Virus record (IMG/VR): IMGVR_UViG_3300035665_000037
Location: 1-61,315 of that record
Length of the DNA stretch: 61,315 nt
DNA from: a virus
Direction: 5' to 3' (one strand)
Shown: positions 1-61,315 of the stretch, in pieces
How the letters are laid out: every line of letters begins with the position of its first letter
Position numbering within the stretch: position 1 is the first letter of the stretch
Program-made: the position numbers and the translations under genes
The notes under the pieces: model-generated
The model's input: the letters and a program-made list of their open reading frames with translations, nothing else
The model's database searches: none
Told to the model about the DNA's origin: nothing

Positions 1-54
1 CTGCAGTGGTGTTCACAGCAGTAACGATACCCTTGTTAGAAAGACCTGTAGCGT
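1..54. repeat. left copy of the 54-base end overlap (circular closure)
   Basis: These 54 bases are identical to 61262-61315 at the other end. Joining the ends at this overlap fuses the open frame at 1-412 with the frame at 60252-61261 without a shift, giving one full-length capsid gene. The repeat lies inside coding sequence and its length resembles an assembler k-mer overlap, so it is best read as evidence of a circular or circularly permuted genome and not as a true direct terminal repeat. Unique length is 61,261 bp. Confidence 0.93.
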
Positions 55-412
55 TGTCAGAAATAAATACAGTCTGACCGGCACGGATAGCAATACCACT
101 TACGTTAGCATCGCTTACAGTGATGGTAGCAGAATCTGCAGCAGCAGCCGCAGAAGAGTCGCAGTTCACATATTTAGTGTGAAGACGTCCTTGTTCAGCC
201 CACTTAATCATGTCTGAGTTAGAAGGCATTTCAGCACCTACCATACGAAGGAAAGATGCGATAGTGCGATTACCATAACGCTCGAACTCCTTCTCGTAAG
301 TATCAGGAAGATACTGATTCAAGAAGTTAAAGTTGGTAATATAGTTTGTCGAAAGGGGCACCTGCTCCGCACTTGGCTGAAGCTGATAACCCGGTGAAGG
401 TAAAACTGCCAT
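1..412 (-). CDS. major capsid protein, N-terminal part (continues from 61261)
   Basis: This is the first 137 codons of the major capsid protein; the gene starts at the ATG at 412-410 and continues across the circular junction to 60252. The N-terminus begins MAVLPSPGYQLQPSAEQVPL and includes a TIASFLRMVGAEMPSNSDMI segment, which resembles the N-terminal arm of capsid proteins in crAss-like and other Bacteroidetes podoviruses. A short Ala-rich stretch (about residues 87-91) leads into a beta-rich region. The scaffold gene lies 18 bases upstream. The combined protein is 473 residues, a normal length for an HK97-fold capsid protein. The identification rests on gene order (portal, scaffold, capsid), length and resemblance. 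Confidence 0.85.
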   Translation of the reverse strand, partial: MAVLPSPGYQLQPSAEQVPLSTNYITNFNFLNQYLPDTYEKEFERYGNRTIASFLRMVGAEMPSNSDMIKWAEQGRLHTKYVNCDSSAAAAADSATITVSDANVSGIAIRAGQTVFISDNATGLSNKGIVTAVNTTA

Positions 413-430
413 TTTTGTAAATTTTAAATT

Positions 431-1534
431 TTAGATTTTTTTAATGCTGCGGATTTTGAGACTCCTGCCGGAATCCGGTGCGACCGCTTTCACCTGCACT
501 CCCCCCTTATTTACAACTTCAGGTGCTCTACGCTCTGACATATTTATATTTTTAGTCTTGCGCATTACATCATCTGTCGCATCAGCTTGTCCTTGTTCGT
601 AAAAGAACTTGGCAAACCTATCGGGGTTCATTGCAATTGACAAAGCCCTATGGTATCCTGCTGCATCCTTAATCAAGCCCTGATCATCCAAAAACTTATT
701 AATAAAGTTTGTTGGTGTTGATTGAACCTTTTTTAATTCTGACGCAGAACCGGGAGAAAACAAAATCTTCTTGTCGTCAATGTTGAACTCAAAACCTTTG
801 AACTCTTTACTAAAGACTTCGTCAGACTTTTGGTCAAACCACTTACGCTTCCGGTTGTTTTCTTCATTCAGGGTTTTTGCCTGCTGTGTATATTGACGGT
901 ATGCCTCATACTCCTCATTCTCTTCGGGAGACAAACCATTTGCTCTTGACTCAAGAGGCAGTTTGTACTTCTCCTTCTGTTCGTTGAAGTAATTCTTGGC
1001 TTCCGCAATAGCCTTTTTACGTGCGATCTTTATCTTCTTAATTTTAGACTCATCATCAATGTCTTCATCGTACGAGTAGTCCTCCATTAACACATCAATG
1101 TCTTCTTTGTCAAGACCCTTCTGTGTAGAAGCAAGATATTCACGAAGAACTTGATCAGGCTCCATTTCATCGTAGTCCTTGTTGACTTTAATAAAGTCAT
1201 CAAACCCACGGCCTGTCTCCTTCTTAAATTTCATATAAGCAGCTACGTCTTCAGGGAGAGGATCAGACTCTTGTCGTTCTGATACCAACTCATCAAAAGA
1301 GTTTATCTGCTTATTATAGCGTTTTCCAATATATGAAAGAACTTGTTCTTCTGTTAGTTCAGGCTCATCTTCTTTGGTTTGTTCTGTAGAAGTTTCAAGG
1401 TTTGACGTGTCGATTTTTATATCGTTCGTCTGTTCACCGTTCATTTCCTTCTCATGCTTTTCAAGAAGTTCTTTTTCAACTTCCTGTATGCTTTTACCTT
1501 CTGATGAGTCAAGAGCTCTTACTTTGATTTCCAT
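431..1534 (-). CDS. putative capsid scaffolding protein
   Basis: This 367-residue protein is very acidic and Lys/Glu-rich in its first half, predicted mostly helical, with a basic C-terminal tail ending LKIRSIKKI. The mix of acidic helices plus a basic capsid-binding tail, and the position between portal and major capsid genes, are the usual signs of a scaffolding protein, which would nucleate capsid assembly inside the procapsid and leave before packaging. The ATG at 1534 is preceded by an A/T-rich leader (about 48 bases) that contains a TAAATTTG string. No protease gene is recognisable nearby, so scaffold removal may not need a phage protease. The function is inferred from context. Confidence 0.65.
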   Translation of the reverse strand: MEIKVRALDSSEGKSIQEVEKELLEKHEKEMNGEQTNDIKIDTSNLETSTEQTKEDEPELTEEQVLSYIGKRYNKQINSFDELVSERQESDPLPEDVAAYMKFKKETGRGFDDFIKVNKDYDEMEPDQVLREYLASTQKGLDKEDIDVLMEDYSYDEDIDDESKIKKIKIARKKAIAEAKNYFNEQKEKYKLPLESRANGLSPEENEEYEAYRQYTQQAKTLNEENNRKRKWFDQKSDEVFSKEFKGFEFNIDDKKILFSPGSASELKKVQSTPTNFINKFLDDQGLIKDAAGYHRALSIAMNPDRFAKFFYEQGQADATDDVMRKTKNINMSERRAPEVVNKGGVQVKAVAPDSGRSLKIRSIKKI

Positions 1535-1582
1535 TTAATTAGATTTAATTTGATACAAATTTATACAAAAAAACTATATTTC

Positions 1583-4018
1583 CTATCGAGGTTCAAATTC
1601 TGCTAAATCAAACCCGTCAAGCGTGTCCTCGTTAGACTCGAAGTTCATAGGAGGAAGGTTGTTTTTTCTTTGGTTAATCAGCTTGGATTGCTCCGTATTT
1701 TGCTGACTAATCCTTCTTGCCTTCTCTTTCTCCTTCATATCCTCCCTGCTCATTATAGCGGTCTCCTTAAGACCACCTAACTGCATTTGGTATTGGAACT
1801 CCTCGTTCATGAGCATTCGCTTCATCTCAGCCTCAGCTCTTAGCTTCTCAATATCGAAAGCTACCTCGGCTTGCTTAAGCTGCATCTTGGCCTGAGACTC
1901 AAGCTGAATCTTTTGCATAGCCGTTTGTGCCGCCATCTGCTGAGATTGAAGTTGTTGCTGAGCCATCATGGCCTGCTTCTGCATCTCCATCTTCTCCTGT
2001 CGGTCTTGTTTCTTTACACGTTTAACCTTAAGTAACTGATTAGCAAGCTTTATATTCTTGATTTCCCTGATGTCGATGGCATCCTCAAGGTTGATGTCTC
2101 CCTTAGACAGGGCCATTTGAATGTTGGCCTCAAGCTGAGCTTTCTGCTCTTCATCCGGAGATACCTCGATAAATATACCAAAGTCATATATGTACAAATC
2201 CTTAATCTCATTGAGTAAGGATACATTGTACTTGCCTATCTTATTAGCGAAATCATCTTTAAAGTCTGCGTATTCCAAAATATCTGCAACACGGTAGGTA
2301 AGGGCCTCAGCAAGCGACCTATAAATAAATAAGCCTCCTTCGAGAATGTGGCGTGTAGCCGTATTAGAGTTAAGTGCAGCGAGCTTTTGGACCCCTACCA
2401 ATGCGTTTGGATCAGGCGTTGAGCCATCTCTTACTTCATTCAGACCGGTTACCGACCTGATCATATCAAGGTAGTGATTGTAGTTTGCTATCAGCATCTG
2501 TGTTTTAGAAGCCCCCGAATTAGAGGTAAGCTGCTGAATAGGTATTCTTGCATTGTTGAAATCTCCCTCTTGAGTATAACTACGTCCGATGACGCTACCC
2601 GTTTGGAAGTAAAGACGCAACGCATCTTCAGGATTGTATGCCTGACCTGTACCCAAGTCTACTTCATTGAGACCATCGGCATCAATGAATACACCATCAG
2701 GAACAGTACGAGCAATAACCTGCTGAAGCTTTAAGTGAGTAAGTTGAATTAAGTCAGCGAATGGAACCATTCTACGTACAAGAGATTCAATAACCCCTTT
2801 GTACATTCTTGGTGCAACCGCTATATAATTTGGTAACGCATGTTGAGATGTTGACTTTGGTCTTACCATGTTCTCTGACATCTTCCATTTAAGCAAGATG
2901 TTAGTACCCATAACCATCACACCTTCATACCATACGTCAATAGTCTTTTCTATTTTTTCAAACTTTCCTTCCTCCATCATTTCATAAGGAGGGTTGAACT
3001 GATCATCTTTCTCAATCATTCTTGTTCCACCACCATCAAGAATTTTTTTCTTGTAAACAATTTTCTTGGTGCTCTTATAGTTGAAATAAAGAAGTGTTGC
3101 TGTATCACGATAGAACAAACTGTTCTCATAAAAACGTGCTACGTTGTAGTAGTCATACCAACTCTGAGAGTACATAGATATTTCTTGCAACTGCTCACGT
3201 GTAAGTGTTGGATCAATCTTCAACAACTCTGTAATTGGAAGCGTTTTAATTTCTCCCCAATAAAAACAATCCTGAAAGAATGGATCTTCTGTATAGCTAT
3301 ATACAATATTTGCAGGATCTACATACGAAATTTGAACACCGGCTCCGGGAAGGAACTCGTGCTTTGCACAACCAATACCAAGTACAGTAATATCGTAGTC
3401 AATACGCTTACGTGTATCTTGATAATGATTCTCATCAAATAGTGTATTGATCGCTTCTTCTTCAGCAATCTCAATTGCAGGCTTATAATTAAGCTGCATA
3501 TATAGTGATAATTCTTCGTCAGTTTCAGGAAGCTCATCAGGGTCCATCATAAATGGATTGGCACCCGTTTCTTGTTGAATAGTAGTAAGAACATCTTTCG
3601 CAGCCATCTGTCCCTCGATCATATCTTGGTACTTGCTGCGCTTTGATTGTGACATTGCATCTTGTGCGTATGCTTTCACTTTGAACAAGCGATCTGACAT
3701 ACCATTCACAACAATGTCTACAAACTTTGGTAAAATAGGTACAGGCGTCCAATCTAAATTTAGATATGACAAATCTCCGTCTATTGCAAGTTCATTTTTA
3801 TACTTCTGCACAGACTGTTCACCACGAGCATATAATCTCAGTCTATGGAAATCACGCCATTGACTGTAATATCTGCATTGATTACCATCTTTGCGAAACC
3901 ACTCGTATTGGATCGCTTGACCTACCTGTAGACCAAACGCATCGGAAGCTTTCTCTGCATCAGTTACAAACTGACCCGGAAAGCCTGTTGCGGATATGTT
4001 AACTACTACATCTTTCAT
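1583..4018 (-). CDS. portal protein
   Basis: This 811-residue protein has the length and layout of the large portal proteins of crAss-like phages: a mixed alpha/beta wing and stem region, followed by a long Gln/Met/Ala-rich helical C-terminus (about residues 670-760, with many QMQ and QQQ runs) expected to form the barrel inside the capsid. Twelve copies would form the ring at the packaging vertex that binds the terminase and later the tail. It starts at the ATG at 4018, which overlaps the TerL stop codon as ATGA, so translation is probably coupled. TerL upstream and scaffold and capsid downstream support the call. Confidence 0.88.
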   Translation of the reverse strand: MKDVVVNISATGFPGQFVTDAEKASDAFGLQVGQAIQYEWFRKDGNQCRYYSQWRDFHRLRLYARGEQSVQKYKNELAIDGDLSYLNLDWTPVPILPKFVDIVVNGMSDRLFKVKAYAQDAMSQSKRSKYQDMIEGQMAAKDVLTTIQQETGANPFMMDPDELPETDEELSLYMQLNYKPAIEIAEEEAINTLFDENHYQDTRKRIDYDITVLGIGCAKHEFLPGAGVQISYVDPANIVYSYTEDPFFQDCFYWGEIKTLPITELLKIDPTLTREQLQEISMYSQSWYDYYNVARFYENSLFYRDTATLLYFNYKSTKKIVYKKKILDGGGTRMIEKDDQFNPPYEMMEEGKFEKIEKTIDVWYEGVMVMGTNILLKWKMSENMVRPKSTSQHALPNYIAVAPRMYKGVIESLVRRMVPFADLIQLTHLKLQQVIARTVPDGVFIDADGLNEVDLGTGQAYNPEDALRLYFQTGSVIGRSYTQEGDFNNARIPIQQLTSNSGASKTQMLIANYNHYLDMIRSVTGLNEVRDGSTPDPNALVGVQKLAALNSNTATRHILEGGLFIYRSLAEALTYRVADILEYADFKDDFANKIGKYNVSLLNEIKDLYIYDFGIFIEVSPDEEQKAQLEANIQMALSKGDINLEDAIDIREIKNIKLANQLLKVKRVKKQDRQEKMEMQKQAMMAQQQLQSQQMAAQTAMQKIQLESQAKMQLKQAEVAFDIEKLRAEAEMKRMLMNEEFQYQMQLGGLKETAIMSREDMKEKEKARRISQQNTEQSKLINQRKNNLPPMNFESNEDTLDGFDLAEFEPR

Positions 4019-6255
4019 TTAATAAGTTCACTTAGTGTTCCACCATTAGTGTACCTTGCGAAATTAATACTAATTTTCGACTCTTTTTTCTCAGGTAAAT
4101 ATACATGTTTTTGGTTTGCCATAATAGCTAAACCTGAACTAATAGAAGCATCATGCTTAGTTCTGTCATTAATATCAAATTTTGCCCAATCTTCAAGAGT
4201 CCTTATGAACGGCATTGCACCCATTTCATCCGGATCTCTATAGGTTCCGGTTAGGTCAATACCGATGTATTTTTCTATGTATGTTTCAATTGCCGAAGCA
4301 TGAGCTTGCTTTACTTCCTCCGAAGAGTTCGGTATACCACCAAGCTCCCTTTCAGTTTTACTCAACTTATTGAGTATCCTGTCAGGTCGGTTCATTGAAA
4401 ACGCACGATACCCTCTGTTCTTAAAGTGGTACAATAAACGAGGCTTGTTGTTCTCGGCAAGCACCGGCATCCCATAAAACACGCAAGCCATTAAAACGTC
4501 CTCAAAAAATATCTCAGCCGTCTGAGGTCTTGCTATGTATTCTAAGAAAAACTGACTAACCGGGGCGTCATCCATGTGGTATTTGGTCATCCCATGTAGC
4601 GATCCGTTAGATCCTCTACCTCCAACCACTGCCGATATATCGTATGGGTCACAGCCAAATGATCCAAGATGCTCGTTCCCGGGGTACTTTACCCCATTCC
4701 TTGTAGCCACATTGTTCTGAATATTAGGTGGTGGAAACCAACTCACAAGGAACCGGCCTCTTTGGTCCGGGGTCCATACCACCTTGGTATCCTTTTCCCC
4801 GTCCTTCCAATGAAAGGTACCACGTGTATAGGTATGCTCAGGAATCTGAGAATCATTATAGTCAATCTGTTGGTATATCTTGGTCAGGTTGAATATAGCA
4901 GACTTGCTCTCGTCACGAAAAGCATGGCTTTCAGTGCGAGGAAACTGACGATAGAACTCATTCAGCGCATCGGCATCACTCTTAAGTGATTCAACCTCAG
5001 CCTCCCAATAGTCTATGGCTCCGTTGGTAATCATCCCCCCATCTACACCACGAATAGGCTCTGTCGGCTTTCTAAATACCGGCATACCGTATATATCAAT
5101 GAACCCTTCCATGTTCCATTCCATAGGAATAAATAGGGAATAGAGTCCGCTTTTAGTCTGCCCGTTAGCGTTCCGATTATTTACGGACGAATCCTCGTAC
5201 AATTTCTTGTAGTTATCTCCCCCTTTGCTTAGAGCGTTTGAGGTAGACCCCATCATACACTTGCCCACAATCTTGCTACCAACCCTAAGACAGGTCTTTG
5301 TTACCCTCCAATTGTTCAGGATATTGTTTGGCTTTACCCACTTTGCGCTCTCATCGTGCGCAAGAAACAGTAGCTTTTCACCGTCATAAGAGTTCTCCTC
5401 AGTGTTCTTCCAATCTATCGTGGTGTCGAGACCATCGACACCGCTTCCTTCGGCAGTGTTGGTCATGTTCTTCTTAGTAATCTTTGAAGCCGGTACTCTG
5501 TAGGCAAGCTCAGTCTTAGGCTTGTCCATACCATCCATGATCGGCCGGAAGAAGAATGGCAGCCTGCTATTGATTGGCACCACCTTGTCTGTGAACATCT
5601 TCTTGGCGTCCGCACCCGTTTTAGACAAGATACCTATCCTTGAGTCCCGGGCAAGAGTGGCTAAATTAACGCACTCTGAGGAAGACATAAAGGAAAAGCC
5701 TGAACGTCTGATCTTTAGGTATATCATACCAAAGCACCTTGGGTCTGCCCGGCACGCCTCCCAAAAGATAAAGAATATCCTGTTGGCCTCCCGGTAATCA
5801 GGATAGCCTACGTCAATACTTGACCATTGTAAGTACATGTAGTGAGATCCGGTAACATAGCATGACTTACCATTATTCATAAACCAAAAGCCATTTTCAC
5901 GATAGTCGAACTCCTGCTCAATGTAATCCACCCACCGGTTCTTAAACTCGGCAGGCATCTCGTTCCATTGGAAGATAGACTGAATCTTAGATAGTTCTTT
6001 TGGTAAATCCCTGCGCTCCCAATACTGCTCAGAAGAAATTGAGTCTCTGCTATAACACTCCTTTGGTACTGCCGGTAGGGCAATAATTAGCCCTTCGATA
6101 TTTATGATCTGTCCAATCTGTCCTGTCTTGGAGATAACCACCATATCGTACTGCTCGTTATACCCATACTTCCAAGACCGTACTCCGTTCTTTTTTGATA
6201 TGGCATTCTGTGGCACATGGTCTTTAACGACCCGATATAGACCTTCGTTCTGCAA
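4015..6255 (-). CDS. terL: terminase large subunit
   Basis: This 746-residue protein is the DNA-packaging motor. The N-terminal ATPase half contains the LKIRRSGFSFMSSSECVN segment near residue 183, where crAss-like terminases carry their Walker A-like site, and FLAHDESAKW near residue 290, which fits the Walker B/DE region. The C-terminal half has the RNase H-like nuclease features, including CDPYD near residue 537 and ASISSGLAIMA near the end. It overlaps the upstream small gene by 32 bases and the portal by 4, a coupled packaging operon. The protein is long for a TerL, as in crAss-like phages. Family assignment is by resemblance and gene order. Confidence 0.88.
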   Translation of the reverse strand: MQNEGLYRVVKDHVPQNAISKKNGVRSWKYGYNEQYDMVVISKTGQIGQIINIEGLIIALPAVPKECYSRDSISSEQYWERRDLPKELSKIQSIFQWNEMPAEFKNRWVDYIEQEFDYRENGFWFMNNGKSCYVTGSHYMYLQWSSIDVGYPDYREANRIFFIFWEACRADPRCFGMIYLKIRRSGFSFMSSSECVNLATLARDSRIGILSKTGADAKKMFTDKVVPINSRLPFFFRPIMDGMDKPKTELAYRVPASKITKKNMTNTAEGSGVDGLDTTIDWKNTEENSYDGEKLLFLAHDESAKWVKPNNILNNWRVTKTCLRVGSKIVGKCMMGSTSNALSKGGDNYKKLYEDSSVNNRNANGQTKSGLYSLFIPMEWNMEGFIDIYGMPVFRKPTEPIRGVDGGMITNGAIDYWEAEVESLKSDADALNEFYRQFPRTESHAFRDESKSAIFNLTKIYQQIDYNDSQIPEHTYTRGTFHWKDGEKDTKVVWTPDQRGRFLVSWFPPPNIQNNVATRNGVKYPGNEHLGSFGCDPYDISAVVGGRGSNGSLHGMTKYHMDDAPVSQFFLEYIARPQTAEIFFEDVLMACVFYGMPVLAENNKPRLLYHFKNRGYRAFSMNRPDRILNKLSKTERELGGIPNSSEEVKQAHASAIETYIEKYIGIDLTGTYRDPDEMGAMPFIRTLEDWAKFDINDRTKHDASISSGLAIMANQKHVYLPEKKESKISINFARYTNGGTLSELIK

Positions 6256-6517
6256 ATCCTTGTTTTGTATCTGTTCTGTTTACTCCGTTTTCAAGCATCT
6301 CGAGTCCTTCTCGCTCTGCCTCTATTCTGTTTAAAATCTCAAAAGCATCGAAGATGGCAAGCTTCTTAGTTGCTGCTGCATTCTTTAACCTGTCAGCCGC
6401 AAGCTCATCATCCGGATCAGGCTTGATAATATCTTCCTTAGCCACCTTGATGAGCTGCTCAACTGCCCGGTATCCTGCAGCAATTATATCGGTCTTAAGT
6501 TCTTTTACATCTTTCAT
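6224..6517 (-). CDS. small helical protein, candidate terminase small subunit
   Basis: This 97-residue protein is almost all helix. A segment RAVEQLIKVAKEDIIKPDPD is followed by an invariant-looking RLKNAAATKKLAIFDAFEIL stretch. Proteins of this size and pattern often sit just before terL in phages of aquatic and gut Bacteroidetes. The position directly upstream of and overlapping terL suggests it is the small subunit that recognises phage DNA and regulates the motor, but no DNA-binding helix-turn-helix is obvious. The neighbouring upstream gene ends at its start with a 4-base overlap. An unrelated packaging accessory remains possible. Confidence 0.5.
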   Translation of the reverse strand: MKDVKELKTDIIAAGYRAVEQLIKVAKEDIIKPDPDDELAADRLKNAAATKKLAIFDAFEILNRIEAEREGLEMLENGVNRTDTKQGFAERRSISGR

Positions 6518-7077
6518 AGCACAATCGTTATTTGATGATCATACATTCTATACAGCTTCTCACCATCTACCTCAAACTCATACTCACTATCAGGCTTGAA
6601 ACAAACCTTGTCGCCCTGACCTACACCTTGTGAAACAAGATATGCGTTAGGGTATACCATCTCTCCCATAAGAGGCTCATGGGTAAATGGCTTTTTGATG
6701 TAGGATTCAGTAGCAGGGATTGGCTTTACAAAGCAGTACCTGTCATAGGTATGCCACTTGCCATCTTGTTTATATAGAAAGAATTGATCGGGATCAATTA
6801 AGAACACGTCATCACGAAAGAAAGAGCGACCGCTTTTCTGCCGGCCTCTCATGTCGTTATAAAACTTGAATACGTTATGATGCACAAGAAGGGTATCACC
6901 TTTCTTAACAGGTCCATCATATTTATAGGGAACCTCTTCCACTATAGCATAGCGGTTAGAGAACTTGTGGTCCTCTTCAGAAGTGTTTATAATTAAGTCG
7001 ATGCCACCTACCTGCTTGGTGTTGGAATACCTTGTTCCTTCTTGTGGCTTTACAATAAAGTTGAATAGAGACTGCAT
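6514..7077 (-). CDS. conserved protein with GroES-like features
   Basis: This 187-residue protein begins with FNFIVKP, then has RYAIVEEVPYKYDGPVKKGD followed by TLLVHHNVFKF and a C-terminal VSQGVGQGDKVCFKPDSEYE segment. The order (N-terminal strand, 'iV.evp', 'Kkgd.llVhh') parallels the beta-barrel of GroES-type co-chaperonins, with an insertion in the middle (about residues 70-130). Proteins like this are found near the packaging genes of crAss-like and related phages. It may be a co-chaperonin-like or virion assembly protein, and could be compared with the clear GroES at 23218-23475. Gene overlaps of 1 and 4 bases place it in the terminase operon. The GroES-like fold is inferred from pattern only. 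Confidence 0.45.
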   Translation of the reverse strand: MQSLFNFIVKPQEGTRYSNTKQVGGIDLIINTSEEDHKFSNRYAIVEEVPYKYDGPVKKGDTLLVHHNVFKFYNDMRGRQKSGRSFFRDDVFLIDPDQFFLYKQDGKWHTYDRYCFVKPIPATESYIKKPFTHEPLMGEMVYPNAYLVSQGVGQGDKVCFKPDSEYEFEVDGEKLYRMYDHQITIVL

Positions 7078-7304
7078 CAGTAGTTTATATTATATTCGAT
7101 GGCAAAAGGAATAGTGTGGTTGAACTCCTTCCACAATAGCACCTCCTGCTTTTCGTTTATAATATAAATTCTAATTGAACCTACTTGTGGTTCAAACTTT
7201 ATGAGGTGTATCTCGTATGTATCATTAAGAACCTTCTGACCAACAAGGTAGTGCATTGCACCTCCCTTGTAGTCGGGCCCTACCGATATTTTCCTTATGT
7301 CCAT
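7077..7304 (-). CDS. small conserved phage protein of the packaging operon, unknown function
   Basis: This 75-residue protein contains ISVGPDYKGGAMHYLVGQ near the start and WKEFNHTIPFAIEYNINY at the end. I recall this pattern from small proteins of crAss-like phages, where the function is also unknown. It is predicted to be a compact beta-rich domain with no membrane segment. It overlaps the next gene by one base, and a 27-base A/T-rich gap separates it from the upstream fibre-type gene. Expression with terminase and portal suggests a role in head assembly or packaging, but nothing in the sequence shows this. Confidence 0.7.
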   Translation of the reverse strand: MDIRKISVGPDYKGGAMHYLVGQKVLNDTYEIHLIKFEPQVGSIRIYIINEKQEVLLWKEFNHTIPFAIEYNINY

Positions 7305-7331
7305 TCAATTTGATTTAATTTAATTGTAAAG

Positions 7332-7568
7332 TTAGTGAACTACACCGAGATAATCAGTACCTGTTATGCGATAAACATTCCCGGCTACCAACCCTGCAGC
7401 CAATGCGGCAGCGTTATTCGCATACACGGGGACGTTTGGTAATGGAAGAGCAAGTATATCTCCCACTGTAAAATTTTTTGTTTTGTTGCTGTCTTCAGCG
7501 TCTGTGCCGATCAGTTTATCAGCATAGGTTACGTTGTTGTCTGTTGCGTAAGAATTAATGTTTGCCAT
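7332..7568 (-). CDS. short fibre-adaptor-like protein
   Basis: This 78-residue protein shares its N-terminal module with the 1,939-residue fibre at 12963-18782: both have a DxLIGTDxE(D/N)xNxTKNFT pattern within the first 40 residues. The rest is a short Ala-rich region ending in YRITGTDYLGVVH. It could be an orphan copy of the fibre's capsid- or tail-attachment domain, a small decoration protein, or a remnant of a longer fibre. It begins a group of four small virion-type genes next to the fibres. The start is the ATG at 7568. Confidence 0.6.
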   Translation of the reverse strand: MANINSYATDNNVTYADKLIGTDAEDSNKTKNFTVGDILALPLPNVPVYANNAAALAAGLVAGNVYRITGTDYLGVVH

Positions 7569-7579
7569 TTTATTAAATT

Positions 7580-8050
7580 TTAGCAGATAATACTTCCATT
7601 TATAGTAACATAAGCATAGTTAGCTCCTGTAGATATAGTAATAAAATATGAACATCCTCCTGCCGAAGATGGACAACCCGTGCTATCTCCTCCAACTGAC
7701 TCTCCATTTACACCTGAAAGTTCTATGCTATCTCCATTTGATAATCCTGTAATAGTGGCAAAAAATGTACAAGTACCGGAACCAACATTTCCTAAATTTA
7801 CTTTATTACCACCATTTACACTATACGCCAAACTTGCTGATGTACTTACGTACTTAGCATATATAAACAAATCAGTAGATGATGTGCAAGCCTGTACTGC
7901 GGATACAACTCCTGCACCACCTGTAACTGTATACACATTTATTCCATCAGAATACTCACCATTACTTGCAGTAGTAGTAAGTGCTTCATTGGTATATAAC
8001 GTACAACTTGTCGTTATCGGATTACACAAAGTATATATAGTAAGTGCCAT
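7580..8050 (-). CDS. putative virion/fibre accessory protein with a YSDG module
   Basis: This 156-residue Ser/Thr/Gly-rich protein is predicted to be all beta. Near the N-terminus it has YTNEALTTTASNGEYSDGIN, matching the YTD-LTT-APDG-YSDG module seen in the proteins at 51679-52938 and 52950-53195. Two Ig-like strand repeats follow (for example NGDSIELSGVNGES). It may be a small fibre, tip or decoration protein. Four cysteines lie in the C-terminal half, including SSAGGCSYF. It sits between two other small virion-type genes with 10-12 base gaps. Host-surface or glycan binding is plausible but not shown. Confidence 0.55.
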   Translation of the reverse strand: MALTIYTLCNPITTSCTLYTNEALTTTASNGEYSDGINVYTVTGGAGVVSAVQACTSSTDLFIYAKYVSTSASLAYSVNGGNKVNLGNVGSGTCTFFATITGLSNGDSIELSGVNGESVGGDSTGCPSSAGGCSYFITISTGANYAYVTINGSIIC

Positions 8051-8059
8051 ATCTATTAA

Positions 8060-8368
8060 TTAACAATCAAAGCATCCGCAATAAGCGTCATAATCTATAC
8101 AAGCCTGACTCTTGCTGCTTGAATCATATCCCATGCAATAAGCCCATGAAGCCTGCAAATCAGATTTCACAACAAGTTGATTGCTTGACTTAGCTGCATA
8201 AGAAGCTTTGTTTGGATTCAAGTATATATAATTAGCTGCTGTAGACTTTGTTATCTCTCTGCCATCAGAAGTAAAGCTACCCTTTTGTTGGAACACGCCA
8301 TTACTAATAGCATTTGATAAATTGCTACGAGACACACACTGATTATTTGCTAAATCATTCCAAGCCAT
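8060..8368 (-). CDS. small Cys-tailed putative virion protein
   Basis: This 102-residue protein starts with MAWNDLANNQCVSRSNLSNA, has a Ser/Asn-rich middle with SNQLVVKSDLQASWAY, and ends in a compact Cys-rich tail CIDYDAYCGCFDC. Similar short CxC tails end the proteins at 52950-53195 (CCNC) and 53208-57680 (CCGC). The tail could bind a metal or form disulphides after virion release. The location among fibre accessory genes suggests a structural role. No enzyme motif is seen. Confidence 0.55.
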   Translation of the reverse strand: MAWNDLANNQCVSRSNLSNAISNGVFQQKGSFTSDGREITKSTAANYIYLNPNKASYAAKSSNQLVVKSDLQASWAYCMGYDSSSKSQACIDYDAYCGCFDC

Positions 8369-8370
8369 AA

Positions 8371-8721
8371 TTATGCGTTAGGTTCTGTTATTTCAGGTTG
8401 AGGAGGTTCGGGCTGAGGAGGAGTCGGAGGTACATACTCTCCTGTTATAACAAGATTAAGTTGCTCAGCTACCCAATTGTAAGCATACTCATTTGTATCC
8501 CAATTGTCATAAGCTTCTCCTGTCATGGAGATGTTTCCACCAACAAGCCCCACAACCCTAACAGTAGGATTAGGAATACCATCGTAAACTACTTCTTTCA
8601 TTAATTCATAATTGAACGTAGCTGAAGTTTGAAGATTGTCTCCTGAACAAAAAACATTAAGGATAGTAGCTTCTACTTCCTGTCCACTGTACCATACTTG
8701 AGTAGGTTGAATTGTTTTCAT
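8371..8721 (-). CDS. small putative virion protein, unknown function
   Basis: This 116-residue protein starts MKTIQPTQVWYSGQEVEATI and ends in a Pro/Glu/Gln-rich tail (PPTPPQPEPPQPEITEPNA). The folded part looks beta-rich, with NISMTGEAYDNWDTNEYAYN before a short helix. The flexible Pro-rich tail and the 2-base gap to the S74 fibre gene upstream suggest a tail or baseplate accessory made together with the fibres. I do not recognise a family. Confidence 0.55.
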   Translation of the reverse strand: MKTIQPTQVWYSGQEVEATILNVFCSGDNLQTSATFNYELMKEVVYDGIPNPTVRVVGLVGGNISMTGEAYDNWDTNEYAYNWVAEQLNLVITGEYVPPTPPQPEPPQPEITEPNA

Positions 8722-8723
8722 TT

Positions 8724-11700
8724 TTATTTGTTTTTAAGTTGTTGTTCTAATTCTACAATACGTTTTTCGAGCATTGCAATTTTGTATGTATGTACTTGAT
8801 TATAGTCAAGTGTATAAAATTTGTCTTCGCTTCCACTTACGGCATCAGGCAACCATTGCATGACTTCTTGTGCTGCATATCCCCAATGTATTTTATCATC
8901 CCTTCCATCTTTCCACTTATACTCCATAGCATCAAAATGTTGAGATTCGTGTCTATTTAATATTATCTTAAGTCTTAAGTCAGATGACTCAAAGAATCCA
9001 CCCGAAGAATATGTTGCACCACTTACTTGTAAAGGATACGCTCCTGAATCAGTTGTTGTATTAATTAATACTTCTCTGTTATTTGTTACATATATTGCAG
9101 TGCTTACAGATGATATATCATCACTTGTAGCATTTACCCAAATTGCCATACCTCCTGAATAATCATATCCGATACCTCCCCACTTAGTAGCGTTACTGTT
9201 AAATATCAACATTGGGAATGTCGATTGTAAAGTAGCTGTTTTATTCCAACCCCCTGTACCTGAAGGGCCTCCTGTAACATGAAAAGGAGTTGCAGGGCTT
9301 GTATTACCAATTGCAACATATCTTGTTGAAGACGCAATTGTCATTGCAACATTGTCACCACCTGTTGAAAACTGAAGCGCATTATCGGATTGAAGTAGCA
9401 TTGAGCCTGCAAGAGAACCCGACCCATATCCTGTAGCAAAAGTATTGATAACCCATTTACCACCACCTGCTACACCTGCATATCCCTCCATGTGTATTGC
9501 AGGATAATATCCTGACCTTACATAAATACCATTTTCGCCACCAAGATTACTTTGTTGATTAATATATAATTTCCATTGATTACCACCTGCTTGGTTGATA
9601 TTTAACTGCCCATCTGTGAGAAGTCTCATCTTTGTTGTTGCAGCCTGTTGGAATGCTATCTCATGATTTGAGTAAGAGCCAATAGCAAAAGTAGATGACG
9701 TACAAGATATAATTGCCTCTACACCTGAGCCTGAATTTAATATATCAATACTTGGTGATCCAACAGTACTTCCGTCTGTATGAACAGCAAGACCTGTTGC
9801 AGATGATGTTTTTACATCTAACTTATATCCAATTGCTGTATCTGTACCAATTTGAACAGTACCATTTGTATTTACTCTTATACCATTAGTTCCTAATCCA
9901 CCATTAGATGATAACCAAAGATGTTTGCCTGAAGGAGCAATTATGTATCCACTTGTTGAATCCCAAGTCCATCTACCTCCACCACCACCACTTGCACCGA
10001 GATAAAGGATATCACCTGTAGTAACTGTGCTATTTGTAGTTAATCCTCCGTTTATCTGTGTATTACCATTAACAGTTAAAGCCCCACTATTTGCAATAAT
10101 CATCCTTGCAGTAACAGTCATAGCAGCTCCTGCTGTTCCTGCAGGTGCAGTTAAGAAAGCAAACCCTCCTGAATCAAACCTAATCATTGAGGCAAAGTCA
10201 GCAAGAACATAATTATATGTTGTACTTGTGCTTGTATATCCAATATTATAACCAACACTTCCATAATCTCCTCCTGAACCGCCAATCCAAGTATAGTTGT
10301 GCGTTCTTACATAAGTTGCTGTACCTGAAGTTCTGATATAATCACCTGTTATAAGACTTGAACTAAATGTAGCAGCTCCTGTAAATGATAATGAAGAACC
10401 AAGAATTGAAAGAGTTCTATAAGCAGTATTAGCATTATTTACTGCTTGAATCCCTACCCCATTAGTTTCATTAAATATATCTAAGTTGTTATTTGTTGCA
10501 GTTCTAATAGTTGCTCTGTTGATAGCAGATGCACCAACTCCAAAGTTTCCAAAAACTGTTGTATCTCCGTTATAAGCAATAGTAAATCTATCGTTGTAAT
10601 TATTTTGAACTTTAAATAGATTCCCTGTTGTCGCATCAAATTCATTTGTAAACAAAAATGCAGCAGCATTATAACCTGTTATTGCAGCCTGATTTGTTGC
10701 ACGATTTATAATGTAGTACGTCCCAACACTTTCACTTTCACTTAATCCATAAAACATAGGAATCATAGCAGCGCTACCGCCTGATGCTATACCTACATAC
10801 CCATTTGATGAAGCATTTTGAAATGACCTATAGTCTCCTGTAGTACCTACACGCCCATTTACATAAAGAGTATATGTGGTATTTGAAGTATTATTGATGT
10901 TTAAAATGCCACCACCTGTAAGTGTCATCAGTCTTGTTGCACCTTGGTTAGCCCAAAATGATATTTCTCCTGCTGCTGAATTAGAAGATAAAATCAACCT
11001 ATCGCTGTTATTCCCCTGTATTCTTTCATTTGTTGTAACAACACCACTAAATGTGGCACTTGTACCACTTGTCGCTCCTGTTATATTTAATCCATTTAGA
11101 ATATTTACAGATTTATCGCTGTTTCTTAAAAGCATAACAGGACTTGTTCCTGATGTTGTATCAACTACAGTGCTACTATCTACCCAAAAATAAAGTCCAC
11201 TTGTAGATGCTGCTTCATATCCAATACCTGCAAACCTATTTGGTGTTGCAGTACTGTTAAATCCAATAACAGGATATATTGCAGTATTAAGCTGAGTCAT
11301 TTTCCAACCACCTGTAAGAGCAGTACCGGGACCAAGTATGTTTACCCTTTGACCATCGTCAGTTATAATTGAGTTTGTTAAAGAGGTACCACCTCCACTC
11401 CATTTTGCATGATAGTCATTTGTACCCGTTCCTGTTACAGGATTTGTTAAAGCTGCCTGAGCCCCTATATCTGAAAGTACCTGTGCTGCTGTTCTATATT
11501 TAACTACTCCCCCATCTGATACTAAGAATGTATTTGATGCAGTTGCAAGAGCAGCAAACACAGCAGATAGTGAACCTGCTAAAGATGTTGCCTTTGTACT
11601 TCCTACAAACTGAGCAATGGTTGCATTTTTACCATCAGCAATAACAAGATTCCTAAATCTTGTTGTTCCACCATTATATCCAACCCAATTTATGTAACCT

Positions 11701-12959
11701 TCAGAATCATCGTTATGACCAAAATTGAAGTTTAACGTAGATTGAGCTGCAGTAAATATTCCATAAGTACCATCATCAACTTTAAGTGGGAACTGTGTAG
11801 TTGGCCATGTTGTAGATATATTTACCGCACCACTAAAAGTTGCAGTTGTTCCACTAATAGCTTGATTAAAAACGTGTATACCTGTATCTGCATTATACAC
11901 CAAGTTTGTACTATGTTGTATGTATGCAAGCCTTGTTCCTGCAGCATCATTCCATCTAAAGTAAGGAGTAGCTCCTCTTGCCGTAACTATATCAGTTCCT
12001 GTAAGGTTTCCACTTGAATATAATGAAGAAGAAAACTCAGCAGCCCCTGTTGTTGATAGCTTTAGTCCATTGTGAGTTAAAGTTTGATTGGCATTTATGT
12101 AAAAAGTTTTGCCCGAAGCTCCAATTATATAAGCATTGCTTGAATCCCAAGTCCATTCACCACCGCCACCGCCACCTACTCCTACAATTAACTTGTCAGT
12201 TGTTGTCAATGTACTTGCAAATGTAGCAGCACCTGTAGATAGAAACGATAATACATTAGATGAAGCAACATCACTACGCAAAATAAAACTACCATCAAAG
12301 TCTCCAATAAAACGATATTGATTTACCCCGTTTAATCTGAATGACTGATGAGTGTAGCTTCCTGCTGCTGCAACAAAATTTAAAACTAATTGCTCGTTAG
12401 TGCTTCCACTAATAGTTAAACTTTGACTTAAGGAAGCACTTGAACCGGCTATCGCTCCTGAAACATTTAACCCGTAAAGCACATTAACAGAGTAGTCACT
12501 GTTTCTTATATATAATGCAGGATTATTTGCAATTGCGCTTAAAGTAGATGAATTAACCCAAAAATAAAGTCCACTTGTAGATGCTGCTTCGTACCCAATC
12601 CCTGCAAACCTATTTGGTGTTGCAGTACTATTAAATGCAATAACAGGGTATATTGAAGTGTTTAATTGATTTACAGTCCATCCTCCATTAATAGTTGTTC
12701 CGGGGCCAAGTATATTTATTCTACTACCATCATCTGTTATTATAGAATCTGTTAAGGATGTTGAACTCCCCCATTTAGACAAATAATTAGTTGTACCTGT
12801 ACCTGTTACTATGTTTGATGGGGCACCCGTAATCTTTGTCCAAGCCAAAGAAGTTATCCATGCAGGATTAGCATAAGAACCGGTAGACACAATCACATTG
12901 ATGTCATCAATACCACTATCTGCTAATATGTTATTACTTATCGTAGCTAAATTTGCCAT
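8724..12959 (-). CDS. tail fibre/spike with C-terminal S74 intramolecular chaperone
   Basis: This 1,411-residue, Ser/Thr/Asn/Gly-rich protein is built from repeated beta segments and is predicted to form a long trimeric fibre. The C-terminus from about residue 1325 is an intramolecular chaperone of the endosialidase/peptidase S74 type: SSDLRLK (Ser1326, Asp1327, Lys1330), then HWGYAAQEVMQWLPDAV, TLDYNQVHTYKI, and a terminal coiled coil MLEKRIVELEQQLKNK. In known family members this domain folds the trimer and cleaves itself off using Ser-Asp/Lys residues. A block including FAGIGYEAASTSGLYFWV occurs twice (about residues 70-135 and 540-605), with nearly identical DNA at 11182-11290 and 12556-12664. 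Host recognition is its probable role. Confidence 0.85.
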   Translation of the reverse strand: MANLATISNNILADSGIDDINVIVSTGSYANPAWITSLAWTKITGAPSNIVTGTGTTNYLSKWGSSTSLTDSIITDDGSRINILGPGTTINGGWTVNQLNTSIYPVIAFNSTATPNRFAGIGYEAASTSGLYFWVNSSTLSAIANNPALYIRNSDYSVNVLYGLNVSGAIAGSSASLSQSLTISGSTNEQLVLNFVAAAGSYTHQSFRLNGVNQYRFIGDFDGSFILRSDVASSNVLSFLSTGAATFASTLTTTDKLIVGVGGGGGGEWTWDSSNAYIIGASGKTFYINANQTLTHNGLKLSTTGAAEFSSSLYSSGNLTGTDIVTARGATPYFRWNDAAGTRLAYIQHSTNLVYNADTGIHVFNQAISGTTATFSGAVNISTTWPTTQFPLKVDDGTYGIFTAAQSTLNFNFGHNDDSEGYINWVGYNGGTTRFRNLVIADGKNATIAQFVGSTKATSLAGSLSAVFAALATASNTFLVSDGGVVKYRTAAQVLSDIGAQAALTNPVTGTGTNDYHAKWSGGGTSLTNSIITDDGQRVNILGPGTALTGGWKMTQLNTAIYPVIGFNSTATPNRFAGIGYEAASTSGLYFWVDSSTVVDTTSGTSPVMLLRNSDKSVNILNGLNITGATSGTSATFSGVVTTNERIQGNNSDRLILSSNSAAGEISFWANQGATRLMTLTGGGILNINNTSNTTYTLYVNGRVGTTGDYRSFQNASSNGYVGIASGGSAAMIPMFYGLSESESVGTYYIINRATNQAAITGYNAAAFLFTNEFDATTGNLFKVQNNYNDRFTIAYNGDTTVFGNFGVGASAINRATIRTATNNNLDIFNETNGVGIQAVNNANTAYRTLSILGSSLSFTGAATFSSSLITGDYIRTSGTATYVRTHNYTWIGGSGGDYGSVGYNIGYTSTSTTYNYVLADFASMIRFDSGGFAFLTAPAGTAGAAMTVTARMIIANSGALTVNGNTQINGGLTTNSTVTTGDILYLGASGGGGGRWTWDSTSGYIIAPSGKHLWLSSNGGLGTNGIRVNTNGTVQIGTDTAIGYKLDVKTSSATGLAVHTDGSTVGSPSIDILNSGSGVEAIISCTSSTFAIGSYSNHEIAFQQAATTKMRLLTDGQLNINQAGGNQWKLYINQQSNLGGENGIYVRSGYYPAIHMEGYAGVAGGGKWVINTFATGYGSGSLAGSMLLQSDNALQFSTGGDNVAMTIASSTRYVAIGNTSPATPFHVTGGPSGTGGWNKTATLQSTFPMLIFNSNATKWGGIGYDYSGGMAIWVNATSDDISSVSTAIYVTNNREVLINTTTDSGAYPLQVSGATYSSGGFFESSDLRLKIILNRHESQHFDAMEYKWKDGRDDKIHWGYAAQEVMQWLPDAVSGSEDKFYTLDYNQVHTYKIAMLEKRIVELEQQLKNK

Positions 12960-12962
12960 ATC

Positions 12963-15900
12963 TTATACCATTGTGAGTGAACGCCAAGTTCCGTTAGCGT
13001 AAATATACAAACCAATTACCCCATTTGTCTGATAAACTATTAACCCTTCAGGTACAGTTGCTATTGCAGTACGCTGAGCCTGTGTCATACGTGGAGGCAA
13101 GAAGCCCTTTGTAGTGCTATCCATTTGGAATAACGCTGCAGCATTAATAGTTGCTGTACCCAATCCTACTGCTGATCCATTATCATAAAGCAAACTGTCA
13201 CCAATCGCACTTGCTCCGGTAAACTTCGACAAATAATTTGTCGTACCTGTACCGGTAACAGGATTGGTTAACACACTCTGATACTGAGGGATATTTAAGG
13301 TAGCACCCACTAAAGTGGCAGCGCCTGAAGTACCCGTAGTAGTCAGCGTAATAGCGTTCTGTTTATTATTAAAAGTCGTCCAATCGGTAGAGCTCAAATA
13401 TCCATTTGAACTTGCACCTGATTGCGTGATAGCAATTGTCGTTCCAACAAGCGTAATCGGAGCCGTAACTGAAATAGAGCTCTGCTTGTTATTAAATGTA
13501 GTCCAATCCGTTGAGCTTAAATAACCATCCTGTGACCCACTTGACTGAAGGATTCCAACTGTACCTGAGCCTGTGATAGTGCCGCCCGTTAACGGGCCGC
13601 TAAAGGTTATTGAAGTAACAGTTCCTACTGACCAAGTGCGGTTAACACTAAGGTCTTGGCTGAGTCCGTTGATAGTTATCGTTCTTGTATCCGGAACACC
13701 GCCTAAACCACTCAACGTATAGTTAGGTATGTTCAGCGTGTTGCTTACAAAAGTTGAAGAACCGCTATTGCCTGTAGTAGTCAGCGTTATTGTAGCCTGC
13801 TTATTATTGAAAGTGTTCCAATCGGTGCTCGACAAGTATCCATCTGACGAGGTGCCGGACTGCGTAATCCCTATAGTACCTGTACTTGTAATAGTTCCTC
13901 CTGTTATCGGGCCCGAAGTCGCAACGCTTGTAACTGTACCAACAGACCAAGACCTATCTGTACTCAAGTCTTGCGCCAATCCATTGATTGTAATATTACG
14001 AGTTGTTGGAACACCGCCAAGCCCTGCAAGCGTATATTGAGGTACATTAAGAACACCTGTTAAATTGCTGTAAGTAGCAGCTCCGCTTGATCCGGTGGTC
14101 GTTAAGCTAATAGCAGAGCGTGCTCTACTATCTGTAAAATAAAGGTTAGTACCCTCAGAAATATTTGATGTAGTAAGGTTTACTGCGCCGGTAAATCCAT
14201 TTACTGAGGTAACAGACTCTGTATTATCTACTTTTTGCCAAGCAGACCCGTGAAACACAATCCAATCCCCTACCTGCCATCCACTAATACCATCAATAGT
14301 CGTATTACCTGCTACACTTACAATGTAGAAGTACCCATCGGTACCAACACCTGAAGTAATAGTAGGGCTATTCGTTGATGCGTTCCAAGTACCTTGATAC
14401 TGCAACCCACCAATTAAGTCATTTACTTGTCCTTGTAGCTTTCCTAAAGCAGTAAGTATACTGTCAGTAGAAGATATTGTCGTGCCGGTAACAGTAAGAC
14501 CTGTAAGGACTTTACCTGTGACAGCAGAGTTACTGAGCGTGACACTTGCTGCGCCCGGACCACTCGCTGTGGCTTCACCCGTCAGTGAAGTAATATAGTT
14601 ACCCTGAGCTTGGTACTGAGGGATATTTAGCGTATGTGAAGTAAGCGTGGCTGCACCCGAAGTACCTGTAGTTGTCAGAGATGTAATTCGATTATCATAC
14701 GCCTCATCCCATTCAGCTTGAACAGCATTTGTTGGGAGGCTATATCCTGAAGCAAAAGTAAGCGCAAGTGTTCCTGCTCCGGTAACCGGGTTACCGGACA
14801 CAGCAAAACCTGTAGGTACACTCATATCTACAGAAGTCACTGTACCAACACTCCAACTTCTATCTGCACTCAAGTCATAAGCAGTACCGTTAATGGTAAG
14901 TGTTCTTGACTGAGGCGTATAAGCTGTGGTGTCAACTATTAAGGTACCGTTTGAACCTGAAGTTTTAAGAATACCATTGGTAGTGTATCCAATAAGCTGA
15001 ATGCTTAAGTCAGCGTTTAATGACATGGTGTAATTGCCGCCATTGACTTCAATCATTACCTTGCCACCTACATTATAGTTCGCAAGAGTAAGTCTGCTTT
15101 CAGCAGTATTATAATACAAAGCACCACTACCTGCGCCCATATTAGTCAAATAATATGAAGGAGCTGTAGGAGAAGCTGTAAATGTTTTGGCACCACCTAT
15201 TGTTTGAGTGGTAGCATTAATAAATCCTCTTGCTGAAGCTGACGCATCAGGAATATTAAAGGTGTGAACAGTACCTGCACTTACAATATTGAAGTCAGTA
15301 CCTGTTGTTCCGGTAGCAAATGTCTGATTTGAAGACAGTGCAAGACCATTTAATGTCCTTGTAAGAGGAACATATCTAAGATCAAGGTCTACGCTTGCAA
15401 GACCTGTAACGTGGCCAAACGTATCAAGAGATACGTCTTGGATTACAGTTCCCCCTGCATTGTCAACGCTTGTTTGAGATGAAGTATCTGCGTGGCTGAT
15501 AGTGCCTGACGTAGTAATTGTGCCACCATCAAGCCCTGAACCTGCAGTAATTGAAGTAACTGTACCTACGTTCCATGTTCTATTTGCGCTCAGGTCATAC
15601 GTAGTACCATTTATGGTAAGCGTGATAGCCTGATTAGCCGGAGTATATCCAAGAAGCGTAGCAATAGTTGCACTCTTCCAAAGATTTGTTGCAGTGTCAC
15701 GGTAAAGAACGCCATTGTTTATATAAGGAGTTGGGGCGACATCATGGAGCTCCTCGAGCTCATAACCGTTATCCACCTTAACATATATCTTACCATTATT
15801 TGGATGAGCATACTCTACATATCCAATAATTACGGTATGCTGAGGAGCAGCAGGTTTAATATTTGTGATTGCACCCGGTGTAGTTGGACTCAGATAAAGA

Positions 15901-18782
15901 ACATTACCATCAAGCCATGTCTCTCCCTGAAGATTACCTGTAGTATCTACATTGACAATCTGACCAATATTAACAATAAACCCTTCCTGATTGGTTGATA
16001 TGTCTTCACAAACCAATCCAAGAGTAGACGCACTGTTAGGATCATTATTAGCCTGAGCTAAGGCAACGGCAAGTCTTTGCCCCTGCGCACCTGCAACCCT
16101 TACAGCCTGATAAGCTGTTCTTGATAGATTACCACCTGTGCTGTTGCGCACTCTTGCTACAACGCTCTCTCCAATTGGAAGATTATATGTATTTCCTTTT
16201 AGAGAAAGTCTAATTGTTCCCTCAATATTATCCCACCACATAACTCCTGCAGCAGAAGGAATGTTACTGCTTGATAAATTATATCTAACAAAGTCAGTAA
16301 TAAGGCCATACGACCCAAGGTCAACGTCTTGTGTTGCACCTGTATATGGAACATATCCCGTAAGAACAGAACCATAGTCAGGAATATTAAGCACACCTGT
16401 AAGGTTGCTATATGTTGCAGGGCCACTACTACCTAAAGTAGTAAGGCTGATGGCAGAGCGAGCTCTGCTGTCAGTAAAATATAAATTAGTGCCCTCGGTA
16501 ACAAGGGTCGTTGTATAATCGCCCGACTGAGCTATAATTGCCCCTGTCCTTCCGAACACACTTGTCACCGGGGCGGTATCGTAATCAGTCCATGATGCAG
16601 TAATGGTTCCACCATCCTGCTGATTTAATGTTAATGTCTTTGTAGTCGTACCTGTAACTGCAGCAGAAGTAAGACTTCTGTCATAAGCAACGTCCCATTC
16701 TCCTTGACTTGCGTTTGTAGGAAGTGAATACCCTGCAGCAAACGCCACAGCAAGCGTACCACTACCCGTAACAGGGTTACCTGAGATAGTGAACCCTGCA
16801 GGCACACTCATATCTACTGAAGTGACTGTGCCTACGCTCCATGATCTGTCTGCGGACAAGTCGTAGGAGGTGCCGTTAATTGTAAGCTGCCTTGTTGTAG
16901 GAACAGCTCCAATATCTGAAAGCACCTCACTACCTGTCCTATACTTAATAACCCCTGAATCAGACACTAAGAATTTATCTGTGTCAGTGGCTGCGTTTGT
17001 TATAGTCTCAATATAGAGATCTCCCTCTATAGTTAGCTTATGTCCTGTGTCGTTAATGCCATCACCAATAATAGTGTTGCCATTAGCAAATATTTTTGAA
17101 ACCTGTGTAGCACCAATACTCTGAATAACTACTCCATCAGTATAATTATGAACAGTTGACCTTGGTGACCCAAAGTTGTTCATCGTAATAGTGTAAGCAT
17201 ACGCTGTACCATTACTATTTGCAAAAGTTACTACTCCACCTGTAGCAGTATTGTAGTTGAAGGTAAATGTATCTGATGAGTAAGATAGTGGACTATCTGT
17301 AAGCGTAGTCGTTCCACTCCACATTGGTAGGTAATATGCCGTCCCCGTACCCGTAACAGGATTAACAAGCGCATCTTGCTTGTTATTGAAGGTATTCCAA
17401 TCGGTTGAACTCAAGTATCCATTAGAGCTTGCCCCGGATTGCGTAATTCCAATCACTCCTGCCACATAAGTAATAGGAGCAGTAGCACTTAAGTCGTTAA
17501 GTTTATCATTAAACTCGTTCCAATCAGCAGCACTAAGGTAACCATCTGACGTAGGGCCGGCTTGCGTGATACCAATTGTACCCGAACCGGTAATTGTTCC
17601 ACCTGTAAGCGGTCCACTTGTAGCAATGCTCGTTACGGTACCTACATTCCATGTCCTATTCGCTGAAAGATCGTACCCTGTACCGTTAATTGTAAGGGTA
17701 GTAGTATTTAATACGCCATCAGTGATGCCATAACCGGACAATGTAGTGGGCGTTCCTGTAATCTTACTCCAAGCAAGTGAAGTAATCCATGAAGGATTGG
17801 CATAAGACCCATCTGTACGCACATCACCCACTGTCCATGACCTATCTGCACTAAGATCATAGCCTGTTCCGTTGATAGTAAGGGTTCTTGTGGCCGGAGG
17901 AGCACCAACATCGCTATAAGTAAGGACAACTGCCCCAACATACCCATTAACACTTACAACTGCGTCAGTATTATCTACCTTATTCCAAGCCGATCCATTA
18001 AATATAGCCCAATCACCGACTTTCCAATCAGTAATACCGTCCAAATTTGTGTTACCTGCTACGTTTACTACATAGTAGTAGCCCTTTGTACCTACACCAC
18101 TCTGCAAAAACGGGTTATTTGTAGCCGCATTCCACACACCTTGGTAGGTAACGCCGCCAAATAAACCATTTATTTGGTTTTGTACCTTGCCAAACGCCTG
18201 CAAAATGCTATCAGTTGCTACAACAGTACCGCCTGTTACGTTCAATCCACTCAAAACCTTGGCAATTACCGCAGCATTATCAAGTGTAACGGTAGCGTTG
18301 CCCGGTCCTGAAGCTGTTGCTTCACCACTAAGCTGTGTTATGTAGTTTCCCTGCGATTGATACACAGGGATATTTAAAACTTTACCAATATAAGTAGCAG
18401 CTCCACCCGTTCCCGTAGTGGTTAAGCTGTCAATTGTAGGCAGATCCCATGTCCTATCTGCTGACAGGTCATAAGTTGTCCCGTTTATTGTAATTGTTCT
18501 TGCAAATGGAACGTATGATGTTGAATCAAGAGATCCATCAGCCTTGACAAATTGTGATGCAAGACCGCCCGGGACAATAAAAGCAGCGGCTTCAATACTA
18601 AATGCTCCAAGATTTACGTTACCGGTGGCTCCAACATAAGGCACATAGTCTTGCCCGATGAGGTTACCGATCTCACTTATCGTAAAGTTCTTGGTATTAT
18701 TAAGATTCTCTACGTCTGTTCCGATCAACAGATCGTTCAGCGTAGGAGTCGATATTATCGGGTATGTACTTATCTTCGCCAT
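12963..18782 (-). CDS. giant repetitive tail fibre
   Basis: This 1,939-residue protein is probably the main long fibre. The N-terminus (DLLIGTDVENLNNTKNFTIS) is an attachment module shared with 7332-7568. The body carries at least eight copies of a TINGTxYDLSADRxW repeat and five of a DGYLSSTDWNTFNNKQ-type repeat, separated by SVGTVTSV-like linkers and Gly/Thr stretches. The C-terminus includes KGFLPPRMTQAQRTAIA and ends WRSLTMV, a common cap in fibres of Bacteroidetes phages. There is no S74 chaperone here, unlike the next fibre. The gene ends 3 bases before that fibre's start. A TATATTTG string lies just upstream of the ATG (18790-18797) and may be a promoter. Confidence 0.82.
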   Translation of the reverse strand: MAKISTYPIISTPTLNDLLIGTDVENLNNTKNFTISEIGNLIGQDYVPYVGATGNVNLGAFSIEAAAFIVPGGLASQFVKADGSLDSTSYVPFARTITINGTTYDLSADRTWDLPTIDSLTTTGTGGAATYIGKVLNIPVYQSQGNYITQLSGEATASGPGNATVTLDNAAVIAKVLSGLNVTGGTVVATDSILQAFGKVQNQINGLFGGVTYQGVWNAATNNPFLQSGVGTKGYYYVVNVAGNTNLDGITDWKVGDWAIFNGSAWNKVDNTDAVVSVNGYVGAVVLTYSDVGAPPATRTLTINGTGYDLSADRSWTVGDVRTDGSYANPSWITSLAWSKITGTPTTLSGYGITDGVLNTTTLTINGTGYDLSANRTWNVGTVTSIATSGPLTGGTITGSGTIGITQAGPTSDGYLSAADWNEFNDKLNDLSATAPITYVAGVIGITQSGASSNGYLSSTDWNTFNNKQDALVNPVTGTGTAYYLPMWSGTTTLTDSPLSYSSDTFTFNYNTATGGVVTFANSNGTAYAYTITMNNFGSPRSTVHNYTDGVVIQSIGATQVSKIFANGNTIIGDGINDTGHKLTIEGDLYIETITNAATDTDKFLVSDSGVIKYRTGSEVLSDIGAVPTTRQLTINGTSYDLSADRSWSVGTVTSVDMSVPAGFTISGNPVTGSGTLAVAFAAGYSLPTNASQGEWDVAYDRSLTSAAVTGTTTKTLTLNQQDGGTITASWTDYDTAPVTSVFGRTGAIIAQSGDYTTTLVTEGTNLYFTDSRARSAISLTTLGSSGPATYSNLTGVLNIPDYGSVLTGYVPYTGATQDVDLGSYGLITDFVRYNLSSSNIPSAAGVMWWDNIEGTIRLSLKGNTYNLPIGESVVARVRNSTGGNLSRTAYQAVRVAGAQGQRLAVALAQANNDPNSASTLGLVCEDISTNQEGFIVNIGQIVNVDTTGNLQGETWLDGNVLYLSPTTPGAITNIKPAAPQHTVIIGYVEYAHPNNGKIYVKVDNGYELEELHDVAPTPYINNGVLYRDTATNLWKSATIATLLGYTPANQAITLTINGTTYDLSANRTWNVGTVTSITAGSGLDGGTITTSGTISHADTSSQTSVDNAGGTVIQDVSLDTFGHVTGLASVDLDLRYVPLTRTLNGLALSSNQTFATGTTGTDFNIVSAGTVHTFNIPDASASARGFINATTQTIGGAKTFTASPTAPSYYLTNMGAGSGALYYNTAESRLTLANYNVGGKVMIEVNGGNYTMSLNADLSIQLIGYTTNGILKTSGSNGTLIVDTTAYTPQSRTLTINGTAYDLSADRSWSVGTVTSVDMSVPTGFAVSGNPVTGAGTLALTFASGYSLPTNAVQAEWDEAYDNRITSLTTTGTSGAATLTSHTLNIPQYQAQGNYITSLTGEATASGPGAASVTLSNSAVTGKVLTGLTVTGTTISSTDSILTALGKLQGQVNDLIGGLQYQGTWNASTNSPTITSGVGTDGYFYIVSVAGNTTIDGISGWQVGDWIVFHGSAWQKVDNTESVTSVNGFTGAVNLTTSNISEGTNLYFTDSRARSAISLTTTGSSGAATYSNLTGVLNVPQYTLAGLGGVPTTRNITINGLAQDLSTDRSWSVGTVTSVATSGPITGGTITSTGTIGITQSGTSSDGYLSSTDWNTFNNKQATITLTTTGNSGSSTFVSNTLNIPNYTLSGLGGVPDTRTITINGLSQDLSVNRTWSVGTVTSITFSGPLTGGTITGSGTVGILQSSGSQDGYLSSTDWTTFNNKQSSISVTAPITLVGTTIAITQSGASSNGYLSSTDWTTFNNKQNAITLTTTGTSGAATLVGATLNIPQYQSVLTNPVTGTGTTNYLSKFTGASAIGDSLLYDNGSAVGLGTATINAAALFQMDSTTKGFLPPRMTQAQRTAIATVPEGLIVYQTNGVIGLYIYANGTWRSLTMV

Positions 18783-18798
18783 TGTTCAACAAATATAC

Positions 18799-19254
18799 TC
18801 ATTTTAAGAGATAGCGTCTGACCAACCATACCACTAAAGGTATCAGTAATAGCCACCATAAATTAAAGTAACTCGGCCTTTTATCCACTGCCTTCACAAA
18901 CGTATCCTTCTTCTCCTCTTTCTTAACCTGCGTCTGCTTCTGCTCTGACTTTACAACAGTTATTTTTGTTGTATCAATGACCTCTTTCTTCTTCTTTTTT
19001 ATCTTAACCGTTGCATTAATGTATTCCTTCCCACCAATAACCATTGGTTTTGTGGTATCCAATGGTACTATCTCTACCTCCTCAACGTCTTCTTTTATAC
19101 TAATCGCATTTTGCTGAACTGCTACGCTATCCTTCTTTTCTACTACAACGCTATCCACACGTGTCTCAACCTGTGATTTTGTTATAGCGACCTTTCTCGT
19201 TACACAAGATAACAGTAAGGTACTAAGGAATATTAACGTAAGAAGTCTTGCCAT
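18799..19254 (-). CDS. putative unimolecular spanin (u-spanin)
   Basis: This 151-residue protein has an N-terminal lipoprotein signal with lipobox LLSC (Cys17), a charged Lys/Glu/Val-rich periplasmic stretch of about 110 residues, and a C-terminal membrane segment (LWWLLLIPLVVWLV) followed by RRYLLK. A lipid anchor for the outer membrane plus a C-terminal inner-membrane anchor in one chain is the T1 gp11-type u-spanin topology, which fuses inner and outer membranes at the end of lysis. Its start overlaps the endolysin gene by 32 bases. The middle is compatible with beta structure and does not look like a long coiled coil, as in known u-spanins. Confidence 0.75.
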   Translation of the reverse strand: MARLLTLIFLSTLLLSCVTRKVAITKSQVETRVDSVVVEKKDSVAVQQNAISIKEDVEEVEIVPLDTTKPMVIGGKEYINATVKIKKKKKEVIDTTKITVVKSEQKQTQVKKEEKKDTFVKAVDKRPSYFNLWWLLLIPLVVWLVRRYLLK

Positions 19255-19687
19255 TAGTTCGTACAGCTTTTAATTTTTGCTTTCTATTAGGTCCATTAAC
19301 ATAAGAAACGTGAACCCAATCAGGGTTCTTATCTGTACCAAACTCCCAAATCAATTGATCAAACTCAAGATTGTCCTTAATGAAATTGTATACGTCAGCG
19401 TTACTAACTCCATTGCTGCTTCCATCCATATCAATGTCAATCGCTTGACCTTTGCTATGCTGACTTGTTTGGCTTCCACCAATCGCATCATTCAACTCCT
19501 TGCTGCGATAGCCGGAGCTGATATGGATTGGCACACCGAAGTGAGTTCTTATCTTTTCAAATACATTCTCAGCAAGAATCTTGAAATTCTCTAAATGCTC
19601 AGCAGTTGGTGTATTACTAATACCCTTTCGCTTTGCAGTTTCACTTCTTGTTACCTCAGAAAGAGATAGATGATTACTTATTTTCAT
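19223..19687 (-). CDS. M15-family peptidoglycan peptidase (endolysin)
   Basis: This 154-residue protein is a zinc D,D-carboxypeptidase-type endolysin (M15). The motif SQHSKGQAIDID supplies His77 and Asp84, and DWVHVSY supplies His126; these are the three metal ligands expected for the family. SSGYRSKELNDAIGG upstream of the first His is also typical. It would cut peptide bonds in peptidoglycan during lysis. I chose the ATG at 19687 (MKISNHLSLSE); a longer frame begins farther inside the holin gene but lacks family similarity. There is no signal peptide, so passage relies on the holin. It overlaps holin (14 bases) and spanin (32 bases). Confidence 0.88.
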   Translation of the reverse strand: MKISNHLSLSEVTRSETAKRKGISNTPTAEHLENFKILAENVFEKIRTHFGVPIHISSGYRSKELNDAIGGSQTSQHSKGQAIDIDMDGSSNGVSNADVYNFIKDNLEFDQLIWEFGTDKNPDWVHVSYVNGPNRKQKLKAVRTNGKTSYVNIP

Positions 19688-19916
19688 TGTCCGTAGGTTT
19701 CTTAAATATTTTCTCTGCAGCACTGATGCCTAAAGCGGCAGCAGATAATGCAGCTACTGAATAAACTAAAGCTTCTGACGGTTCATTAACTGCGTCATGG
19801 TTTGCGTAAAGAGTCCAACAAAGCACGATTGCGCTGAATACCCCTACGAATCTTTTACTTGAAGCCTCTCCGTTCTCAGAGAGGAATCCTTTTGACCATT
19901 CAAAAAATTTTTTCAT
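19674..19916 (-). CDS. putative holin, two membrane segments
   Basis: This 80-residue protein has an N-terminal amphipathic region (MKKFFEWSKGFLSENGEASS), two hydrophobic segments (about residues 23-40 and 49-68, the second Ala/Ser-rich) and a charged C-terminus (KKPTDNENK). The size, topology and position directly before the endolysin fit a class II-type holin that opens the inner membrane for the endolysin. The ATG overlaps the stop codon of the small basic gene upstream (ATGA). An antiholin role cannot be excluded because a second membrane protein precedes it. Confidence 0.7.
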   Translation of the reverse strand: MKKFFEWSKGFLSENGEASSKRFVGVFSAIVLCWTLYANHDAVNEPSEALVYSVAALSAAALGISAAEKIFKKPTDNENK

Positions 19917-20035
19917 CTTCCTTGCCCCCTATATTTTTTTGGTTTTGGACTATGTTTGTTGTACGACTTCTTAGCTACACCGGACTTTCTTTTTCCGAAA
20001 CTAATCTTCTTTATATTTGAAACAGACTTCGCCAT
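19913..20035 (-). CDS. 40-residue Lys/Arg-rich protein
   Basis: This very short gene, MAKSVSNIKKISFGKRKSGV..., ends KPKKYRGQGR. It has one-base (TAATG) and four-base (ATGA) overlaps with its neighbours, which is strong evidence that it is translated in the lysis operon. About a third of its residues are Lys or Arg and there is no membrane segment. It may bind nucleic acid or an acidic partner. I do not recognise a family, and the function is unknown. Confidence 0.6.
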   Translation of the reverse strand: MAKSVSNIKKISFGKRKSGVAKKSYNKHSPKPKKYRGQGR

Positions 20036-20322
20036 TATCCTTTCAGTATTTCAATGATTGCCTTTAAAGCCCCAAGTCCAACAAGCGTAACAAGAGCATA
20101 GAAGTAAGCTTTATATTTTTTTATCTCAGCCTTTAGCGTATACACTTCTTTTTTCATTGCACGCAAATCTCCGATCATCCCACTTGAATCTTTATCAATT
20201 GGGTTTCCGGATAAAATATGGTACATGTCTGTAACCATAGCCTTCACATCAGCCATATCTTTTTTCAGCGCATCTAACTCTGCTGCCATATAATCAAGCC
20301 TGTTGTTTTCTTGCGGATTCAT
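20035..20322 (-). CDS. coiled-coil protein with C-terminal membrane segment (XhlA-like)
   Basis: This 95-residue protein has a heptad-patterned N-terminal helix (DYMAAELDALKKDMADVKAM), a short linker, a second charged helix, and a C-terminal hydrophobic segment (AYFYALVTLVGLGALKAIIEI). This is the layout of XhlA/haemolysin-like lysis accessory proteins. It lies in the lysis operon two genes before the holin, so a holin regulator, antiholin or second holin component is likely. Overlap with the next gene is one base. Confidence 0.6.
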   Translation of the reverse strand: MNPQENNRLDYMAAELDALKKDMADVKAMVTDMYHILSGNPIDKDSSGMIGDLRAMKKEVYTLKAEIKKYKAYFYALVTLVGLGALKAIIEILKG

Positions 20323-20344
20323 TTAACTTGTATTGTAATTGCGA

Positions 20345-20602
20345 TTACCATAATGCAATAATATTATTTGCGTTTGTTGTTGATGCAAACACTCTGATTA
20401 CTTGAACAGGAAGAAAGGTTCCGTTCGCTACGTTTGTAAACGTGATGTCATCGCCTGCTGCAGTAAGTACACGAAGTGTTCCTCCTGTACCAACATACAA
20501 TACGCATCCTTCTACTTCACCATTACCCGGATTCGGAATATCTACTGTGTCACTCTTTGTAACAACAGCAGCTCTCGATGGTTGGAGTTTTTGATATGCC
20601 AT
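20345..20602 (-). CDS. small beta-rich putative virion protein
   Basis: This 85-residue protein, starting MAYQKLQPSRAAVVTKSDTV, has a Gly-rich middle (PNPGNGEVEGCVLYVGTGGT) and ends FASTTNANNIIALW. I recall the same start and 'DTV.IPNPG' pattern in small proteins next to structural or lysis genes of many aquatic phages, where they are usually called structural. A compact beta-sandwich capsid or tail decoration protein is likely. It has no Cys cluster or membrane segment. Confidence 0.6.
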   Translation of the reverse strand: MAYQKLQPSRAAVVTKSDTVDIPNPGNGEVEGCVLYVGTGGTLRVLTAAGDDITFTNVANGTFLPVQVIRVFASTTNANNIIALW

Positions 20603-20604
20603 GA

Positions 20605-20790
20605 TTAATTTGTTTTTGGTTGTTCGTTATTATTATTATATGGGAATACACGATTTAGTGTATCACGTCTTTTTGCGCAGCCACAATCTTTACCTGTAGC
20701 CTTTGCAACAGTCTCTACTACCTTCTTGATTCCGGTAGCAGTTGTGATCTTTTCAATCGTATCTCCGAGCCCTTTACTTTTTTCTTCCAT
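20605..20790 (-). CDS. small conserved phage protein with CGC motif
   Basis: This 61-residue protein runs from an ATG at 20790: MEEKSKGLGDTIEKITTATG, then IKKVVETVAKATGKDCGCAK and a C-terminal RRDTLNRVFPY. The GLGDTI-KxxTxATGIKKxV ... DCGCxKR ... LNxxFPY pattern recurs in phages of Bacteroidetes and other aquatic bacteria; its function is unknown. Cys-Gly-Cys suggests metal binding or a redox site. I rejected an in-frame upstream start at 20823 because it lies inside the preceding small gene and lacks this similarity. It overlaps that gene by 17 bases. Confidence 0.65.
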   Translation of the reverse strand: MEEKSKGLGDTIEKITTATGIKKVVETVAKATGKDCGCAKRRDTLNRVFPYNNNNEQPKTN

Positions 20791-20923
20791 GACTTGCCAT
20801 TTTTTGAAACTTAGTTTTACCATATTTCTTACGACCTATAGAAGCAACAATGGCATTGGCTCTTTCGGAACCAATGCCTTGCTTCTTTTGTATCTTCTCA
20901 GAAAGTTTACTAAACTTGCTCAT
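20774..20923 (-). CDS. 49-residue conserved basic phage protein
   Basis: This short gene encodes MSKFSKLSEKIQKKQGIGSE followed by RANAIVASIGRKKYGKTKFQ and KMASHGRKK. The core 'AxAIVASIGRKKYGKxKFQ.M...GRKK' is a pattern I recall in small basic proteins of many phages, usually near packaging or structural genes; no function is known. It overlaps genes on both sides (14 and 17 bases). High Lys/Arg content suggests nucleic acid contact or packaging in the virion. Confidence 0.68.
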   Translation of the reverse strand: MSKFSKLSEKIQKKQGIGSERANAIVASIGRKKYGKTKFQKMASHGRKK

Positions 20924-21317
20924 CTTCCTCTGATGGTTTTTCAGGCTCTATGCCTTCAACCCATCCTGCGAGGAATTTGAAGTCTTCGATGCCTTCTGTT
21001 GAAAATGTAAATTGATAAAAATCAAAAGTGTCATCGAGTAGTTTCTTCATATCTTTTGCCATTGCCTTGATGCCATCCTTAGTGAATTTGTATTCACCTT
21101 TCTCGTTTAGCTCCAACACACCTTTGCTATCTACAAATGCGTGATCAAGACGAATGTCCTCTCTTTTCTCGTTGTACGATTCAAAAAGAGGTTTGATTTT
21201 TTCAGCGATCTTCTTAAGTTTCGCTTCTGTTTTGCTACCCTTTTCTGCCGGAGTCATGTTCAGTGCACGCACTAAATCTAATAACTCTGCGTTTGATTTG
21301 TTAACTTTTGTTGCCAT
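20910..21317 (-). CDS. conserved phage protein of unknown function
   Basis: This 135-residue charged, helical protein contains KIAEKIKPLFESYNEKREDI followed by a beta hairpin (GVLELNEKGEYKFTKDGI) and an acidic C-terminus ending EEDEQV. The 'Y.e.redir...FVD.kGvLelneKGeYkFt' arrangement resembles DUF1617-type phage proteins, though I cannot verify this. A TATATTTG string lies upstream (21343-21350) and could be a promoter, but no matching -33 box is evident. Function unknown. Confidence 0.6.
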   Translation of the reverse strand: MATKVNKSNAELLDLVRALNMTPAEKGSKTEAKLKKIAEKIKPLFESYNEKREDIRLDHAFVDSKGVLELNEKGEYKFTKDGIKAMAKDMKKLLDDTFDFYQFTFSTEGIEDFKFLAGWVEGIEPEKPSEEDEQV

Positions 21318-21350
21318 TTGATTTGATTTTTAATTTATGAAACAAATATA

Positions 21351-21689
21351 CTAAACTTTGGAAACTCTTTTACCCATTCCAACTCTACTTTTCTCAGCTT
21401 TTTTCGCTGCGAGCTTTGATGAACTAATCTCACTCTTCGTCTTTGGTGTCTCAGAGGAAACTCGCTTGGTTGGTCGGCAGTATTCATTCTTGCCACCGGC
21501 TCCACATGCCTTACCACTCTTGGTATCAACCCACTTCTCAGATTGCCATCTTTTCAATGCAGTGCCCTGTTCACTTTTGCGAACAGTACCCGATTGTTTC
21601 CTACACTTAGCAATAGCCTGTGAGGCCCTTGCAGACGGAAACACATCGTAGCTTGCCTTTACTTTTTTATAGCATGCGTCCTTTGGCAT
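21351..21689 (-). CDS. DUF5872-like basic Cys-containing phage protein
   Basis: This 112-residue protein begins MPKDACYKKVKASYDVFPSA, then RASQAIAKCRKQ, and has WQSEKWVDTKSGKACGAGGK before a Lys/Ser-rich tail. This 'kdaCY.KVk..Y.vfPSArAS.AiaKCRK...' pattern is the DUF5872 type common in aquatic phages. Three of its four cysteines come in contexts suggesting a small metal-stabilised fold. The function is unknown; abundance in phages and the neighbouring similar gene at 21902-22192 suggest a shared virion- or DNA-associated role. Confidence 0.7.
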   Translation of the reverse strand: MPKDACYKKVKASYDVFPSARASQAIAKCRKQSGTVRKSEQGTALKRWQSEKWVDTKSGKACGAGGKNEYCRPTKRVSSETPKTKSEISSSKLAAKKAEKSRVGMGKRVSKV

Positions 21690-21690
21690 C

Positions 21691-21897
21691 TTAGTAAGAT
21701 TTACCTATGCTTGTGCGCTTGCCATCAATTTTCTCTACGCTCTTGTAGCCACGCTTGTTGACAACTTCTTTGCCAACTCTTGTAGAGCCATCCTCTAACG
21801 TAGTGATTCTTTTGCTCACTATTCTGTTTGGGCCTTCTTTTCTTTTTGTGATCACGTCAATATCTCTATTGCGGAATGGTATGCTGTTATAATCCAT
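21691..21897 (-). CDS. small basic protein of unknown function
   Basis: This 68-residue protein runs from the ATG at 21897 (MDYNSIPFRNRDIDVITKRK) to a tail ending KRTSIGKSY. It is Lys/Arg-rich and predicted to be beta-hairpin rich, with a repeated RxGxExV/KxGYKSVEK flavour. A longer reading from 22113 would lie almost wholly inside the next gene in another frame and has no conserved look, so I set the start at 21897, five bases after the upstream stop. Function unknown. Confidence 0.55.
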   Translation of the reverse strand: MDYNSIPFRNRDIDVITKRKEGPNRIVSKRITTLEDGSTRVGKEVVNKRGYKSVEKIDGKRTSIGKSY

Positions 21898-21901
21898 GAT
21901 C

Positions 21902-22192
21902 TTAATATTTTCCTTTTTTCGATTTCGGTGAAGATTGTGTCGATCCCCCCGGACCTGCCCACAAATTTTTACAAGCCCAATACCTCGCAGATAACTTATC
22001 GTTGGCTGACGAGCACTTGTGCCTCGCTTTAAATGAAGACCGTGCCGCAGCACTGTAGTTATGGCCGTAGCCCTCGGCACCGAAGTGAATAAGTTTCTCT
22101 TGCCCATTTGCACAGGCCTTCACCATCCGCTTCTTGCCGGGCCTATCAGAAGCCACGACACGGTTACATTTCATTTTGCTTTTAGTTGCCAT
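21902..22192 (-). CDS. conserved basic phage protein (KMKCN...WACKNLW type)
   Basis: This 96-residue protein has the order KMKCNRVVASDRPGKKRMVK, IHFGAEGYGHNYS, SFKARHKCSSANDKLSARYW, ACKNLWAGPGG and a Ser/Lys tail. It is one of the most widely recurring small proteins in aquatic phages, where its function is unknown. Four Cys and several conserved His give it a zinc-binding look. Start overlaps the upstream stop by one base (TAATG). It may be packaged with DNA, since its tail is strongly basic. Confidence 0.7.
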   Translation of the reverse strand: MATKSKMKCNRVVASDRPGKKRMVKACANGQEKLIHFGAEGYGHNYSAAARSSFKARHKCSSANDKLSARYWACKNLWAGPGGSTQSSPKSKKGKY

Positions 22193-22770
22193 TACTTCTT
22201 CTTCTTTGCAGCTTTCTTCATAACGGCTTTAACAACTTTCTTTGCAGCAGCCTTCTTTACCATTCCTTTGCCGGAAGATACAGGTGGCTGAAGCATAGAA
22301 GAAGCAGGCAAATTTGGTTTTGCTTTTTTCATTGCTTTTGATTTTTGAGGGTTAGAAATTATTTCTTTGGTTTTTTTGGCTTTGGCATCGTGATGCCCTG
22401 AACCTTCTTTGTGCACGGTGTGTCCATGTTCTTTTGTTTTATTGGTGATAATATCTTTGCCTTTGGATACAGTAACTCTACCATTCTCAACATCAACCTT
22501 CATTGGTTCTGTTTTGTCTTTCGATACTTCAGTAATCAACTCTTTGATGATAGTTATCTCAGGTTTGTCTTCTTTGTCTTTCGCTCCAACAATGTGTTGA
22601 AGTATTCCAATCAAAGCCATTGAACTCGTAGCAACAAGTCCAATCACTGCAGGAAGAACACCGCTATCCAAAAACATAGAACTGACAACACCGATCAACA
22701 CAAGAAGTGTGATGTAGTTGATAGCATTTTTGCCCAAATGCTTGGAAGCTATTTCTTTTGCAGATTCCAT
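22192..22770 (-). CDS. membrane protein with histone H1-like basic tail
   Basis: This 192-residue protein has two N-terminal membrane segments (about residues 17-35 and 38-62: NYITLLVLIGVVSSMFL and GVLPAVIGLVATSSMALIGI), a charged linker with HGHTVHKEGSGHHDA, and a C-terminal tail of Lys, Ala and Val (GMVKKAAAKKVVKAVMKKAA then KKKK), like the tails of histone H1 or bacterial Hc1-type proteins. It could tether DNA to the membrane, act in lysis, or act at infection. It is transcribed divergently from the plus-strand gene at 22800 across a 29-base gap, so its promoter must overlap that region or it is made by readthrough from groES. Confidence 0.55.
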   Translation of the reverse strand: MESAKEIASKHLGKNAINYITLLVLIGVVSSMFLDSGVLPAVIGLVATSSMALIGILQHIVGAKDKEDKPEITIIKELITEVSKDKTEPMKVDVENGRVTVSKGKDIITNKTKEHGHTVHKEGSGHHDAKAKKTKEIISNPQKSKAMKKAKPNLPASSMLQPPVSSGKGMVKKAAAKKVVKAVMKKAAKKKK

Positions 22771-22774
22771 GTTC

Positions 22775-22782
22775 TATCTTTG
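22775..22782 (+). promoter_or_regulatory. Bacteroidetes-type -7 element (TATCTTTG)
   Basis: TATCTTTG matches the TAnnTTTG consensus and ends 17 bases before the ATG of the plus-strand regulator-like gene at 22800. It is the same octamer found in the promoters at 32636 and 59369. A TTTG lies at 22757-22760 but the spacing (14) is shorter than the usual 19-21, so the -33 element is weak or absent. The site lies within the start region of the divergent membrane protein gene. Confidence 0.5.
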
Positions 22783-22799
22783 TACACAAATGTAATAAA

Positions 22800-23252
22800 A
22801 TGAAATCAGATTATTTAAAATATTGGAGAGTTGTTTGTCAATATACTAAAACTCGGTACAATTTGAGCCAATCAGATCTTGATATGCTCCTTTTCTTGTA
22901 CTCAGAGCCATATTTCAAAATCAGTAAATTCAGGGAGTTTGAAGAAATAATCCCTTGGGACCGGGGAAGATTCGGTCGATTACTCAAAGATGGATGGATC
23001 GAGAACTTTAGACCGGGCACAAAAGGCCAACGAGCTATCTACAACCTATCGTTCAAGGCTAAGCGAATGATCGCCTCAATATACAAGAAACTGAACGGGG
23101 AAGAGATACCCGAAACAGTATGCAATAACCCTATGTTCAAAAAGAACGTAAGCTATACCGATAAGATGTACCGGGAGTTTATCAAGAATATGAACAAAGC
23201 AAACAGAGAAGCCCGGGCTACAGGACAACTACAACATCACGTTCCTGAATAA
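22800..23252 (+). CDS. putative winged-helix DNA-binding regulator
   Basis: This 150-residue protein runs from the ATG at 22800 (MKSDYLKYWRVVCQYTKTRY). The segment LSQSDLDMLLFLYSEPYFKI followed by FEEIIPWDRGRFGRLLKDGW and IENFRPGTKGQRAIYNLSFK fits a MarR/PadR-like winged helix: helix, DNA-recognition helix around PWDRGRFGRLLKDGW, and a wing. The C-terminal half is charged and helical. It is the only plus-strand gene within the leftward arm and converges on groES with a 35-base overlap, so its transcription would be antisense to groES. A role in regulating the arm, possibly the groEL palindrome, is inference. Confidence 0.6.
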   Translation: MKSDYLKYWRVVCQYTKTRYNLSQSDLDMLLFLYSEPYFKISKFREFEEIIPWDRGRFGRLLKDGWIENFRPGTKGQRAIYNLSFKAKRMIASIYKKLNGEEIPETVCNNPMFKKNVSYTDKMYREFIKNMNKANREARATGQLQHHVPE

Positions 23253-23475
23253 TCGTGAAAGGCTCGTCACCAATGATCATGGTATAGCTCTGCGCCTTGT
23301 CGTAGTACACATTATCTCCTTCAGAGATGGAGAGGACCTCAGTGCCGGGAGTCACTACTACGCCACGCTTGTAGCGTAGCTGATTGGTGTCCTCACCTGA
23401 CAGGACAAGCCCTGACGCTGTCTTGATCTCCTCGTCTACTTGCCTGATTACTATGTTTTTTCCTATTGCCTTCAT
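23218..23475 (-). CDS. groES: GroES co-chaperonin
   Basis: This 85-residue protein is a slightly short GroES (about 97 in E. coli). It has the N-terminal strand (GKNIVIRQVDEEIKTASGLV), the mobile loop with the hydrophobic GLVLS tripeptide region that binds GroEL, then YKRGVVVTPG and EGDNVYYDKAQSY matching the GroES barrel, and the final strand FTIIQERDVVVVL. It would cap the chaperonin during folding, probably of the phage capsid or tail proteins. It is in one operon with GroEL but separated by two small genes. The 3' end overlaps the convergent plus-strand gene by 35 bases. Confidence 0.9.
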   Translation of the reverse strand: MKAIGKNIVIRQVDEEIKTASGLVLSGEDTNQLRYKRGVVVTPGTEVLSISEGDNVYYDKAQSYTMIIGDEPFTIIQERDVVVVL

Positions 23476-23485
23476 AAGTTTTGCT

Positions 23486-23668
23486 TTAGTTATCTCTATC
23501 TATTTCGCTCCAATGCCCACACTTAGGGCACTCAAGCAAATCGCCATGGTGCAGTTCCACATGAAACTCCGTCCACTCAATCTTGCCGGCCTCGACCATA
23601 GCAAGCCACTTATAGTTGCACTGCTCGCACTCCATCGGATATGCTACGTTCTCAGTCCCTACTTGCAT
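23486..23668 (-). CDS. small zinc-ribbon protein
   Basis: This 60-residue protein has two Cys pairs, CEQC and CPKC, 34 residues apart, with aromatic residues after the first (NYKWLAM) and GHWSEI after the second. The layout is a rubredoxin-like zinc ribbon. The middle (EWTEFHVELHHGDLLE) is charged. It sits between groES and a small acidic gene, overlapping the latter by 17 bases. It might be a transcription or chaperone cofactor; nothing shows the partner. Confidence 0.65.
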   Translation of the reverse strand: MQVGTENVAYPMECEQCNYKWLAMVEAGKIEWTEFHVELHHGDLLECPKCGHWSEIDRDN

Positions 23669-23900
23669 AAGTATTTACGAATAATGGGGTTTGCTCGCCA
23701 ACATAGGCTCCAACAATATTAAACTCGTAGTACTCAATCGCCTCATCATGGTCCATTCCCTGATCCATCAGTATCTCAATCACCTTGTCAATGTTATACA
23801 CCACCCTCATGGTCATAGGCTCAATCCCAATGACAGCGTCATCAAACCCATCAGCAATTAACACGTCCTCGTAATCCTCGAGTATCTTACTTAGTTTCAT
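23652..23900 (-). CDS. small acidic protein of unknown function in the groEL operon
   Basis: This 82-residue protein runs from the ATG at 23900 (MKLSKILEDYEDVLIADGFD). It has DDAVIGIEPMTMRVVYNIDK and a helix with DQGMDHDEAIEYYEFNIVGA, ending in PLFVNTYASRD. The DGFDDAVIGI...DxxMDxDEAxEYFEFNI...Y pattern recurs in phage proteins of unknown function. The start overlaps groEL by 14 bases, so the two are probably translationally coupled. I rejected the longer upstream start as it lies in groEL. Confidence 0.7.
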   Translation of the reverse strand: MKLSKILEDYEDVLIADGFDDAVIGIEPMTMRVVYNIDKVIEILMDQGMDHDEAIEYYEFNIVGAYVGEQTPLFVNTYASRD

Positions 23901-25485
23901 AACTTCTTGCCATTGTGATGATCGCATTGGTTGAAAGGATGGTAGTAGCCACACTCACTGCATTCTGTAGTGCTGAGCGTGTCACCTTAAGTGGATCAAT
24001 GACACCCATCTTGATGAGGTCTCCGACCTCCTTAGTCTTCACATTCAGACCGATGCCATCGGAGATGTCAACGGTATAATGGTCCTCGACCTTCAGCCCT
24101 GCGTTTGTCAGTATCTGAGTAAGCGGAGCCTTGAGTGCCGCATCCAAAATTGAAGCAGCGATGTCCTGCTCTTCGGAGGTTACTTCGCCAACGAGATCGT
24201 AGACTTGTACTTCATACAAGGCTTTGCCACCACCGGGAAGGATCCCTTCCTCAAGTGCAGACCTTACCGCACACACCGCATCGTCAACCCTATCATACAA
24301 CTCCTTCTGCTCAAGGTCAGTGTTACCACCTACGTAGATCACACCAATACCTCCCGTTAGAGACGCTATACGTTCTAACAGATGATCTTTGTCAGCCTTC
24401 CTCTTTGCTACCTTATGCGCATCCCAAAGTTGGTTTACTCTCTCCTCGATCTTGGTTTCGTCTATCCTCAAATCAGATTTTAGGATGATGGTCTTATCTT
24501 TCGACACCACCACCTTAGCCGCATGGCCGAGGTCGGTATAACTTATCTGCGATAAGTCATCACCGGTCTTCTCGCTGAAGTATGTCGCTCCGACACTCAC
24601 CGCAAGATCCTGCATCAGCTCGTGCTGCTTGTACCCAAAGCTCGGTGGTTGAACCACGCAAAGCTTCAAGTTGTTCTTCATCACATTAGCCGCAAGCGTA
24701 TTCACCACATTCACGTGGCAGTTCGATACGATCAGAAGCTTCTTACCCTCTTGGATAATTGGTTTCAATACGTTCTCGATCTGCAAAATGTTCCCAATCT
24801 CAATGTCAGCCACAAGTACCATCACGTCCTCAAAAACACACTCGTCCCTACCCTGATCGTTTATAAACAATGGGCTCAAATAACCCCTGTCGATCTTCAA
24901 CCCTTTGGTGGTCTCAGCATAGGTGTCCTGAGTTTGACTGCGCTCCACAGTGACAATGCCACTGCGCCCCACGTCTTTATACACTTCGGCGATGATCCTA
25001 CCGATCTCCCGGTCATTGTTAGCCGAGATAGTAGCCACATCGTTCAGCATGCTGCCCGATACTTTCTTACTGCGCCTGCGCAGCTTATCCACCACCTTGT
25101 TACTTATTTCCACCATATTGCGAAGGACCTCGGTCCTGTTATGGTGTGGCTTAATACCATTCATACCCCCCTCAACCAACGCCTCCGTTAAGACAATAGC
25201 CGTGGTCGTACCATCACCGGCTGATGTAGCCGTACGGTCTGCCGCCTCCTTCATCATCTTAACCGCAAGGTTCTCGACAGGATCAAGTAGGTCAACCGCC
25301 TTGGCAACCGTCACGCCATCTTTGGTGACGGTGATGCCATGCGTATGTTGGGGGGATTCAATAAGTACTGTATTACCGGATGGACCAAGTGTGCTCTTAA
25401 CAGCACTTGAAATCTTCTTTATGCCGGAAATTAATTTAACTCTGCCGACTTCGTCAAAGACCAATTCTTTAGGTGAGTATTCCAT
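23887..25485 (-). CDS. groEL: GroEL chaperonin
   Basis: This 532-residue protein is a full-length group I chaperonin. Key sites are present: STLGPSGNTV (residues 31-40, nucleotide-binding), GDGTTTAIVLTEAL (90-103, with Asp91 at the position of catalytic Asp87 in E. coli), GGIGVIYVGG, RVDDAVCAVRSALEEG (with the Asp equivalent to Asp398) and GILPGGGKALYEV. The apical domain is diverged. The C-terminus ends MARSYETK and lacks the Gly-Gly-Met tail of many bacterial GroELs. It lies 5' of two small genes and groES, the reverse order of host groES-groEL operons. It presumably forms a phage-specific folding chamber. Its own promoter and palindrome lie just upstream. Confidence 0.95.
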   Translation of the reverse strand: MEYSPKELVFDEVGRVKLISGIKKISSAVKSTLGPSGNTVLIESPQHTHGITVTKDGVTVAKAVDLLDPVENLAVKMMKEAADRTATSAGDGTTTAIVLTEALVEGGMNGIKPHHNRTEVLRNMVEISNKVVDKLRRRSKKVSGSMLNDVATISANNDREIGRIIAEVYKDVGRSGIVTVERSQTQDTYAETTKGLKIDRGYLSPLFINDQGRDECVFEDVMVLVADIEIGNILQIENVLKPIIQEGKKLLIVSNCHVNVVNTLAANVMKNNLKLCVVQPPSFGYKQHELMQDLAVSVGATYFSEKTGDDLSQISYTDLGHAAKVVVSKDKTIILKSDLRIDETKIEERVNQLWDAHKVAKRKADKDHLLERIASLTGGIGVIYVGGNTDLEQKELYDRVDDAVCAVRSALEEGILPGGGKALYEVQVYDLVGEVTSEEQDIAASILDAALKAPLTQILTNAGLKVEDHYTVDISDGIGLNVKTKEVGDLIKMGVIDPLKVTRSALQNAVSVATTILSTNAIITMARSYETK

Positions 25486-25499
25486 TTGATTCGATTTAG

Positions 25500-25522
25500 T
25501 TCACAATGGTAACCATTGTGAA
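25500..25522. promoter_or_regulatory. 23-base perfect palindrome at the groEL transcription start
   Basis: TTCACAATGGT and ACCATTGTGAA form 11-base perfect arms around a single A. The palindrome lies directly after the TATATTTG -7 element and 14 bases before the groEL ATG, so the expected start of transcription falls inside it. A homodimeric repressor bound here would block groEL transcription; alternatively it could act as an mRNA hairpin near the start codon. The sequence has no similarity that I recognise to the bacterial CIRCE element (TTAGCACTC-N9-GAGTGCTAA). Confidence 0.75.
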
Positions 25523-25523
25523 G

Positions 25524-25556
25524 CAAATATAAAACGATTCCTTCTATAAAAACAAG
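25524..25556 (-). promoter_or_regulatory. groEL promoter, Bacteroidetes type
   Basis: On the minus strand a CTTG (25556-25553, one mismatch to TTTG) is followed, after 21 bases, by TATATTTG (25531-25524), matching TTTG-N19-21-TAnnTTTG. It is placed to drive groEL and the downstream leftward genes. The palindrome at 25500-25522 starts one base after the -7 box. Confidence 0.65.
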
Positions 25557-25596
25557 AATATTTATTTATTGTTCAATTTACGTATAACCCCAACTA

Positions 25597-25760
25597 CGAC
25601 ATGCTATATGTCGAGTTCTTCTCCCCTATTATATATATATATATTCCTCCTTTTATATAGATTTTTCCCATTAGAAAGTAAAGTTAAAATCGACATAATC
25701 TATCAGTAAATTGAAAATCAAATAGTTAGAAAATAGAAATCGACATAAAAACGACACAGC
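25597..25760. promoter_or_regulatory. A/T-rich CGACAT-repeat block, copy 1 (candidate origin or operator)
   Basis: This non-coding block contains CGACAT at 25597-25602, its inverse ATGTCG at 25608-25613, CGACATAATC at 25691-25700, CGACATAAAA at 25741-25750 and CGACAC at 25752-25757, next to an alternating TA run (25629-25644). The 24 bases 25677-25700 match 34778-34801 at 23 positions, and 25716-25730 match 34816-34830 at 14 of 15 with nearly the same spacing. Such iterons beside an A/T-rich run resemble plasmid or phage origins. A regulator-binding site shared by two operons is the other explanation. Confidence 0.6.
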
Positions 25761-25790
25761 AATGACAGATAATCGGGTATTTAAAAGAGT

Positions 25791-25826
25791 GAAGGGGAAA
25801 AACCACAACTGTGATCCCTCCCCTTC
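25791..25826 (-). terminator. inverted repeat, probable terminator of the 25852-26049 gene
   Basis: GAAGGGGA (25791-25798) and TCCCCTTC (25819-25826) are perfect 8-base arms with a 20-base spacer that itself contains a small CACA/TGTG dyad. On the minus strand the stem is followed by a modestly T-rich stretch (ACTCTTTTA). It lies 26 bases after the stop codon of the small minus-strand gene. Confidence 0.45.
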
Positions 25827-25851
25827 TTAAGTAGACCTGTACAATTTTTGT

Positions 25852-26049
25852 CTAATAACGCTTTCCTTCCTTCAAAGACTCACTCAAATCGGACATCTTA
25901 TCTCCACGATAAACAGCTTCAGCCATCATCTGAATCTTCTGTTCACGCTTCAAGTCCTTTTTAATCTGAGCAGCCTGTTGAATACCGGTAACACTATTAG
26001 GACGATTGTTAATAAGCCTACCGTTCCTAACCGTTAAATCGTTGTACAT
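25852..26049 (-). CDS. small helical protein of unknown function
   Basis: This 65-residue protein reads MYNDLTVRNGRLINNRPNSV, then a charged helix (IQQAAQIKKDLKREQKIQMM) and DKMSDLSESLKEGKRY. It stands alone between the groEL promoter region and the GC-rich intergenic region, on the minus strand. Amino-acid usage looks natural, with an amphipathic helix, and a terminator-like inverted repeat follows the stop. No -7 element is evident upstream. It could be a small regulator acting at the neighbouring control regions, but there is no motif to prove it. Confidence 0.5.
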   Translation of the reverse strand: MYNDLTVRNGRLINNRPNSVTGIQQAAQIKKDLKREQKIQMMAEAVYRGDKMSDLSESLKEGKRY

Positions 26050-26086
26050 GGTATAAAGTTAATAAAAGTTTAGATAAGTACAGTGT

Positions 26087-26101
26087 CGGGGTTATACCCC
26101 G
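26087..26101. repeat. CGGGGT-TAT-ACCCCG hairpin; CGGGGTTATACCC direct repeat copy 1
   Basis: Six-base arms CGGGGT and ACCCCG flank TAT. The first 13 bases recur exactly at 26349-26361, so the two copies bracket the CCCGG-rich segment at a distance of 262 bases. They may mark the limits of an inserted or functional unit. Confidence 0.6.
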
Positions 26102-26236
26102 GTTTGACGCAGCCGCCCCGGTTTCCGAAACGGATTTTTTTTGCAGGGGTGGGGGTGCAAGTTGTCCCGGCTTCGTGCAACTTTTTGGCTTTTCCCTTTG
26201 CTACATGATCCCGGCATGATCCCGGCCCATGATCCC

Positions 26237-26254
26237 GGACCGGGTACCCGGTCC
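26237..26254. repeat. 18-base perfect GC palindrome
   Basis: GGACCGGGTACCCGGTCC equals its own reverse complement over 18 bases, without a spacer. It lies immediately after three ATGATCCCGG repeats, in a region without genes between the leftward and rightward arms. Perfect palindromes of this length suit a dimeric DNA-binding protein. Confidence 0.7.
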
Positions 26255-26348
26255 CGGACCTTCACCGGATCCCGGACGTCCCTTCTTTTCCGTCCCGGCT
26301 CCCGTCCCTTGCTTCGATCCTATTTCAAAGCATACATGAACAGAAAGG

Positions 26349-26361
26349 CGGGGTTATACCC
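26349..26361. repeat. CGGGGTTATACCC direct repeat copy 2
   Basis: This exact 13-base repeat of 26087-26099 is followed by CGTCCCG and another ATGATCCCGG at 26373. In this copy the hairpin arm is one base shorter (CGGG/CCCG type pairing with TTAT in the centre). Confidence 0.6.
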
Positions 26362-26473
26362 GTCCCGTTGTAATGATCCCGGATAACCTGAAAAAAACTT
26401 TTACCCATAACTCATTGATAATCAGCGTGTTTATTACTCGTTCAAAAAAATATCAAAAAAAGTTTAAAATAAA

Positions 26474-26506
26474 TTTGGAATTAAACATGAATTGAACGTA
26501 TATTGC
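26474..26506 (+). promoter_or_regulatory. possible promoter of the rightward early arm
   Basis: TTTG at 26474-26477 is followed after 21 bases by TATATTGC (26499-26506), which has the TAnn part and a partial TTTG. The position, 38 bases before the first early gene, is right for an early promoter. The -7 element deviates from consensus at two positions, so the call is tentative. Confidence 0.35.
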
Positions 26507-26544
26507 ACTCGAATTGATCAACTAACAAACAAAATTTAAACATC

Positions 26545-26805
26545 ATGACAAAATTTGAACACGCTATTCAGCAAGTAAACGAAGGTACGTTGCAGGCTCC
26601 TTCTGTTAATTATCAAGGTAAGGCCGTTAATTATTTCGCTTATCAATTAAGCGTTCATCACTTTTATTTAAAACTTATGGCAAAGGGTATCGGCAACAGA
26701 CAAATAAAACTGAAGGATCTTAAGGAATATTATGGCCTGAAGGGTAAAACGGCTTCGGACGTTCTTATTCAGTTTGAAGCATTAAGGGAAAGGGTATTAG
26801 GTTAA
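26545..26805 (+). CDS. first early gene, small protein of unknown function
   Basis: This 86-residue protein reads MTKFEHAIQQVNEGTLQAPS, then a helical region with YFAYQLSVHHFYLKLMAKGI and IKLKDLKEYYGLKGKTASDV. The second half could form a small helix-turn-helix-like bundle (LKDLKEYYGLKGKTASDVLIQFEALRE), as in DNA-binding regulators. It is the first gene of the rightward arm and is followed by a UUCG-loop hairpin, so it may be expressed at a higher level than the genes downstream. The family is not recognised. Confidence 0.6.
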   Translation: MTKFEHAIQQVNEGTLQAPSVNYQGKAVNYFAYQLSVHHFYLKLMAKGIGNRQIKLKDLKEYYGLKGKTASDVLIQFEALRERVLG

Positions 26806-26828
26806 CTGAAGAGACTTTAGTAGTCGAA

Positions 26829-26844
26829 ACGGGCTTCGGCCCGT
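26829..26844 (+). terminator. UUCG-loop hairpin after the first early gene
   Basis: ACGGGC-TTCG-GCCCGT is a 6-base stem with a very stable UUCG tetraloop, 24 bases after the stop codon. The following sequence CTTAACC is not a T-run, so it may be a partial terminator or an mRNA 3'-end stabiliser instead of a full terminator. Confidence 0.5.
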
Positions 26845-26867
26845 CTTAACCAATTAAATTAAATATC

Positions 26868-27047
26868 ATGAAAAAAATGATCTGTTTATTCGCTACAATT
26901 TATTTGGCCTTCATGACCTTCATGATCCCGGCCATGTTCTTCATGTTTACGGATCCAACGGCCGTGAATTTATGTATGGCTTCGATCCTTACGGCCGTTT
27001 GCGGCCTTGCTTCTTATAATTATTTTCTAACCTACAAATCAAAGTAA
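26868..27047 (+). CDS. 59-residue two-segment membrane protein
   Basis: MKKMICLFATIYLAFMTFMI begins a hydrophobic segment reaching PAMFFMF, then a short loop with TDPTAVN, and a second segment (LCMASILTAVCGLASYNYFL), ending TYKSK. It is Met- and Phe-rich and lies entirely in the membrane apart from the ends. It lies one base before the start of the next gene. An early membrane protein of this kind could change the host envelope or exclude other phages, but nothing specific is visible. Confidence 0.6.
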   Translation: MKKMICLFATIYLAFMTFMIPAMFFMFTDPTAVNLCMASILTAVCGLASYNYFLTYKSK

Positions 27048-27048
27048 A

Positions 27049-27909
27049 ATGAAAAAAGTATTCAGTTCAAATTCACAACTTGCACACGTTTGGGCAAATC
27101 AGTTGCAACACGAAGGCCGTGCTTCAAGCATGTTCTTTTATGGCCCGGTTATTTATAGTTACGGGCATCATTACGAAATAGCCCGTTTTTTAGAAACGGA
27201 CGGCGGCCAAAAAGTTTGCTTCGTGAATGCCAACGGGTATTCAAATTCAACGGCCAAACATACGGCGCACGTTTGGGCCGCAATACCGGACGGGATACCA
27301 ACTTTTAAGGTACCCTTTGCAACGGGATCAACTTATTCGTACAATCGTCAACACTATATCAGTGTAGACATTTTGCCCGGAATAATTGCCGCAATGCTTG
27401 TGGAATGTAAAAATTTATGCCATGATCAAATCAAGGCCCGGACCAACTTTTATTCATTCAGTCAAGCGGCCGGACGTTATGAAACGATCGTTGAAATATG
27501 CCAACTTTTTAACATTGAGATCCCGGCCCGTCCTGAAAATTACGAAGCGGCCCGGATCAAGGCCGAACATTTGCGAAATACACAAGGTGAACGCCAACGG
27601 GCAAAAGAACAGAAGGAACTTGAAAAGGCCAAAGAATTATTGGCAAAGTGGCTTCAGCATGAATACAACGGCCAACTTTACAATATCCCGGTACATTTGC
27701 GAATATCAAGGGACGGCCGCTTAATTGAGACAACGAAAGGAGCAAAGGTAGATCTTCAGGCCGGGCTTCGTTTATTGGCAAAATTGCGCAACGGATCAGA
27801 CGTGAAAGGTGAAAAGATAGACGGCTTTACATTGATCGAGAATACTCTCGATCATGTAAAAATTGGATGCCATACTATTTCATGGCCGGTAATTAATCAA
27901 TTATTTTAA
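27049..27909 (+). CDS. conserved early phage protein of unknown function
   Basis: This 286-residue protein has an N-terminal domain (about 1-110) with SNSQLAHVWANQLQHEGRAS, FYGPVIYSYGHHYEIARFLE and VNANGYSNSTAKHTAHVWAA, a pattern that recurs in phages of many hosts without a known function. The middle (about 110-160) is helical; a charged coiled coil follows (EHLRNTQGERQRAKEQKELE), and the C-terminal domain is beta-rich. The strong conservation of 'H.WA.Q......R..n..f.g..iYSYg.hf.iA' suggests a nucleic acid- or nucleotide-related job. It is the largest of the early small-gene array, with a terminator directly after it. Confidence 0.75.
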   Translation: MKKVFSSNSQLAHVWANQLQHEGRASSMFFYGPVIYSYGHHYEIARFLETDGGQKVCFVNANGYSNSTAKHTAHVWAAIPDGIPTFKVPFATGSTYSYNRQHYISVDILPGIIAAMLVECKNLCHDQIKARTNFYSFSQAAGRYETIVEICQLFNIEIPARPENYEAARIKAEHLRNTQGERQRAKEQKELEKAKELLAKWLQHEYNGQLYNIPVHLRISRDGRLIETTKGAKVDLQAGLRLLAKLRNGSDVKGEKIDGFTLIENTLDHVKIGCHTISWPVINQLF

Positions 27910-27915
27910 ATAACC

Positions 27916-27943
27916 GGGACCGGTTACGGCCGGTCCCTATTTT
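27916..27943 (+). terminator. intrinsic terminator-like hairpin
   Basis: GGGACCGG (27916-27923) and CCGGTCCC (27930-27937) form a perfect 8-base stem with a six-base loop TTACGG, followed by TATTTT. It starts six bases after the stop codon of the preceding gene, so transcription is probably partly stopped here. Confidence 0.7.
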
Positions 27944-27965
27944 AAACCTACAAAAAAATAAAATT

Positions 27966-28424
27966 ATGGGACGTTCAGTAGATTATTTAAACAGATCAGA
28001 AAGGGTAAATTATTTTCAGTGGCCAACATTATGGGTATACGATGAAGATACCGATACAGACGTTGAAACGGACGAATTATGGGATGCTTCGGACGTTATA
28101 TCAGACATTCAGGAATATATAACGGACAAATATCCCGGCTTCGATAAGTGTAGCCGTTGGGACGGCCGGGAAACGCATATAATTTTAGAAGGATACGGGA
28201 CCGAAATTGGCCTTTCTGAATATTGCGGCCTTGCTACCTTGTCGATCCGTGTTGATGAAGGCCCGTTGGAATATAGCATGGACGATCAGGAATACGAAAC
28301 AGACAGACAGAAGGCACTAAATTGGATCCGGGATAATTGGGATCAGGCTTCTGAATATTGGAACCAATACAGAAAAATAGGGACCTTCAGCAACGGCGAA
28401 TCAGTATACGAAAAAGCAAATTAA
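27966..28424 (+). CDS. acidic early protein of unknown function
   Basis: This 152-residue, strongly acidic, Trp/Tyr-rich protein has a segment LWVYDEDTDTDVETDELWDA, then SDIQEYITDKYPGFDKCSRW and DGRETHIILEGYGTEIGLSE, and a C-terminal helix with LNWIRDNWDQASEYWNQY. It looks like a single alpha/beta domain. Its high negative charge is shared with several genes in this array. No family is recognised. A hairpin follows the gene, so it may be its own expression unit. Confidence 0.65.
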   Translation: MGRSVDYLNRSERVNYFQWPTLWVYDEDTDTDVETDELWDASDVISDIQEYITDKYPGFDKCSRWDGRETHIILEGYGTEIGLSEYCGLATLSIRVDEGPLEYSMDDQEYETDRQKALNWIRDNWDQASEYWNQYRKIGTFSNGESVYEKAN

Positions 28425-28434
28425 TTAACCGGGA

Positions 28435-28452
28435 GCCGGGATCAGTCCCGGC
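28435..28452 (+). terminator. hairpin after the 27966-28424 gene
   Basis: GCCGGGA (28435-28441) and TCCCGGC (28446-28452) form a 7-base perfect stem with a TCAG loop, 10 bases after the stop codon. The flanking GGG and CCC can extend it. A T-run is lacking (CCCATAAAATTATCTTAT), so it may be an attenuator or an mRNA stabiliser. Confidence 0.5.
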
Positions 28453-28468
28453 CCCATAAAATTATCTT

Positions 28469-28693
28469 ATGGATAATTACGAACTATTAGCAAGGGTAAA
28501 ACATGAAGCCGGTACAAAGTTGCTTAACATTGGATCCGTTTTAAGAAATATTGATCAGGCCCTGAAAAGAAACGGCCATGAAAATTTAATGATCAGCGAA
28601 AAGTATAATGTTAGTGCATTGGATAGTATTGAAACGGCCATGAATAACCTTGAAGAAATTCATGAAATTTTTATTAAATACGAAAAATTATAA
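28469..28693 (+). CDS. small helical early protein of unknown function
   Basis: This 74-residue all-helical protein has NYELLARVKHEAGTKLLNIG near the start and ETAMNNLEEIHEIFIKYEKL at the end, with an amphipathic, coiled-coil-capable pattern. It follows a hairpin and is followed after four bases by the next gene. No motif indicates a function. Confidence 0.6.
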   Translation: MDNYELLARVKHEAGTKLLNIGSVLRNIDQALKRNGHENLMISEKYNVSALDSIETAMNNLEEIHEIFIKYEKL

Positions 28694-28697
28694 TCAA

Positions 28698-28895
28698 ATG
28701 AACGACAAAATTTTGCAGTATGCAATGAACAACATTGCAAATATTACAACGGACGAAAAATTTTACGTAAGTGACAATAACATATACATAGAATTTAAAG
28801 ACGGACGTAACCTAAAAATATCAGAAGATGAAGTAAGGTATCAAGCAACTGAATACCTACAGAGTGAAATATCATACATAAAAAATAAATTTTAA
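28698..28895 (+). CDS. small acidic early protein of unknown function
   Basis: This 65-residue protein is read from the ATG at 28698 (MNDKILQYAMNNIANITTDE). It has a beta hairpin (KFYVSDNNIYIEFKDGRNLK) and a helix (EDEVRYQATEYLQSEISYIK). I chose this start because the longer frame lies within the preceding gene and this ATG has an A/T-rich leader. It is part of a run of small early genes. Function unknown. Confidence 0.6.
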   Translation: MNDKILQYAMNNIANITTDEKFYVSDNNIYIEFKDGRNLKISEDEVRYQATEYLQSEISYIKNKF

Positions 28896-28900
28896 TCAGC

Positions 28901-29152
28901 ATGAACAAAACAGATTTCTTTATCAAACATGGGCATCAACTTGTAAAAGTAAACAATGACGATGCAGAAACGGGAGACTATCAATTATTTGCTCCTGAAG
29001 AAAGTAACCGGGCCAACGAATACATGAAGGCCGGGTACATGATTGCGTCCATATACGAAGATACGGACGGGACCGAACGGGTTGCATTGGATAACGATGC
29101 CGGAACATCGTTTCATAAGATCGGATATTTAGTATTAACAAATAAAATTTAA
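28901..29152 (+). CDS. small early protein of unknown function
   Basis: This 83-residue protein begins MNKTDFFIKHGHQLVKVNND and has YQLFAPEESNRANEYMKAGY, then MIASIYEDTDGTERVALDND. It is predicted as a mixed alpha/beta domain, with acidic loops. A five-base gap separates it from the gene before. The family is not recognised. Confidence 0.6.
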   Translation: MNKTDFFIKHGHQLVKVNNDDAETGDYQLFAPEESNRANEYMKAGYMIASIYEDTDGTERVALDNDAGTSFHKIGYLVLTNKI

Positions 29153-29158
29153 TCAGGC

Positions 29159-29356
29159 ATGAACGCAAAACAACTTTACGAATTTCTGCATGAAATTACA
29201 GAGACGGGCATTGACTTATCAAAAGTTACCCTGAATTATCGTTACGATGATGATTCAGACGTGGAAATAATTACGTCCGTTGACGAGGATCTATTCGATC
29301 CTGAAACCAATAACATATTAACCTCAATCATTTTTAAAACTATCAGCGATGAGTAA
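29159..29356 (+). CDS. small acidic early protein of unknown function
   Basis: This 65-residue protein, starting MNAKQLYEFLHEITETGIDL, is followed by SKVTLNYRYDDDSDVEIITS and SVDEDLFDPETN. About a quarter of its residues are Asp or Glu. It overlaps the next start by eight bases, indicating coupled translation. The even charge spread suggests it may bind a basic partner; this is inference. Confidence 0.6.
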   Translation: MNAKQLYEFLHEITETGIDLSKVTLNYRYDDDSDVEIITSVDEDLFDPETNNILTSIIFKTISDE

Positions 29357-29546
29357 AATTTATTTAGGTATTGCCGGTATTGTTTCACATGATGAACATA
29401 CCACTACAGAATATAACAAATTGTTGAAAGTTTTAGGGACCGAAGGAATGCTTATGCAATTTGAAAGATGGGCAGATACGGATACGATAAGAGAAATAAT
29501 CGAATACGCAAAGGATAATCTATTTGAAAACAACATTAAAATTTAA
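29349..29546 (+). CDS. small early protein of unknown function
   Basis: This 65-residue protein begins MSKIYLGIAGIVSHDEHTTT with a hydrophobic strand, followed by helices (YNKLLKVLGTEGMLMQFERW and IREIIEYAKDNL). The ATG lies inside the end of the upstream gene. No signal peptide or membrane segment is convincing. The family is not recognised. Confidence 0.6.
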   Translation: MSKIYLGIAGIVSHDEHTTTEYNKLLKVLGTEGMLMQFERWADTDTIREIIEYAKDNLFENNIKI

Positions 29547-29551
29547 ACGCC

Positions 29552-29980
29552 ATGACTAAAGAAGAAAAATTTTTAAAAGCAATTATCGAAGAAATAAATT
29601 GCTTCGATAGTGATCAGTTAGTACAACTGAATAACACGTATTGCGACAACGTAAATTATCCGGACGATCAGATCTATTCAAACGATGCCAACTTTTTTGC
29701 GGACAATTTCAGCGACATGATGGAGGCCGTCCGGGCCGTATCTTATGGAGACTACAACTATACCCATGATTGGGTAACGTACAACGGATACGGGAACCTT
29801 GTAACGATGAGTAGTGTAGGCACGGACGATCTATGTGAAAACATTGAGATCATTGCAGAGAATGTTTCTGAAAACTTTTCAGATTATGACTACTTGTTCG
29901 ACATTGACGAGGATGATTTCGAGGACGATGAAGAAGAAGAAGAAACGGACGAGGACGATGATACCCATTTGGAACCTTAA
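29552..29980 (+). CDS. very acidic early protein, possible DNA mimic
   Basis: This 142-residue protein is dominated by Asp, Glu and Asn. The first half has EEINCFDSDQLVQLNNTYCD and DDQIYSNDANFFADNFSDMM; the C-terminal 35 residues are almost all acidic (DIDEDDFEDDEEEEETDEDD). The extreme charge matches what is known of DNA-mimic proteins such as Ocr, which inhibit restriction or repair enzymes, but the fold is not shown. Its position in the early small-gene array is what one would expect of a host-takeover or anti-defence protein. Confidence 0.65.
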   Translation: MTKEEKFLKAIIEEINCFDSDQLVQLNNTYCDNVNYPDDQIYSNDANFFADNFSDMMEAVRAVSYGDYNYTHDWVTYNGYGNLVTMSSVGTDDLCENIEIIAENVSENFSDYDYLFDIDEDDFEDDEEEEETDEDDDTHLEP

Positions 29981-29991
29981 AAATTTATGCC

Positions 29992-30261
29992 ATGAGTATT
30001 GACAAACTAATTGAGTTATCAGAGAAGCAGACCAAACTACTGAAGGAGTTAAAAGAATCCTTGCACTACGAATCATGCACCTACGATGTCCGGGAGATAC
30101 CCGGATATGACGTTGCTTCAATGCAAAAGAAGTACATGATTTTTGAAATAGCAACGGGCAAGGAAGTTACGTTTGGATACAGAGAGGGATTGCTTCGTTG
30201 GTTTGATCTTCGCAACATACCACAACATAAAATACATAACATTCAAATTTTAATCAAATGA
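29992..30261 (+). CDS. small early protein of unknown function
   Basis: This 89-residue protein starts with a charged helix (MSIDKLIELSEKQTKLLKEL) and continues with ESCTYDVREIPGYDVASMQK and GYREGLLRWFDLRNIPQHKI. The first helix looks able to form a coiled coil, and the second half beta-rich. The stop overlaps the next start (ATGA). Function unknown. Confidence 0.6.
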   Translation: MSIDKLIELSEKQTKLLKELKESLHYESCTYDVREIPGYDVASMQKKYMIFEIATGKEVTFGYREGLLRWFDLRNIPQHKIHNIQILIK

Positions 30262-30704
30262 CAAACGAACAAAAGATGCGGACATTATTCAGAGTGTACT
30301 ATGATCAATGCCCGGACGAACGAATTGAGTACACGGCAGAAAGTGATACTCAAGTATGGATCGTGATGAGAGGAATTGAGTTAACCTACATGGAGTATCA
30401 GGGTGAGCATCAGCCTATCTTTTTATGCGGACGACTTGATGACATTTATTATTTCAAGACGTATGATGAATGCGAAAAGGTTTGGTGCATGGGAGAGGAT
30501 GAAGTCCTTGCCTACAAAAAGTCCTTAGAGGAGCCGAGCCGGGAGGAGATGATCCGGGCATTGACAAGGTATGAATTGGATTATTTTTTAGGTGAACCTT
30601 CGTTGGTCAGGGAACTTACAAAGTTTTTCAGCGAAGGAGGATTCATTCATTATACGGACAACGGGATAAAAGAATTGTATAACGATAAAATTTTAGGACA
30701 ATGA
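30258..30704 (+). CDS. early protein of unknown function
   Basis: This 148-residue protein has an N-terminal beta-rich domain (FRVYYDQCPDERIEYTAESD, VMRGIELTYMEYQ) and a helical C-terminus (SREEMIRALTRYELDYFLGE then SLVRELTKFFSEGGF). It is translationally coupled to both neighbours through 4-base overlaps. No catalytic motif is visible. It could be a small enzyme or inhibitor. Confidence 0.62.
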   Translation: MTNEQKMRTLFRVYYDQCPDERIEYTAESDTQVWIVMRGIELTYMEYQGEHQPIFLCGRLDDIYYFKTYDECEKVWCMGEDEVLAYKKSLEEPSREEMIRALTRYELDYFLGEPSLVRELTKFFSEGGFIHYTDNGIKELYNDKILGQ

Positions 30705-30895
30705 AAACAAGAGTATACGCTATTGATCTGTACGAACTTGATACAGAGATCCCGGTATGGGACCTTGATGACGATAACTTTATGGACCTTGCCGAGCAGC
30801 AGGGTAAAGTATGGACGCTTCAGGGATTCGAGAACGCATTTAATAACGAACAAATATCAGACACTTGGATAATCAGAATTATTAATCACAATTAA
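30701..30895 (+). CDS. small acidic early protein of unknown function
   Basis: This 64-residue protein has MKTRVYAIDLYELDTEIPVW, then DLDDDNFMDLAEQQGKVWTL and QGFENAFNNEQISDTWIIRI. It is a beta-alpha-beta arrangement of the kind found in many short phage proteins with 'FM..AE..G.vwtL.gFe.afN...i...WIIRI'. The start overlaps the previous gene (ATGA). Function unknown. Confidence 0.62.
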   Translation: MKTRVYAIDLYELDTEIPVWDLDDDNFMDLAEQQGKVWTLQGFENAFNNEQISDTWIIRIINHN

Positions 30896-30906
30896 AATTA
30901 AATCAA

Positions 30907-31374
30907 ATGTTAAACGAACAACAAAGAAAGGACCTTGTAGATGAAATCTACGATTGGATTATGTCAAACGATGAGATGGGATTAGGAGAGATGGGGGATG
31001 CCGTTGATGAAGCCGAGAGAATAGTAAACAAATGGGAGAAGCGGACAGAGAAACCGGATCTTGAAGCCCGGTATTCACAACTTGCTTATGATTCAACACA
31101 AGAGTTGAGGCAGTTGGTTAGCGAAGGCGTTGTGTTATGGCCCCACGACACAGATGAGGACGATGATATGAATGTTATCTATGATTTGCCAATAACATAT
31201 TGGGTTGGTAAGCATGGGGATTATACAGAGTATGCCATCGTTCGAGTAGAAAAAGGACTTAAATTTATAGGACGATCCTTAAGTGATGGCGTTGATGACG
31301 AGATGACTTTTGGATTAGGGGACTTAAATCTGTCTGTAATTATTGACATAATAAATGAAATCAAATCAAAATGA
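30907..31374 (+). CDS. acidic early protein of unknown function
   Basis: This 155-residue protein begins MLNEQQRKDLVDEIYDWIMS and has a long acidic helical part with VDEAERIVNKWEKRTEKPDL, followed by a beta-rich part (VIYDLPITYWVGKHGDYTEY) and a C-terminal helix. It is coupled to the next gene by a 4-base overlap. The family is not recognised. Confidence 0.6.
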   Translation: MLNEQQRKDLVDEIYDWIMSNDEMGLGEMGDAVDEAERIVNKWEKRTEKPDLEARYSQLAYDSTQELRQLVSEGVVLWPHDTDEDDDMNVIYDLPITYWVGKHGDYTEYAIVRVEKGLKFIGRSLSDGVDDEMTFGLGDLNLSVIIDIINEIKSK

Positions 31375-31598
31375 ACAAGTATTTAACAATTCTATTGGCG
31401 GTAACGCCAACGTACGTATCGGTATTTTGTACGCCGGTATGGGCAACTATTGTCATGGCGGTAGCCACGATCATTGCGGTAATCATTACCGGGAAGATAG
31501 AGGAGGACGAGTGGCTGACTAAATTGATGCGCCTTGTATGGGCTATTCACCTGACGGGTATCTTATTATCAATCACCATTCATAATACAATACTATGA
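31371..31598 (+). CDS. small early membrane protein
   Basis: This 75-residue protein has two or three hydrophobic segments: YLTILLAVTPTYVSVFC, VWATIVMAVATIIAVIIT, and a C-terminal LMRLVWAIHLTGILLSITI. A short acidic cytoplasmic loop (GKIEEDEWLTK) separates the second and third. It overlaps both neighbours. An envelope-directed early function, such as superinfection exclusion, is conceivable but unproven. Confidence 0.62.
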   Translation: MNKYLTILLAVTPTYVSVFCTPVWATIVMAVATIIAVIITGKIEEDEWLTKLMRLVWAIHLTGILLSITIHNTIL

Positions 31599-31783
31599 CA
31601 CATGATGAGAGAATCGTCCTCATTCAGGGACTGAATGATCGACTACTTTATTTAAGCGAGGAGGATCGCAAACAATTTCTTGCCTACCTTGATGCACTAT
31701 ACGATGTGTACCCGGTACCACGAGTAGTGTACTATGGCAAGGATATAAAACACGAACAACATGGAGAGAGAATTTCTTTTTAA
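31595..31783 (+). CDS. small early protein of unknown function
   Basis: This 62-residue protein reads MTHDERIVLIQGLNDRLLYL, then a charged helix (SEEDRKQFLAYLDALYDVYP). The final residues (VYYGKDIKHEQHGERISF) are coded in a region that overlaps the next gene by 23 bases. Predicted helical, no motif. Confidence 0.58.
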   Translation: MTHDERIVLIQGLNDRLLYLSEEDRKQFLAYLDALYDVYPVPRVVYYGKDIKHEQHGERISF

Positions 31784-31919
31784 GGTATACTACGGGAACA
31801 TACTTATCAGGACCATCGTGGCCCATACAAAGTGGGAAGCGGTTGAGAAGGTATATAGCCGCTACAACCTTGACTATCCGGGTATGATCAGAAGTAAACT
31901 TAAAGCAATAAAATCATGA
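31761..31919 (+). CDS. 52-residue early protein of unknown function
   Basis: This short gene starts at the ATG at 31761: MEREFLFKVYYGNILIRTIV, then AHTKWEAVEKVYSRYNLDYP and MIRSKLKAIKS. The beta-hairpin followed by an amphipathic helix recurs in many short phage proteins ('fkVyyg...I...iVaht..eAIekVYsrY...yp..IRs..kA'). It overlaps the gene before by 23 bases and the gene after by 4, both in keeping with a coupled array. Confidence 0.62.
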   Translation: MEREFLFKVYYGNILIRTIVAHTKWEAVEKVYSRYNLDYPGMIRSKLKAIKS

Positions 31920-32110
31920 CAGAAATAATAATCAGAGGACACGAGATCGACCGAAGGGTTGAGGTCCACATCGAAGGTGAGTTGAAGGACATCGTAACCA
32001 CGTTGGCGGCAGCCATTATGAACGATCAAAATTTTGGGACCTTGATCATCACGGCCCTTGCGTTTCTTGCAGAGGAGAAAACAAAATTTCCTGACATCAA
32101 TCCCAACTAA
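31916..32110 (+). CDS. small early protein of unknown function
   Basis: This 64-residue protein begins MTEIIIRGHEIDRRVEVHIE and continues with GELKDIVTTLAAAIMNDQNF and a hydrophobic helix TLIITALAFLAEEKTKFPDI. It looks like a small beta-alpha protein with a possible hydrophobic face; it is not clearly a membrane protein. It is coupled to the preceding gene by an ATGA overlap. Function unknown. Confidence 0.58.
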   Translation: MTEIIIRGHEIDRRVEVHIEGELKDIVTTLAAAIMNDQNFGTLIITALAFLAEEKTKFPDINPN

Positions 32111-32111
32111 A

Positions 32112-32264
32112 ATGAAAGAGAGAATAAAGATCCTCATGGAGTTTTTTTACTTCATATTTATTGCGACACCAATCTTTGTGATCGTGATCAGTAGCGTGTA
32201 TATCTTTTTCTTTTTCTATGATTGTTACAACCTTATAAAAAAGTTATATGCAAAAGTTTTTTAA
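32112..32264 (+). CDS. 50-residue single-segment membrane protein
   Basis: MKERIKILMEFFYFIFIATP begins a long hydrophobic region (YFIFIATPIFVIVISSVYIF then FFFYD), followed by a basic C-terminal tail (CYNLIKKLYAKVF). It starts one base after the previous stop and overlaps the next gene by 17 bases. A single-pass membrane peptide of this size could act like a small envelope-active or exclusion protein; no specific evidence exists. Confidence 0.58.
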   Translation: MKERIKILMEFFYFIFIATPIFVIVISSVYIFFFFYDCYNLIKKLYAKVF

Positions 32265-32544
32265 ATCACCGGACGGAATGTATTACATGGACGTATCAAG
32301 TAAGGCGTTCGTTATCTATGACACCAAGATCTTTGATCTGTATGCGGTATGGCAGAAGGAAGGAACGACCTACCGGATACCAATCACAGAGAGATCGGAT
32401 ATTCAGGTGGCCTTCGACTACCAAAAATACGTGTGCATTGAGGTCCCCTACCAATGCCAATGCAATGTGGATAAGTGGGCAGAAGCGGACAAGATACTCC
32501 ATAACGGATACATCTACGTAAGATACTCAGATATTAAACCATAA
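32248..32544 (+). CDS. last gene of the early array, unknown function
   Basis: This 98-residue protein starts MQKFFKSPDGMYYMDVSSKA, with a beta-rich core (FVIYDTKIFDLYAVWQKEGT, YRIPITERSDIQVAFDYQKY) and CQCNVDKWAEADKILHNGYI near the end. It has three Cys, two in CQC. It closes the array before the palindrome and promoter at 32.56-32.64 kb. The family is not recognised. Confidence 0.6.
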   Translation: MQKFFKSPDGMYYMDVSSKAFVIYDTKIFDLYAVWQKEGTTYRIPITERSDIQVAFDYQKYVCIEVPYQCQCNVDKWAEADKILHNGYIYVRYSDIKP

Positions 32545-32559
32545 TTATACATGTTCACA

Positions 32560-32582
32560 TATCATAAACCTTGTTTATGATA
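32560..32582. promoter_or_regulatory. 23-base dyad upstream of the replication promoter
   Basis: TATCATAAAC and GTTTATGATA form perfect 10-base arms around CTT. The dyad ends 28 bases before the TTTG box of the promoter at 32611 and lies in the 121-base gap after the early array. It lacks a T-run, so it is more likely an operator or activator site than a terminator. Confidence 0.6.
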
Positions 32583-32610
32583 GTATTCATAGGGAAAATG
32601 TGTAAAAAAA

Positions 32611-32643
32611 TTTGACGAGTATTGAACATATTCACTATCTTTG
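32611..32643 (+). promoter_or_regulatory. strong Bacteroidetes-type promoter of the replication module
   Basis: TTTG (32611-32614), 21 bases of spacing and TATCTTTG (32636-32643) match the TTTG-N19-21-TAnnTTTG consensus completely. The start of transcription is expected about 7 bases later, leaving a short A/T-rich leader (AATTAAATCAAATCAAATGA) before the ATG at 32666. It would drive the recombination and replication genes. Confidence 0.8.
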
Positions 32644-32665
32644 ACGTCCAATTAAATCAAATCAA

Positions 32666-32968
32666 ATGAAAGTTGACATCTTTAATCAGTATGTGGAAAG
32701 AGTTACAGAACTCTTTGGAATAAACAAGGAAAAATTATTCTCTAAAACAAAGGAGAGAGAACTCGTTGACGCAAGATACTTACTCTACTATCTATGCTAC
32801 AAGCGTCCAATGGGATTGAATTACATTCAGAAATACATGGCCGACAATGGCTACGAGATCAAGCATTCTACATTGATCTACGGAATTGGCAATGTTGAGA
32901 AACGTGTCAAGGAAGATGCTGACTATATGCAAATAGTCAAGGATATTCAGAAAGCAGTATTCATTTAA
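32666..32968 (+). CDS. DnaA domain IV-like DNA-binding protein (first copy)
   Basis: This 100-residue protein has VERVTELFGINKEKLFSKTK followed by ERELVDARYLLYYLCYKRPM, LNYIQKYMADNGYEIKHSTL and IYGIGNVEKRV. The order 'ar-yLcy... l..I..y....... kHsTliyG...ve' corresponds to the C-terminal helix-turn-helix domain of DnaA, where the recognition motif is DHTTVLHA; here it is KHSTLIYG. The AAA+ domain is absent. It is the first gene after the strong promoter and could mark or occupy an origin. A second such protein lies at 39136-39663. Confidence 0.7.
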   Translation: MKVDIFNQYVERVTELFGINKEKLFSKTKERELVDARYLLYYLCYKRPMGLNYIQKYMADNGYEIKHSTLIYGIGNVEKRVKEDADYMQIVKDIQKAVFI

Positions 32969-32988
32969 TCACTTATAAACCTACAATT

Positions 32989-33645
32989 ATGTCAGAAAAA
33001 AAACTGACGGTCTTCGAGAGACTGTCAAGCATCAACGTCAATGACCATGTCGAAAAGAAGGACGGCCTCACTTATTTATCGTGGGCTTGGGCATGGTCTG
33101 TAACCAAGAAGGAATGCCCGGACGCATCCTACACTATTCTTCCAACCGATTACGATGAGGACTTGGGATTCATGTGCCACACTTCCGTAACCATCGAAGG
33201 ACAGACACTTGAGATGTGGCTGCCGGTAATGGATGGGAAGAACAAGAGCATGAAGAAGAAGGCTTACTCCTATTCAACAAAGTATGGGGACAAGAGTGTC
33301 GAGGCCGCTACAACCTTTGACATCAACAAAACCATGATGCGTTGTCTTGTTAAGAACCTTGCCATGTTTGGACTTGGGATCTACATCTATGCAGGAGAAG
33401 ATCTTCCTGAATCTGAATCTCAGGAGAAAGCGAAGGCACCTGCAACTCCACCGGCTGCAGCCCAACCAAAGAAAACAGAGGGAGACTTGATCGAACTCAA
33501 GAAGGGTACAGATAATTGGAACAATGTAGTCAAGTATGTTACGGCCAACAAGGCTCAAGGCATTGAGGCTATTGGTAAGCAGCTAACTCGTAAGTATAAA
33601 ATTTCACCGGCACTTAAAAAAGAAATAGCAGAACTATGCAAGTAA
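32989..33645 (+). CDS. DUF1071/Rad52-type single-strand annealing protein
   Basis: This 218-residue protein has the DUF1071 start VEKKDGLTYLSWAWAWSVTK with ECPDASYTILP, then FMCHTSVTIEGQTLEMWLPV, and ATTFDINKTMMRCLVKNLAM ending in a FGLGIYIYAGEDLPE segment. A flexible Pro/Ala-rich linker (about 150-165) leads to a C-terminal helical extension. DUF1071 proteins belong to the Rad52-like annealing superfamily and pair complementary single strands during phage recombination. The exonuclease that follows overlaps by 10 bases, the usual partner arrangement. Confidence 0.82.
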   Translation: MSEKKLTVFERLSSINVNDHVEKKDGLTYLSWAWAWSVTKKECPDASYTILPTDYDEDLGFMCHTSVTIEGQTLEMWLPVMDGKNKSMKKKAYSYSTKYGDKSVEAATTFDINKTMMRCLVKNLAMFGLGIYIYAGEDLPESESQEKAKAPATPPAAAQPKKTEGDLIELKKGTDNWNNVVKYVTANKAQGIEAIGKQLTRKYKISPALKKEIAELCK

Positions 33646-34367
33646 TTGATAAACTACGAGATGACCACGAGTATTATCGTGGCATTGGGAAGAACTACCT
33701 TTCCAACTCTGACATCGGAGCATTGTTAACCAACCCCAAATCCTTCAGGGAAGAAAGGGAGGACAATAAAAGTTTTGCTGAAGGTAGACTCTTTCATCAG
33801 TTGATCTTGGAACCTGAAAAGGTTGACAAGGTCGTAAGTGTGGACGTCAGCACCCGGAACACAAAGGAGTATAAGGCTTTTTGTGCGGATAACAACCTTG
33901 ATTTTGCTCTCTTAACCAAAGAGGTAGAGGAGATCCATAAACTTGTGGGTGTGATCAAAGCCAACATTGTATTCTACGATGACATCTACCGGGAAGGTAA
34001 CGTGTACGAGGAGCCGGCCATTGGTACCATCAAGGGTATGCAATGGAAGGGTAAAGCGGACATCATTACTCCTGACTATATTATTGACCTGAAGACTACT
34101 TCGGACATCAACAAGTTCAAGTGGTCAGCCAAAGCGTATAACTACGATTCGCAGTGCTACATCTACGAGCAGTTGTTCGGTAAGCCCTTGTACTTCTACG
34201 TGATCGACAAGGAGACGGCGCAGCTTGGTGTATTCAGACCATCAGAAAACTTTGTTACCAATGGCGAAGCGAAGGTTGAGAGAGCCATTCAGGTATACGA
34301 AAAATACTTCGGGCCGAGTGCTACGGAGGACATAGACAATCATTTTATTAACGAAACATTAGATTAA
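33636..34367 (+). CDS. PD-(D/E)XK exonuclease, RecE/DUF3799-like
   Basis: This 243-residue protein is a phage recombination exonuclease. YLSNSDIGALLTNPKSFREE and AEGRLFHQLILEPEKVDK are the N-terminal signatures. The catalytic core is GTIKGMQWKGKADIITPDYI with IDLKTT: Asp in KGKADI, and Asp-Leu-Lys for the second acidic residue and Lys. YDSQCYIYEQLFG supplies the later Gln/Tyr motif. It would resect double-stranded ends to 3' overhangs for the annealing protein. The genes before and after are recombination partners. Confidence 0.85.
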   Translation: MQVIDKLRDDHEYYRGIGKNYLSNSDIGALLTNPKSFREEREDNKSFAEGRLFHQLILEPEKVDKVVSVDVSTRNTKEYKAFCADNNLDFALLTKEVEEIHKLVGVIKANIVFYDDIYREGNVYEEPAIGTIKGMQWKGKADIITPDYIIDLKTTSDINKFKWSAKAYNYDSQCYIYEQLFGKPLYFYVIDKETAQLGVFRPSENFVTNGEAKVERAIQVYEKYFGPSATEDIDNHFINETLD

Positions 34368-34369
34368 TC

Positions 34370-34654
34370 ATGGAAAATCAAGAACGCATCTTTGCAGACG
34401 GCTTTATCTTCAAACGTAATGAGAAAGCCCCCGAGTTTGTAATCGGAAGTATTTCAGTAAAGGTTGACGAGGCCATCACCTTTCTCAAGAACAACGAGAA
34501 GAAGGGATGGGTGAACCTTCAGATCAAGAAGGGACGCAGTGGAAACCCTTACATAGAGCTTGACACCTTTGAACCGAAGGCGAAGACTGAGGCCAAGCCT
34601 AAAGAGGCACCGGCTCCGGAACCGGAGGAAGAAGATGGTGATCTACCGTTTTAA
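34370..34654 (+). CDS. mini single-strand-binding-like protein with SSB C-terminal tip
   Basis: This 94-residue protein begins MENQERIFADGFIFKRNEKA and has PEFVIGSISVKVDEAITFLK and WVNLQIKKGRSGNPYIELDT. The 'eKaPeFV.G.i.vkv..f..fl' type is common in aquatic phages. The last third is a Lys/Pro/Glu linker that ends EEEDGDLPF, almost the same as the acidic C-terminal tip (DDDIPF) by which bacterial SSB recruits its partners. So it probably binds single-stranded DNA and recruits repair or primase proteins. It follows the exonuclease by 2 bases and precedes a terminator. Confidence 0.72.
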   Translation: MENQERIFADGFIFKRNEKAPEFVIGSISVKVDEAITFLKNNEKKGWVNLQIKKGRSGNPYIELDTFEPKAKTEAKPKEAPAPEPEEEDGDLPF

Positions 34655-34674
34655 GTCCCATAGCTAATCGAATG

Positions 34675-34700
34675 GGGGGTTTCTACCCCCTTTCTTTTTC
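34675..34700 (+). terminator. intrinsic terminator
   Basis: GGGGGT (34675-34680), TTCT loop, ACCCCC (34685-34690), then TTTCTTTTTC. The stem and T-rich tail are a good intrinsic terminator, 20 bases after the mini-SSB stop codon. It separates the recombination genes from the primase-helicase. Confidence 0.75.
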
Positions 34701-34708
34701 TGTCAGCA

Positions 34709-34867
34709 ATGTCGTTTTTATCCTTCCCTATCTCTCTATATATATTTTATATATTATTATTATTCTATAGAATATAGAGTAAAGTTAAAATTGACATAAT
34801 CGACATCGACTTAATAATCAATTAGTTAGACGACATATTTTCGACATAACCTTGACATTTATGACAT
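34709..34867. promoter_or_regulatory. A/T-rich CGACAT-repeat block, copy 2 (candidate origin or operator)
   Basis: This block holds ATGTCG (34709-34714), TGACAT (34792-34797), CGACAT (34801-34806, 34831-34836 and 34842-34847) and TGACAT (34853-34858 and 34862-34867), the last overlapping the primase start, next to a TATATATTTTATATATTATT run (34737-34756). It shares 24 bases with copy 1 at 25677 (23 identical) and a second conserved string (AATCAAxTAGTTAGA) at matching distance. Iterons, A/T-rich DNA and the adjacent primase-helicase gene suggest an origin. A repressor-operator is the alternative. Confidence 0.62.
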
Positions 34868-37275
34868 ACAATATAACAATCTTCCAAAACATCAAGGAGA
34901 CAAGCACTCCCTTCTTCAGGGACGTAAGGGTAATCCTTGATAGGATTAAGGAAGGAGCAACGAAGGAGCTTGTAAAAAAGATCCGCTTAGAGAAGAAGAA
35001 GCCTGAGAGGAACGAACTGAAGAAACAACTCCCGGCTATCTGCTTTAGCGGTACGTTCAATAAGAGGGCCGATACTGCCCTGATTGAGCATAGTGGACTA
35101 ATATGCTTGGACTTTGACGGATACGTCAAACAGAAGGAGCTATTGCAGGATAAAGAAAATCTGAGTAAGAACAAGTATGTATACTCAGTATTCATCTCCC
35201 CTTCAGGCAATGGCCTGAAAGTGTTGGTCAAGATCCCGGCCGATGCCGAGAACCATACCAACTACTTCAATAGCCTTGAAAAGTATTTCAACTCCCCTTA
35301 CTTTGACAAGACTTCCAAGAACCTAAGCAGGGTATGCTACGAGTCTTACGACCCGTTGATCTACGTCAACGAGAACTCCTCGATATGGGATACCATTGAG
35401 GAGCCTGAGTATACGGAGGTGAATAAGCTACGGGACCAAGCTACCATACCCATCACCGATGAGAATAAGATCGTTGAGATCCTTGTCAAGTGGTGGCAGA
35501 AGAAGTACCCGATGACAGAAGGACAACGCAATCAGAACTGCTTTGTCTTGGCAATGGCGTTCAATGACTTCGGGATCAACAAGAGTTTAGCGAGTTACGT
35601 ATTGAACCAATACGCTACTGCCGACTTCCCGATCAAAGAGATTCAGAGGACTATTGACTCTGCTTATCAGAACACGTCTAATTTTGGTACAAAATACTAC
35701 GAGGATGAGGAGAGAGTGAATCAGATCAAGGCAAAGCTAAGACGTGGCGTATCAAAAAAAGAGGTGCGTATCCAACTGCAGGACTCCAACTTGGATACAG
35801 ACACGATAGAAGCGGTGCTTGCGAAGGTCGAGGAGGAGAACGCCAAACAGACCTTTTGGAGCAAGAACGACAAGGGAGTCATAAGGATAATACACATTCA
35901 GTTTAAGCAGTTCCTTGAGGACTCAGGGTTCTATAAGTATTGCCCGGAGGGTGGGAAGAACTATGTATTCGTGAAGGTTACGAACAACCTGATCGACCAT
36001 ACATCAGAGAAAGAAATCAAGGACTTCGTCCTGAACCACCTGCTTGAGCTTGATGACATTCAGGTATACAACTACTTCGCTGACAATACCCGGTTCTTCA
36101 AGGAGGAGTTCTTATCAATGCTATCAACGATTGAGATCTACTTCATTGAGGATACCAAAGATGCAGCGTACTTGTACTACAAAAACTGTGCGGTGCAGAT
36201 AACAAAGGATGAGGTCAAGCCGATCGACTACCTTGATCTTGGAGGATACGTTTGGAAGGACCACGTGATAGATCGTAATCTTACTATGTGCGAGATCACA
36301 AGTAGATGTGATTACAAGCGGTTCATTCGTAACATCTGCGGTGATGATGACGGAAGGGTATCAAGCATGGAGAGTACCATTGGGTTCCTGCTGCATGGGT
36401 ATAAGAACCTATCCTTCTGTCCGGCCGTGATCCTGAATGACGAGGTCATCAGCGACAACCCGGAGGGTGGAACCGGTAAGGGACTATTCATGAATGCTCT
36501 ATCCAAGATGAAGAAGGTGGTAACGATTGACGGCAAGAGCTTCACCTTTGAAAGAAGCTTCGCTTATCAGTTGGTGTCTGCCGACACGCAGATTCTTGTG
36601 TTCGATGACGTCAAGAAACACTTTGACTTCGAGCGACTCTTCAGCGTAGTGACCGAAGGTCTCACGCTCGAGAAGAAGAACAAGGATGCCATCAAGATAC
36701 CATTCAGTAAGAGTCCTAAGATTGCGATCACTACCAACTATGCCATCAAAGGATCGGGCAACTCATTCGCAAGACGTAAGTGGGAGTTGGAGCTACATCA
36801 ATACTACTCGAAAGCGTACACGCCACTCGATGAGTTCGGTAAGTTGATGTTCGGGGATTGGAGCGATGATGATTGGTGCGAGTTCGACAATTACATGATC
36901 GGATGCCTGAAGGGATACCTGAGAACCGGACTTGTGAAGAGTAAGTTTGTCAACCTTAAGATCAGACAACTGAGTGCAGAGACTACGCATGACTTCATTG
37001 AATGGTGCGGACTTGTTGATGGGCAGCCACGCAACACGGCACTTGAGGTAGGAGTAAGACTCTACAAGAATGAATTGTACAACGACTTCATCAGCGAGTA
37101 TCCTGACTATGGACCGAAGGCAAAGATGACTATCAGCAGAACCAAGTTTTACAAGTGGTTAGTTTCATACGGACTATTCAAAGAAGGTATCATCCCGGAG
37201 GAAGGAAGAGATCTCAATGGCCGGTGGATAATTATTCACAGAAAGAAACAGGAAGATGCAGATAGTGGAGCGTAG
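34861..37275 (+). CDS. primase-helicase with BT4734/VirE-like N-terminus
   Basis: This 804-residue protein combines a primase-type N-terminal domain with a helicase. Residues about 35-135 (ICFSGTFNKRADTALIEHSG, LICLDFDGY, VFISPSGNGLKVLVKI) match the BT4734/VirE N-terminal fold, a primase relative. About 195-275 is a helical primase C-terminal region. The ATPase has Walker A EGGTGKG near residue 537 and Walker B QILVFDDV near 577, like SF3/DUF5906 helicases. I set the start at the ATG at 34861; a TTG nine bases earlier is possible. It should open and prime the phage origin. The next gene overlaps by 20 bases. Confidence 0.82.
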   Translation: MTYNITIFQNIKETSTPFFRDVRVILDRIKEGATKELVKKIRLEKKKPERNELKKQLPAICFSGTFNKRADTALIEHSGLICLDFDGYVKQKELLQDKENLSKNKYVYSVFISPSGNGLKVLVKIPADAENHTNYFNSLEKYFNSPYFDKTSKNLSRVCYESYDPLIYVNENSSIWDTIEEPEYTEVNKLRDQATIPITDENKIVEILVKWWQKKYPMTEGQRNQNCFVLAMAFNDFGINKSLASYVLNQYATADFPIKEIQRTIDSAYQNTSNFGTKYYEDEERVNQIKAKLRRGVSKKEVRIQLQDSNLDTDTIEAVLAKVEEENAKQTFWSKNDKGVIRIIHIQFKQFLEDSGFYKYCPEGGKNYVFVKVTNNLIDHTSEKEIKDFVLNHLLELDDIQVYNYFADNTRFFKEEFLSMLSTIEIYFIEDTKDAAYLYYKNCAVQITKDEVKPIDYLDLGGYVWKDHVIDRNLTMCEITSRCDYKRFIRNICGDDDGRVSSMESTIGFLLHGYKNLSFCPAVILNDEVISDNPEGGTGKGLFMNALSKMKKVVTIDGKSFTFERSFAYQLVSADTQILVFDDVKKHFDFERLFSVVTEGLTLEKKNKDAIKIPFSKSPKIAITTNYAIKGSGNSFARRKWELELHQYYSKAYTPLDEFGKLMFGDWSDDDWCEFDNYMIGCLKGYLRTGLVKSKFVNLKIRQLSAETTHDFIEWCGLVDGQPRNTALEVGVRLYKNELYNDFISEYPDYGPKAKMTISRTKFYKWLVSYGLFKEGIIPEEGRDLNGRWIIIHRKKQEDADSGA

Positions 37276-38710
37276 GCCCGGATACTCTGACTACTCAATG
37301 TTTAAATACTGCGAGTTGTTATGCAGGGTTATGGGTCAAATGAAAGAAGTAAAGACGGGAAGAGGAAAGAGTATCGAGACAAGCTTTGTATACAAGTACA
37401 AGGATGCTCCCGATATTCTTCCTCGACTTCAAAAGAGTAGGGACTATTACAAAAGTTTACACGAACAAAAAGGAAGGCAGGTGGAATTTAGAGACTATCA
37501 AAAAGATATAATCAATTCAGGATCCACGATCCTAAGAGCGCATGGGTTTCTTTACTTGGCAATGGAGGTAAGAACCGGCAAGACGCTAACAAGTCTTGGA
37601 ATTGCCGAGTCTGTCATGGCTGAGCATGTGTTATTCGTAACCAAGAAGAAGGCCATAAGTAGCATTGAGGAAGACTATGCTATGTTTCAGCCATCATACA
37701 AGATGACAATCATTAACTATGAGAGCCTTCATCATGTGATGGATGATGAGATATGGGACCTGATCATTCTTGATGAGGCACATGGCTTGGGAGCTTTCGC
37801 TAAGCCAAGCGAGAGGGCTATCATGGTTAAGGATCTTATTGATAAGTGTAGACCAATGGTGATACTGCTTAGCGGTACGCCTACTCCGGAGAGCTACTCT
37901 CAGATGTACCATCAGGTGTATGGCATACCGGGCAATCCATTCAGTAGATACAAAACTTTCTACAAGTTTGCAGAGGATCATGTTAAGGTAACGAAGAAGA
38001 AGATCAATGGCCTATATGTGAATGACTATAGCGGTGGCAGGGAATCAATCCTTGAGGCAATGAAACCATATACGATCAACTATTCTCAGCAGGAAGCAGG
38101 GTTCGTTACTCAGGTAACTGAAGAGATACTTGAGGTAGATTTAAAAGAAAGTACGAAGGCACTGATCAAGAAGTTGCAGAAGGAGTTGGTTGTGGAGGGG
38201 AAGGAAGAGACTATTCTTGCTGACACACCGGCCAAACTAATGATGAAGGTGCATCAACTTTGTAGTGGGACTATCAAGTTTGAGAGTGGTAATAGCATGG
38301 TGCTTGATACGAGTAAGGCTGAGTTCATCAAAGAATACTTTGCCGGATGCAAGATTGGAATCTTCTATAAGTTTAAGGAAGAGTTGTCTGCGCTTAAACA
38401 AGTATTCGGAGATAGCTTATGCACTGAGCTTAGTCAGTTTGAGAATGGAGATAAGCATATAGCTTTGCAGATAGTTAGTGGAAGAGAAGGAATTAGTTTG
38501 CGCCAAGCAGACTACTTAGTCTACTACAACATTGATTTCAGTGCCACGAGTTATTGGCAAAGTAAAGACAGGATGACTACCAAAGAACGTGCATTCAATC
38601 ATGTGTATTGGGTGTTCAGTAAGGGAGGCATTGAGTATGACATCTACAAGGCTGTAACTAAAAAGAAAGACTATACTGTTAACCATTTTAAAAAAGACTT
38701 TTACTTATGA
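37256..38710 (+). CDS. SF2 (SNF2/DEAD-like) helicase
   Basis: This 484-residue protein has the SF2 motifs: MEVRTGKTLTS (Walker A, near residue 104), LIILDEAHGLGAF (DEAH, near 171), LLSGTPTPESYSQMYHQVYG (motif III, near 206), and in the second RecA domain QIVSGREGISLRQADYLVYY and SYWQSKDRMTTKERAFNHVY (motifs V and VI). Such phage helicases remodel replication or recombination intermediates. The N-terminal 90 residues (including SDYSMFKYCELLCRVMGQMK) have no recognised motif. It overlaps the primase gene by 20 bases. Confidence 0.85.
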   Translation: MQIVERRPGYSDYSMFKYCELLCRVMGQMKEVKTGRGKSIETSFVYKYKDAPDILPRLQKSRDYYKSLHEQKGRQVEFRDYQKDIINSGSTILRAHGFLYLAMEVRTGKTLTSLGIAESVMAEHVLFVTKKKAISSIEEDYAMFQPSYKMTIINYESLHHVMDDEIWDLIILDEAHGLGAFAKPSERAIMVKDLIDKCRPMVILLSGTPTPESYSQMYHQVYGIPGNPFSRYKTFYKFAEDHVKVTKKKINGLYVNDYSGGRESILEAMKPYTINYSQQEAGFVTQVTEEILEVDLKESTKALIKKLQKELVVEGKEETILADTPAKLMMKVHQLCSGTIKFESGNSMVLDTSKAEFIKEYFAGCKIGIFYKFKEELSALKQVFGDSLCTELSQFENGDKHIALQIVSGREGISLRQADYLVYYNIDFSATSYWQSKDRMTTKERAFNHVYWVFSKGGIEYDIYKAVTKKKDYTVNHFKKDFYL

Positions 38711-38907
38711 AACAACAATCATGGTACAAGATTACCAATCAAGGTGAGTTCCTAAGAAAGGAAACCATATCTGATGAACCACTCGAAGAAGTCGTAACGA
38801 TACACGCAGCTTTCTTTAAGAAGCCGGCACACAAACAACGCTTCGTACTTCGCCTACTGATATGGTGGAGTGTTAAGCATTACTTTAAAATACTATTTAA
38901 GAAGTGA
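38707..38907 (+). CDS. small basic protein of unknown function
   Basis: This 66-residue protein begins MKQQSWYKITNQGEFLRKET and ends in an amphipathic basic and aromatic stretch (RFVLRLLIWWSVKHYFKILF then KK), which may contact the membrane. It overlaps the helicase stop and the nuclease start by 4 bases each, so it is a translated link in the operon. Function unknown. Confidence 0.55.
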   Translation: MKQQSWYKITNQGEFLRKETISDEPLEEVVTIHAAFFKKPAHKQRFVLRLLIWWSVKHYFKILFKK

Positions 38908-39152
38908 CCGAACAACAGATACAGAGTAAATTAATTAAAGAGCTTGAGAAGAAGGGATACTATGTAATCAAGTTGGTGAAGACCAATAAGAATGGCATCC
39001 CGGATCTTATAGCTATCCCTCCGGGATCTGACGTTGAGTTCATCGAGGTTAAGCGTCCGGATGGTAAGTTATCAAAGCTTCAAGAGTACAGAATAAAAGA
39101 GTTAATTAAACACGGAGTGAAAGCAATTATATATTATGGAGACAAAGAGTGA
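38904..39152 (+). CDS. VRR-NUC domain nuclease
   Basis: This 82-residue protein is a stand-alone VRR-NUC nuclease: SKLIKELEKKGYYVIKLVKT, then the catalytic GIPDLIAIPPGSDVEFIEVK (Asp, Glu and Lys of the PD-(D/E)XK core) and RPDGKLSKLQEYRIKELIKH. Stand-alone phage VRR-NUC proteins cut branched structures such as Holliday junctions. It starts at GTG (38904), overlapping the upstream TGA; no ATG is available in frame near this place. It overlaps the next gene by 17 bases. Confidence 0.85.
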   Translation: MTEQQIQSKLIKELEKKGYYVIKLVKTNKNGIPDLIAIPPGSDVEFIEVKRPDGKLSKLQEYRIKELIKHGVKAIIYYGDKE

Positions 39153-39663
39153 TTTTGATTTTGTTAAGCAAGTTGTTGAGATGGTAATGGGATATGGCAT
39201 CTTTGACAACAATAGAAAGCGTAGAGTCGTAGAGACACGCATGATGTTTGGCCTTCTTATGGTTGAACTTAATTATCCATTGACACAGATAGGAGAGTTT
39301 ATGGATAAAGATCATACAACAGTGATACACTATAAACGCACAATGCGTGGGCTACTCGACACCGACAATGAGATGCTAAGACGCTATCTAAAGTGTAAGG
39401 AGATCATCATTTCTGAGAAACAACCCGTAAATTTATTATCTGATGAAGACTTTAAGGTAAGATCAATAAGACTTCAGAATCAGGTTGATGTACTGAGAAT
39501 AGAAAAGCAGTTGCTTCAAGAAGAAATAAGTGTGCTTGAATCTAAGATTGAATTGATGGAAGATAAAAGACTTACTAAGATATTCGAGCTCATTAAAGAC
39601 AATACACCTATTGGTAATGAGCTTATTGTTGAACGCAAAACAAGAAAGATGTTCGATGACTGA
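39136..39663 (+). CDS. DnaA domain IV-like protein with coiled coil (second copy)
   Basis: This 175-residue protein has RRVVETRMMFGLLMVELNYP, then LTQIGEFMDKDHTTVIHYKR, a near-exact DnaA domain IV recognition motif (DHTTVLHA). A second half (about 95-160) is a long charged coiled coil (IRLQNQVDVLRIEKQLLQEE), ending in VERKTRKMFDD. The AAA+ domain is absent. It may bind host DnaA boxes and form multimers through its coiled coil, interfering with the host origin or serving the phage's own. The gene overlaps the VRR-NUC gene by 17 bases. Confidence 0.75.
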   Translation: METKSDFDFVKQVVEMVMGYGIFDNNRKRRVVETRMMFGLLMVELNYPLTQIGEFMDKDHTTVIHYKRTMRGLLDTDNEMLRRYLKCKEIIISEKQPVNLLSDEDFKVRSIRLQNQVDVLRIEKQLLQEEISVLESKIELMEDKRLTKIFELIKDNTPIGNELIVERKTRKMFDD

Positions 39664-39841
39664 TCAGGAAAACGAGAGGGCCTACCGGATAGCCTACATG
39701 ACAAAAGGATACCACGAGAGTATAACCAATATCTATGAAAAGTTAGTGGACCGGGAATACCACCTCGCAACTGAAGACATCAAAGAACTTATGCGTGATC
39801 TTAGAGCAACCATTAAATTAATTGAGGATGACGATTTTTGA
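39656..39841 (+). CDS. small acidic helical protein of unknown function
   Basis: This 61-residue protein is read from the ATG at 39656 (MTDQENERAYRIAYMTKGYH), continuing with ESITNIYEKLVDREYHLATE and KELMRDLRATIKLIEDDDF. It is predicted as a two-helix protein. The start lies in the last bases of the previous gene (8-base overlap) and its end overlaps the next gene by 14. A longer frame to 39611 lies inside the previous gene and is less likely. Function unknown. Confidence 0.6.
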   Translation: MTDQENERAYRIAYMTKGYHESITNIYEKLVDREYHLATEDIKELMRDLRATIKLIEDDDF

Positions 39842-40244
39842 AACAGAACAAGACTTAATAAGGGAGAAGAAAGCCATCGAAACATTCGTTAAGATATTCG
39901 GTGGATCATTTAAAAAGCTTGCACCACTTGACATTGACTACAAAGTATTTGACAAAGATGGTACACTCATAGCCTACGCAGAAGTAAAAGGTAGGCTTAA
40001 GACTATGAAGACTGCATACCCACTTCCGGTCGCACTCAGCAAGCTGAGTAAGCTTATTGAGAAGAGATTAAACCCGGTCCTGATATGGGCCTGCGATGAT
40101 GGTATTATTTACGGCAAAGTATTCTCACTTGTCGGTGAAGTAAAAATCGGTGGCCGCCCACCGAGAGATGGGTCGACCAATGATGTAGAGATGATGGTAT
40201 ACTTTGACTCTCAAAGATCACTCAAGTATGTTAGGTTTACCTGA
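39828..40244 (+). CDS. putative PD-(D/E)XK nuclease, last gene of the rightward arm
   Basis: This 138-residue protein runs from the ATG at 39828 (MTIFETEQDLIREKKAIETF). It has GSFKKLAPLDIDYKVFDKDG then AYAEVKGRLK: an Asp on one strand and Glu-Val-Lys on the next, the PD-(D/E)XK core of small restriction-like nucleases. The C-terminal half has LPVALSKLSKLIEKRLNPVL and ALIWACDDG-type strands. It may process DNA in replication or act against host DNA. Its end overlaps the convergent giant virion gene by 8 bases. Confidence 0.65.
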   Translation: MTIFETEQDLIREKKAIETFVKIFGGSFKKLAPLDIDYKVFDKDGTLIAYAEVKGRLKTMKTAYPLPVALSKLSKLIEKRLNPVLIWACDDGIIYGKVFSLVGEVKIGGRPPRDGSTNDVEMMVYFDSQRSLKYVRFT

Positions 40245-43200
40245 TCGACTCAGAGTCTCTTTTGTACTTTGATTTGAAAGACTTCAATCTGTTGCGATAC
40301 TTTAGTCTGCGTTTCTGTGCAGGAGTATAGCCTCTCTCTTCGTCTTCCATTTCCTGAAGCTTCTTATTCAGTTCCTTCTCTACCTCCATCTCTGCTTTGT
40401 TCTCTAAATAGTATTGACTATTCTCTCCAAAGGTTTGCTCATAGAGTTCAGGATCGTAACGCTTCATGTCAGTCTTGTTATCATATCCCTGAAGAAGCTC
40501 CTTCATCTTTTCATCCTTCTCTACTTTCATCTTTTTCTTTTCAGACTGAATGGCCTTCTTTTCTTCGTCACTCATGCTTAGTTCATCAATCATATCTTCA
40601 ATGGCCTTGATCTTATCAGCATCTACCTCATCGTTTTTAAGTTGTTCAAGTGCGTTGATCTTATCTTGTTTACCCTGCTCCAACTTCTCTTTTCTTTCTC
40701 CTGAAATTCCTTCTGCTCTTTTTTCTAACTCAACATCTTCTCTTGTCTTACCGCCCTCAACAGTAGATGCAGATCTCTTAGCATCAGCAAGTGATGAACG
40801 AACAATACTGTTAACCTCTGATGGAGTAAGTCCAAGATTGGATACGATTGCAATAGGAATCAACATACCGATAGCATCTCTGTCTTCTTCAGATAGATAC
40901 TTCTTACGTCCATAGTCATCCTCGTATGGAAGGCCGGCAGAAAGCTTAGACATCTCATATAATTGGTTGATACGAGAAGCTGAGATACCGAGAAGGCCTA
41001 AGCTTTGGAAGAAGTCCTGTTTGTTACCTGAATAAATCTCAAGCCTTTCTTCTTCGTCAATGTCAAGAGCATCTTGTGTTGCATCTAATACTGCAGATGC
41101 TCCCATCTGTACGGCCTTATCAAGTAGCGGAGCAGGAGAGAATACATCGGCTACTGTACTTGTAAGCTGACCTTTCATGATGGCATCTATCTTCTTCTTA
41201 TCTTTCTCCTCATCGTCTTCTCTACCCATAAATTCTTTTACAACTTCTGCAATGAGTAAAGCTGAACCGGCAGACAATGCTCTGAATGTAACCATCTCCG
41301 CAGCGAAACCACCAAGAGATCGAGCAGCTATCTTCTTATCCTCAATAGTTGATGTCTTGTCGGTAAGCGTAGCAAGATCGGAACCAAGCCTTGCAGATTG
41401 GTTCATCCTGAACGATGCGAATGGCATAAGAACCTTTACAAACAATTGCTTGCTTGCATCTTTACTTGATAGAAGCGCACCGGCAAGATCAGAATCAGAC
41501 ACGTTCTGCTGACGGTCAACCTGACGCTGAGCGTAGTCAGCAGCCTTCTGATTAATCTTATGGTTATTGTAGTCTATTGTTTTTGTATCAATACCCTGCT
41601 TCTCAAGAGACTGCTCGTAGTACGTCATCCAAGATGCACGAGCAATGGCCACGTCAAAACGAACAAGTAAATTCTTAAGCCACCAATTGTTTACTTTCTC
41701 GATAGCCCTGAATGCTTGTTCGGGTTTGCTTTTTGCAGCCTCGTCAATCATTTTATTGAGGGACTCAATCTGAGCTTGTGATTCTACGCCACGATTTGCA
41801 ATGGCGTATCCTGATTTGTTAATGAAGTTTTGTTTTGCTGTATCAAATGTTGACCTTATGTCCAAGCCTCCTGCGTTGATAAACGTGTTCATGGCGATAG
41901 GAACAACTTGTTTGATTGGCTGAAGCACACCACCAAGAGCCTGACCAACACCGATAGATGCAAGTCTGTTAAGTCCTTTCACTGCTTTAGAGAACTCATC
42001 GTTTGAGAATGGGTTCTTGTTACGGATATTCTTTATGTATAAATCAATCCTGTTTCTAAGAAGCTTCTCGTCTCCGGTACCTTTCATTATTCTACTGAAG
42101 GCATCAGAGTTAAGAGCAGATTGTACCTGACGAATAGGTGCTGCAGTGTTGATGTCAACAAGTGCATCATACATTGCGTTTGAGTTATTCTTATCAAACG
42201 ATAGGTCGATGTATCTATTTGGCTTCTCTGTCTTTGAGTTTTGTGGAAGCGACTCAGGACGAGTAGCAGCCATCAATACCCCTGTTTCTTTTTTGTACAA
42301 CGGAGCAGTACCACTATTGACAAGGAATCCCATGTCTTCTGCAGTGATGTCAACCTCTCCGGGATCAGAGCTAAGCTTAGTGAATCTATCAGGAGTATAG
42401 TTAATATCCTTATCCAACACTTTGTTATACACACCAAGAGCTACATCTGATAGTTCTTCATAAGATTCAGCCCATTGCTGCTGCCAAAAGTTTACTGCTT
42501 CCAAGTTTTCTTCTGCAGCTTTTTCTTGTACTTGATCAATACTATCTGAATCTTTTAGGATCTTATCATATACCTCTTGATAAGTATTGGCTTTCTCTAT
42601 CTCTTGATCATTACCTTTCTCGAGTTCTGTTATTGACTCTTCAATTAATTTCTTTCTTCTCTGAAACTCTGCCTGCATTTCGGCTTCCGTTCCAATAATA
42701 TTTCTTGACATGAACGCAACCATACCACGCTCCACATTGTTAGCGGCAGTATTAAACGCCTGTCCATTAGGCTTCATCTTGTAGAACTTATCTACGTATT
42801 GCTTAACAATACTATTGGATTTGTTCTGAGCTTTTGACTTCCCACTTTCTACTTGGCTCACACCCATTGCATCTTCAACCATACCACCTTTGGTAAAGCC
42901 TCCGAACATACGCTCGAACACAATATTAAGGTTCGCTGTCTGCTCAAGTAGAAGTCTTCCAAGACCTTTAGACCAATACTTACTGATTGGCTTAGCCTTG
43001 ATACCTTTCTTTTCCAAAGCTTTCATCTCAGCCTCACCTTTATACTTGGAAAGAACTGACTCCATCTTTGCGATGGATTTGTTTTGGAAGAAGTTCATCA
43101 GTGCATCTACCGCTTCAAGTGCCTGCTTTGGTTTGAGTACGTTCAGGTCCATATCCATGAACTCTTTGACTACTCTTTTCTGATTAGCAGTATACTCTAC

Positions 43201-46200
43201 ATCTTCACCGGTAAATAAATCCTTGCCTGTTTTAAGAGATCCTTCTATCAGAGATGAGTATATATCAAACGCCTTATTGATAGCTGAACGAACCAATGCT
43301 TCGTTATCTTTTGTCAATGGCTTATCACTCTCAAGCATCTGCATGAGCTGATCGTATGTAAGCTCTGAAGCATCTACACCCAACAGTTCCTGAACCTCAG
43401 CAACCTTAAGATCGAACAACTTCTTACGCTGCTCCTCCATTGTCTTATTGATGTAATCTGTAGCGTCAGCCTCTCTTACCATATTAGTAAACTTCACATC
43501 AGCACCACGAGTAGTAGACCCTTTGATAGAGTCCTTGATGATAGCAGCTACCTTATTGTATTCGTCAATATTATCCACCATTGATGGATCAATCTCAGCG
43601 AACTTAGAACCTAAGTCACGAAGGTTCGCAAACTTGTCCTTGTTCTTTGAAAGCTTGCGTATCTGTGTGCGCATAGTATTTGCTGCGCCTAACTTATTGG
43701 CGTACTCAGCGTCTGCAAACAGCTTACCTGCATAGTCAAGAAGTCTTTCTACAGACTCATTGCTATCAAGGTTAACCTTGCCTATTCTATTTACAAGAGC
43801 AGCTACCCTGTTGGCAGCAATCTTTCCTGTAGATGCCATCCTACGAATGGCGTCAGTAAGCATCTTTCTTTTTGTATTGAGATCACCTTTGGCTTCACGG
43901 GCAGCACGAGCTTCAAGTTTTATTTGATTGACCATCATTTTGTAATCGTCAACCGTTACCATAGTTTTCTCCTGACCTAATATTTTCTTTACGCTTGGCG
44001 CACGCTTCTCTCTCTTTTTAAATCTGCTTCTGATGTCACGAACAAGGGCCTCACGTTGTACGTCAGTAGCATTCTCATAAGCCTTTGACTTCTTCATGTA
44101 CTCCATGACATTGTCCATGATCTTATTGAATGGCACCCCTCTGTTCTCAGATTTCTTTATCACACCTTCGATCTCGCCCATCATCCTGTCGTATCCGGGC
44201 AGGTCTGCCTCAGTCAACTCTTGACTAATCTCTTCCATAACCTCAGCTTCAGGGATACGATCAGCATCTCCCAAGTCGTTCTCGTCAATCTGATAGAACT
44301 CTTCAGGTAGAAGACCAACCTTCTGATCTGCAAATGAAATCTGATCGTAGATCTCTTCAACCTTCTTCCTTGCCTGAGCAAACAGTCCTTCTTCACGAAG
44401 TGCTCTTGCTTGCTCTCTTAATTCATTAACTCTATCGTTAACTCCTGAGAAGTTTACAAATGAGTTCTGACCACGAGTCTCTGTAGTCATAGCCTTGCGT
44501 GCTTCGGGCGAGAACATACGAGCGTGTACGTTCCATGCGTTCTCTTCCCCTTTGGGACCGAATGAGTTGCCGAGTTCAGCGTGTCCATAGAAATCATGGA
44601 TCGCACGAAACACGTCATTGATTAGTAGTGGTTTTCCATTAATATCTTTTATGCCTGAATCACGTAGTAGTGGATTCTCGGCTCTTTGTTTGTCTGTTAT
44701 TTTGCTATCACCGAAGCCTGATTCAGTAGAGAAGATCTTCATTCTCTTATTGTTTCTCAGGTCGTCAATCATTTCCTGAGAGTTGTTGTATGGCTCGTTG
44801 TTGTTTATCTCAACCTTGTATCCGGCTTTAGCAAACTCATTGTATTGATCAAGCGTTTCTTTAGCAAGAGCTTCGTATGCAGCTTTAACCTCCGGGTTAT
44901 TGGGGTCGTGCTTCATTGCATCGAACGCATCAGAGATACGCTTGGCTCTCGCTTCGTCTAAGCTTTTTGACCCATAGTATGGGGGCCTTGGCCTTCCGAA
45001 AACTCTTTGGAAATATCTATTCGCAATTTCTGCAACTGCCTCGATGGGCTTATTGAAAAGTCTGTTTCCTGCTCTTGGTTTGAAGTAGTCATCAACTTCG
45101 ACTCCTTGGAACTCGGCATCTCTTCTAACGGCCTCCTCGAGGGACGGTAGAATGTTTTCCCTGCCTTGGACAGGTCCGGCCCCTGTGCCTTTAATGCGTC
45201 CAAGAATTGCTTTCCTTTTTGCCTTGCCAACTCTTGTCGAGTTAAGGGGCTTGTAGACTTGTTGTTCATAATTTATTCCTTTAGATTCTAATTCAATTAA
45301 AAAGTTACCAATGTTTTCCTGTAATTGTGGATCTGTAAAGTCAAGTACATCAATGAACGAGATCTCCCCGTTCTTCTCATTAATGCTGAAGTCTGTGATT
45401 CCTGCAGCCTTGAGGGCGTCAATAGCTCCATCAACATCTGATACCACTACGGTATATTCATTGGCCTTATGATCAGTGCCTCCCTCTTGATTTAGATATT
45501 GAGCTGCTATTGTAGCCTCTTGTACTTGTGGTGCCAATGCTCCGGCAAGTGCAGCAAACTCTTCGGCCTGCTCCATAGTTGCGTTCTCAAGATCAACATC
45601 GTTTGAGATCTCTACAATTCTTTCGCCTTTCTCATTCTCGTACCCACCAATAGTTTCAAGTGGCGTAACCTTTATACCAAGCTTAGCCCCTATATCATTA
45701 AGAGACTGCAGGTAACCCTGATATTCAGGTGACTGCCTGAGTTGAGCAGCTTCCTGAGTTGTAGCAATCTGAGTATTGAAGAAAGGTGCAACTTTAACTC
45801 TTGTAACAGCAGGTGCTACCTCTTCAACTTTAATAGGTTTGGTTTCAAGCAATGTTCCTTGTTCAGTAATCTGAGTAGCCAAGTCTATTGGCACAAGATT
45901 ACCTGTCTCTAAGTCTATTGTAGCCTGATCAGTTACTTCGTACTTCTTACCATCAAGCTCAAATACTTTTACTTCTTTTGCTTGGACTTTACCTTCTTCG
46001 GTAACGCCTTGAGGTTCTGCTTTGGTGACTCCTTGCGCCACTTCTTGGCCACTTCCGGTTGTTGGCTGTACAGGTACTTCACCTGCTGCTTGCTTTTGAA
46101 CGGCATTTTCTTGTATGGTTTTAATTTGTGAACGAATCTGCGCAGCTTTGTCTTTGCCAATCTGCGTAGTATTACCCTCTAATTTTCTTAATTCTTTTTC

Positions 46201-47727
46201 AAGATTTGTTACCTCATCCAATTGCTCTTCTGTAAGATTTGGATTAGCTTCTCTCGCTTGCTCCTTAATAGAAGAAGTAACAATCTTATCTTGTAGTTTT
46301 ACTTTAAGCTCAGGGTCATTGGTGATTTCAATATTGGCCATTGATAAATCAGCAGCACTCATATTGTCAATCATGCTTTCAATTACCTTACGAGGTTCCT
46401 GAATACCTTCTTCTGTTTCTATTGGCTGTATCTTAATACCATTGAAACTATAAGATGAAGGACCACCTCTTTCTGCTTGCGTCTCAAGTTCTTTTATCTG
46501 ATCCTCTACAACCTTAGCTTCTTCATTCTTTCCTTGCTTTCTAAGCAGCTTAGCATTGGCACCCATTGCGTTGAGCAAAAAGCCTACGCCAAAACCTACG
46601 CCACCTGATGAACCAACGCCCTCAAATATTTCTTGGTTTGCATTGTAAATATCTTGAGCAGTTTTGTTTGCATAGATCTGTTGCAGTACCTCAGTAGTCA
46701 TCTCTTCCAATCCACCCGTTACACCTGCTACACCTTTGGTCTTAAGATAGTTTGCGATACCACCTGCTGAAGCTTTATTGAATCGCTTCATGAATTGCAT
46801 GACAGGAATCTTTTCTAATATGGAACCCACTGCAGCATTCTTCCAAAAAGCTTCAAAGGCCTCATCATCTGTGGCACCTGCTTCTTTCGCTCTATCAAAT
46901 TCAGCCTGACCCATAGTAAGACCGGCACTAACTGCAACAGGGCTTGCCAATTCTGAAGCAAGACCTTTAACTGCTGTGCCAACAGTTACAACTTTTGGTG
47001 CAGTCTGTGCAGCCATAGCTGCCGTAGCTGCCTTCGCTGCCGTAGTACCTGTTCCTGCTGCACCTAAAGCAGCAGCCCCCTTACCAACAGCAGCAGCTCC
47101 ACCTGCTGTCAAAGCTAATGAAGCTAATTGCCCAAAGGCTTGAGAGAATTGATCGGTTAAGCTTCCTTTAAACTCTTCATCCATTGGAGCAAGCTCATCA
47201 ATGGTATTATTAAAGTAGTCTCCAAACTTAATTAAGGCATCACTGATAGGACCTTTCTTTACTTTACCAAAGGTCATATATTCAGTACCCTTTTCAATAA
47301 GAGTACCCAACCCTTTCACAGGACTACCAATAAGGTTTTTATAAAAGCCTCTGTCAATCGCAGAGACTGTATTCATTAACCAACCCTGACCATCATCTGT
47401 CTTCTTATCTTCTTCAGTAAGAGGAGCAATCATCCGTGGCTTAACAGCCGTTGACTCAGCAACTGCAGTCTTTGGTAAGGCCAAAGAACCATCTTCCAAA
47501 GCAGATACCGTATCGAACTTTTTTTTTTGAGGTACCTGTCCTCCAACGCCCATCAATAACTTGAAGTCGTCAACAGTTTTTTTGTATCCATTTTCAGCAA
47601 ACAAAGAATATGAATCTTGTAATGCCTGTGGATTAGATGCTATTAACTTCTTGTATTCATCAAGAGATTTAGTATACCCATTCTGTACAAACAGATTATA
47701 TGCGTCCAATATTGCTTGCTCGTTCAT
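40237..47727 (-). CDS. giant virion/ejection protein (large polyvalent protein type)
   Basis: This 2,496-residue protein is the largest gene product. The N-terminus has two copies of a short helix repeat (ILDAYNLFVQNGYTKSLDEY and LQDSYSLFAENGYKKTVDDF). Ala/Gly-rich hydrophobic stretches occur near residues 190-270. Near residue 1040 FRAIHDFYGHAELGNSFGPK then ENAWNVHARMFSPEARKAMT is the signature of large polyvalent proteins found in phage virions. Long coiled coils follow, and near 2,080-2,160 comes LFVKVLMPFASFRMNQSARL with a hydrophobic segment. It would be carried in the capsid and ejected into the host with the DNA. No peptidoglycan-lytic motif is clear. Confidence 0.75.
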   Translation of the reverse strand: MNEQAILDAYNLFVQNGYTKSLDEYKKLIASNPQALQDSYSLFAENGYKKTVDDFKLLMGVGGQVPQKKKFDTVSALEDGSLALPKTAVAESTAVKPRMIAPLTEEDKKTDDGQGWLMNTVSAIDRGFYKNLIGSPVKGLGTLIEKGTEYMTFGKVKKGPISDALIKFGDYFNNTIDELAPMDEEFKGSLTDQFSQAFGQLASLALTAGGAAAVGKGAAALGAAGTGTTAAKAATAAMAAQTAPKVVTVGTAVKGLASELASPVAVSAGLTMGQAEFDRAKEAGATDDEAFEAFWKNAAVGSILEKIPVMQFMKRFNKASAGGIANYLKTKGVAGVTGGLEEMTTEVLQQIYANKTAQDIYNANQEIFEGVGSSGGVGFGVGFLLNAMGANAKLLRKQGKNEEAKVVEDQIKELETQAERGGPSSYSFNGIKIQPIETEEGIQEPRKVIESMIDNMSAADLSMANIEITNDPELKVKLQDKIVTSSIKEQAREANPNLTEEQLDEVTNLEKELRKLEGNTTQIGKDKAAQIRSQIKTIQENAVQKQAAGEVPVQPTTGSGQEVAQGVTKAEPQGVTEEGKVQAKEVKVFELDGKKYEVTDQATIDLETGNLVPIDLATQITEQGTLLETKPIKVEEVAPAVTRVKVAPFFNTQIATTQEAAQLRQSPEYQGYLQSLNDIGAKLGIKVTPLETIGGYENEKGERIVEISNDVDLENATMEQAEEFAALAGALAPQVQEATIAAQYLNQEGGTDHKANEYTVVVSDVDGAIDALKAAGITDFSINEKNGEISFIDVLDFTDPQLQENIGNFLIELESKGINYEQQVYKPLNSTRVGKAKRKAILGRIKGTGAGPVQGRENILPSLEEAVRRDAEFQGVEVDDYFKPRAGNRLFNKPIEAVAEIANRYFQRVFGRPRPPYYGSKSLDEARAKRISDAFDAMKHDPNNPEVKAAYEALAKETLDQYNEFAKAGYKVEINNNEPYNNSQEMIDDLRNNKRMKIFSTESGFGDSKITDKQRAENPLLRDSGIKDINGKPLLINDVFRAIHDFYGHAELGNSFGPKGEENAWNVHARMFSPEARKAMTTETRGQNSFVNFSGVNDRVNELREQARALREEGLFAQARKKVEEIYDQISFADQKVGLLPEEFYQIDENDLGDADRIPEAEVMEEISQELTEADLPGYDRMMGEIEGVIKKSENRGVPFNKIMDNVMEYMKKSKAYENATDVQREALVRDIRSRFKKREKRAPSVKKILGQEKTMVTVDDYKMMVNQIKLEARAAREAKGDLNTKRKMLTDAIRRMASTGKIAANRVAALVNRIGKVNLDSNESVERLLDYAGKLFADAEYANKLGAANTMRTQIRKLSKNKDKFANLRDLGSKFAEIDPSMVDNIDEYNKVAAIIKDSIKGSTTRGADVKFTNMVREADATDYINKTMEEQRKKLFDLKVAEVQELLGVDASELTYDQLMQMLESDKPLTKDNEALVRSAINKAFDIYSSLIEGSLKTGKDLFTGEDVEYTANQKRVVKEFMDMDLNVLKPKQALEAVDALMNFFQNKSIAKMESVLSKYKGEAEMKALEKKGIKAKPISKYWSKGLGRLLLEQTANLNIVFERMFGGFTKGGMVEDAMGVSQVESGKSKAQNKSNSIVKQYVDKFYKMKPNGQAFNTAANNVERGMVAFMSRNIIGTEAEMQAEFQRRKKLIEESITELEKGNDQEIEKANTYQEVYDKILKDSDSIDQVQEKAAEENLEAVNFWQQQWAESYEELSDVALGVYNKVLDKDINYTPDRFTKLSSDPGEVDITAEDMGFLVNSGTAPLYKKETGVLMAATRPESLPQNSKTEKPNRYIDLSFDKNNSNAMYDALVDINTAAPIRQVQSALNSDAFSRIMKGTGDEKLLRNRIDLYIKNIRNKNPFSNDEFSKAVKGLNRLASIGVGQALGGVLQPIKQVVPIAMNTFINAGGLDIRSTFDTAKQNFINKSGYAIANRGVESQAQIESLNKMIDEAAKSKPEQAFRAIEKVNNWWLKNLLVRFDVAIARASWMTYYEQSLEKQGIDTKTIDYNNHKINQKAADYAQRQVDRQQNVSDSDLAGALLSSKDASKQLFVKVLMPFASFRMNQSARLGSDLATLTDKTSTIEDKKIAARSLGGFAAEMVTFRALSAGSALLIAEVVKEFMGREDDEEKDKKKIDAIMKGQLTSTVADVFSPAPLLDKAVQMGASAVLDATQDALDIDEEERLEIYSGNKQDFFQSLGLLGISASRINQLYEMSKLSAGLPYEDDYGRKKYLSEEDRDAIGMLIPIAIVSNLGLTPSEVNSIVRSSLADAKRSASTVEGGKTREDVELEKRAEGISGERKEKLEQGKQDKINALEQLKNDEVDADKIKAIEDMIDELSMSDEEKKAIQSEKKKMKVEKDEKMKELLQGYDNKTDMKRYDPELYEQTFGENSQYYLENKAEMEVEKELNKKLQEMEDEERGYTPAQKRRLKYRNRLKSFKSKYKRDSESIR

Positions 47728-47743
47728 TATTCAAATTTAAACA

Positions 47744-49564
47744 TTAATAGCCACTCACTCTTGTTTGTATGTTACCACCGCTTCCACTACCTGAAACTTT
47801 ACTTCCAAATATTGCTTCAGCTTTTTTATCGTCACGATTGTCTCTGATAAAGTTAGCTATTTCTGTAGTCTTAGAAAGGTCATCAATATTAAATTCCTTA
47901 CTCTTCCCGTTAGGAGCTGATACAGTAACAAAATCGTCTCTCGTTATTCCACGAGTACCACCTGAGAAACTAAACCCAAGGCTTCCAAACTTAGCTTTAA
48001 GATTGTTTACTGTAGCTGTAGGATTATCTTCAACTACTGATTTCGGTACTTCTGTTGAAGCTAATGTACCAACCTCTGAAGCGTAATCTGTTGCTATTCC
48101 TCCTATTCTTCCTACTTTATCTTTAGTGATAGTATTACCAAGGAAGTTTTTCTTCATTGCCTTGATGATTATATCCTCACTTAAGCCTTCTTTGTTAAGC
48201 TTCTTAACAATAGCACGACCTAATTCTTCAGGAGTAGATTCTTTCCCTCCAACAGTAAAGTCAAACGGAAGTCCTGTTGCACCTTCATATATATTAATTC
48301 CGGTAGCAGTTGGCTCAATACCACTGATGCCCTTAACTGAAGCAAAGTATCTTGCCGCTTGCGCTTTCTGTGCAGCATTACCTGTTGTAAGTAGTGCAAG
48401 ATTTCTACCAAAGTTTTGTGCCTCCTGCTCCATGTCTTCACGAGCCATTTCACCCTCTGTCTTAGCTCTACGTTCTTGAAGTTGTGCTTGAGGAGTAGCC
48501 TTAATCTCAACCTTCTTATCATATTGCAAACGAGCTTCAAGGCGTAAACGCTCAAGAGCTGTTTTCTTTTGCTCTTCAGTAAACTCAGGAACCGGTGTAC
48601 CCGTATCGGAGTTTCTTAAAAGTATTTTATTTGGGTTTCTGTTTCTATCTTCTTCGCTAAAAGTAAATGTATACTCTTTACCGTTTGGAGCAAATCCAAC
48701 GGTATTCGTAAGAATAGATGATGTATTATATGGGTTCTCGAGCTGAGCCTGTAACATCTTGGTTTCAGCTTGTTCAAACTGCATAATAATTCCTTGTGCA
48801 TCAGCAGGAAGATTCTTTCTTTTGGTAATATCAAGTGTTTCAGTGATACTACCTGTTTGGTAAAGTGTTCCTAATTGTTGAACAGAATTTATCTCTACAC
48901 CAAGACTATCAACCAATGCACCTACGTTTGCTGTTGCATCGTACTTGTCAAATGTTCCTTTAATTCTATTGCGAAGTGCGTTAACTGTTGTATAACTATT
49001 TGGATCTTCATCCATAACGTATACTTCTTTTCCGTCAACGATCTGCTTTTTCTTCATTGCAACACTCACACGGAAGTCAGTAGGATTGATGTAAAGTTTT
49101 GACTTCTCAAAGTTTCCAAATCCTTCAGCCTGCTCCATGAGCCACGCTTCCAAGTCCTGAGATTTGCCTTCTTTCAAACGCTTCATCTTCTCCCCGTATT
49201 CTGCTTGGTATTCTTTTACAAGATTGAAAGCTTGTGCCGTACCGTCATTAATATTCTGACGCATCACTGTATAATCTTTCACTTTAAGTCTTCCTGACTT
49301 AAGCAATCTATCCTGCATCAAACGAGCTTCTTGTGCATCAGCAGCATACTCCAATGCCCACTGATTCATTTCTTTGTTTTCTCCTTGTGGAGCATTGGCA
49401 AGTGTCTCACCAAATTTACGAGACGCTTCATCAAGAGCACCCCTTTTATCCTCACGGATCTTTTCTTGCTCGACAAGCATGTTGGAAATATCACTTCCAA
49501 TCTTGCCCCAATTTATGTAACTATCGGCCTCTCGTTCTGCGTACTTGTAAAATGTCTTTGCCAT
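47744..49564 (-). CDS. putative internal virion (cargo) protein
   Basis: This 606-residue protein begins MAKTFYKYAEREADSYINWG and has a mainly helical N-terminal half (SDISNMLVEQEKIREDKRGA, EYAADAQEARLMQDRLLKSG) with a charged coiled coil, followed by a mixed middle and a Gly/Ser-rich end (SGSGSGGNIQTRVSGY). It lies between the T7 gp14-like protein upstream and the giant ejection protein downstream, where podoviruses encode their internal core. The Glu/Lys/Gln-rich composition supports a role inside the capsid, but no domain is recognised. Confidence 0.62.
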   Translation of the reverse strand: MAKTFYKYAEREADSYINWGKIGSDISNMLVEQEKIREDKRGALDEASRKFGETLANAPQGENKEMNQWALEYAADAQEARLMQDRLLKSGRLKVKDYTVMRQNINDGTAQAFNLVKEYQAEYGEKMKRLKEGKSQDLEAWLMEQAEGFGNFEKSKLYINPTDFRVSVAMKKKQIVDGKEVYVMDEDPNSYTTVNALRNRIKGTFDKYDATANVGALVDSLGVEINSVQQLGTLYQTGSITETLDITKRKNLPADAQGIIMQFEQAETKMLQAQLENPYNTSSILTNTVGFAPNGKEYTFTFSEEDRNRNPNKILLRNSDTGTPVPEFTEEQKKTALERLRLEARLQYDKKVEIKATPQAQLQERRAKTEGEMAREDMEQEAQNFGRNLALLTTGNAAQKAQAARYFASVKGISGIEPTATGINIYEGATGLPFDFTVGGKESTPEELGRAIVKKLNKEGLSEDIIIKAMKKNFLGNTITKDKVGRIGGIATDYASEVGTLASTEVPKSVVEDNPTATVNNLKAKFGSLGFSFSGGTRGITRDDFVTVSAPNGKSKEFNIDDLSKTTEIANFIRDNRDDKKAEAIFGSKVSGSGSGGNIQTRVSGY

Positions 49565-49576
49565 TTCTTAGTTGGT

Positions 49577-50437
49577 TTATCTTCCTCCAATTCCCGGTAT
49601 AGCAAATGGATTATAGAAATTTGGTTGTGTTGTTGGTAATGCGTATTGAGCAGGTCTAAACGACTGTAATGTGTTAGGCAGATTCTGCTTTATCTGCTGC
49701 AAAGTATTCAAGTCAACCTTTCCCATAAAATCTTGGTATTGCATCGGAGTCATTGAAGCCACTTTACTAAAGTCAATATTGTTAACTGTCCCTAAAGAAG
49801 CAATACTCTTCTGTGTATCCATTTGATTTAAACCAAAATCTTTAGAAGCAATTTGATCAATTTTAGCAGCTTCTGCTGAGCTTCCGCTTTTCCCATACAG
49901 AGGAGCAGTTTGCATAATCTGCTGTCCTAATCCTTGCAATCCCTGAAACGCCTGCGTAGTTGCTGCCGCTGCTGCTTGTTGAGCATCACGTTCAGCAAGT
50001 TGAGCTCCGGCTACTTCTCCAAGATCAAGTTGTACCCCCATATCACGAAGCCTTGTATCTTCACCAACTATTGCTTTCTCAATTCCTGCCATCTCCTGAC
50101 CCATTGCTGCAGCTATTTGACGCTGACCTGCTTGTTGCCCCATCTGTACACGGCCTGCTGTTGCTGCTGCACCACGCTCGCTCTCTACTCCTGCTTCAAT
50201 AATTTGTGCGCCTGTAGAAAGAAGTGCTTCACGTTCAAGTTCGTATGGTTCCTTTTGAATACCCAATTGCTCGTAATAATTTACTTCAAGCTTTTGACGA
50301 GCTTCTTGCATTGCTTTTTGAGCTTCTGCCTGAGCTTCTCTTTGAAGCCTTCTTTGCTTTCCTGCCTGAGCAAATGATGCACCGGTTGCTGCTGCAGATA
50401 TGCCTAAGCCTATTGCGGTTGCTGTTGCTATTGCCAT
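49577..50437 (-). CDS. internal virion protein, T7 gp14-like
   Basis: This 286-residue protein starts with a hydrophobic Ala/Thr/Gly-rich segment (MAIATATAIGLGISAAATGA), followed by a long Gln/Ala/Glu-rich helical region (QREAQAEAQKAMQEARQKLE) and AATAGRVQMGQQAGQRQIAA. This pattern, an N-terminal membrane-active segment plus a helical Gln/Ala body, is that of the internal virion proteins of T7-like phages (gp14 and relatives) that form part of the trans-envelope ejection channel. It lies before the two larger internal proteins. Confidence 0.7.
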   Translation of the reverse strand: MAIATATAIGLGISAAATGASFAQAGKQRRLQREAQAEAQKAMQEARQKLEVNYYEQLGIQKEPYELEREALLSTGAQIIEAGVESERGAAATAGRVQMGQQAGQRQIAAAMGQEMAGIEKAIVGEDTRLRDMGVQLDLGEVAGAQLAERDAQQAAAAATTQAFQGLQGLGQQIMQTAPLYGKSGSSAEAAKIDQIASKDFGLNQMDTQKSIASLGTVNNIDFSKVASMTPMQYQDFMGKVDLNTLQQIKQNLPNTLQSFRPAQYALPTTQPNFYNPFAIPGIGGR

Positions 50438-50438
50438 A

Positions 50439-50849
50439 TTATAATACTTTAATCATTTCACTTGAATAACTGTCACCTTTTTCATACCCCAAATCCTCAT
50501 AAATATTTACGAGGGATTGGTTTTTTATTAGAGCATAGCTGTATTTGTGTCCTGTGTTTCTACAAATATTAGTCAATGTCTCTATCAATAATTTTATCGC
50601 ATCTCTTCGTTGTGGCTTTTTCCTATAAGACTCACTTGAGATGATCCAATCCACCCAAGCCACCTTTGAGTTAGTGGTATATATATACCCTGCACAAACC
50701 GGCTCTTCACCATCAAATACTATAAGACCACCTTTGCCATTATCCGGTAAGAAATCTCTCTCTACCGGTTCCCACCCCCAATTGCGCCACCAATCACAAA
50801 GTATGGTGTCGTAATCATTCTCGTTCAACGGTCGTATAATAAGTGCCAT
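50439..50849 (-). CDS. GNAT-family N-acetyltransferase
   Basis: This 136-residue protein starts ALIIRPLNENDYDTILCDWW and has the GNAT core strands (GGLIVFDGEEPVCAGYIYTT, KVAWVDWIISS) with KKPQRRDAIKLLIETLTNIC taking the place of the acetyl-CoA loop, then YALIKNQSLVNIYEDLGYEK, a typical C-terminal GNAT motif. Small GNAT proteins are often encoded among the structural genes of podoviruses; the substrate is unknown. It may modify a virion or host protein. A TAAATTTG string lies at 50866-50873 just upstream. Confidence 0.78.
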   Translation of the reverse strand: MALIIRPLNENDYDTILCDWWRNWGWEPVERDFLPDNGKGGLIVFDGEEPVCAGYIYTTNSKVAWVDWIISSESYRKKPQRRDAIKLLIETLTNICRNTGHKYSYALIKNQSLVNIYEDLGYEKGDSYSSEMIKVL

Positions 50850-50860
50850 CCTTCACAAAT

Positions 50861-51667
50861 TTAAGGATAACTTTTCATAACTTCTGACTCTGCTGCAAAC
50901 AACTCCACCTTACTTGTGTTATCATTCTCAAGAGTGAAAACACAGTAGTGACCAAGCACACCATGAGACTCTGCTACAGCATTCTTGATGTACATAATGT
51001 ATGGGTTCTGTATACCCGGAATTGTTGCCCCGGAAATAGTAGTATCCACAGTTATCCTATTTAAGTTTGACGGGTAGTTTACCTGAATGTTGGTAACTTG
51101 TCCAAAAAGAACAGGCGTATTATAGCTTGGAGGTAAGCTGTAGTACAGATAGTCTCCTATGCTTATAATGTTTCCAATAGATATTGGGCTTGCTCCGATC
51201 GCAAAGTTAACCTGAACGGCAGCTCCGGTACCCGTAATGGTAGTGCTTCTTCCAATACCATTAACCGATCTAAGCGCATACTCTGATGGCTGAGCCGGTA
51301 CGGTACCTTCGTTTCTTACAAAACCATACCAAGAAGCCTCCTTCTTTTCAAACCAATTAGCCTCAATAAATCCGCTATCTTGAATGTCAGTATCCATTGT
51401 GGCATCCCAACTATCATCACCCTCCAAGTTTAATGTCTTGAATAGTTTGTTCTCAAGTGGAGATACATTGAATACGCTTTTCAGAATAGAGTTATACTGA
51501 GCACCATAAAAGTTATTACGAACCTCATTCACATTGTGCCTGTACAGATTCCCACCTTTGAAGGTGTAGAAAAAGTTGTTCATCCCGATCATGTAATCGG
51601 GATTGAACGAGTAGAATGATGGCCATCCTTGCGCTGATTCGCTATATGTAAGTGTATAGTTAGGCAT
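50861..51667 (-). CDS. tail protein of the crAss-like type
   Basis: This 268-residue beta-rich protein has YSESAQGWPSFYSFNPDYMI, GMNNFFYTFKGGNLYRHNVN and PLENKLFKTLNLEGDDSWDA. The 'qGW.SF.SfnPdwm...n..ftfk.G.LyrHN' pattern recurs in phages with crAss-like tails, where it is a tail or tail-hub accessory. It would sit at the distal tail, next to the muzzle protein. It follows the 419-residue protein by 11 bases. Confidence 0.7.
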   Translation of the reverse strand: MPNYTLTYSESAQGWPSFYSFNPDYMIGMNNFFYTFKGGNLYRHNVNEVRNNFYGAQYNSILKSVFNVSPLENKLFKTLNLEGDDSWDATMDTDIQDSGFIEANWFEKKEASWYGFVRNEGTVPAQPSEYALRSVNGIGRSTTITGTGAAVQVNFAIGASPISIGNIISIGDYLYYSLPPSYNTPVLFGQVTNIQVNYPSNLNRITVDTTISGATIPGIQNPYIMYIKNAVAESHGVLGHYCVFTLENDNTSKVELFAAESEVMKSYP

Positions 51668-51678
51668 AGTTATTTACT

Positions 51679-52938
51679 TTATAGACATGCTGATTCGCAA
51701 GTAGAAAATGAATTTAAGGTTAATGTGTTACCTATGTCTCCGCTTACTACAGTATAAACAGCCGTAAAAATACTCGCTACTCCATTGTTTTGACAAGCAG
51801 CATCAACTATAATACCGGTACAGTATGCGTTTGCATAAGTATTCGGAGAAGATGTACATTGATCACAAACTACCTCAACATTAATTGTGTCACCTACTCC
51901 AACATTAAATGTACCGTTTGATGTACTACTTCTGCTTTCAATAACTGAACCATTTACATACAAGTCCATGTTACCGCTTATGCCTGACATTGTATAATTC
52001 CAATTCAATGTAGCAAATCCCGGAGAATCACAAGTTCCAAATCCAATAATCACACCATTGGCATCTACCTGAAACCAATCATTAGCTCCTGCTGCAGTTG
52101 TTTTGTAGTATCCTGCAGCTAACTTGAACTCTCCATTAGCATCACTAAAAACTAAGTCATACAATCCAAGAGTACCTGCTGACCCATTGACATAAGCCAC
52201 ATAGTAAGTTTGGGTTATAGAAAGAGCACAAGCCAATGTATCACTCGCAGCCATAGAAGACGAAGCAAATGATGGTAGAGCAGCAGGACAAGCAACCGAT
52301 AAATCAAATGCTGTACCTACACATGGCCCTATAAACTGCAAGTCAAGTATTGATGGAGATGCAAATGTTTTTGGTATTACCATTACGCAATTTCCGGGGC
52401 CACCTGCGGTTAAATCCATCTGACCGGATAATACAGTTACTGAAGTTGTGGTTCCTAACGAAACAAAAGAAGTTCCATTATATTCATACTCATTAAGCGT
52501 ATAAGGAGAGTTTGCAACAATACCACAATCTGCACCATTGGTTCCTATATAGGTAGGCAAACCTGCACTACCTTGTAGCCATCCGTATGCAGGAGAAGAT
52601 AGACCATTGTAAGATATGCTATTAAGCACACCTAACACACCATCAGGTACGCTATATGGGTCAAACGTAACCACAACTGCTCCTAAGTCAGTGCCCAAGT
52701 CTATCCCAACATAGTATATTCCTTGCTGTCCTGATGCTGATATTGAACCACCACACGGAACTCCGCAAGATGGGCAAGATGTTTGTGGTAATAGAGCACC
52801 TGATACTTGCTCACGGGATATAACCCCATCAGAATAGAATCCATCAGGAGCGACTGTGGTCAAGTTAACATCAGTGTAAATAATTGTAGCCGATCCAAGA
52901 GAAGGTGCGTCTACATAAAAAGTTCCTTGTGTTGCCAT
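51679..52938 (-). CDS. putative tail/tip protein with YSDG module and Cys clusters
   Basis: This 419-residue Ser/Thr/Gly/Cys-rich protein begins MATQGTFYVDAPSLGSATII followed by YTDVNLTTVAPDGFYSDG and CPSCGVPCGG. The first 60 residues are a duplicate of 52950-53195. The rest is all beta, with several Cys (for example CDQCTSSPN) that could form disulphides outside the cell. It is likely a tail tip or spike subunit involved in host contact. There is no S74 domain. It lies in the tail module between the muzzle-type protein and the 268-residue tail protein. Confidence 0.6.
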   Translation of the reverse strand: MATQGTFYVDAPSLGSATIIYTDVNLTTVAPDGFYSDGVISREQVSGALLPQTSCPSCGVPCGGSISASGQQGIYYVGIDLGTDLGAVVVTFDPYSVPDGVLGVLNSISYNGLSSPAYGWLQGSAGLPTYIGTNGADCGIVANSPYTLNEYEYNGTSFVSLGTTTSVTVLSGQMDLTAGGPGNCVMVIPKTFASPSILDLQFIGPCVGTAFDLSVACPAALPSFASSSMAASDTLACALSITQTYYVAYVNGSAGTLGLYDLVFSDANGEFKLAAGYYKTTAAGANDWFQVDANGVIIGFGTCDSPGFATLNWNYTMSGISGNMDLYVNGSVIESRSSTSNGTFNVGVGDTINVEVVCDQCTSSPNTYANAYCTGIIVDAACQNNGVASIFTAVYTVVSGDIGNTLTLNSFSTCESACL

Positions 52939-52949
52939 TTGATTTTATT

Positions 52950-53195
52950 TTATGGGAATATACAATTACAACATACATCAAGAGCACTGACTGTAGAATA
53001 ACAAAGGGTAACCTCTGTTCCACAACCGGGACAAGCTGACTGTGCTTGAAGGACGCCACTAACTTGTTCTCTGACAATACTATTGTCAGAATAGAATCCA
53101 TCAGGAGCAAGAGTTGTAAGCCCTACATTTGTATAAACTGCAGTTGCCGTAGCAAGTGACGCAGCGTTTAAGTAATAAGTTCCTTGTGTTGCCAT
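52950..53195 (-). CDS. short paralogue of the YSDG/Cys tail module
   Basis: This 81-residue protein reads MATQGTYYLNAASLATATAV, YTNVGLTTLAPDGFYSDN, then CPGCGTEVTLCYSTVSALDV and CCNCIFP. Its N-terminus matches the start of the next gene (51679-52938), and its C-terminal LCYSTxxxLDVCCxC matches the end of the 1,490-residue protein upstream. So it joins the two modules in one short chain and may be a free tail decoration or the product of a recent duplication. Confidence 0.62.
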   Translation of the reverse strand: MATQGTYYLNAASLATATAVYTNVGLTTLAPDGFYSDNSIVREQVSGVLQAQSACPGCGTEVTLCYSTVSALDVCCNCIFP

Positions 53196-53207
53196 TTTAT
53201 TTTTCTT

Positions 53208-56200
53208 TTAATCATTACAACCGCAGCAAACATCTAACACACCTATAGTTGAGTAGCATAAATTAAATGCAGGAATAGGTACGTCACACCCACAACAAGC
53301 GTTGTTTATGTCTACATTAGAGTAGCACAACTCAAGTGGGAGAGAGCTTCTGTAATCCCATATCAAATATAAATATTGTCCGCTGCTTGGGACGGTAAAA
53401 TTTCCTGTATAATATCCTGATGCCCCTGTTGGACTAACAACAGTAGCTGCTGCAAGTAAGTTAGCTATACCAACTTGAGTGTTCGGGTAAAGCGTATTAC
53501 TTCTTAAGTATCTAAATTTATTGTAAGCCGGATTAAAATCAAATGTATCAAATCCTTGCTTGTTTGAAATAATCTCCATCGTAGCTCCTGAAGGAGGGAA
53601 TCCTCCTGTACCTTGAGGGCCAATGATAATATTGTACTCGGATACCACAGGGCTTTGAGGTGAAGAATCAAATGTTACAAGTGTAGACTGAAGCGGTGAA
53701 ATAAATCCTGCATCTGTATACCTATATTCGTTATGGATAAACTTGCCGGAATCGGCATTGCTTGTTAAGCATACGTTGACAATCCCAATCTCGTTTGCCT
53801 CCACGCAGTTTACAAGTACACTTACATTTACATTATCTGTAGCAATGATTTCAACCGAAAGTTCGTTTATGGCATTGCTATTTTTTGCAATTGTTAGTGA
53901 TCCTGATGTAGTTACAACACCTGACGTTACGGTAGTTAATCCATACGTAATCACAATCTCAAACTCTGCAGTTGATGATGGGTCTACGGTATATGTAATA
54001 ACACAATCGCCTACAGAAGTATTTTCAAATAACACTCCGTACTCTCTGTTTGATCCTGCTTCAATAGTAAAGTCCTGCTCAATACCACAGCTATAAATAA
54101 TAGGAGGTATAGGCACGGTATTGCTATTGGTGGTAAGAACATACTCATTCATGTAAGGATCAAAACCACCAATCTTCTGCGTGTTGAAAGATTCAATAAA
54201 GTTATCTCTAAACCAAGTACGCATACCCTGCTCAGATACCACCTTTAATTGATCTGAACTATAAGAGTTTCCGATTAGTTGGAGGACTGCTCCACGCTTT
54301 ACGTCTGTAAAGTATCTGTAGTACCCCCACTGCACATAGCTCTCAGGATGAAAACTAATACCATACTTTTCAACTCTTGCAATCTGCGTACCTAATACTT
54401 CAGGGACTGAAGTGATGGCACCACCGGCTGCCGCATCTGATAGTAAGTTCTTACCTGCAAGTACGTATGAAATCTTATCTTCTTGTAAAACAAGAACGTC
54501 AGTTTCACGTCCATCCATTTTGTAGATTGGACCAAATGATACTTCTAAATACTTATAGTTAAGGAGTCCTAAATTGAACTCGTTTAATTTATTAACATTT
54601 GACTCAAAGTTATACACGCCACTATAAGTGATGTCAGCAAAACGCCTTACTTGCTTATAGTCTTGAGCTGATACTGATGTTACACGATTACCAAGATTGA
54701 ATGTCCTTCCTACAATTGAGTCACGAATCTTATAACTCTCTGCTCCATTTCCGAAACAGAAACAGTTAAAGAACTCTGTATCTATTATAGCCGGCAAAGA
54801 CGCCGTTTGATTCTGTACATTACCTAAGTGTCTACCGTTGGCATCAATGCCAAATGATAGATGATTCTCAAAGAATACATCAGGTAAAGCATCGCTTGGC
54901 TCTGTCTCAAATATAATAGTAGTCTCTGCTCTAAATACCTCGATGTTTGCTATAATTGATGACCTGCGCTTTTCTCTTGATAGAACACCTCCACAACGAA
55001 GCGTACCACTCATGATCAGCGTCAATTGATTATTAGCCGGATTACGATAGAATCTATAGTAGTTAGTACAAAGATCTGTTGGTATATCAGTGTTGTTTGC
55101 CGCAAGTGTTGATATATATACGTTATCAGCCTCACACTGACCTCCACCAATATCTTGAACACCATCATTAAGTATCTGCTCTACGTTGTCACCATTAAAC
55201 CAATCCTGCATATTATCATAGTTCGCAGAAGCAACCAATGTTTTTTGTAACGTATAGATACGCTTTTCGCAAGCCGCACCACCTGATCCCACGCCAAGAC
55301 GTTGAAACTTTAAGTCAAGCTTAATACGACTTCCGGCAGGAACTGTATAGTCAACCCATGCTGATGTAGCAGTGTCATACCTATTCATTGGATAATTCAA
55401 AATAGGATACTCTCCTGCTTCATTTTGATCTACTTGTTCTGTACCCGGGGCAATAACAGAAAGTTCATCCTGAACAACAGCAAAGCTGTTAGGGTTAATT
55501 TTCATATATACTCCGGAAGGAACAGGAATATTTACACTCGGATCAAGTACACTTGGTATCTCAATAAACCCTGCCTGCTTAACTTCTTTCTCAAGAACCG
55601 TAGCATATACGCAATTATTTGTAGGTCCACTTGTGTCAGCTTTTACTATAAACCTATCACCTTGCTCCACCTTACGTGCATTTTCTCCTTCAAGAAGAAA
55701 GAATGCGTTATTGCTTAAAGGATCATTAAAGAATATGCTACTGTAAATAGTATCGTAATTCTCCTCATCAGGCTTTATAACAAACTTATATCGCTTTGCC
55801 CAAGCCGGAGCTATTTGTGTAGTAGGGATTGTTACCCTAATTGAGTTCTTGGTATCGGATGCAGAACAAGGGATCTGTACTGTATTTCTTGGACTAACCA
55901 ACGCTGTGGTTGATCGGCCAAAGTCGTCCATATACACGATACCAATCTCGTATCCACGATTGCTATGCAAGCTACGTGGTGAATTGATTTTTTGATAAAA
56001 AGATTCAGCAAAGTTTACTGAATAATATTCATATACATTAACTGTAGGAGTTGTAGTATTGTCAACATACCTCATCGCAGGGAATTGCAATCCAATTAAC
56101 TGACTTGCAGGGGTAGTGATAATACTAATAGGCTGACCTGCAGAAGAGATACCACTCTGAAATTTTATTAACGCATCCAAGTTGTTTGGTAACGCACAAT

Positions 56201-57680
56201 TAAATTGATCAGTAAATGTAGTGCCATTACAAGAGTTTGCTACAGGTTGAATATTTGCGATTGTTCCAATAACGTCTTGAAACGCTACACTTGTAGCCAT
56301 CTGATAAACAGAAGTATAATTCGTTGGAAGAGTAAAAGTAAGCGTAAGATTAATATTCTCACTCGTCTCTGTAGGGAATGGCGTACTTCCTGCAAATAAA
56401 TTATGCGTAAGCCTTACCTCTAAAGTGATTGAAGATCCTGAAATAAGTTGTATTCCTGTAAGATCAAAATAGACAGTAGCATTTGGAATTGTTTGAGCAC
56501 TACCAAAACTATATACACCTGTTCCTGTAGTATCCGTCAAACTTTCTGTTCCTACTAATTCAGAAACAGGAGAAGCAACATACTCAAGCTTAGTTACGTT
56601 TCCATTTTTGTCAACCAAATCGTAACCTTCAACATAGTTACCATACATCAAGCGATTACCCATAATTGTTTGAGCTCTTGCAAGAAGTGGTACATTGTCA
56701 AATAACCTGAGTAATTCAGATTCAAGAAGAACAGTAAATATTTTACTGTTGTTAAATGTATAAGTATAGTTAGTGTTATTGGCAAGACCAAGCTCAGCTT
56801 TGTCAAGCTTCTCAATAACTTTTATAATATTCGTTCCGGCTTCCTTAAACAACAAATCAATACCAACAACAAGCGGTCCCCCTGCATTATATGTAACTAT
56901 TGCCGTGTTGTTAATATTAACCATCCCCTCATTGAGGTAACTGTTGATGCTAAACTCAAATGGGTTTGGTGTAAACGCAGGAGCTGACCACAATGAAGTA
57001 GCAGAATACTCTCCATCTTGATAGCGATAACGATATGCAAAACAAATAAATCTTGTTTCCATAAAATTATCTTGCTGCCCTGTTCTTATTTCACGAACTC
57101 CGGGTGCTTCAACAGGAGGCTTCTTAATGACAAGTAAAGATTCTGCGCTAAATTGGTCTATGTTTCCAACAGGGTTAGGATAGTTTCTCGTTATGTTGAA
57201 TACCCTTGGAGGGTTATAGTTGTCGGTAAAAAATATTAACTGATCAATAAGATCTACGCCTGTAATTAAAAACTCAGGGTTAAAGTTTAGTGTGGTATTA
57301 GTCCCACCACCATCGTTAATACTTATTACGTGATATGTTAAACTGTTTTGTATCGTGTTGTACGATACGATCATATCAAGCTTGCCTGTAGCTCCTACAG
57401 GAAAATTTGGGTCATGAACAAACCAAAATATTCTTTCGTTTGCACTATCGTCAATCGCTCCAATGCACCTTGCGTTTGCACTAAGCGGTGTATTATTTAT
57501 ATACCTAAGCTGAGTAAGAGATACATTTCCTTTTGTATTCTCAATGACACCAATCTCAGATTGCTCTGTTGAGCCCATGCGAACATTAAGAGCATCTATG
57601 TACTCGCCATCAGGAATAAGTCGTTCATCAACGACTTTATTCATTTTACCTGCTGTAAAGTTTCTTGTTATATTCGCCAT
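53208..57680 (-). CDS. large tail protein, muzzle / tail stabilisation type
   Basis: This 1,490-residue protein starts with TRNFTAGKMNKVVDERLIPD then GEYIDALNVRMGSTEQSEIG and VIENTKGNVSLTQL, the N-terminal signature of the T7 gp12/P22 gp10-like tail stabilisation proteins, which in crAss-like phages form the muzzle. A long beta-propeller-like region follows, and an Ig-like domain (TYGLTTVTSGVVTTSGSLTI) lies near residue 1,250. The C-terminus has two LCYSxxxxxxxCCGC motifs. The gene follows the two ring proteins, as in crAss-like gene order. Confidence 0.8.
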   Translation of the reverse strand: MANITRNFTAGKMNKVVDERLIPDGEYIDALNVRMGSTEQSEIGVIENTKGNVSLTQLRYINNTPLSANARCIGAIDDSANERIFWFVHDPNFPVGATGKLDMIVSYNTIQNSLTYHVISINDGGGTNTTLNFNPEFLITGVDLIDQLIFFTDNYNPPRVFNITRNYPNPVGNIDQFSAESLLVIKKPPVEAPGVREIRTGQQDNFMETRFICFAYRYRYQDGEYSATSLWSAPAFTPNPFEFSINSYLNEGMVNINNTAIVTYNAGGPLVVGIDLLFKEAGTNIIKVIEKLDKAELGLANNTNYTYTFNNSKIFTVLLESELLRLFDNVPLLARAQTIMGNRLMYGNYVEGYDLVDKNGNVTKLEYVASPVSELVGTESLTDTTGTGVYSFGSAQTIPNATVYFDLTGIQLISGSSITLEVRLTHNLFAGSTPFPTETSENINLTLTFTLPTNYTSVYQMATSVAFQDVIGTIANIQPVANSCNGTTFTDQFNCALPNNLDALIKFQSGISSAGQPISIITTPASQLIGLQFPAMRYVDNTTTPTVNVYEYYSVNFAESFYQKINSPRSLHSNRGYEIGIVYMDDFGRSTTALVSPRNTVQIPCSASDTKNSIRVTIPTTQIAPAWAKRYKFVIKPDEENYDTIYSSIFFNDPLSNNAFFLLEGENARKVEQGDRFIVKADTSGPTNNCVYATVLEKEVKQAGFIEIPSVLDPSVNIPVPSGVYMKINPNSFAVVQDELSVIAPGTEQVDQNEAGEYPILNYPMNRYDTATSAWVDYTVPAGSRIKLDLKFQRLGVGSGGAACEKRIYTLQKTLVASANYDNMQDWFNGDNVEQILNDGVQDIGGGQCEADNVYISTLAANNTDIPTDLCTNYYRFYRNPANNQLTLIMSGTLRCGGVLSREKRRSSIIANIEVFRAETTIIFETEPSDALPDVFFENHLSFGIDANGRHLGNVQNQTASLPAIIDTEFFNCFCFGNGAESYKIRDSIVGRTFNLGNRVTSVSAQDYKQVRRFADITYSGVYNFESNVNKLNEFNLGLLNYKYLEVSFGPIYKMDGRETDVLVLQEDKISYVLAGKNLLSDAAAGGAITSVPEVLGTQIARVEKYGISFHPESYVQWGYYRYFTDVKRGAVLQLIGNSYSSDQLKVVSEQGMRTWFRDNFIESFNTQKIGGFDPYMNEYVLTTNSNTVPIPPIIYSCGIEQDFTIEAGSNREYGVLFENTSVGDCVITYTVDPSSTAEFEIVITYGLTTVTSGVVTTSGSLTIAKNSNAINELSVEIIATDNVNVSVLVNCVEANEIGIVNVCLTSNADSGKFIHNEYRYTDAGFISPLQSTLVTFDSSPQSPVVSEYNIIIGPQGTGGFPPSGATMEIISNKQGFDTFDFNPAYNKFRYLRSNTLYPNTQVGIANLLAAATVVSPTGASGYYTGNFTVPSSGQYLYLIWDYRSSLPLELCYSNVDINNACCGCDVPIPAFNLCYSTIGVLDVCCGCND

Positions 57681-57681
57681 A

Positions 57682-58605
57682 TTATTTTAACCACTTGTCC
57701 ATCCCACGTAGGTTCATAAGAAGTCTACCCGGATGAATGTTACTCATTCTTATTTTAGCATTACGAAGCAGTGCTGCTTTTTCTTTACGAGCACGAGCCA
57801 CAATGTACTCTTGTACACCAAGCTTTGAATTAAGTATCTCGTATTGAACGTATGCGTAAATATATTTTTCAAATAGTTTGTTAACACTAACCAATGCGTC
57901 ATTGCCATTCTCCATACCATCAGAGATGTATTCAAGAATAACAGACTGACCATACATGTCAGCGTTAAAGTTTATCACACCTGATCTTGTGTCAATCGCA
58001 AATGTTGGATTGAAGTTTGCAGTCTCTGTGTTGAGACCATAACGCTCACCAAGACCATATTCAAAATACCAAACACCATCAATATCCCATCCCTCTTGTC
58101 CATAGTATTGGCTTTGTGGATTAAGGTAAATGCTTTTCTTAATACCCTCTAAACGCTGCAAATCAATTTGAGAAAATTGAGGAGATAGTGCGTTGCCATC
58201 TTGGTCAAATAAAATTTTTCCGGTTTGATCTTGCAAGTATGCAAGTGATGATAGTATCTGAATATTTTCTGTAAGTGGTCTAAGGTAACCGTCTTTATAC
58301 AAGTTTACTCTTACCCAATTAACGTAGTCTGAAGGTAGAATATACCTAAGTGTATCATCAACTGTAAGCTCTAATACTTTTATCTGCTTGAACGCATCAT
58401 AGTTAAGTTCTTGCACAGCACGCTTAGCGTGAAATAATATCTTGAATCTTTCTTCATTATTTACGAGCGAGTGGTTTCCTGCATACATCAACATAAAGTT
58501 GTTGACAATGTCAAATAGACTCACATATTGATATGAGCCCCAATTGGCATCTGTGGGTTGATTGCCACCGTTTTCGTAGTATTGATATTGACTAATATAC
58601 GACAT
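57682..58605 (-). CDS. tail ring/adaptor protein, crAss-like
   Basis: This 307-residue protein has WGSYQYVSLFDIVNNFMLMY, LFHAKRAVQELNYDAFKQIK, VLELTVDDTLRYILPSDYVN and WVRVNLYKDGYLRPLTENIQ. This sequence pattern is a hallmark of the ring proteins in crAss-like virions, related to T7 gp11/P22 gp4 adaptors that join portal to tail. The C-terminus is basic (IHPGRLLMNLRGMDKWLK). It lies between the second ring protein and the muzzle protein with gaps of 1-2 bases. Confidence 0.78.
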   Translation of the reverse strand: MSYISQYQYYENGGNQPTDANWGSYQYVSLFDIVNNFMLMYAGNHSLVNNEERFKILFHAKRAVQELNYDAFKQIKVLELTVDDTLRYILPSDYVNWVRVNLYKDGYLRPLTENIQILSSLAYLQDQTGKILFDQDGNALSPQFSQIDLQRLEGIKKSIYLNPQSQYYGQEGWDIDGVWYFEYGLGERYGLNTETANFNPTFAIDTRSGVINFNADMYGQSVILEYISDGMENGNDALVSVNKLFEKYIYAYVQYEILNSKLGVQEYIVARARKEKAALLRNAKIRMSNIHPGRLLMNLRGMDKWLK

Positions 58606-58607
58606 GA

Positions 58608-59348
58608 TTATACTGATTGTTTTTGTTCTTCAGTTGCCCCAAATTGAACAGCGGCTATCTCACGAATAGACATTCCTGCGTATTGAAGAATCTTTGTCAC
58701 AAGTTTAAACTCATCTTCATAAGGAACTTCAAAATCTTGATAGTCAGGCTGAGACTGATCAAATACCGGCTCACCATTTGTTAACGAAATATAGGTCCAC
58801 TTAGGATCTTTTGGATACCTAAAATAATTTGCTTCAACTTCATTCGGTAGATTGATAGTTGATGGATAAACTGTCATAATACCATTCTCTTGCGTATACG
58901 CAGGGTACTGTTCTGTTGGAGCAGTAAGGTTTGACGTATTAAGCATTGTGATTTTGGTATGCGTTATCTTCTCTGCTTCTCCTTTAAATACTCGTGGGCT
59001 TACTGATGCGTCATAACAAAGCACCTTATTGATCATGAAATAATCAAACCCTGTAGTAGTAGGAGAAGGAAGATAAAATCTGTTTGTGGCAGGAGCAACT
59101 TGCGATAGTGTTGATGTTACTGAAAATAATTCCATTGCTTCTTCAATCGCTTTGCGTATGTCGGCATATCCTGTTCCTGATGTACGAAGGTTCTCCATAT
59201 TTAAGATCTTATTGTACTCAGAAAAATACTCTTCAAAGGTCTCAAGCTGAGCCTGTTTGGCGTACAGATTGAAATCGGATGGGGATATGTATCCGTAGTT
59301 ATTCTTGTTCAGAATAGATAAGACTGTATTTCTTACGGAATTTATCAT
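58608..59348 (-). CDS. tail ring/adaptor protein, crAss-like (second)
   Basis: This 246-residue protein starts MINSVRNTVLSILNKNNYGY with ISPSDFNLYAKQAQLETFEE and YFSEYNKILN. The 'sV...vl..lnk...GyisP.eFN.ya.qAQle.fe.yf' pattern is typical of the ring protein encoded just before the larger ring and muzzle proteins in crAss-like phages. It is the first gene after the terminator and promoter at 59.36-59.40 kb, so it opens the tail operon. Confidence 0.75.
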   Translation of the reverse strand: MINSVRNTVLSILNKNNYGYISPSDFNLYAKQAQLETFEEYFSEYNKILNMENLRTSGTGYADIRKAIEEAMELFSVTSTLSQVAPATNRFYLPSPTTTGFDYFMINKVLCYDASVSPRVFKGEAEKITHTKITMLNTSNLTAPTEQYPAYTQENGIMTVYPSTINLPNEVEANYFRYPKDPKWTYISLTNGEPVFDQSQPDYQDFEVPYEDEFKLVTKILQYAGMSIREIAAVQFGATEEQKQSV

Positions 59349-59361
59349 TATTCGCTTTTTA

Positions 59362-59369
59362 CAAAGATA
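59362..59369 (-). promoter_or_regulatory. -7 element TATCTTTG before the tail operon
   Basis: On the minus strand TATCTTTG lies 13 bases before the ATG of the ring protein and directly after the T-run of a terminator. No TTTG box is seen 19-21 bases upstream, where the terminator hairpin lies. It is the same octamer as at 22775 and 32636. Confidence 0.55.
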
Positions 59370-59372
59370 AAC

Positions 59373-59403
59373 AAAAAAAAGAGGGAGAATTAAATCCCCC
59401 TCT
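59373..59403 (-). terminator. intrinsic terminator before the tail operon
   Basis: On the minus strand AGAGGGGGA (59403-59395) pairs with TCTCCCTCT (59388-59380) across a TTTAAT loop, nine pairs with one G-U, followed by eight Ts (59380-59373). It closes the capsid/247-residue gene unit and separates it from the tail operon. Confidence 0.85.
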
Positions 59404-59429
59404 AAGCTACAATTTATATCACTTAAAAC

Positions 59430-60176
59430 CTACTGTAAATTATTTTCAAGCATTTTTAAAGCGTCAATTCCATCGTCAGTCTTTAAGAACTCGGCAATTG
59501 TAAAGTATGGGTCCTGACCATAAGGAACAGTTAACATCTTTTTCTTATTGGAAACAGTATTAAACCACACCTCTTTTTGGCCATTTCTGAACGTCAAAAG
59601 CTTGTTTTCAAAGAACACGTGTACATTGGATTGAAGCTTAAGCATTGGATCGCTAAGCATATTTATAAACCCAACAGGGTCTTTTTTGGCATAAACCAAA
59701 ACATCACGCTTTAATTCTGCTGTTGTAAATCTTGAAGGATCTTTACCGAACAGAACCCTTGCTGCTGTTTCAAGCTGCTCTACAGATAGCTGACGAGCCT
59801 GAACCAAAGCATCTACTTCGGCACTCAAACTTTCAACTTCTTTAGCTGCATCTTTCTCAGTATCAACCTCTACGAAGGTACGCCCATTAAGGGGGTGGTA
59901 GTAGAGGAACTGTTGTAGGACCGGGTTGTTTTTAGGAACCTGAAGGAATCCATTCTCAAATATAATAGGCTCAACAATGGCGTTTCCATCTTGCTCATCC
60001 TCAAAAGGGGTCTTTTGATTAACGGCATATCTGAGTGGTCTATTGACATTGTTTTCCTCATCAAACCACAATAGTGGGAATCGTCTTGTATTTCGAGAAG
60101 GGATAGTGTAAGATAGAGGAGCAGAATCTCCTTTTAGTTTATATATCCTGTCAGCAGGAACTATATTCTTTTTCAT
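59430..60176 (-). CDS. virion-associated protein downstream of the capsid gene
   Basis: This 248-residue protein starts MKKNIVPADRIYKLKGDSAP, has NTRRFPLLWFDEENNVNRPL and VEPIIFENGFLQVPKNNPVL, a coiled-coil part (KDAAKEVESLSAEVDALVQA) and a C-terminal FFENKLLTFRNGQKEVWFNT. The 'f..G.l.V...n..l..FL..HP' pattern is familiar in proteins that follow the capsid gene of Bacteroidetes and aquatic phages. It may be a head-decoration or head-tail protein. It sits between two terminators, as a single-gene unit behind the capsid gene. Confidence 0.62.
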   Translation of the reverse strand: MKKNIVPADRIYKLKGDSAPLSYTIPSRNTRRFPLLWFDEENNVNRPLRYAVNQKTPFEDEQDGNAIVEPIIFENGFLQVPKNNPVLQQFLYYHPLNGRTFVEVDTEKDAAKEVESLSAEVDALVQARQLSVEQLETAARVLFGKDPSRFTTAELKRDVLVYAKKDPVGFINMLSDPMLKLQSNVHVFFENKLLTFRNGQKEVWFNTVSNKKKMLTVPYGQDPYFTIAEFLKTDDGIDALKMLENNLQ

Positions 60177-60198
60177 TAAATTTTAATTTGATTAGATT

Positions 60199-60231
60199 TT
60201 TAAAATAAGGGGGAGTGCCGTTTGGCACCCC
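60199..60231 (-). terminator. terminator after the major capsid gene
   Basis: On the minus strand GGGGTGCC (60231-60224), loop AAAC, GGCACTCC (60219-60212) gives an eight-base stem with one G-U pair, followed by CCCTTATTTT. It lies 21 bases after the capsid stop codon. It is probably leaky, so the capsid gene is transcribed more than the gene behind it. Confidence 0.65.
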
Positions 60232-60251
60232 ACCCTTTATTGATTGCTTGC

Positions 60252-61315
60252 TTATGAACCGTAACGGAACAACACGAAGTTGTTAGCACCCAAAGTACAA
60301 ACGCAACGCTCAGAAAGGAAGTTAACCTCCATTGCATCGAGATCGCTTGTTTGAGCACCACCGGCAGAACCTGTGATCCAAGTCTTGTAACGGCGGTCTT
60401 CAGTCTCAGAAGCACGGTAGCGAACGTGTAAGAACGGACGCTTAGCGTTCTTGCCAAGGATTTGGTCGTATACAGATGTAGAACCTGCAGGAACCAAAAG
60501 ACCTGTTACAGTACCTGCGGCTTGAGCACCTGTAGGAAGACCACCACGCATGGTAGGATCGTTCAAGTACTTCCAATCAGACTTGTAGAAGTCGTAACCT
60601 CTGCGGAAGCCTGTGAAGCCAAGGTTTAATGCCATGTCTTTGTCGTTGTCGAACAAACCGTAAGATGTACCGTTTGCTCCGTAGCTGTTTTGAGCAGCCA
60701 ACATATCGTCAATGTCAAAGCTGAAGGCACGGTTTACGAAGATTACGTTCTCTTCGATTGCACCTTGCTTGTCAAGACGAGAGATGATGCTGTCAAAGTC
60801 TACAAGGGTAGTTGGGTTACCACCGCCCCATACGTTACCACGATCGTTAACAACGTAGAAGATACCTTCTGAACCTTTGTTACCGTAAAGTGGGTTAAGT
60901 GAAGCGTTAGCAGCACCTGAACCTGACTCAGCAGGAACAGCCTCGATCATTGCAGTCTCAAGGTAGTCCTCAAAACGCAAGCGAGTTTCGTGCTCACTCT
61001 TCAAATACCAAAGGTATCCGGTAGCACCGTTCTCGGTTGTTACTTCTACCCATCCAATCTGAGCCATGTCAGAACCGCTTACAGCGTATTTGTCCTTGAT
61101 GATGATTGGAGAGTTGTCGAAGATCTCATCTTCTGCTTCCAAAGAACCGATCATTCCAACAGTTCCTTTCTTGAACTCAGAACCGTAGATCCATACAGAA
61201 AGAACGGCTGTGCCTGAGAAAGTTTGACCACCGGCTTCGTAGTAAGCAACATCGAAAGTACCTGCAGTGGTGTTCACAGCAGTAACGATACCCTTGTTAG
61301 AAAGACCTGTAGCGT
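60252..61315 (-). CDS. major capsid protein, remainder (starts at 412 across the junction)
   Basis: This is the main part of the 473-residue capsid protein, whose N-terminus is coded at 1-412; bases 61262-61315 repeat 1-54. It includes KTWITGSAGGAQTSDLDAME and a C-terminus LSERCVCTLGANNFVLFRYG. The length, the position after the scaffold and the downstream terminator support a major capsid assignment. An apparent start at 61277 is a GTG that codes for Val inside the complete frame, not a real start. The sequence resembles capsid proteins of crAss-like phages, which are of similar size. Confidence 0.85.
   Translation of the reverse strand, partial: ATGLSNKGIVTAVNTTAGTFDVAYYEAGGQTFSGTAVLSVWIYGSEFKKGTVGMIGSLEAEDEIFDNSPIIIKDKYAVSGSDMAQIGWVEVTTENGATGYLWYLKSEHETRLRFEDYLETAMIEAVPAESGSGAANASLNPLYGNKGSEGIFYVVNDRGNVWGGGNPTTLVDFDSIISRLDKQGAIEENVIFVNRAFSFDIDDMLAAQNSYGANGTSYGLFDNDKDMALNLGFTGFRRGYDFYKSDWKYLNDPTMRGGLPTGAQAAGTVTGLLVPAGSTSVYDQILGKNAKRPFLHVRYRASETEDRRYKTWITGSAGGAQTSDLDAMEVNFLSERCVCTLGANNFVLFRYGS
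61262..61315. repeat. right copy of the 54-base end overlap
   Basis: Identical to 1-54. See the left copy: it closes the genome into a circle of 61,261 bases and restores the capsid gene. Confidence 0.93.

Follow-up and report, generated by a model that had tools for sequence, protein, structure and literature searches.

Why would a phage carry the same short block of repeats twice, some 9 kb apart, and what would bind there? The question is raised by the flavobacterial-type viral contig IMGVR_UViG_3300035665_000037, which was analysed over its whole length of 61,315 bp (the window). The contig ends carry identical 54-bp direct repeats (1-54 = 61262-61315), so that the contig probably represents a complete genome of about 61,261 bp. 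A preliminary description of this DNA had noticed the duplicated CGACAT-repeat blocks and offered two readings, namely candidate iteron origin(s) or an operator bound by one regulator at two operons. From comparative sequence analysis, we consider it probable that the two blocks serve the phage as cis-acting replication sites, forming a twin or two-part iteron origin that is recognised by the phage primase-helicase.

Homology and distribution of the two blocks

Copy 1 (25597-25770) and copy 2 (34691-34867, directly upstream of the primase-helicase gene) are homologous and lie in the same orientation, on the plus strand. The duplication noted previously is borne out by the alignment of the two blocks that had been proposed as a check, which gave a local score of 64, whereas none of 1000 shuffled pairs scored above 38. 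The matches of 23 of 24 and 14 of 15 bases were likewise recovered, as the 24-mers at 25677 and 34778 and the 15-mers at 25716 and 34816 each differ at one base. The window contains 18 CGACAT hexamers, and eight of them fall in the two blocks; over the whole window no enrichment of the hexamer was found (18 observed against 21.5 expected). An nhmmer profile built from the primase-upstream regions of relatives alone, leaving out the window and all copy-1 sequences, matched copy 2 (34692-34870) with 111.8 bits and copy 1 (25608-25770) with 79.0 bits. These are the only strong profile matches in the genome, the next real match reaching 4.6 bits and the best match in 100 locally shuffled genomes 7.9 bits. 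The blocks had also been described as non-coding, which does not wholly hold for copy 2, where the last repeat, TGACAT (34862-34867), overlaps the ATG of the primase-helicase gene (34861).

The pair is conserved. Eighty relatives with the primase-helicase were fetched, and the regions upstream of its gene can be aligned over their full length. When a sequence model was run over whole contigs, the element was matched in 49/49, and nearly all evaluable contigs hold exactly two strong copies on one strand, mostly 8-14 kb apart, with fragments ending close to the primase set aside as unjudgeable and distances across contig ends counted as circular. One copy usually lies to the right of a leftward GroEL gene, as with the orthologues of copy 1, and the other upstream of the primase-helicase gene. 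One relative, G046, has a shorter apparent spacing of about 4.8 kb, and its contig may be incomplete. The cultured Flavobacterium phage Elemovirus elemoE, whose terminase is related and whose primase arrangement is different, was searched and lacks the element. Within the sample, the element thus accompanies this kind of primase-helicase. A search of the literature, limited to open-licence papers, found no description of the element.

Several relatives depart from the usual layout in minor ways. Five of them (G013, G018, G023, G029 and G037) carry a weak, partial and inverted copy of the element directly beside copy 1. The element lies about 1.8 kb away from the primase gene in L242 (3391-3570), and in G068 a match to the element pattern (L406:6298-6334) is found about 5.3 kb upstream of that gene. 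In G057 (L489, L490) the primase-helicase gene is apparently frameshifted, which could be an assembly error, and both element copies are present.

Anatomy of the blocks

Both copies are built in the same order. From left to right come an outer reverse ATGTC(G/A) site, CCCTATATATATA with a T-rich tract, an A-tract, a (C/T)GACAT pair, the sequence AATCA(A/G)nnAGTTA and a further (C/T)GACA group. At the left edge of copy 1 stands an outer inverted pair, CGACAT/ATGTCG (25597-25613), and copy 2 has an outer reverse CGACAT site on the minus strand (34709-34714); in relatives, comparable reverse sites are again found about 106-108 bp to the left of the IHF-like core. Next comes an AT-rich tract, which a nearest-neighbour duplex energy scan marks as a candidate unwinding element in each copy (25624-25667 and 34726-34777). 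The TA-repeat run reported earlier is present and proves to be part of this longer conserved tract.

The plus-strand repeats flank a central site. To its left, copy 1 has CGACAT at 25691 followed by the degenerate unit TCTATCAG (25691-25706), and copy 2 has TGACAT at 34792 and CGACAT at 34801 (34792-34806). The central site itself is AATCAAATAGTTA in copy 1 (25716-25728) and AATCAATTAGTTA in copy 2 (34816-34828), both on the plus strand and both matching the IHF consensus WATCARNNNNTTR. To its right, copy 1 carries CGACAT at 25741, CGACAC at 25752 and TGACAG at 25763, in 11-bp steps (25741-25768), and copy 2 carries CGACAT at 34831 and 34842 and TGACAT at 34853 and 34862 (34831-34867). The CGACAT hexamers pointed out in the preliminary description are thus in place, but further T/CGACA(T/C/G) repeats had gone uncounted. 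Relative to the central site, the repeats fall at about -25, -15, +15, +25, +36, +47 and +57. Over both copies they follow a 10.2-bp period with a vector strength of 0.90, a descriptive value from related sequences and not a probability; with this period, the repeats would face one side of the helix.

The IHF consensus WATCARNNNNTTR is found at the central site in 33/38 copy-1 and 45/63 copy-2 sequences, where shuffled sequences lead one to expect 1.8 each. A search for phage-encoded IHF or HU found none, save one sub-threshold match in one genome, and the site would therefore need a host protein. Further, the weakest 60-bp duplex of the genome lies in copy 2 (window starting at 34733) and the second weakest in copy 1 (25627), and the two weakest 100-bp duplexes by the same nearest-neighbour scan also fall in the two blocks. 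Within the regions fetched from relatives, copy 2 nearly always ranks first or second in duplex weakness, and copy 1 is usually within the first four. The blocks thus bring together features of iteron origins, namely helically phased direct repeats, an adjoining weak AT-rich tract and an adjacent candidate initiator gene.

Direct repeats around an IHF-type site are also reminiscent of recombination sites. The attP site of phage lambda combines arm-type repeats with an IHF site, and the repeats flanking the IHF-type site here resemble attP arms. Nevertheless, it is highly improbable that the blocks are recombination or attachment sites: a tyrosine integrase (PF00589) was found in 0/25 genomes, with the control search positive in 14/14 reference genomes, and recombination between two direct copies would delete the intervening DNA. 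A search of 25.4-35 kb against Rfam found no RNA family, and CGACATNNNNNNTCGACAT, used as a strict query, had no match in the window.

Flanking genes and the primase-helicase

To the left of copy 1 lies the GroEL gene (23887-25485, minus strand, identified by Pfam), and to the right a small conserved gene for 65 aa that is also leftward (25852-26049), with similar proteins at that place in 27 relatives. The relatives examined are arranged similarly: the leftward GroEL gene lies on the left side of copy 1, separated from it in some by a single small gene that is also leftward, and in most the next conserved gene on the other side of copy 1 has this orientation too. The GroEL gene of the window has a promoter-like TAnnTTTG box at 25524-25531, outside copy 1; this sequence is the Bacteroidota -7 motif. 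Such a box lies between the left gene and copy 1 in 33/38 cases, the plus strand of the copy-1 elements carries it in 0/38, and it occurs inside only 3/79 copy-2 elements. As a side observation, the GroEL gene and a gene for a GroES-like protein (6514-7077) are far apart in the window; among relatives, GroEL is found to the left of copy 1 wherever it is within reach.

These neighbours bear on the second of the earlier readings, by which one phage regulator at both blocks would control early units, the GroEL side and the primase operon, through an operator or promoter element. An intrinsic terminator (34674-34700, plus strand), which recurs in relatives, lies immediately ahead of copy 2 and closes the operon upstream, and the primase operon therefore needs a promoter there; copy 2 of the window holds a sigma70-like TTGACA-16-AATAAT match, and its repeats overlap the primase start. 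AT-rich intergenic DNA occurs at promoters too, which counts against an origin. However, copy 1 is a poor fit for such an operator, as it sits among leftward genes, faces away from GroEL and does not include the TAnnTTTG box of the left gene, with no plus-strand box in any copy-1 element. The rarity of the box in copy-2 elements argues in the same direction, and phased repeats around an IHF-type site, together with the weakest duplex of the genome, suit an origin better. An operator at two operons is therefore unlikely as the explanation of both blocks. Because the terminator precedes it, copy 2 probably contains the promoter of the primase as well, and origin function and autoregulation are compatible in that copy. 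The GC skew around the blocks, suggested earlier as a check, follows gene orientation and so does not locate an origin.

If the blocks are replication sites, the proposed initiator is the primase-helicase encoded beside copy 2 (34861-37275, plus strand; Pfam BT4734-like_N, PriCT_1 and DUF5906; PHROG 28855). Its GGTGKG, DD and TTN motifs, read by eye, resemble those of superfamily 3 helicases. AlphaFold2 predicts a C-terminal winged-helix domain (residues 693-804, encoded at 36937-37272) with a pLDDT of 77.6; the full-length model, at pLDDT 41.9, was too poor to use. Against the PDB the domain gave weak matches to RFX DNA-binding domains (Z 6.8 and 5.6) and to the P4 origin-binding domain 1ka8 (Z 5.1, rmsd 3.2, 73 residues).

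Natural variation in the repeats points to this protein. Some phages have (C/T)AACAT repeats in place of (C/T)GACAT, and both copies are of the AACAT type in at least five genomes (G057, G059, G062, G063 and G064); in AACAT-type phages both copies usually change together. The first AACAT clade consists of fragments, so that copy 1 was not found there, and since a scan of viral contigs with the AACAT pattern mixed in unrelated matches, its use was confined to loci next to GroEL or the primase. Among the copy-1 sequences of the main set, 34/38 are GACA-majority and none is AACA-majority; mixed repeat types are seen in L001, G056 and L482-484. Across 86 primase-helicases, with two ties set aside, all 70 from GACAT-type phages have R at residue 788 and all 14 from AACAT-type phages have K. 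This is the only perfect column among 804, a result of an exploratory, after-the-fact scan of those columns that rests on about four events. Parsimony places four changes for repeat type and four for residue 788. Residue 736 agrees with repeat type in 82/84. In the window these residues are R788 (codon 37222-37224) and K736 (codon 37066-37068), the former mapping to the second strand of the predicted wing and the latter also lying in the C-terminal domain. Residues 761 and 764, in the predicted recognition helix, were perfect in the first AACAT clade and failed in independent lineages, and were rejected. The primase-helicase had already been named among the candidate binders, and the covariation of residue 788 with repeat type speaks for that candidacy.

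The other binders named in the preliminary description were two DnaA domain IV-like proteins. Both are encoded on the plus strand, one at 32666-32968 (Pfam PF08299) and one at 39136-39663, the latter keeping the DHTTVIH signature, and either could be a rival or an accessory binder. At least one Bac_DnaA_C protein was found in 25/25 genomes searched, and the reverse complement of the repeat, TTATGTC, begins like a DnaA box. A real origin might then be bound by these two phage proteins or by host DnaA. The earlier proposal thus stands as regards the presence of the proteins, but neither block contains the DnaA box TTWTNCACA, which makes them less likely binders, and the canonical DHTT motif retained in the second protein suggests ordinary DnaA boxes. 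Recognition of the blocks by DnaA-type proteins is thus quite improbable, and an accessory role for the phage-encoded ones is possible. Upstream of the first of the two genes (32666), and no more than 200 bp from it, are two DnaA-box-like sites on the minus strand, TTATCCACA and TTTTACACA (32466-32474 and 32599-32607), which may possibly serve its autoregulation.

Proposed function and known systems

The suggestion of candidate iteron origin(s) is well supported by comparison, since the conserved pair, the weak duplexes, the phasing, the IHF-type site, the joint change of repeat type in both copies and the covariation all agree with it. With the primase-helicase as the initiator, its C-terminal winged helix would bind the repeats of copy 1 and copy 2 alike, host IHF or HU would bend the DNA between the repeat groups, and the adjacent AT-rich tract would melt, whereupon the helicase could load at the melted tract and prime. 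Binding at copy 2, where the last repeats overlap the gene start, may in addition repress the initiator gene. A stricter version, which we put forward only tentatively and think somewhat doubtful, is an obligate two-block origin, in which the BT4734-like primase-helicase recognises the origin and complexes at both blocks must assemble before firing, perhaps pairing across a DNA loop over the 8-14 kb between them.

By analogy, the closest known system in its working is that of phage P4 with alpha, ori and crr. In P4, ori and crr are both required and both bound by alpha. As summarised in PMC4234260, which cites Ziegelin and Lanka 1995 and Yeo et al. 2002, alpha is a multifunctional primase-helicase whose winged-helix domain binds the origin repeats, after which the protein unwinds and primes; the separate element crr, besides ori, is named in PMC9942202. 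Two separated cis elements that share their repeats are likewise present in the phages described here, and the C-terminal winged helix predicted for their primase-helicase, with its weak match to 1ka8, may be a counterpart of the alpha domain that binds origin repeats. However, the alpha primase is of the bacterial TOPRIM type (PMC4234260), whereas the N-terminus here is BT4734-like_N with PriCT_1, and the present system is therefore not filed as a member of the P4 family. Further, each of the two blocks here has its own AT-rich tract and IHF-type site, and the repeat sequence differs. If the obligate two-block version were true, flavobacterial-type phages would widely share a second example of ori/crr logic, unrelated to that of P4. 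The paired blocks also reopen the question of why a P4-type system needs two separate cis elements.

Replication proteins of the pRN1 type, whose primase is archaeo-eukaryotic, have a similar order of primase, superfamily 3 helicase and C-terminal winged helix. For pRN1 and BIP-1, a large stem-loop downstream of the gene has been proposed, without iterons (PMC4234260), whereas the blocks here carry phased iterons, lie upstream of the gene and are duplicated. An iteron solution is thus suggested for winged-helix primase-helicases where a stem-loop was proposed for pRN1-like proteins.

The general layout is also that of iteron plasmids. The origins of pSC101 and R6K combine direct repeats, an AT-rich unwinding region and an IHF site with an adjacent initiator gene, and the phage blocks have direct repeats, an AT-rich region and an IHF-type site with the proposed initiator gene alongside. 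However, the repeat core here is 6 bp, in steps of 9-11 bp, and plasmid iterons are about 20 bp; the proposed initiator is a primase-helicase and not a Rep protein, and there are two distant copies.

For a large group of uncultured phages, these results offer a defined and testable candidate origin and a likely initiator with a candidate specificity residue. Natural variants for comparison are at hand in GACAT versus AACAT repeats and in R versus K at position 788. Elsewhere in the window, the gene for a 1939-aa protein (12963-18782) contains seven copies of a 64-nt repeat, which are 61-73% alike to the reference copy.
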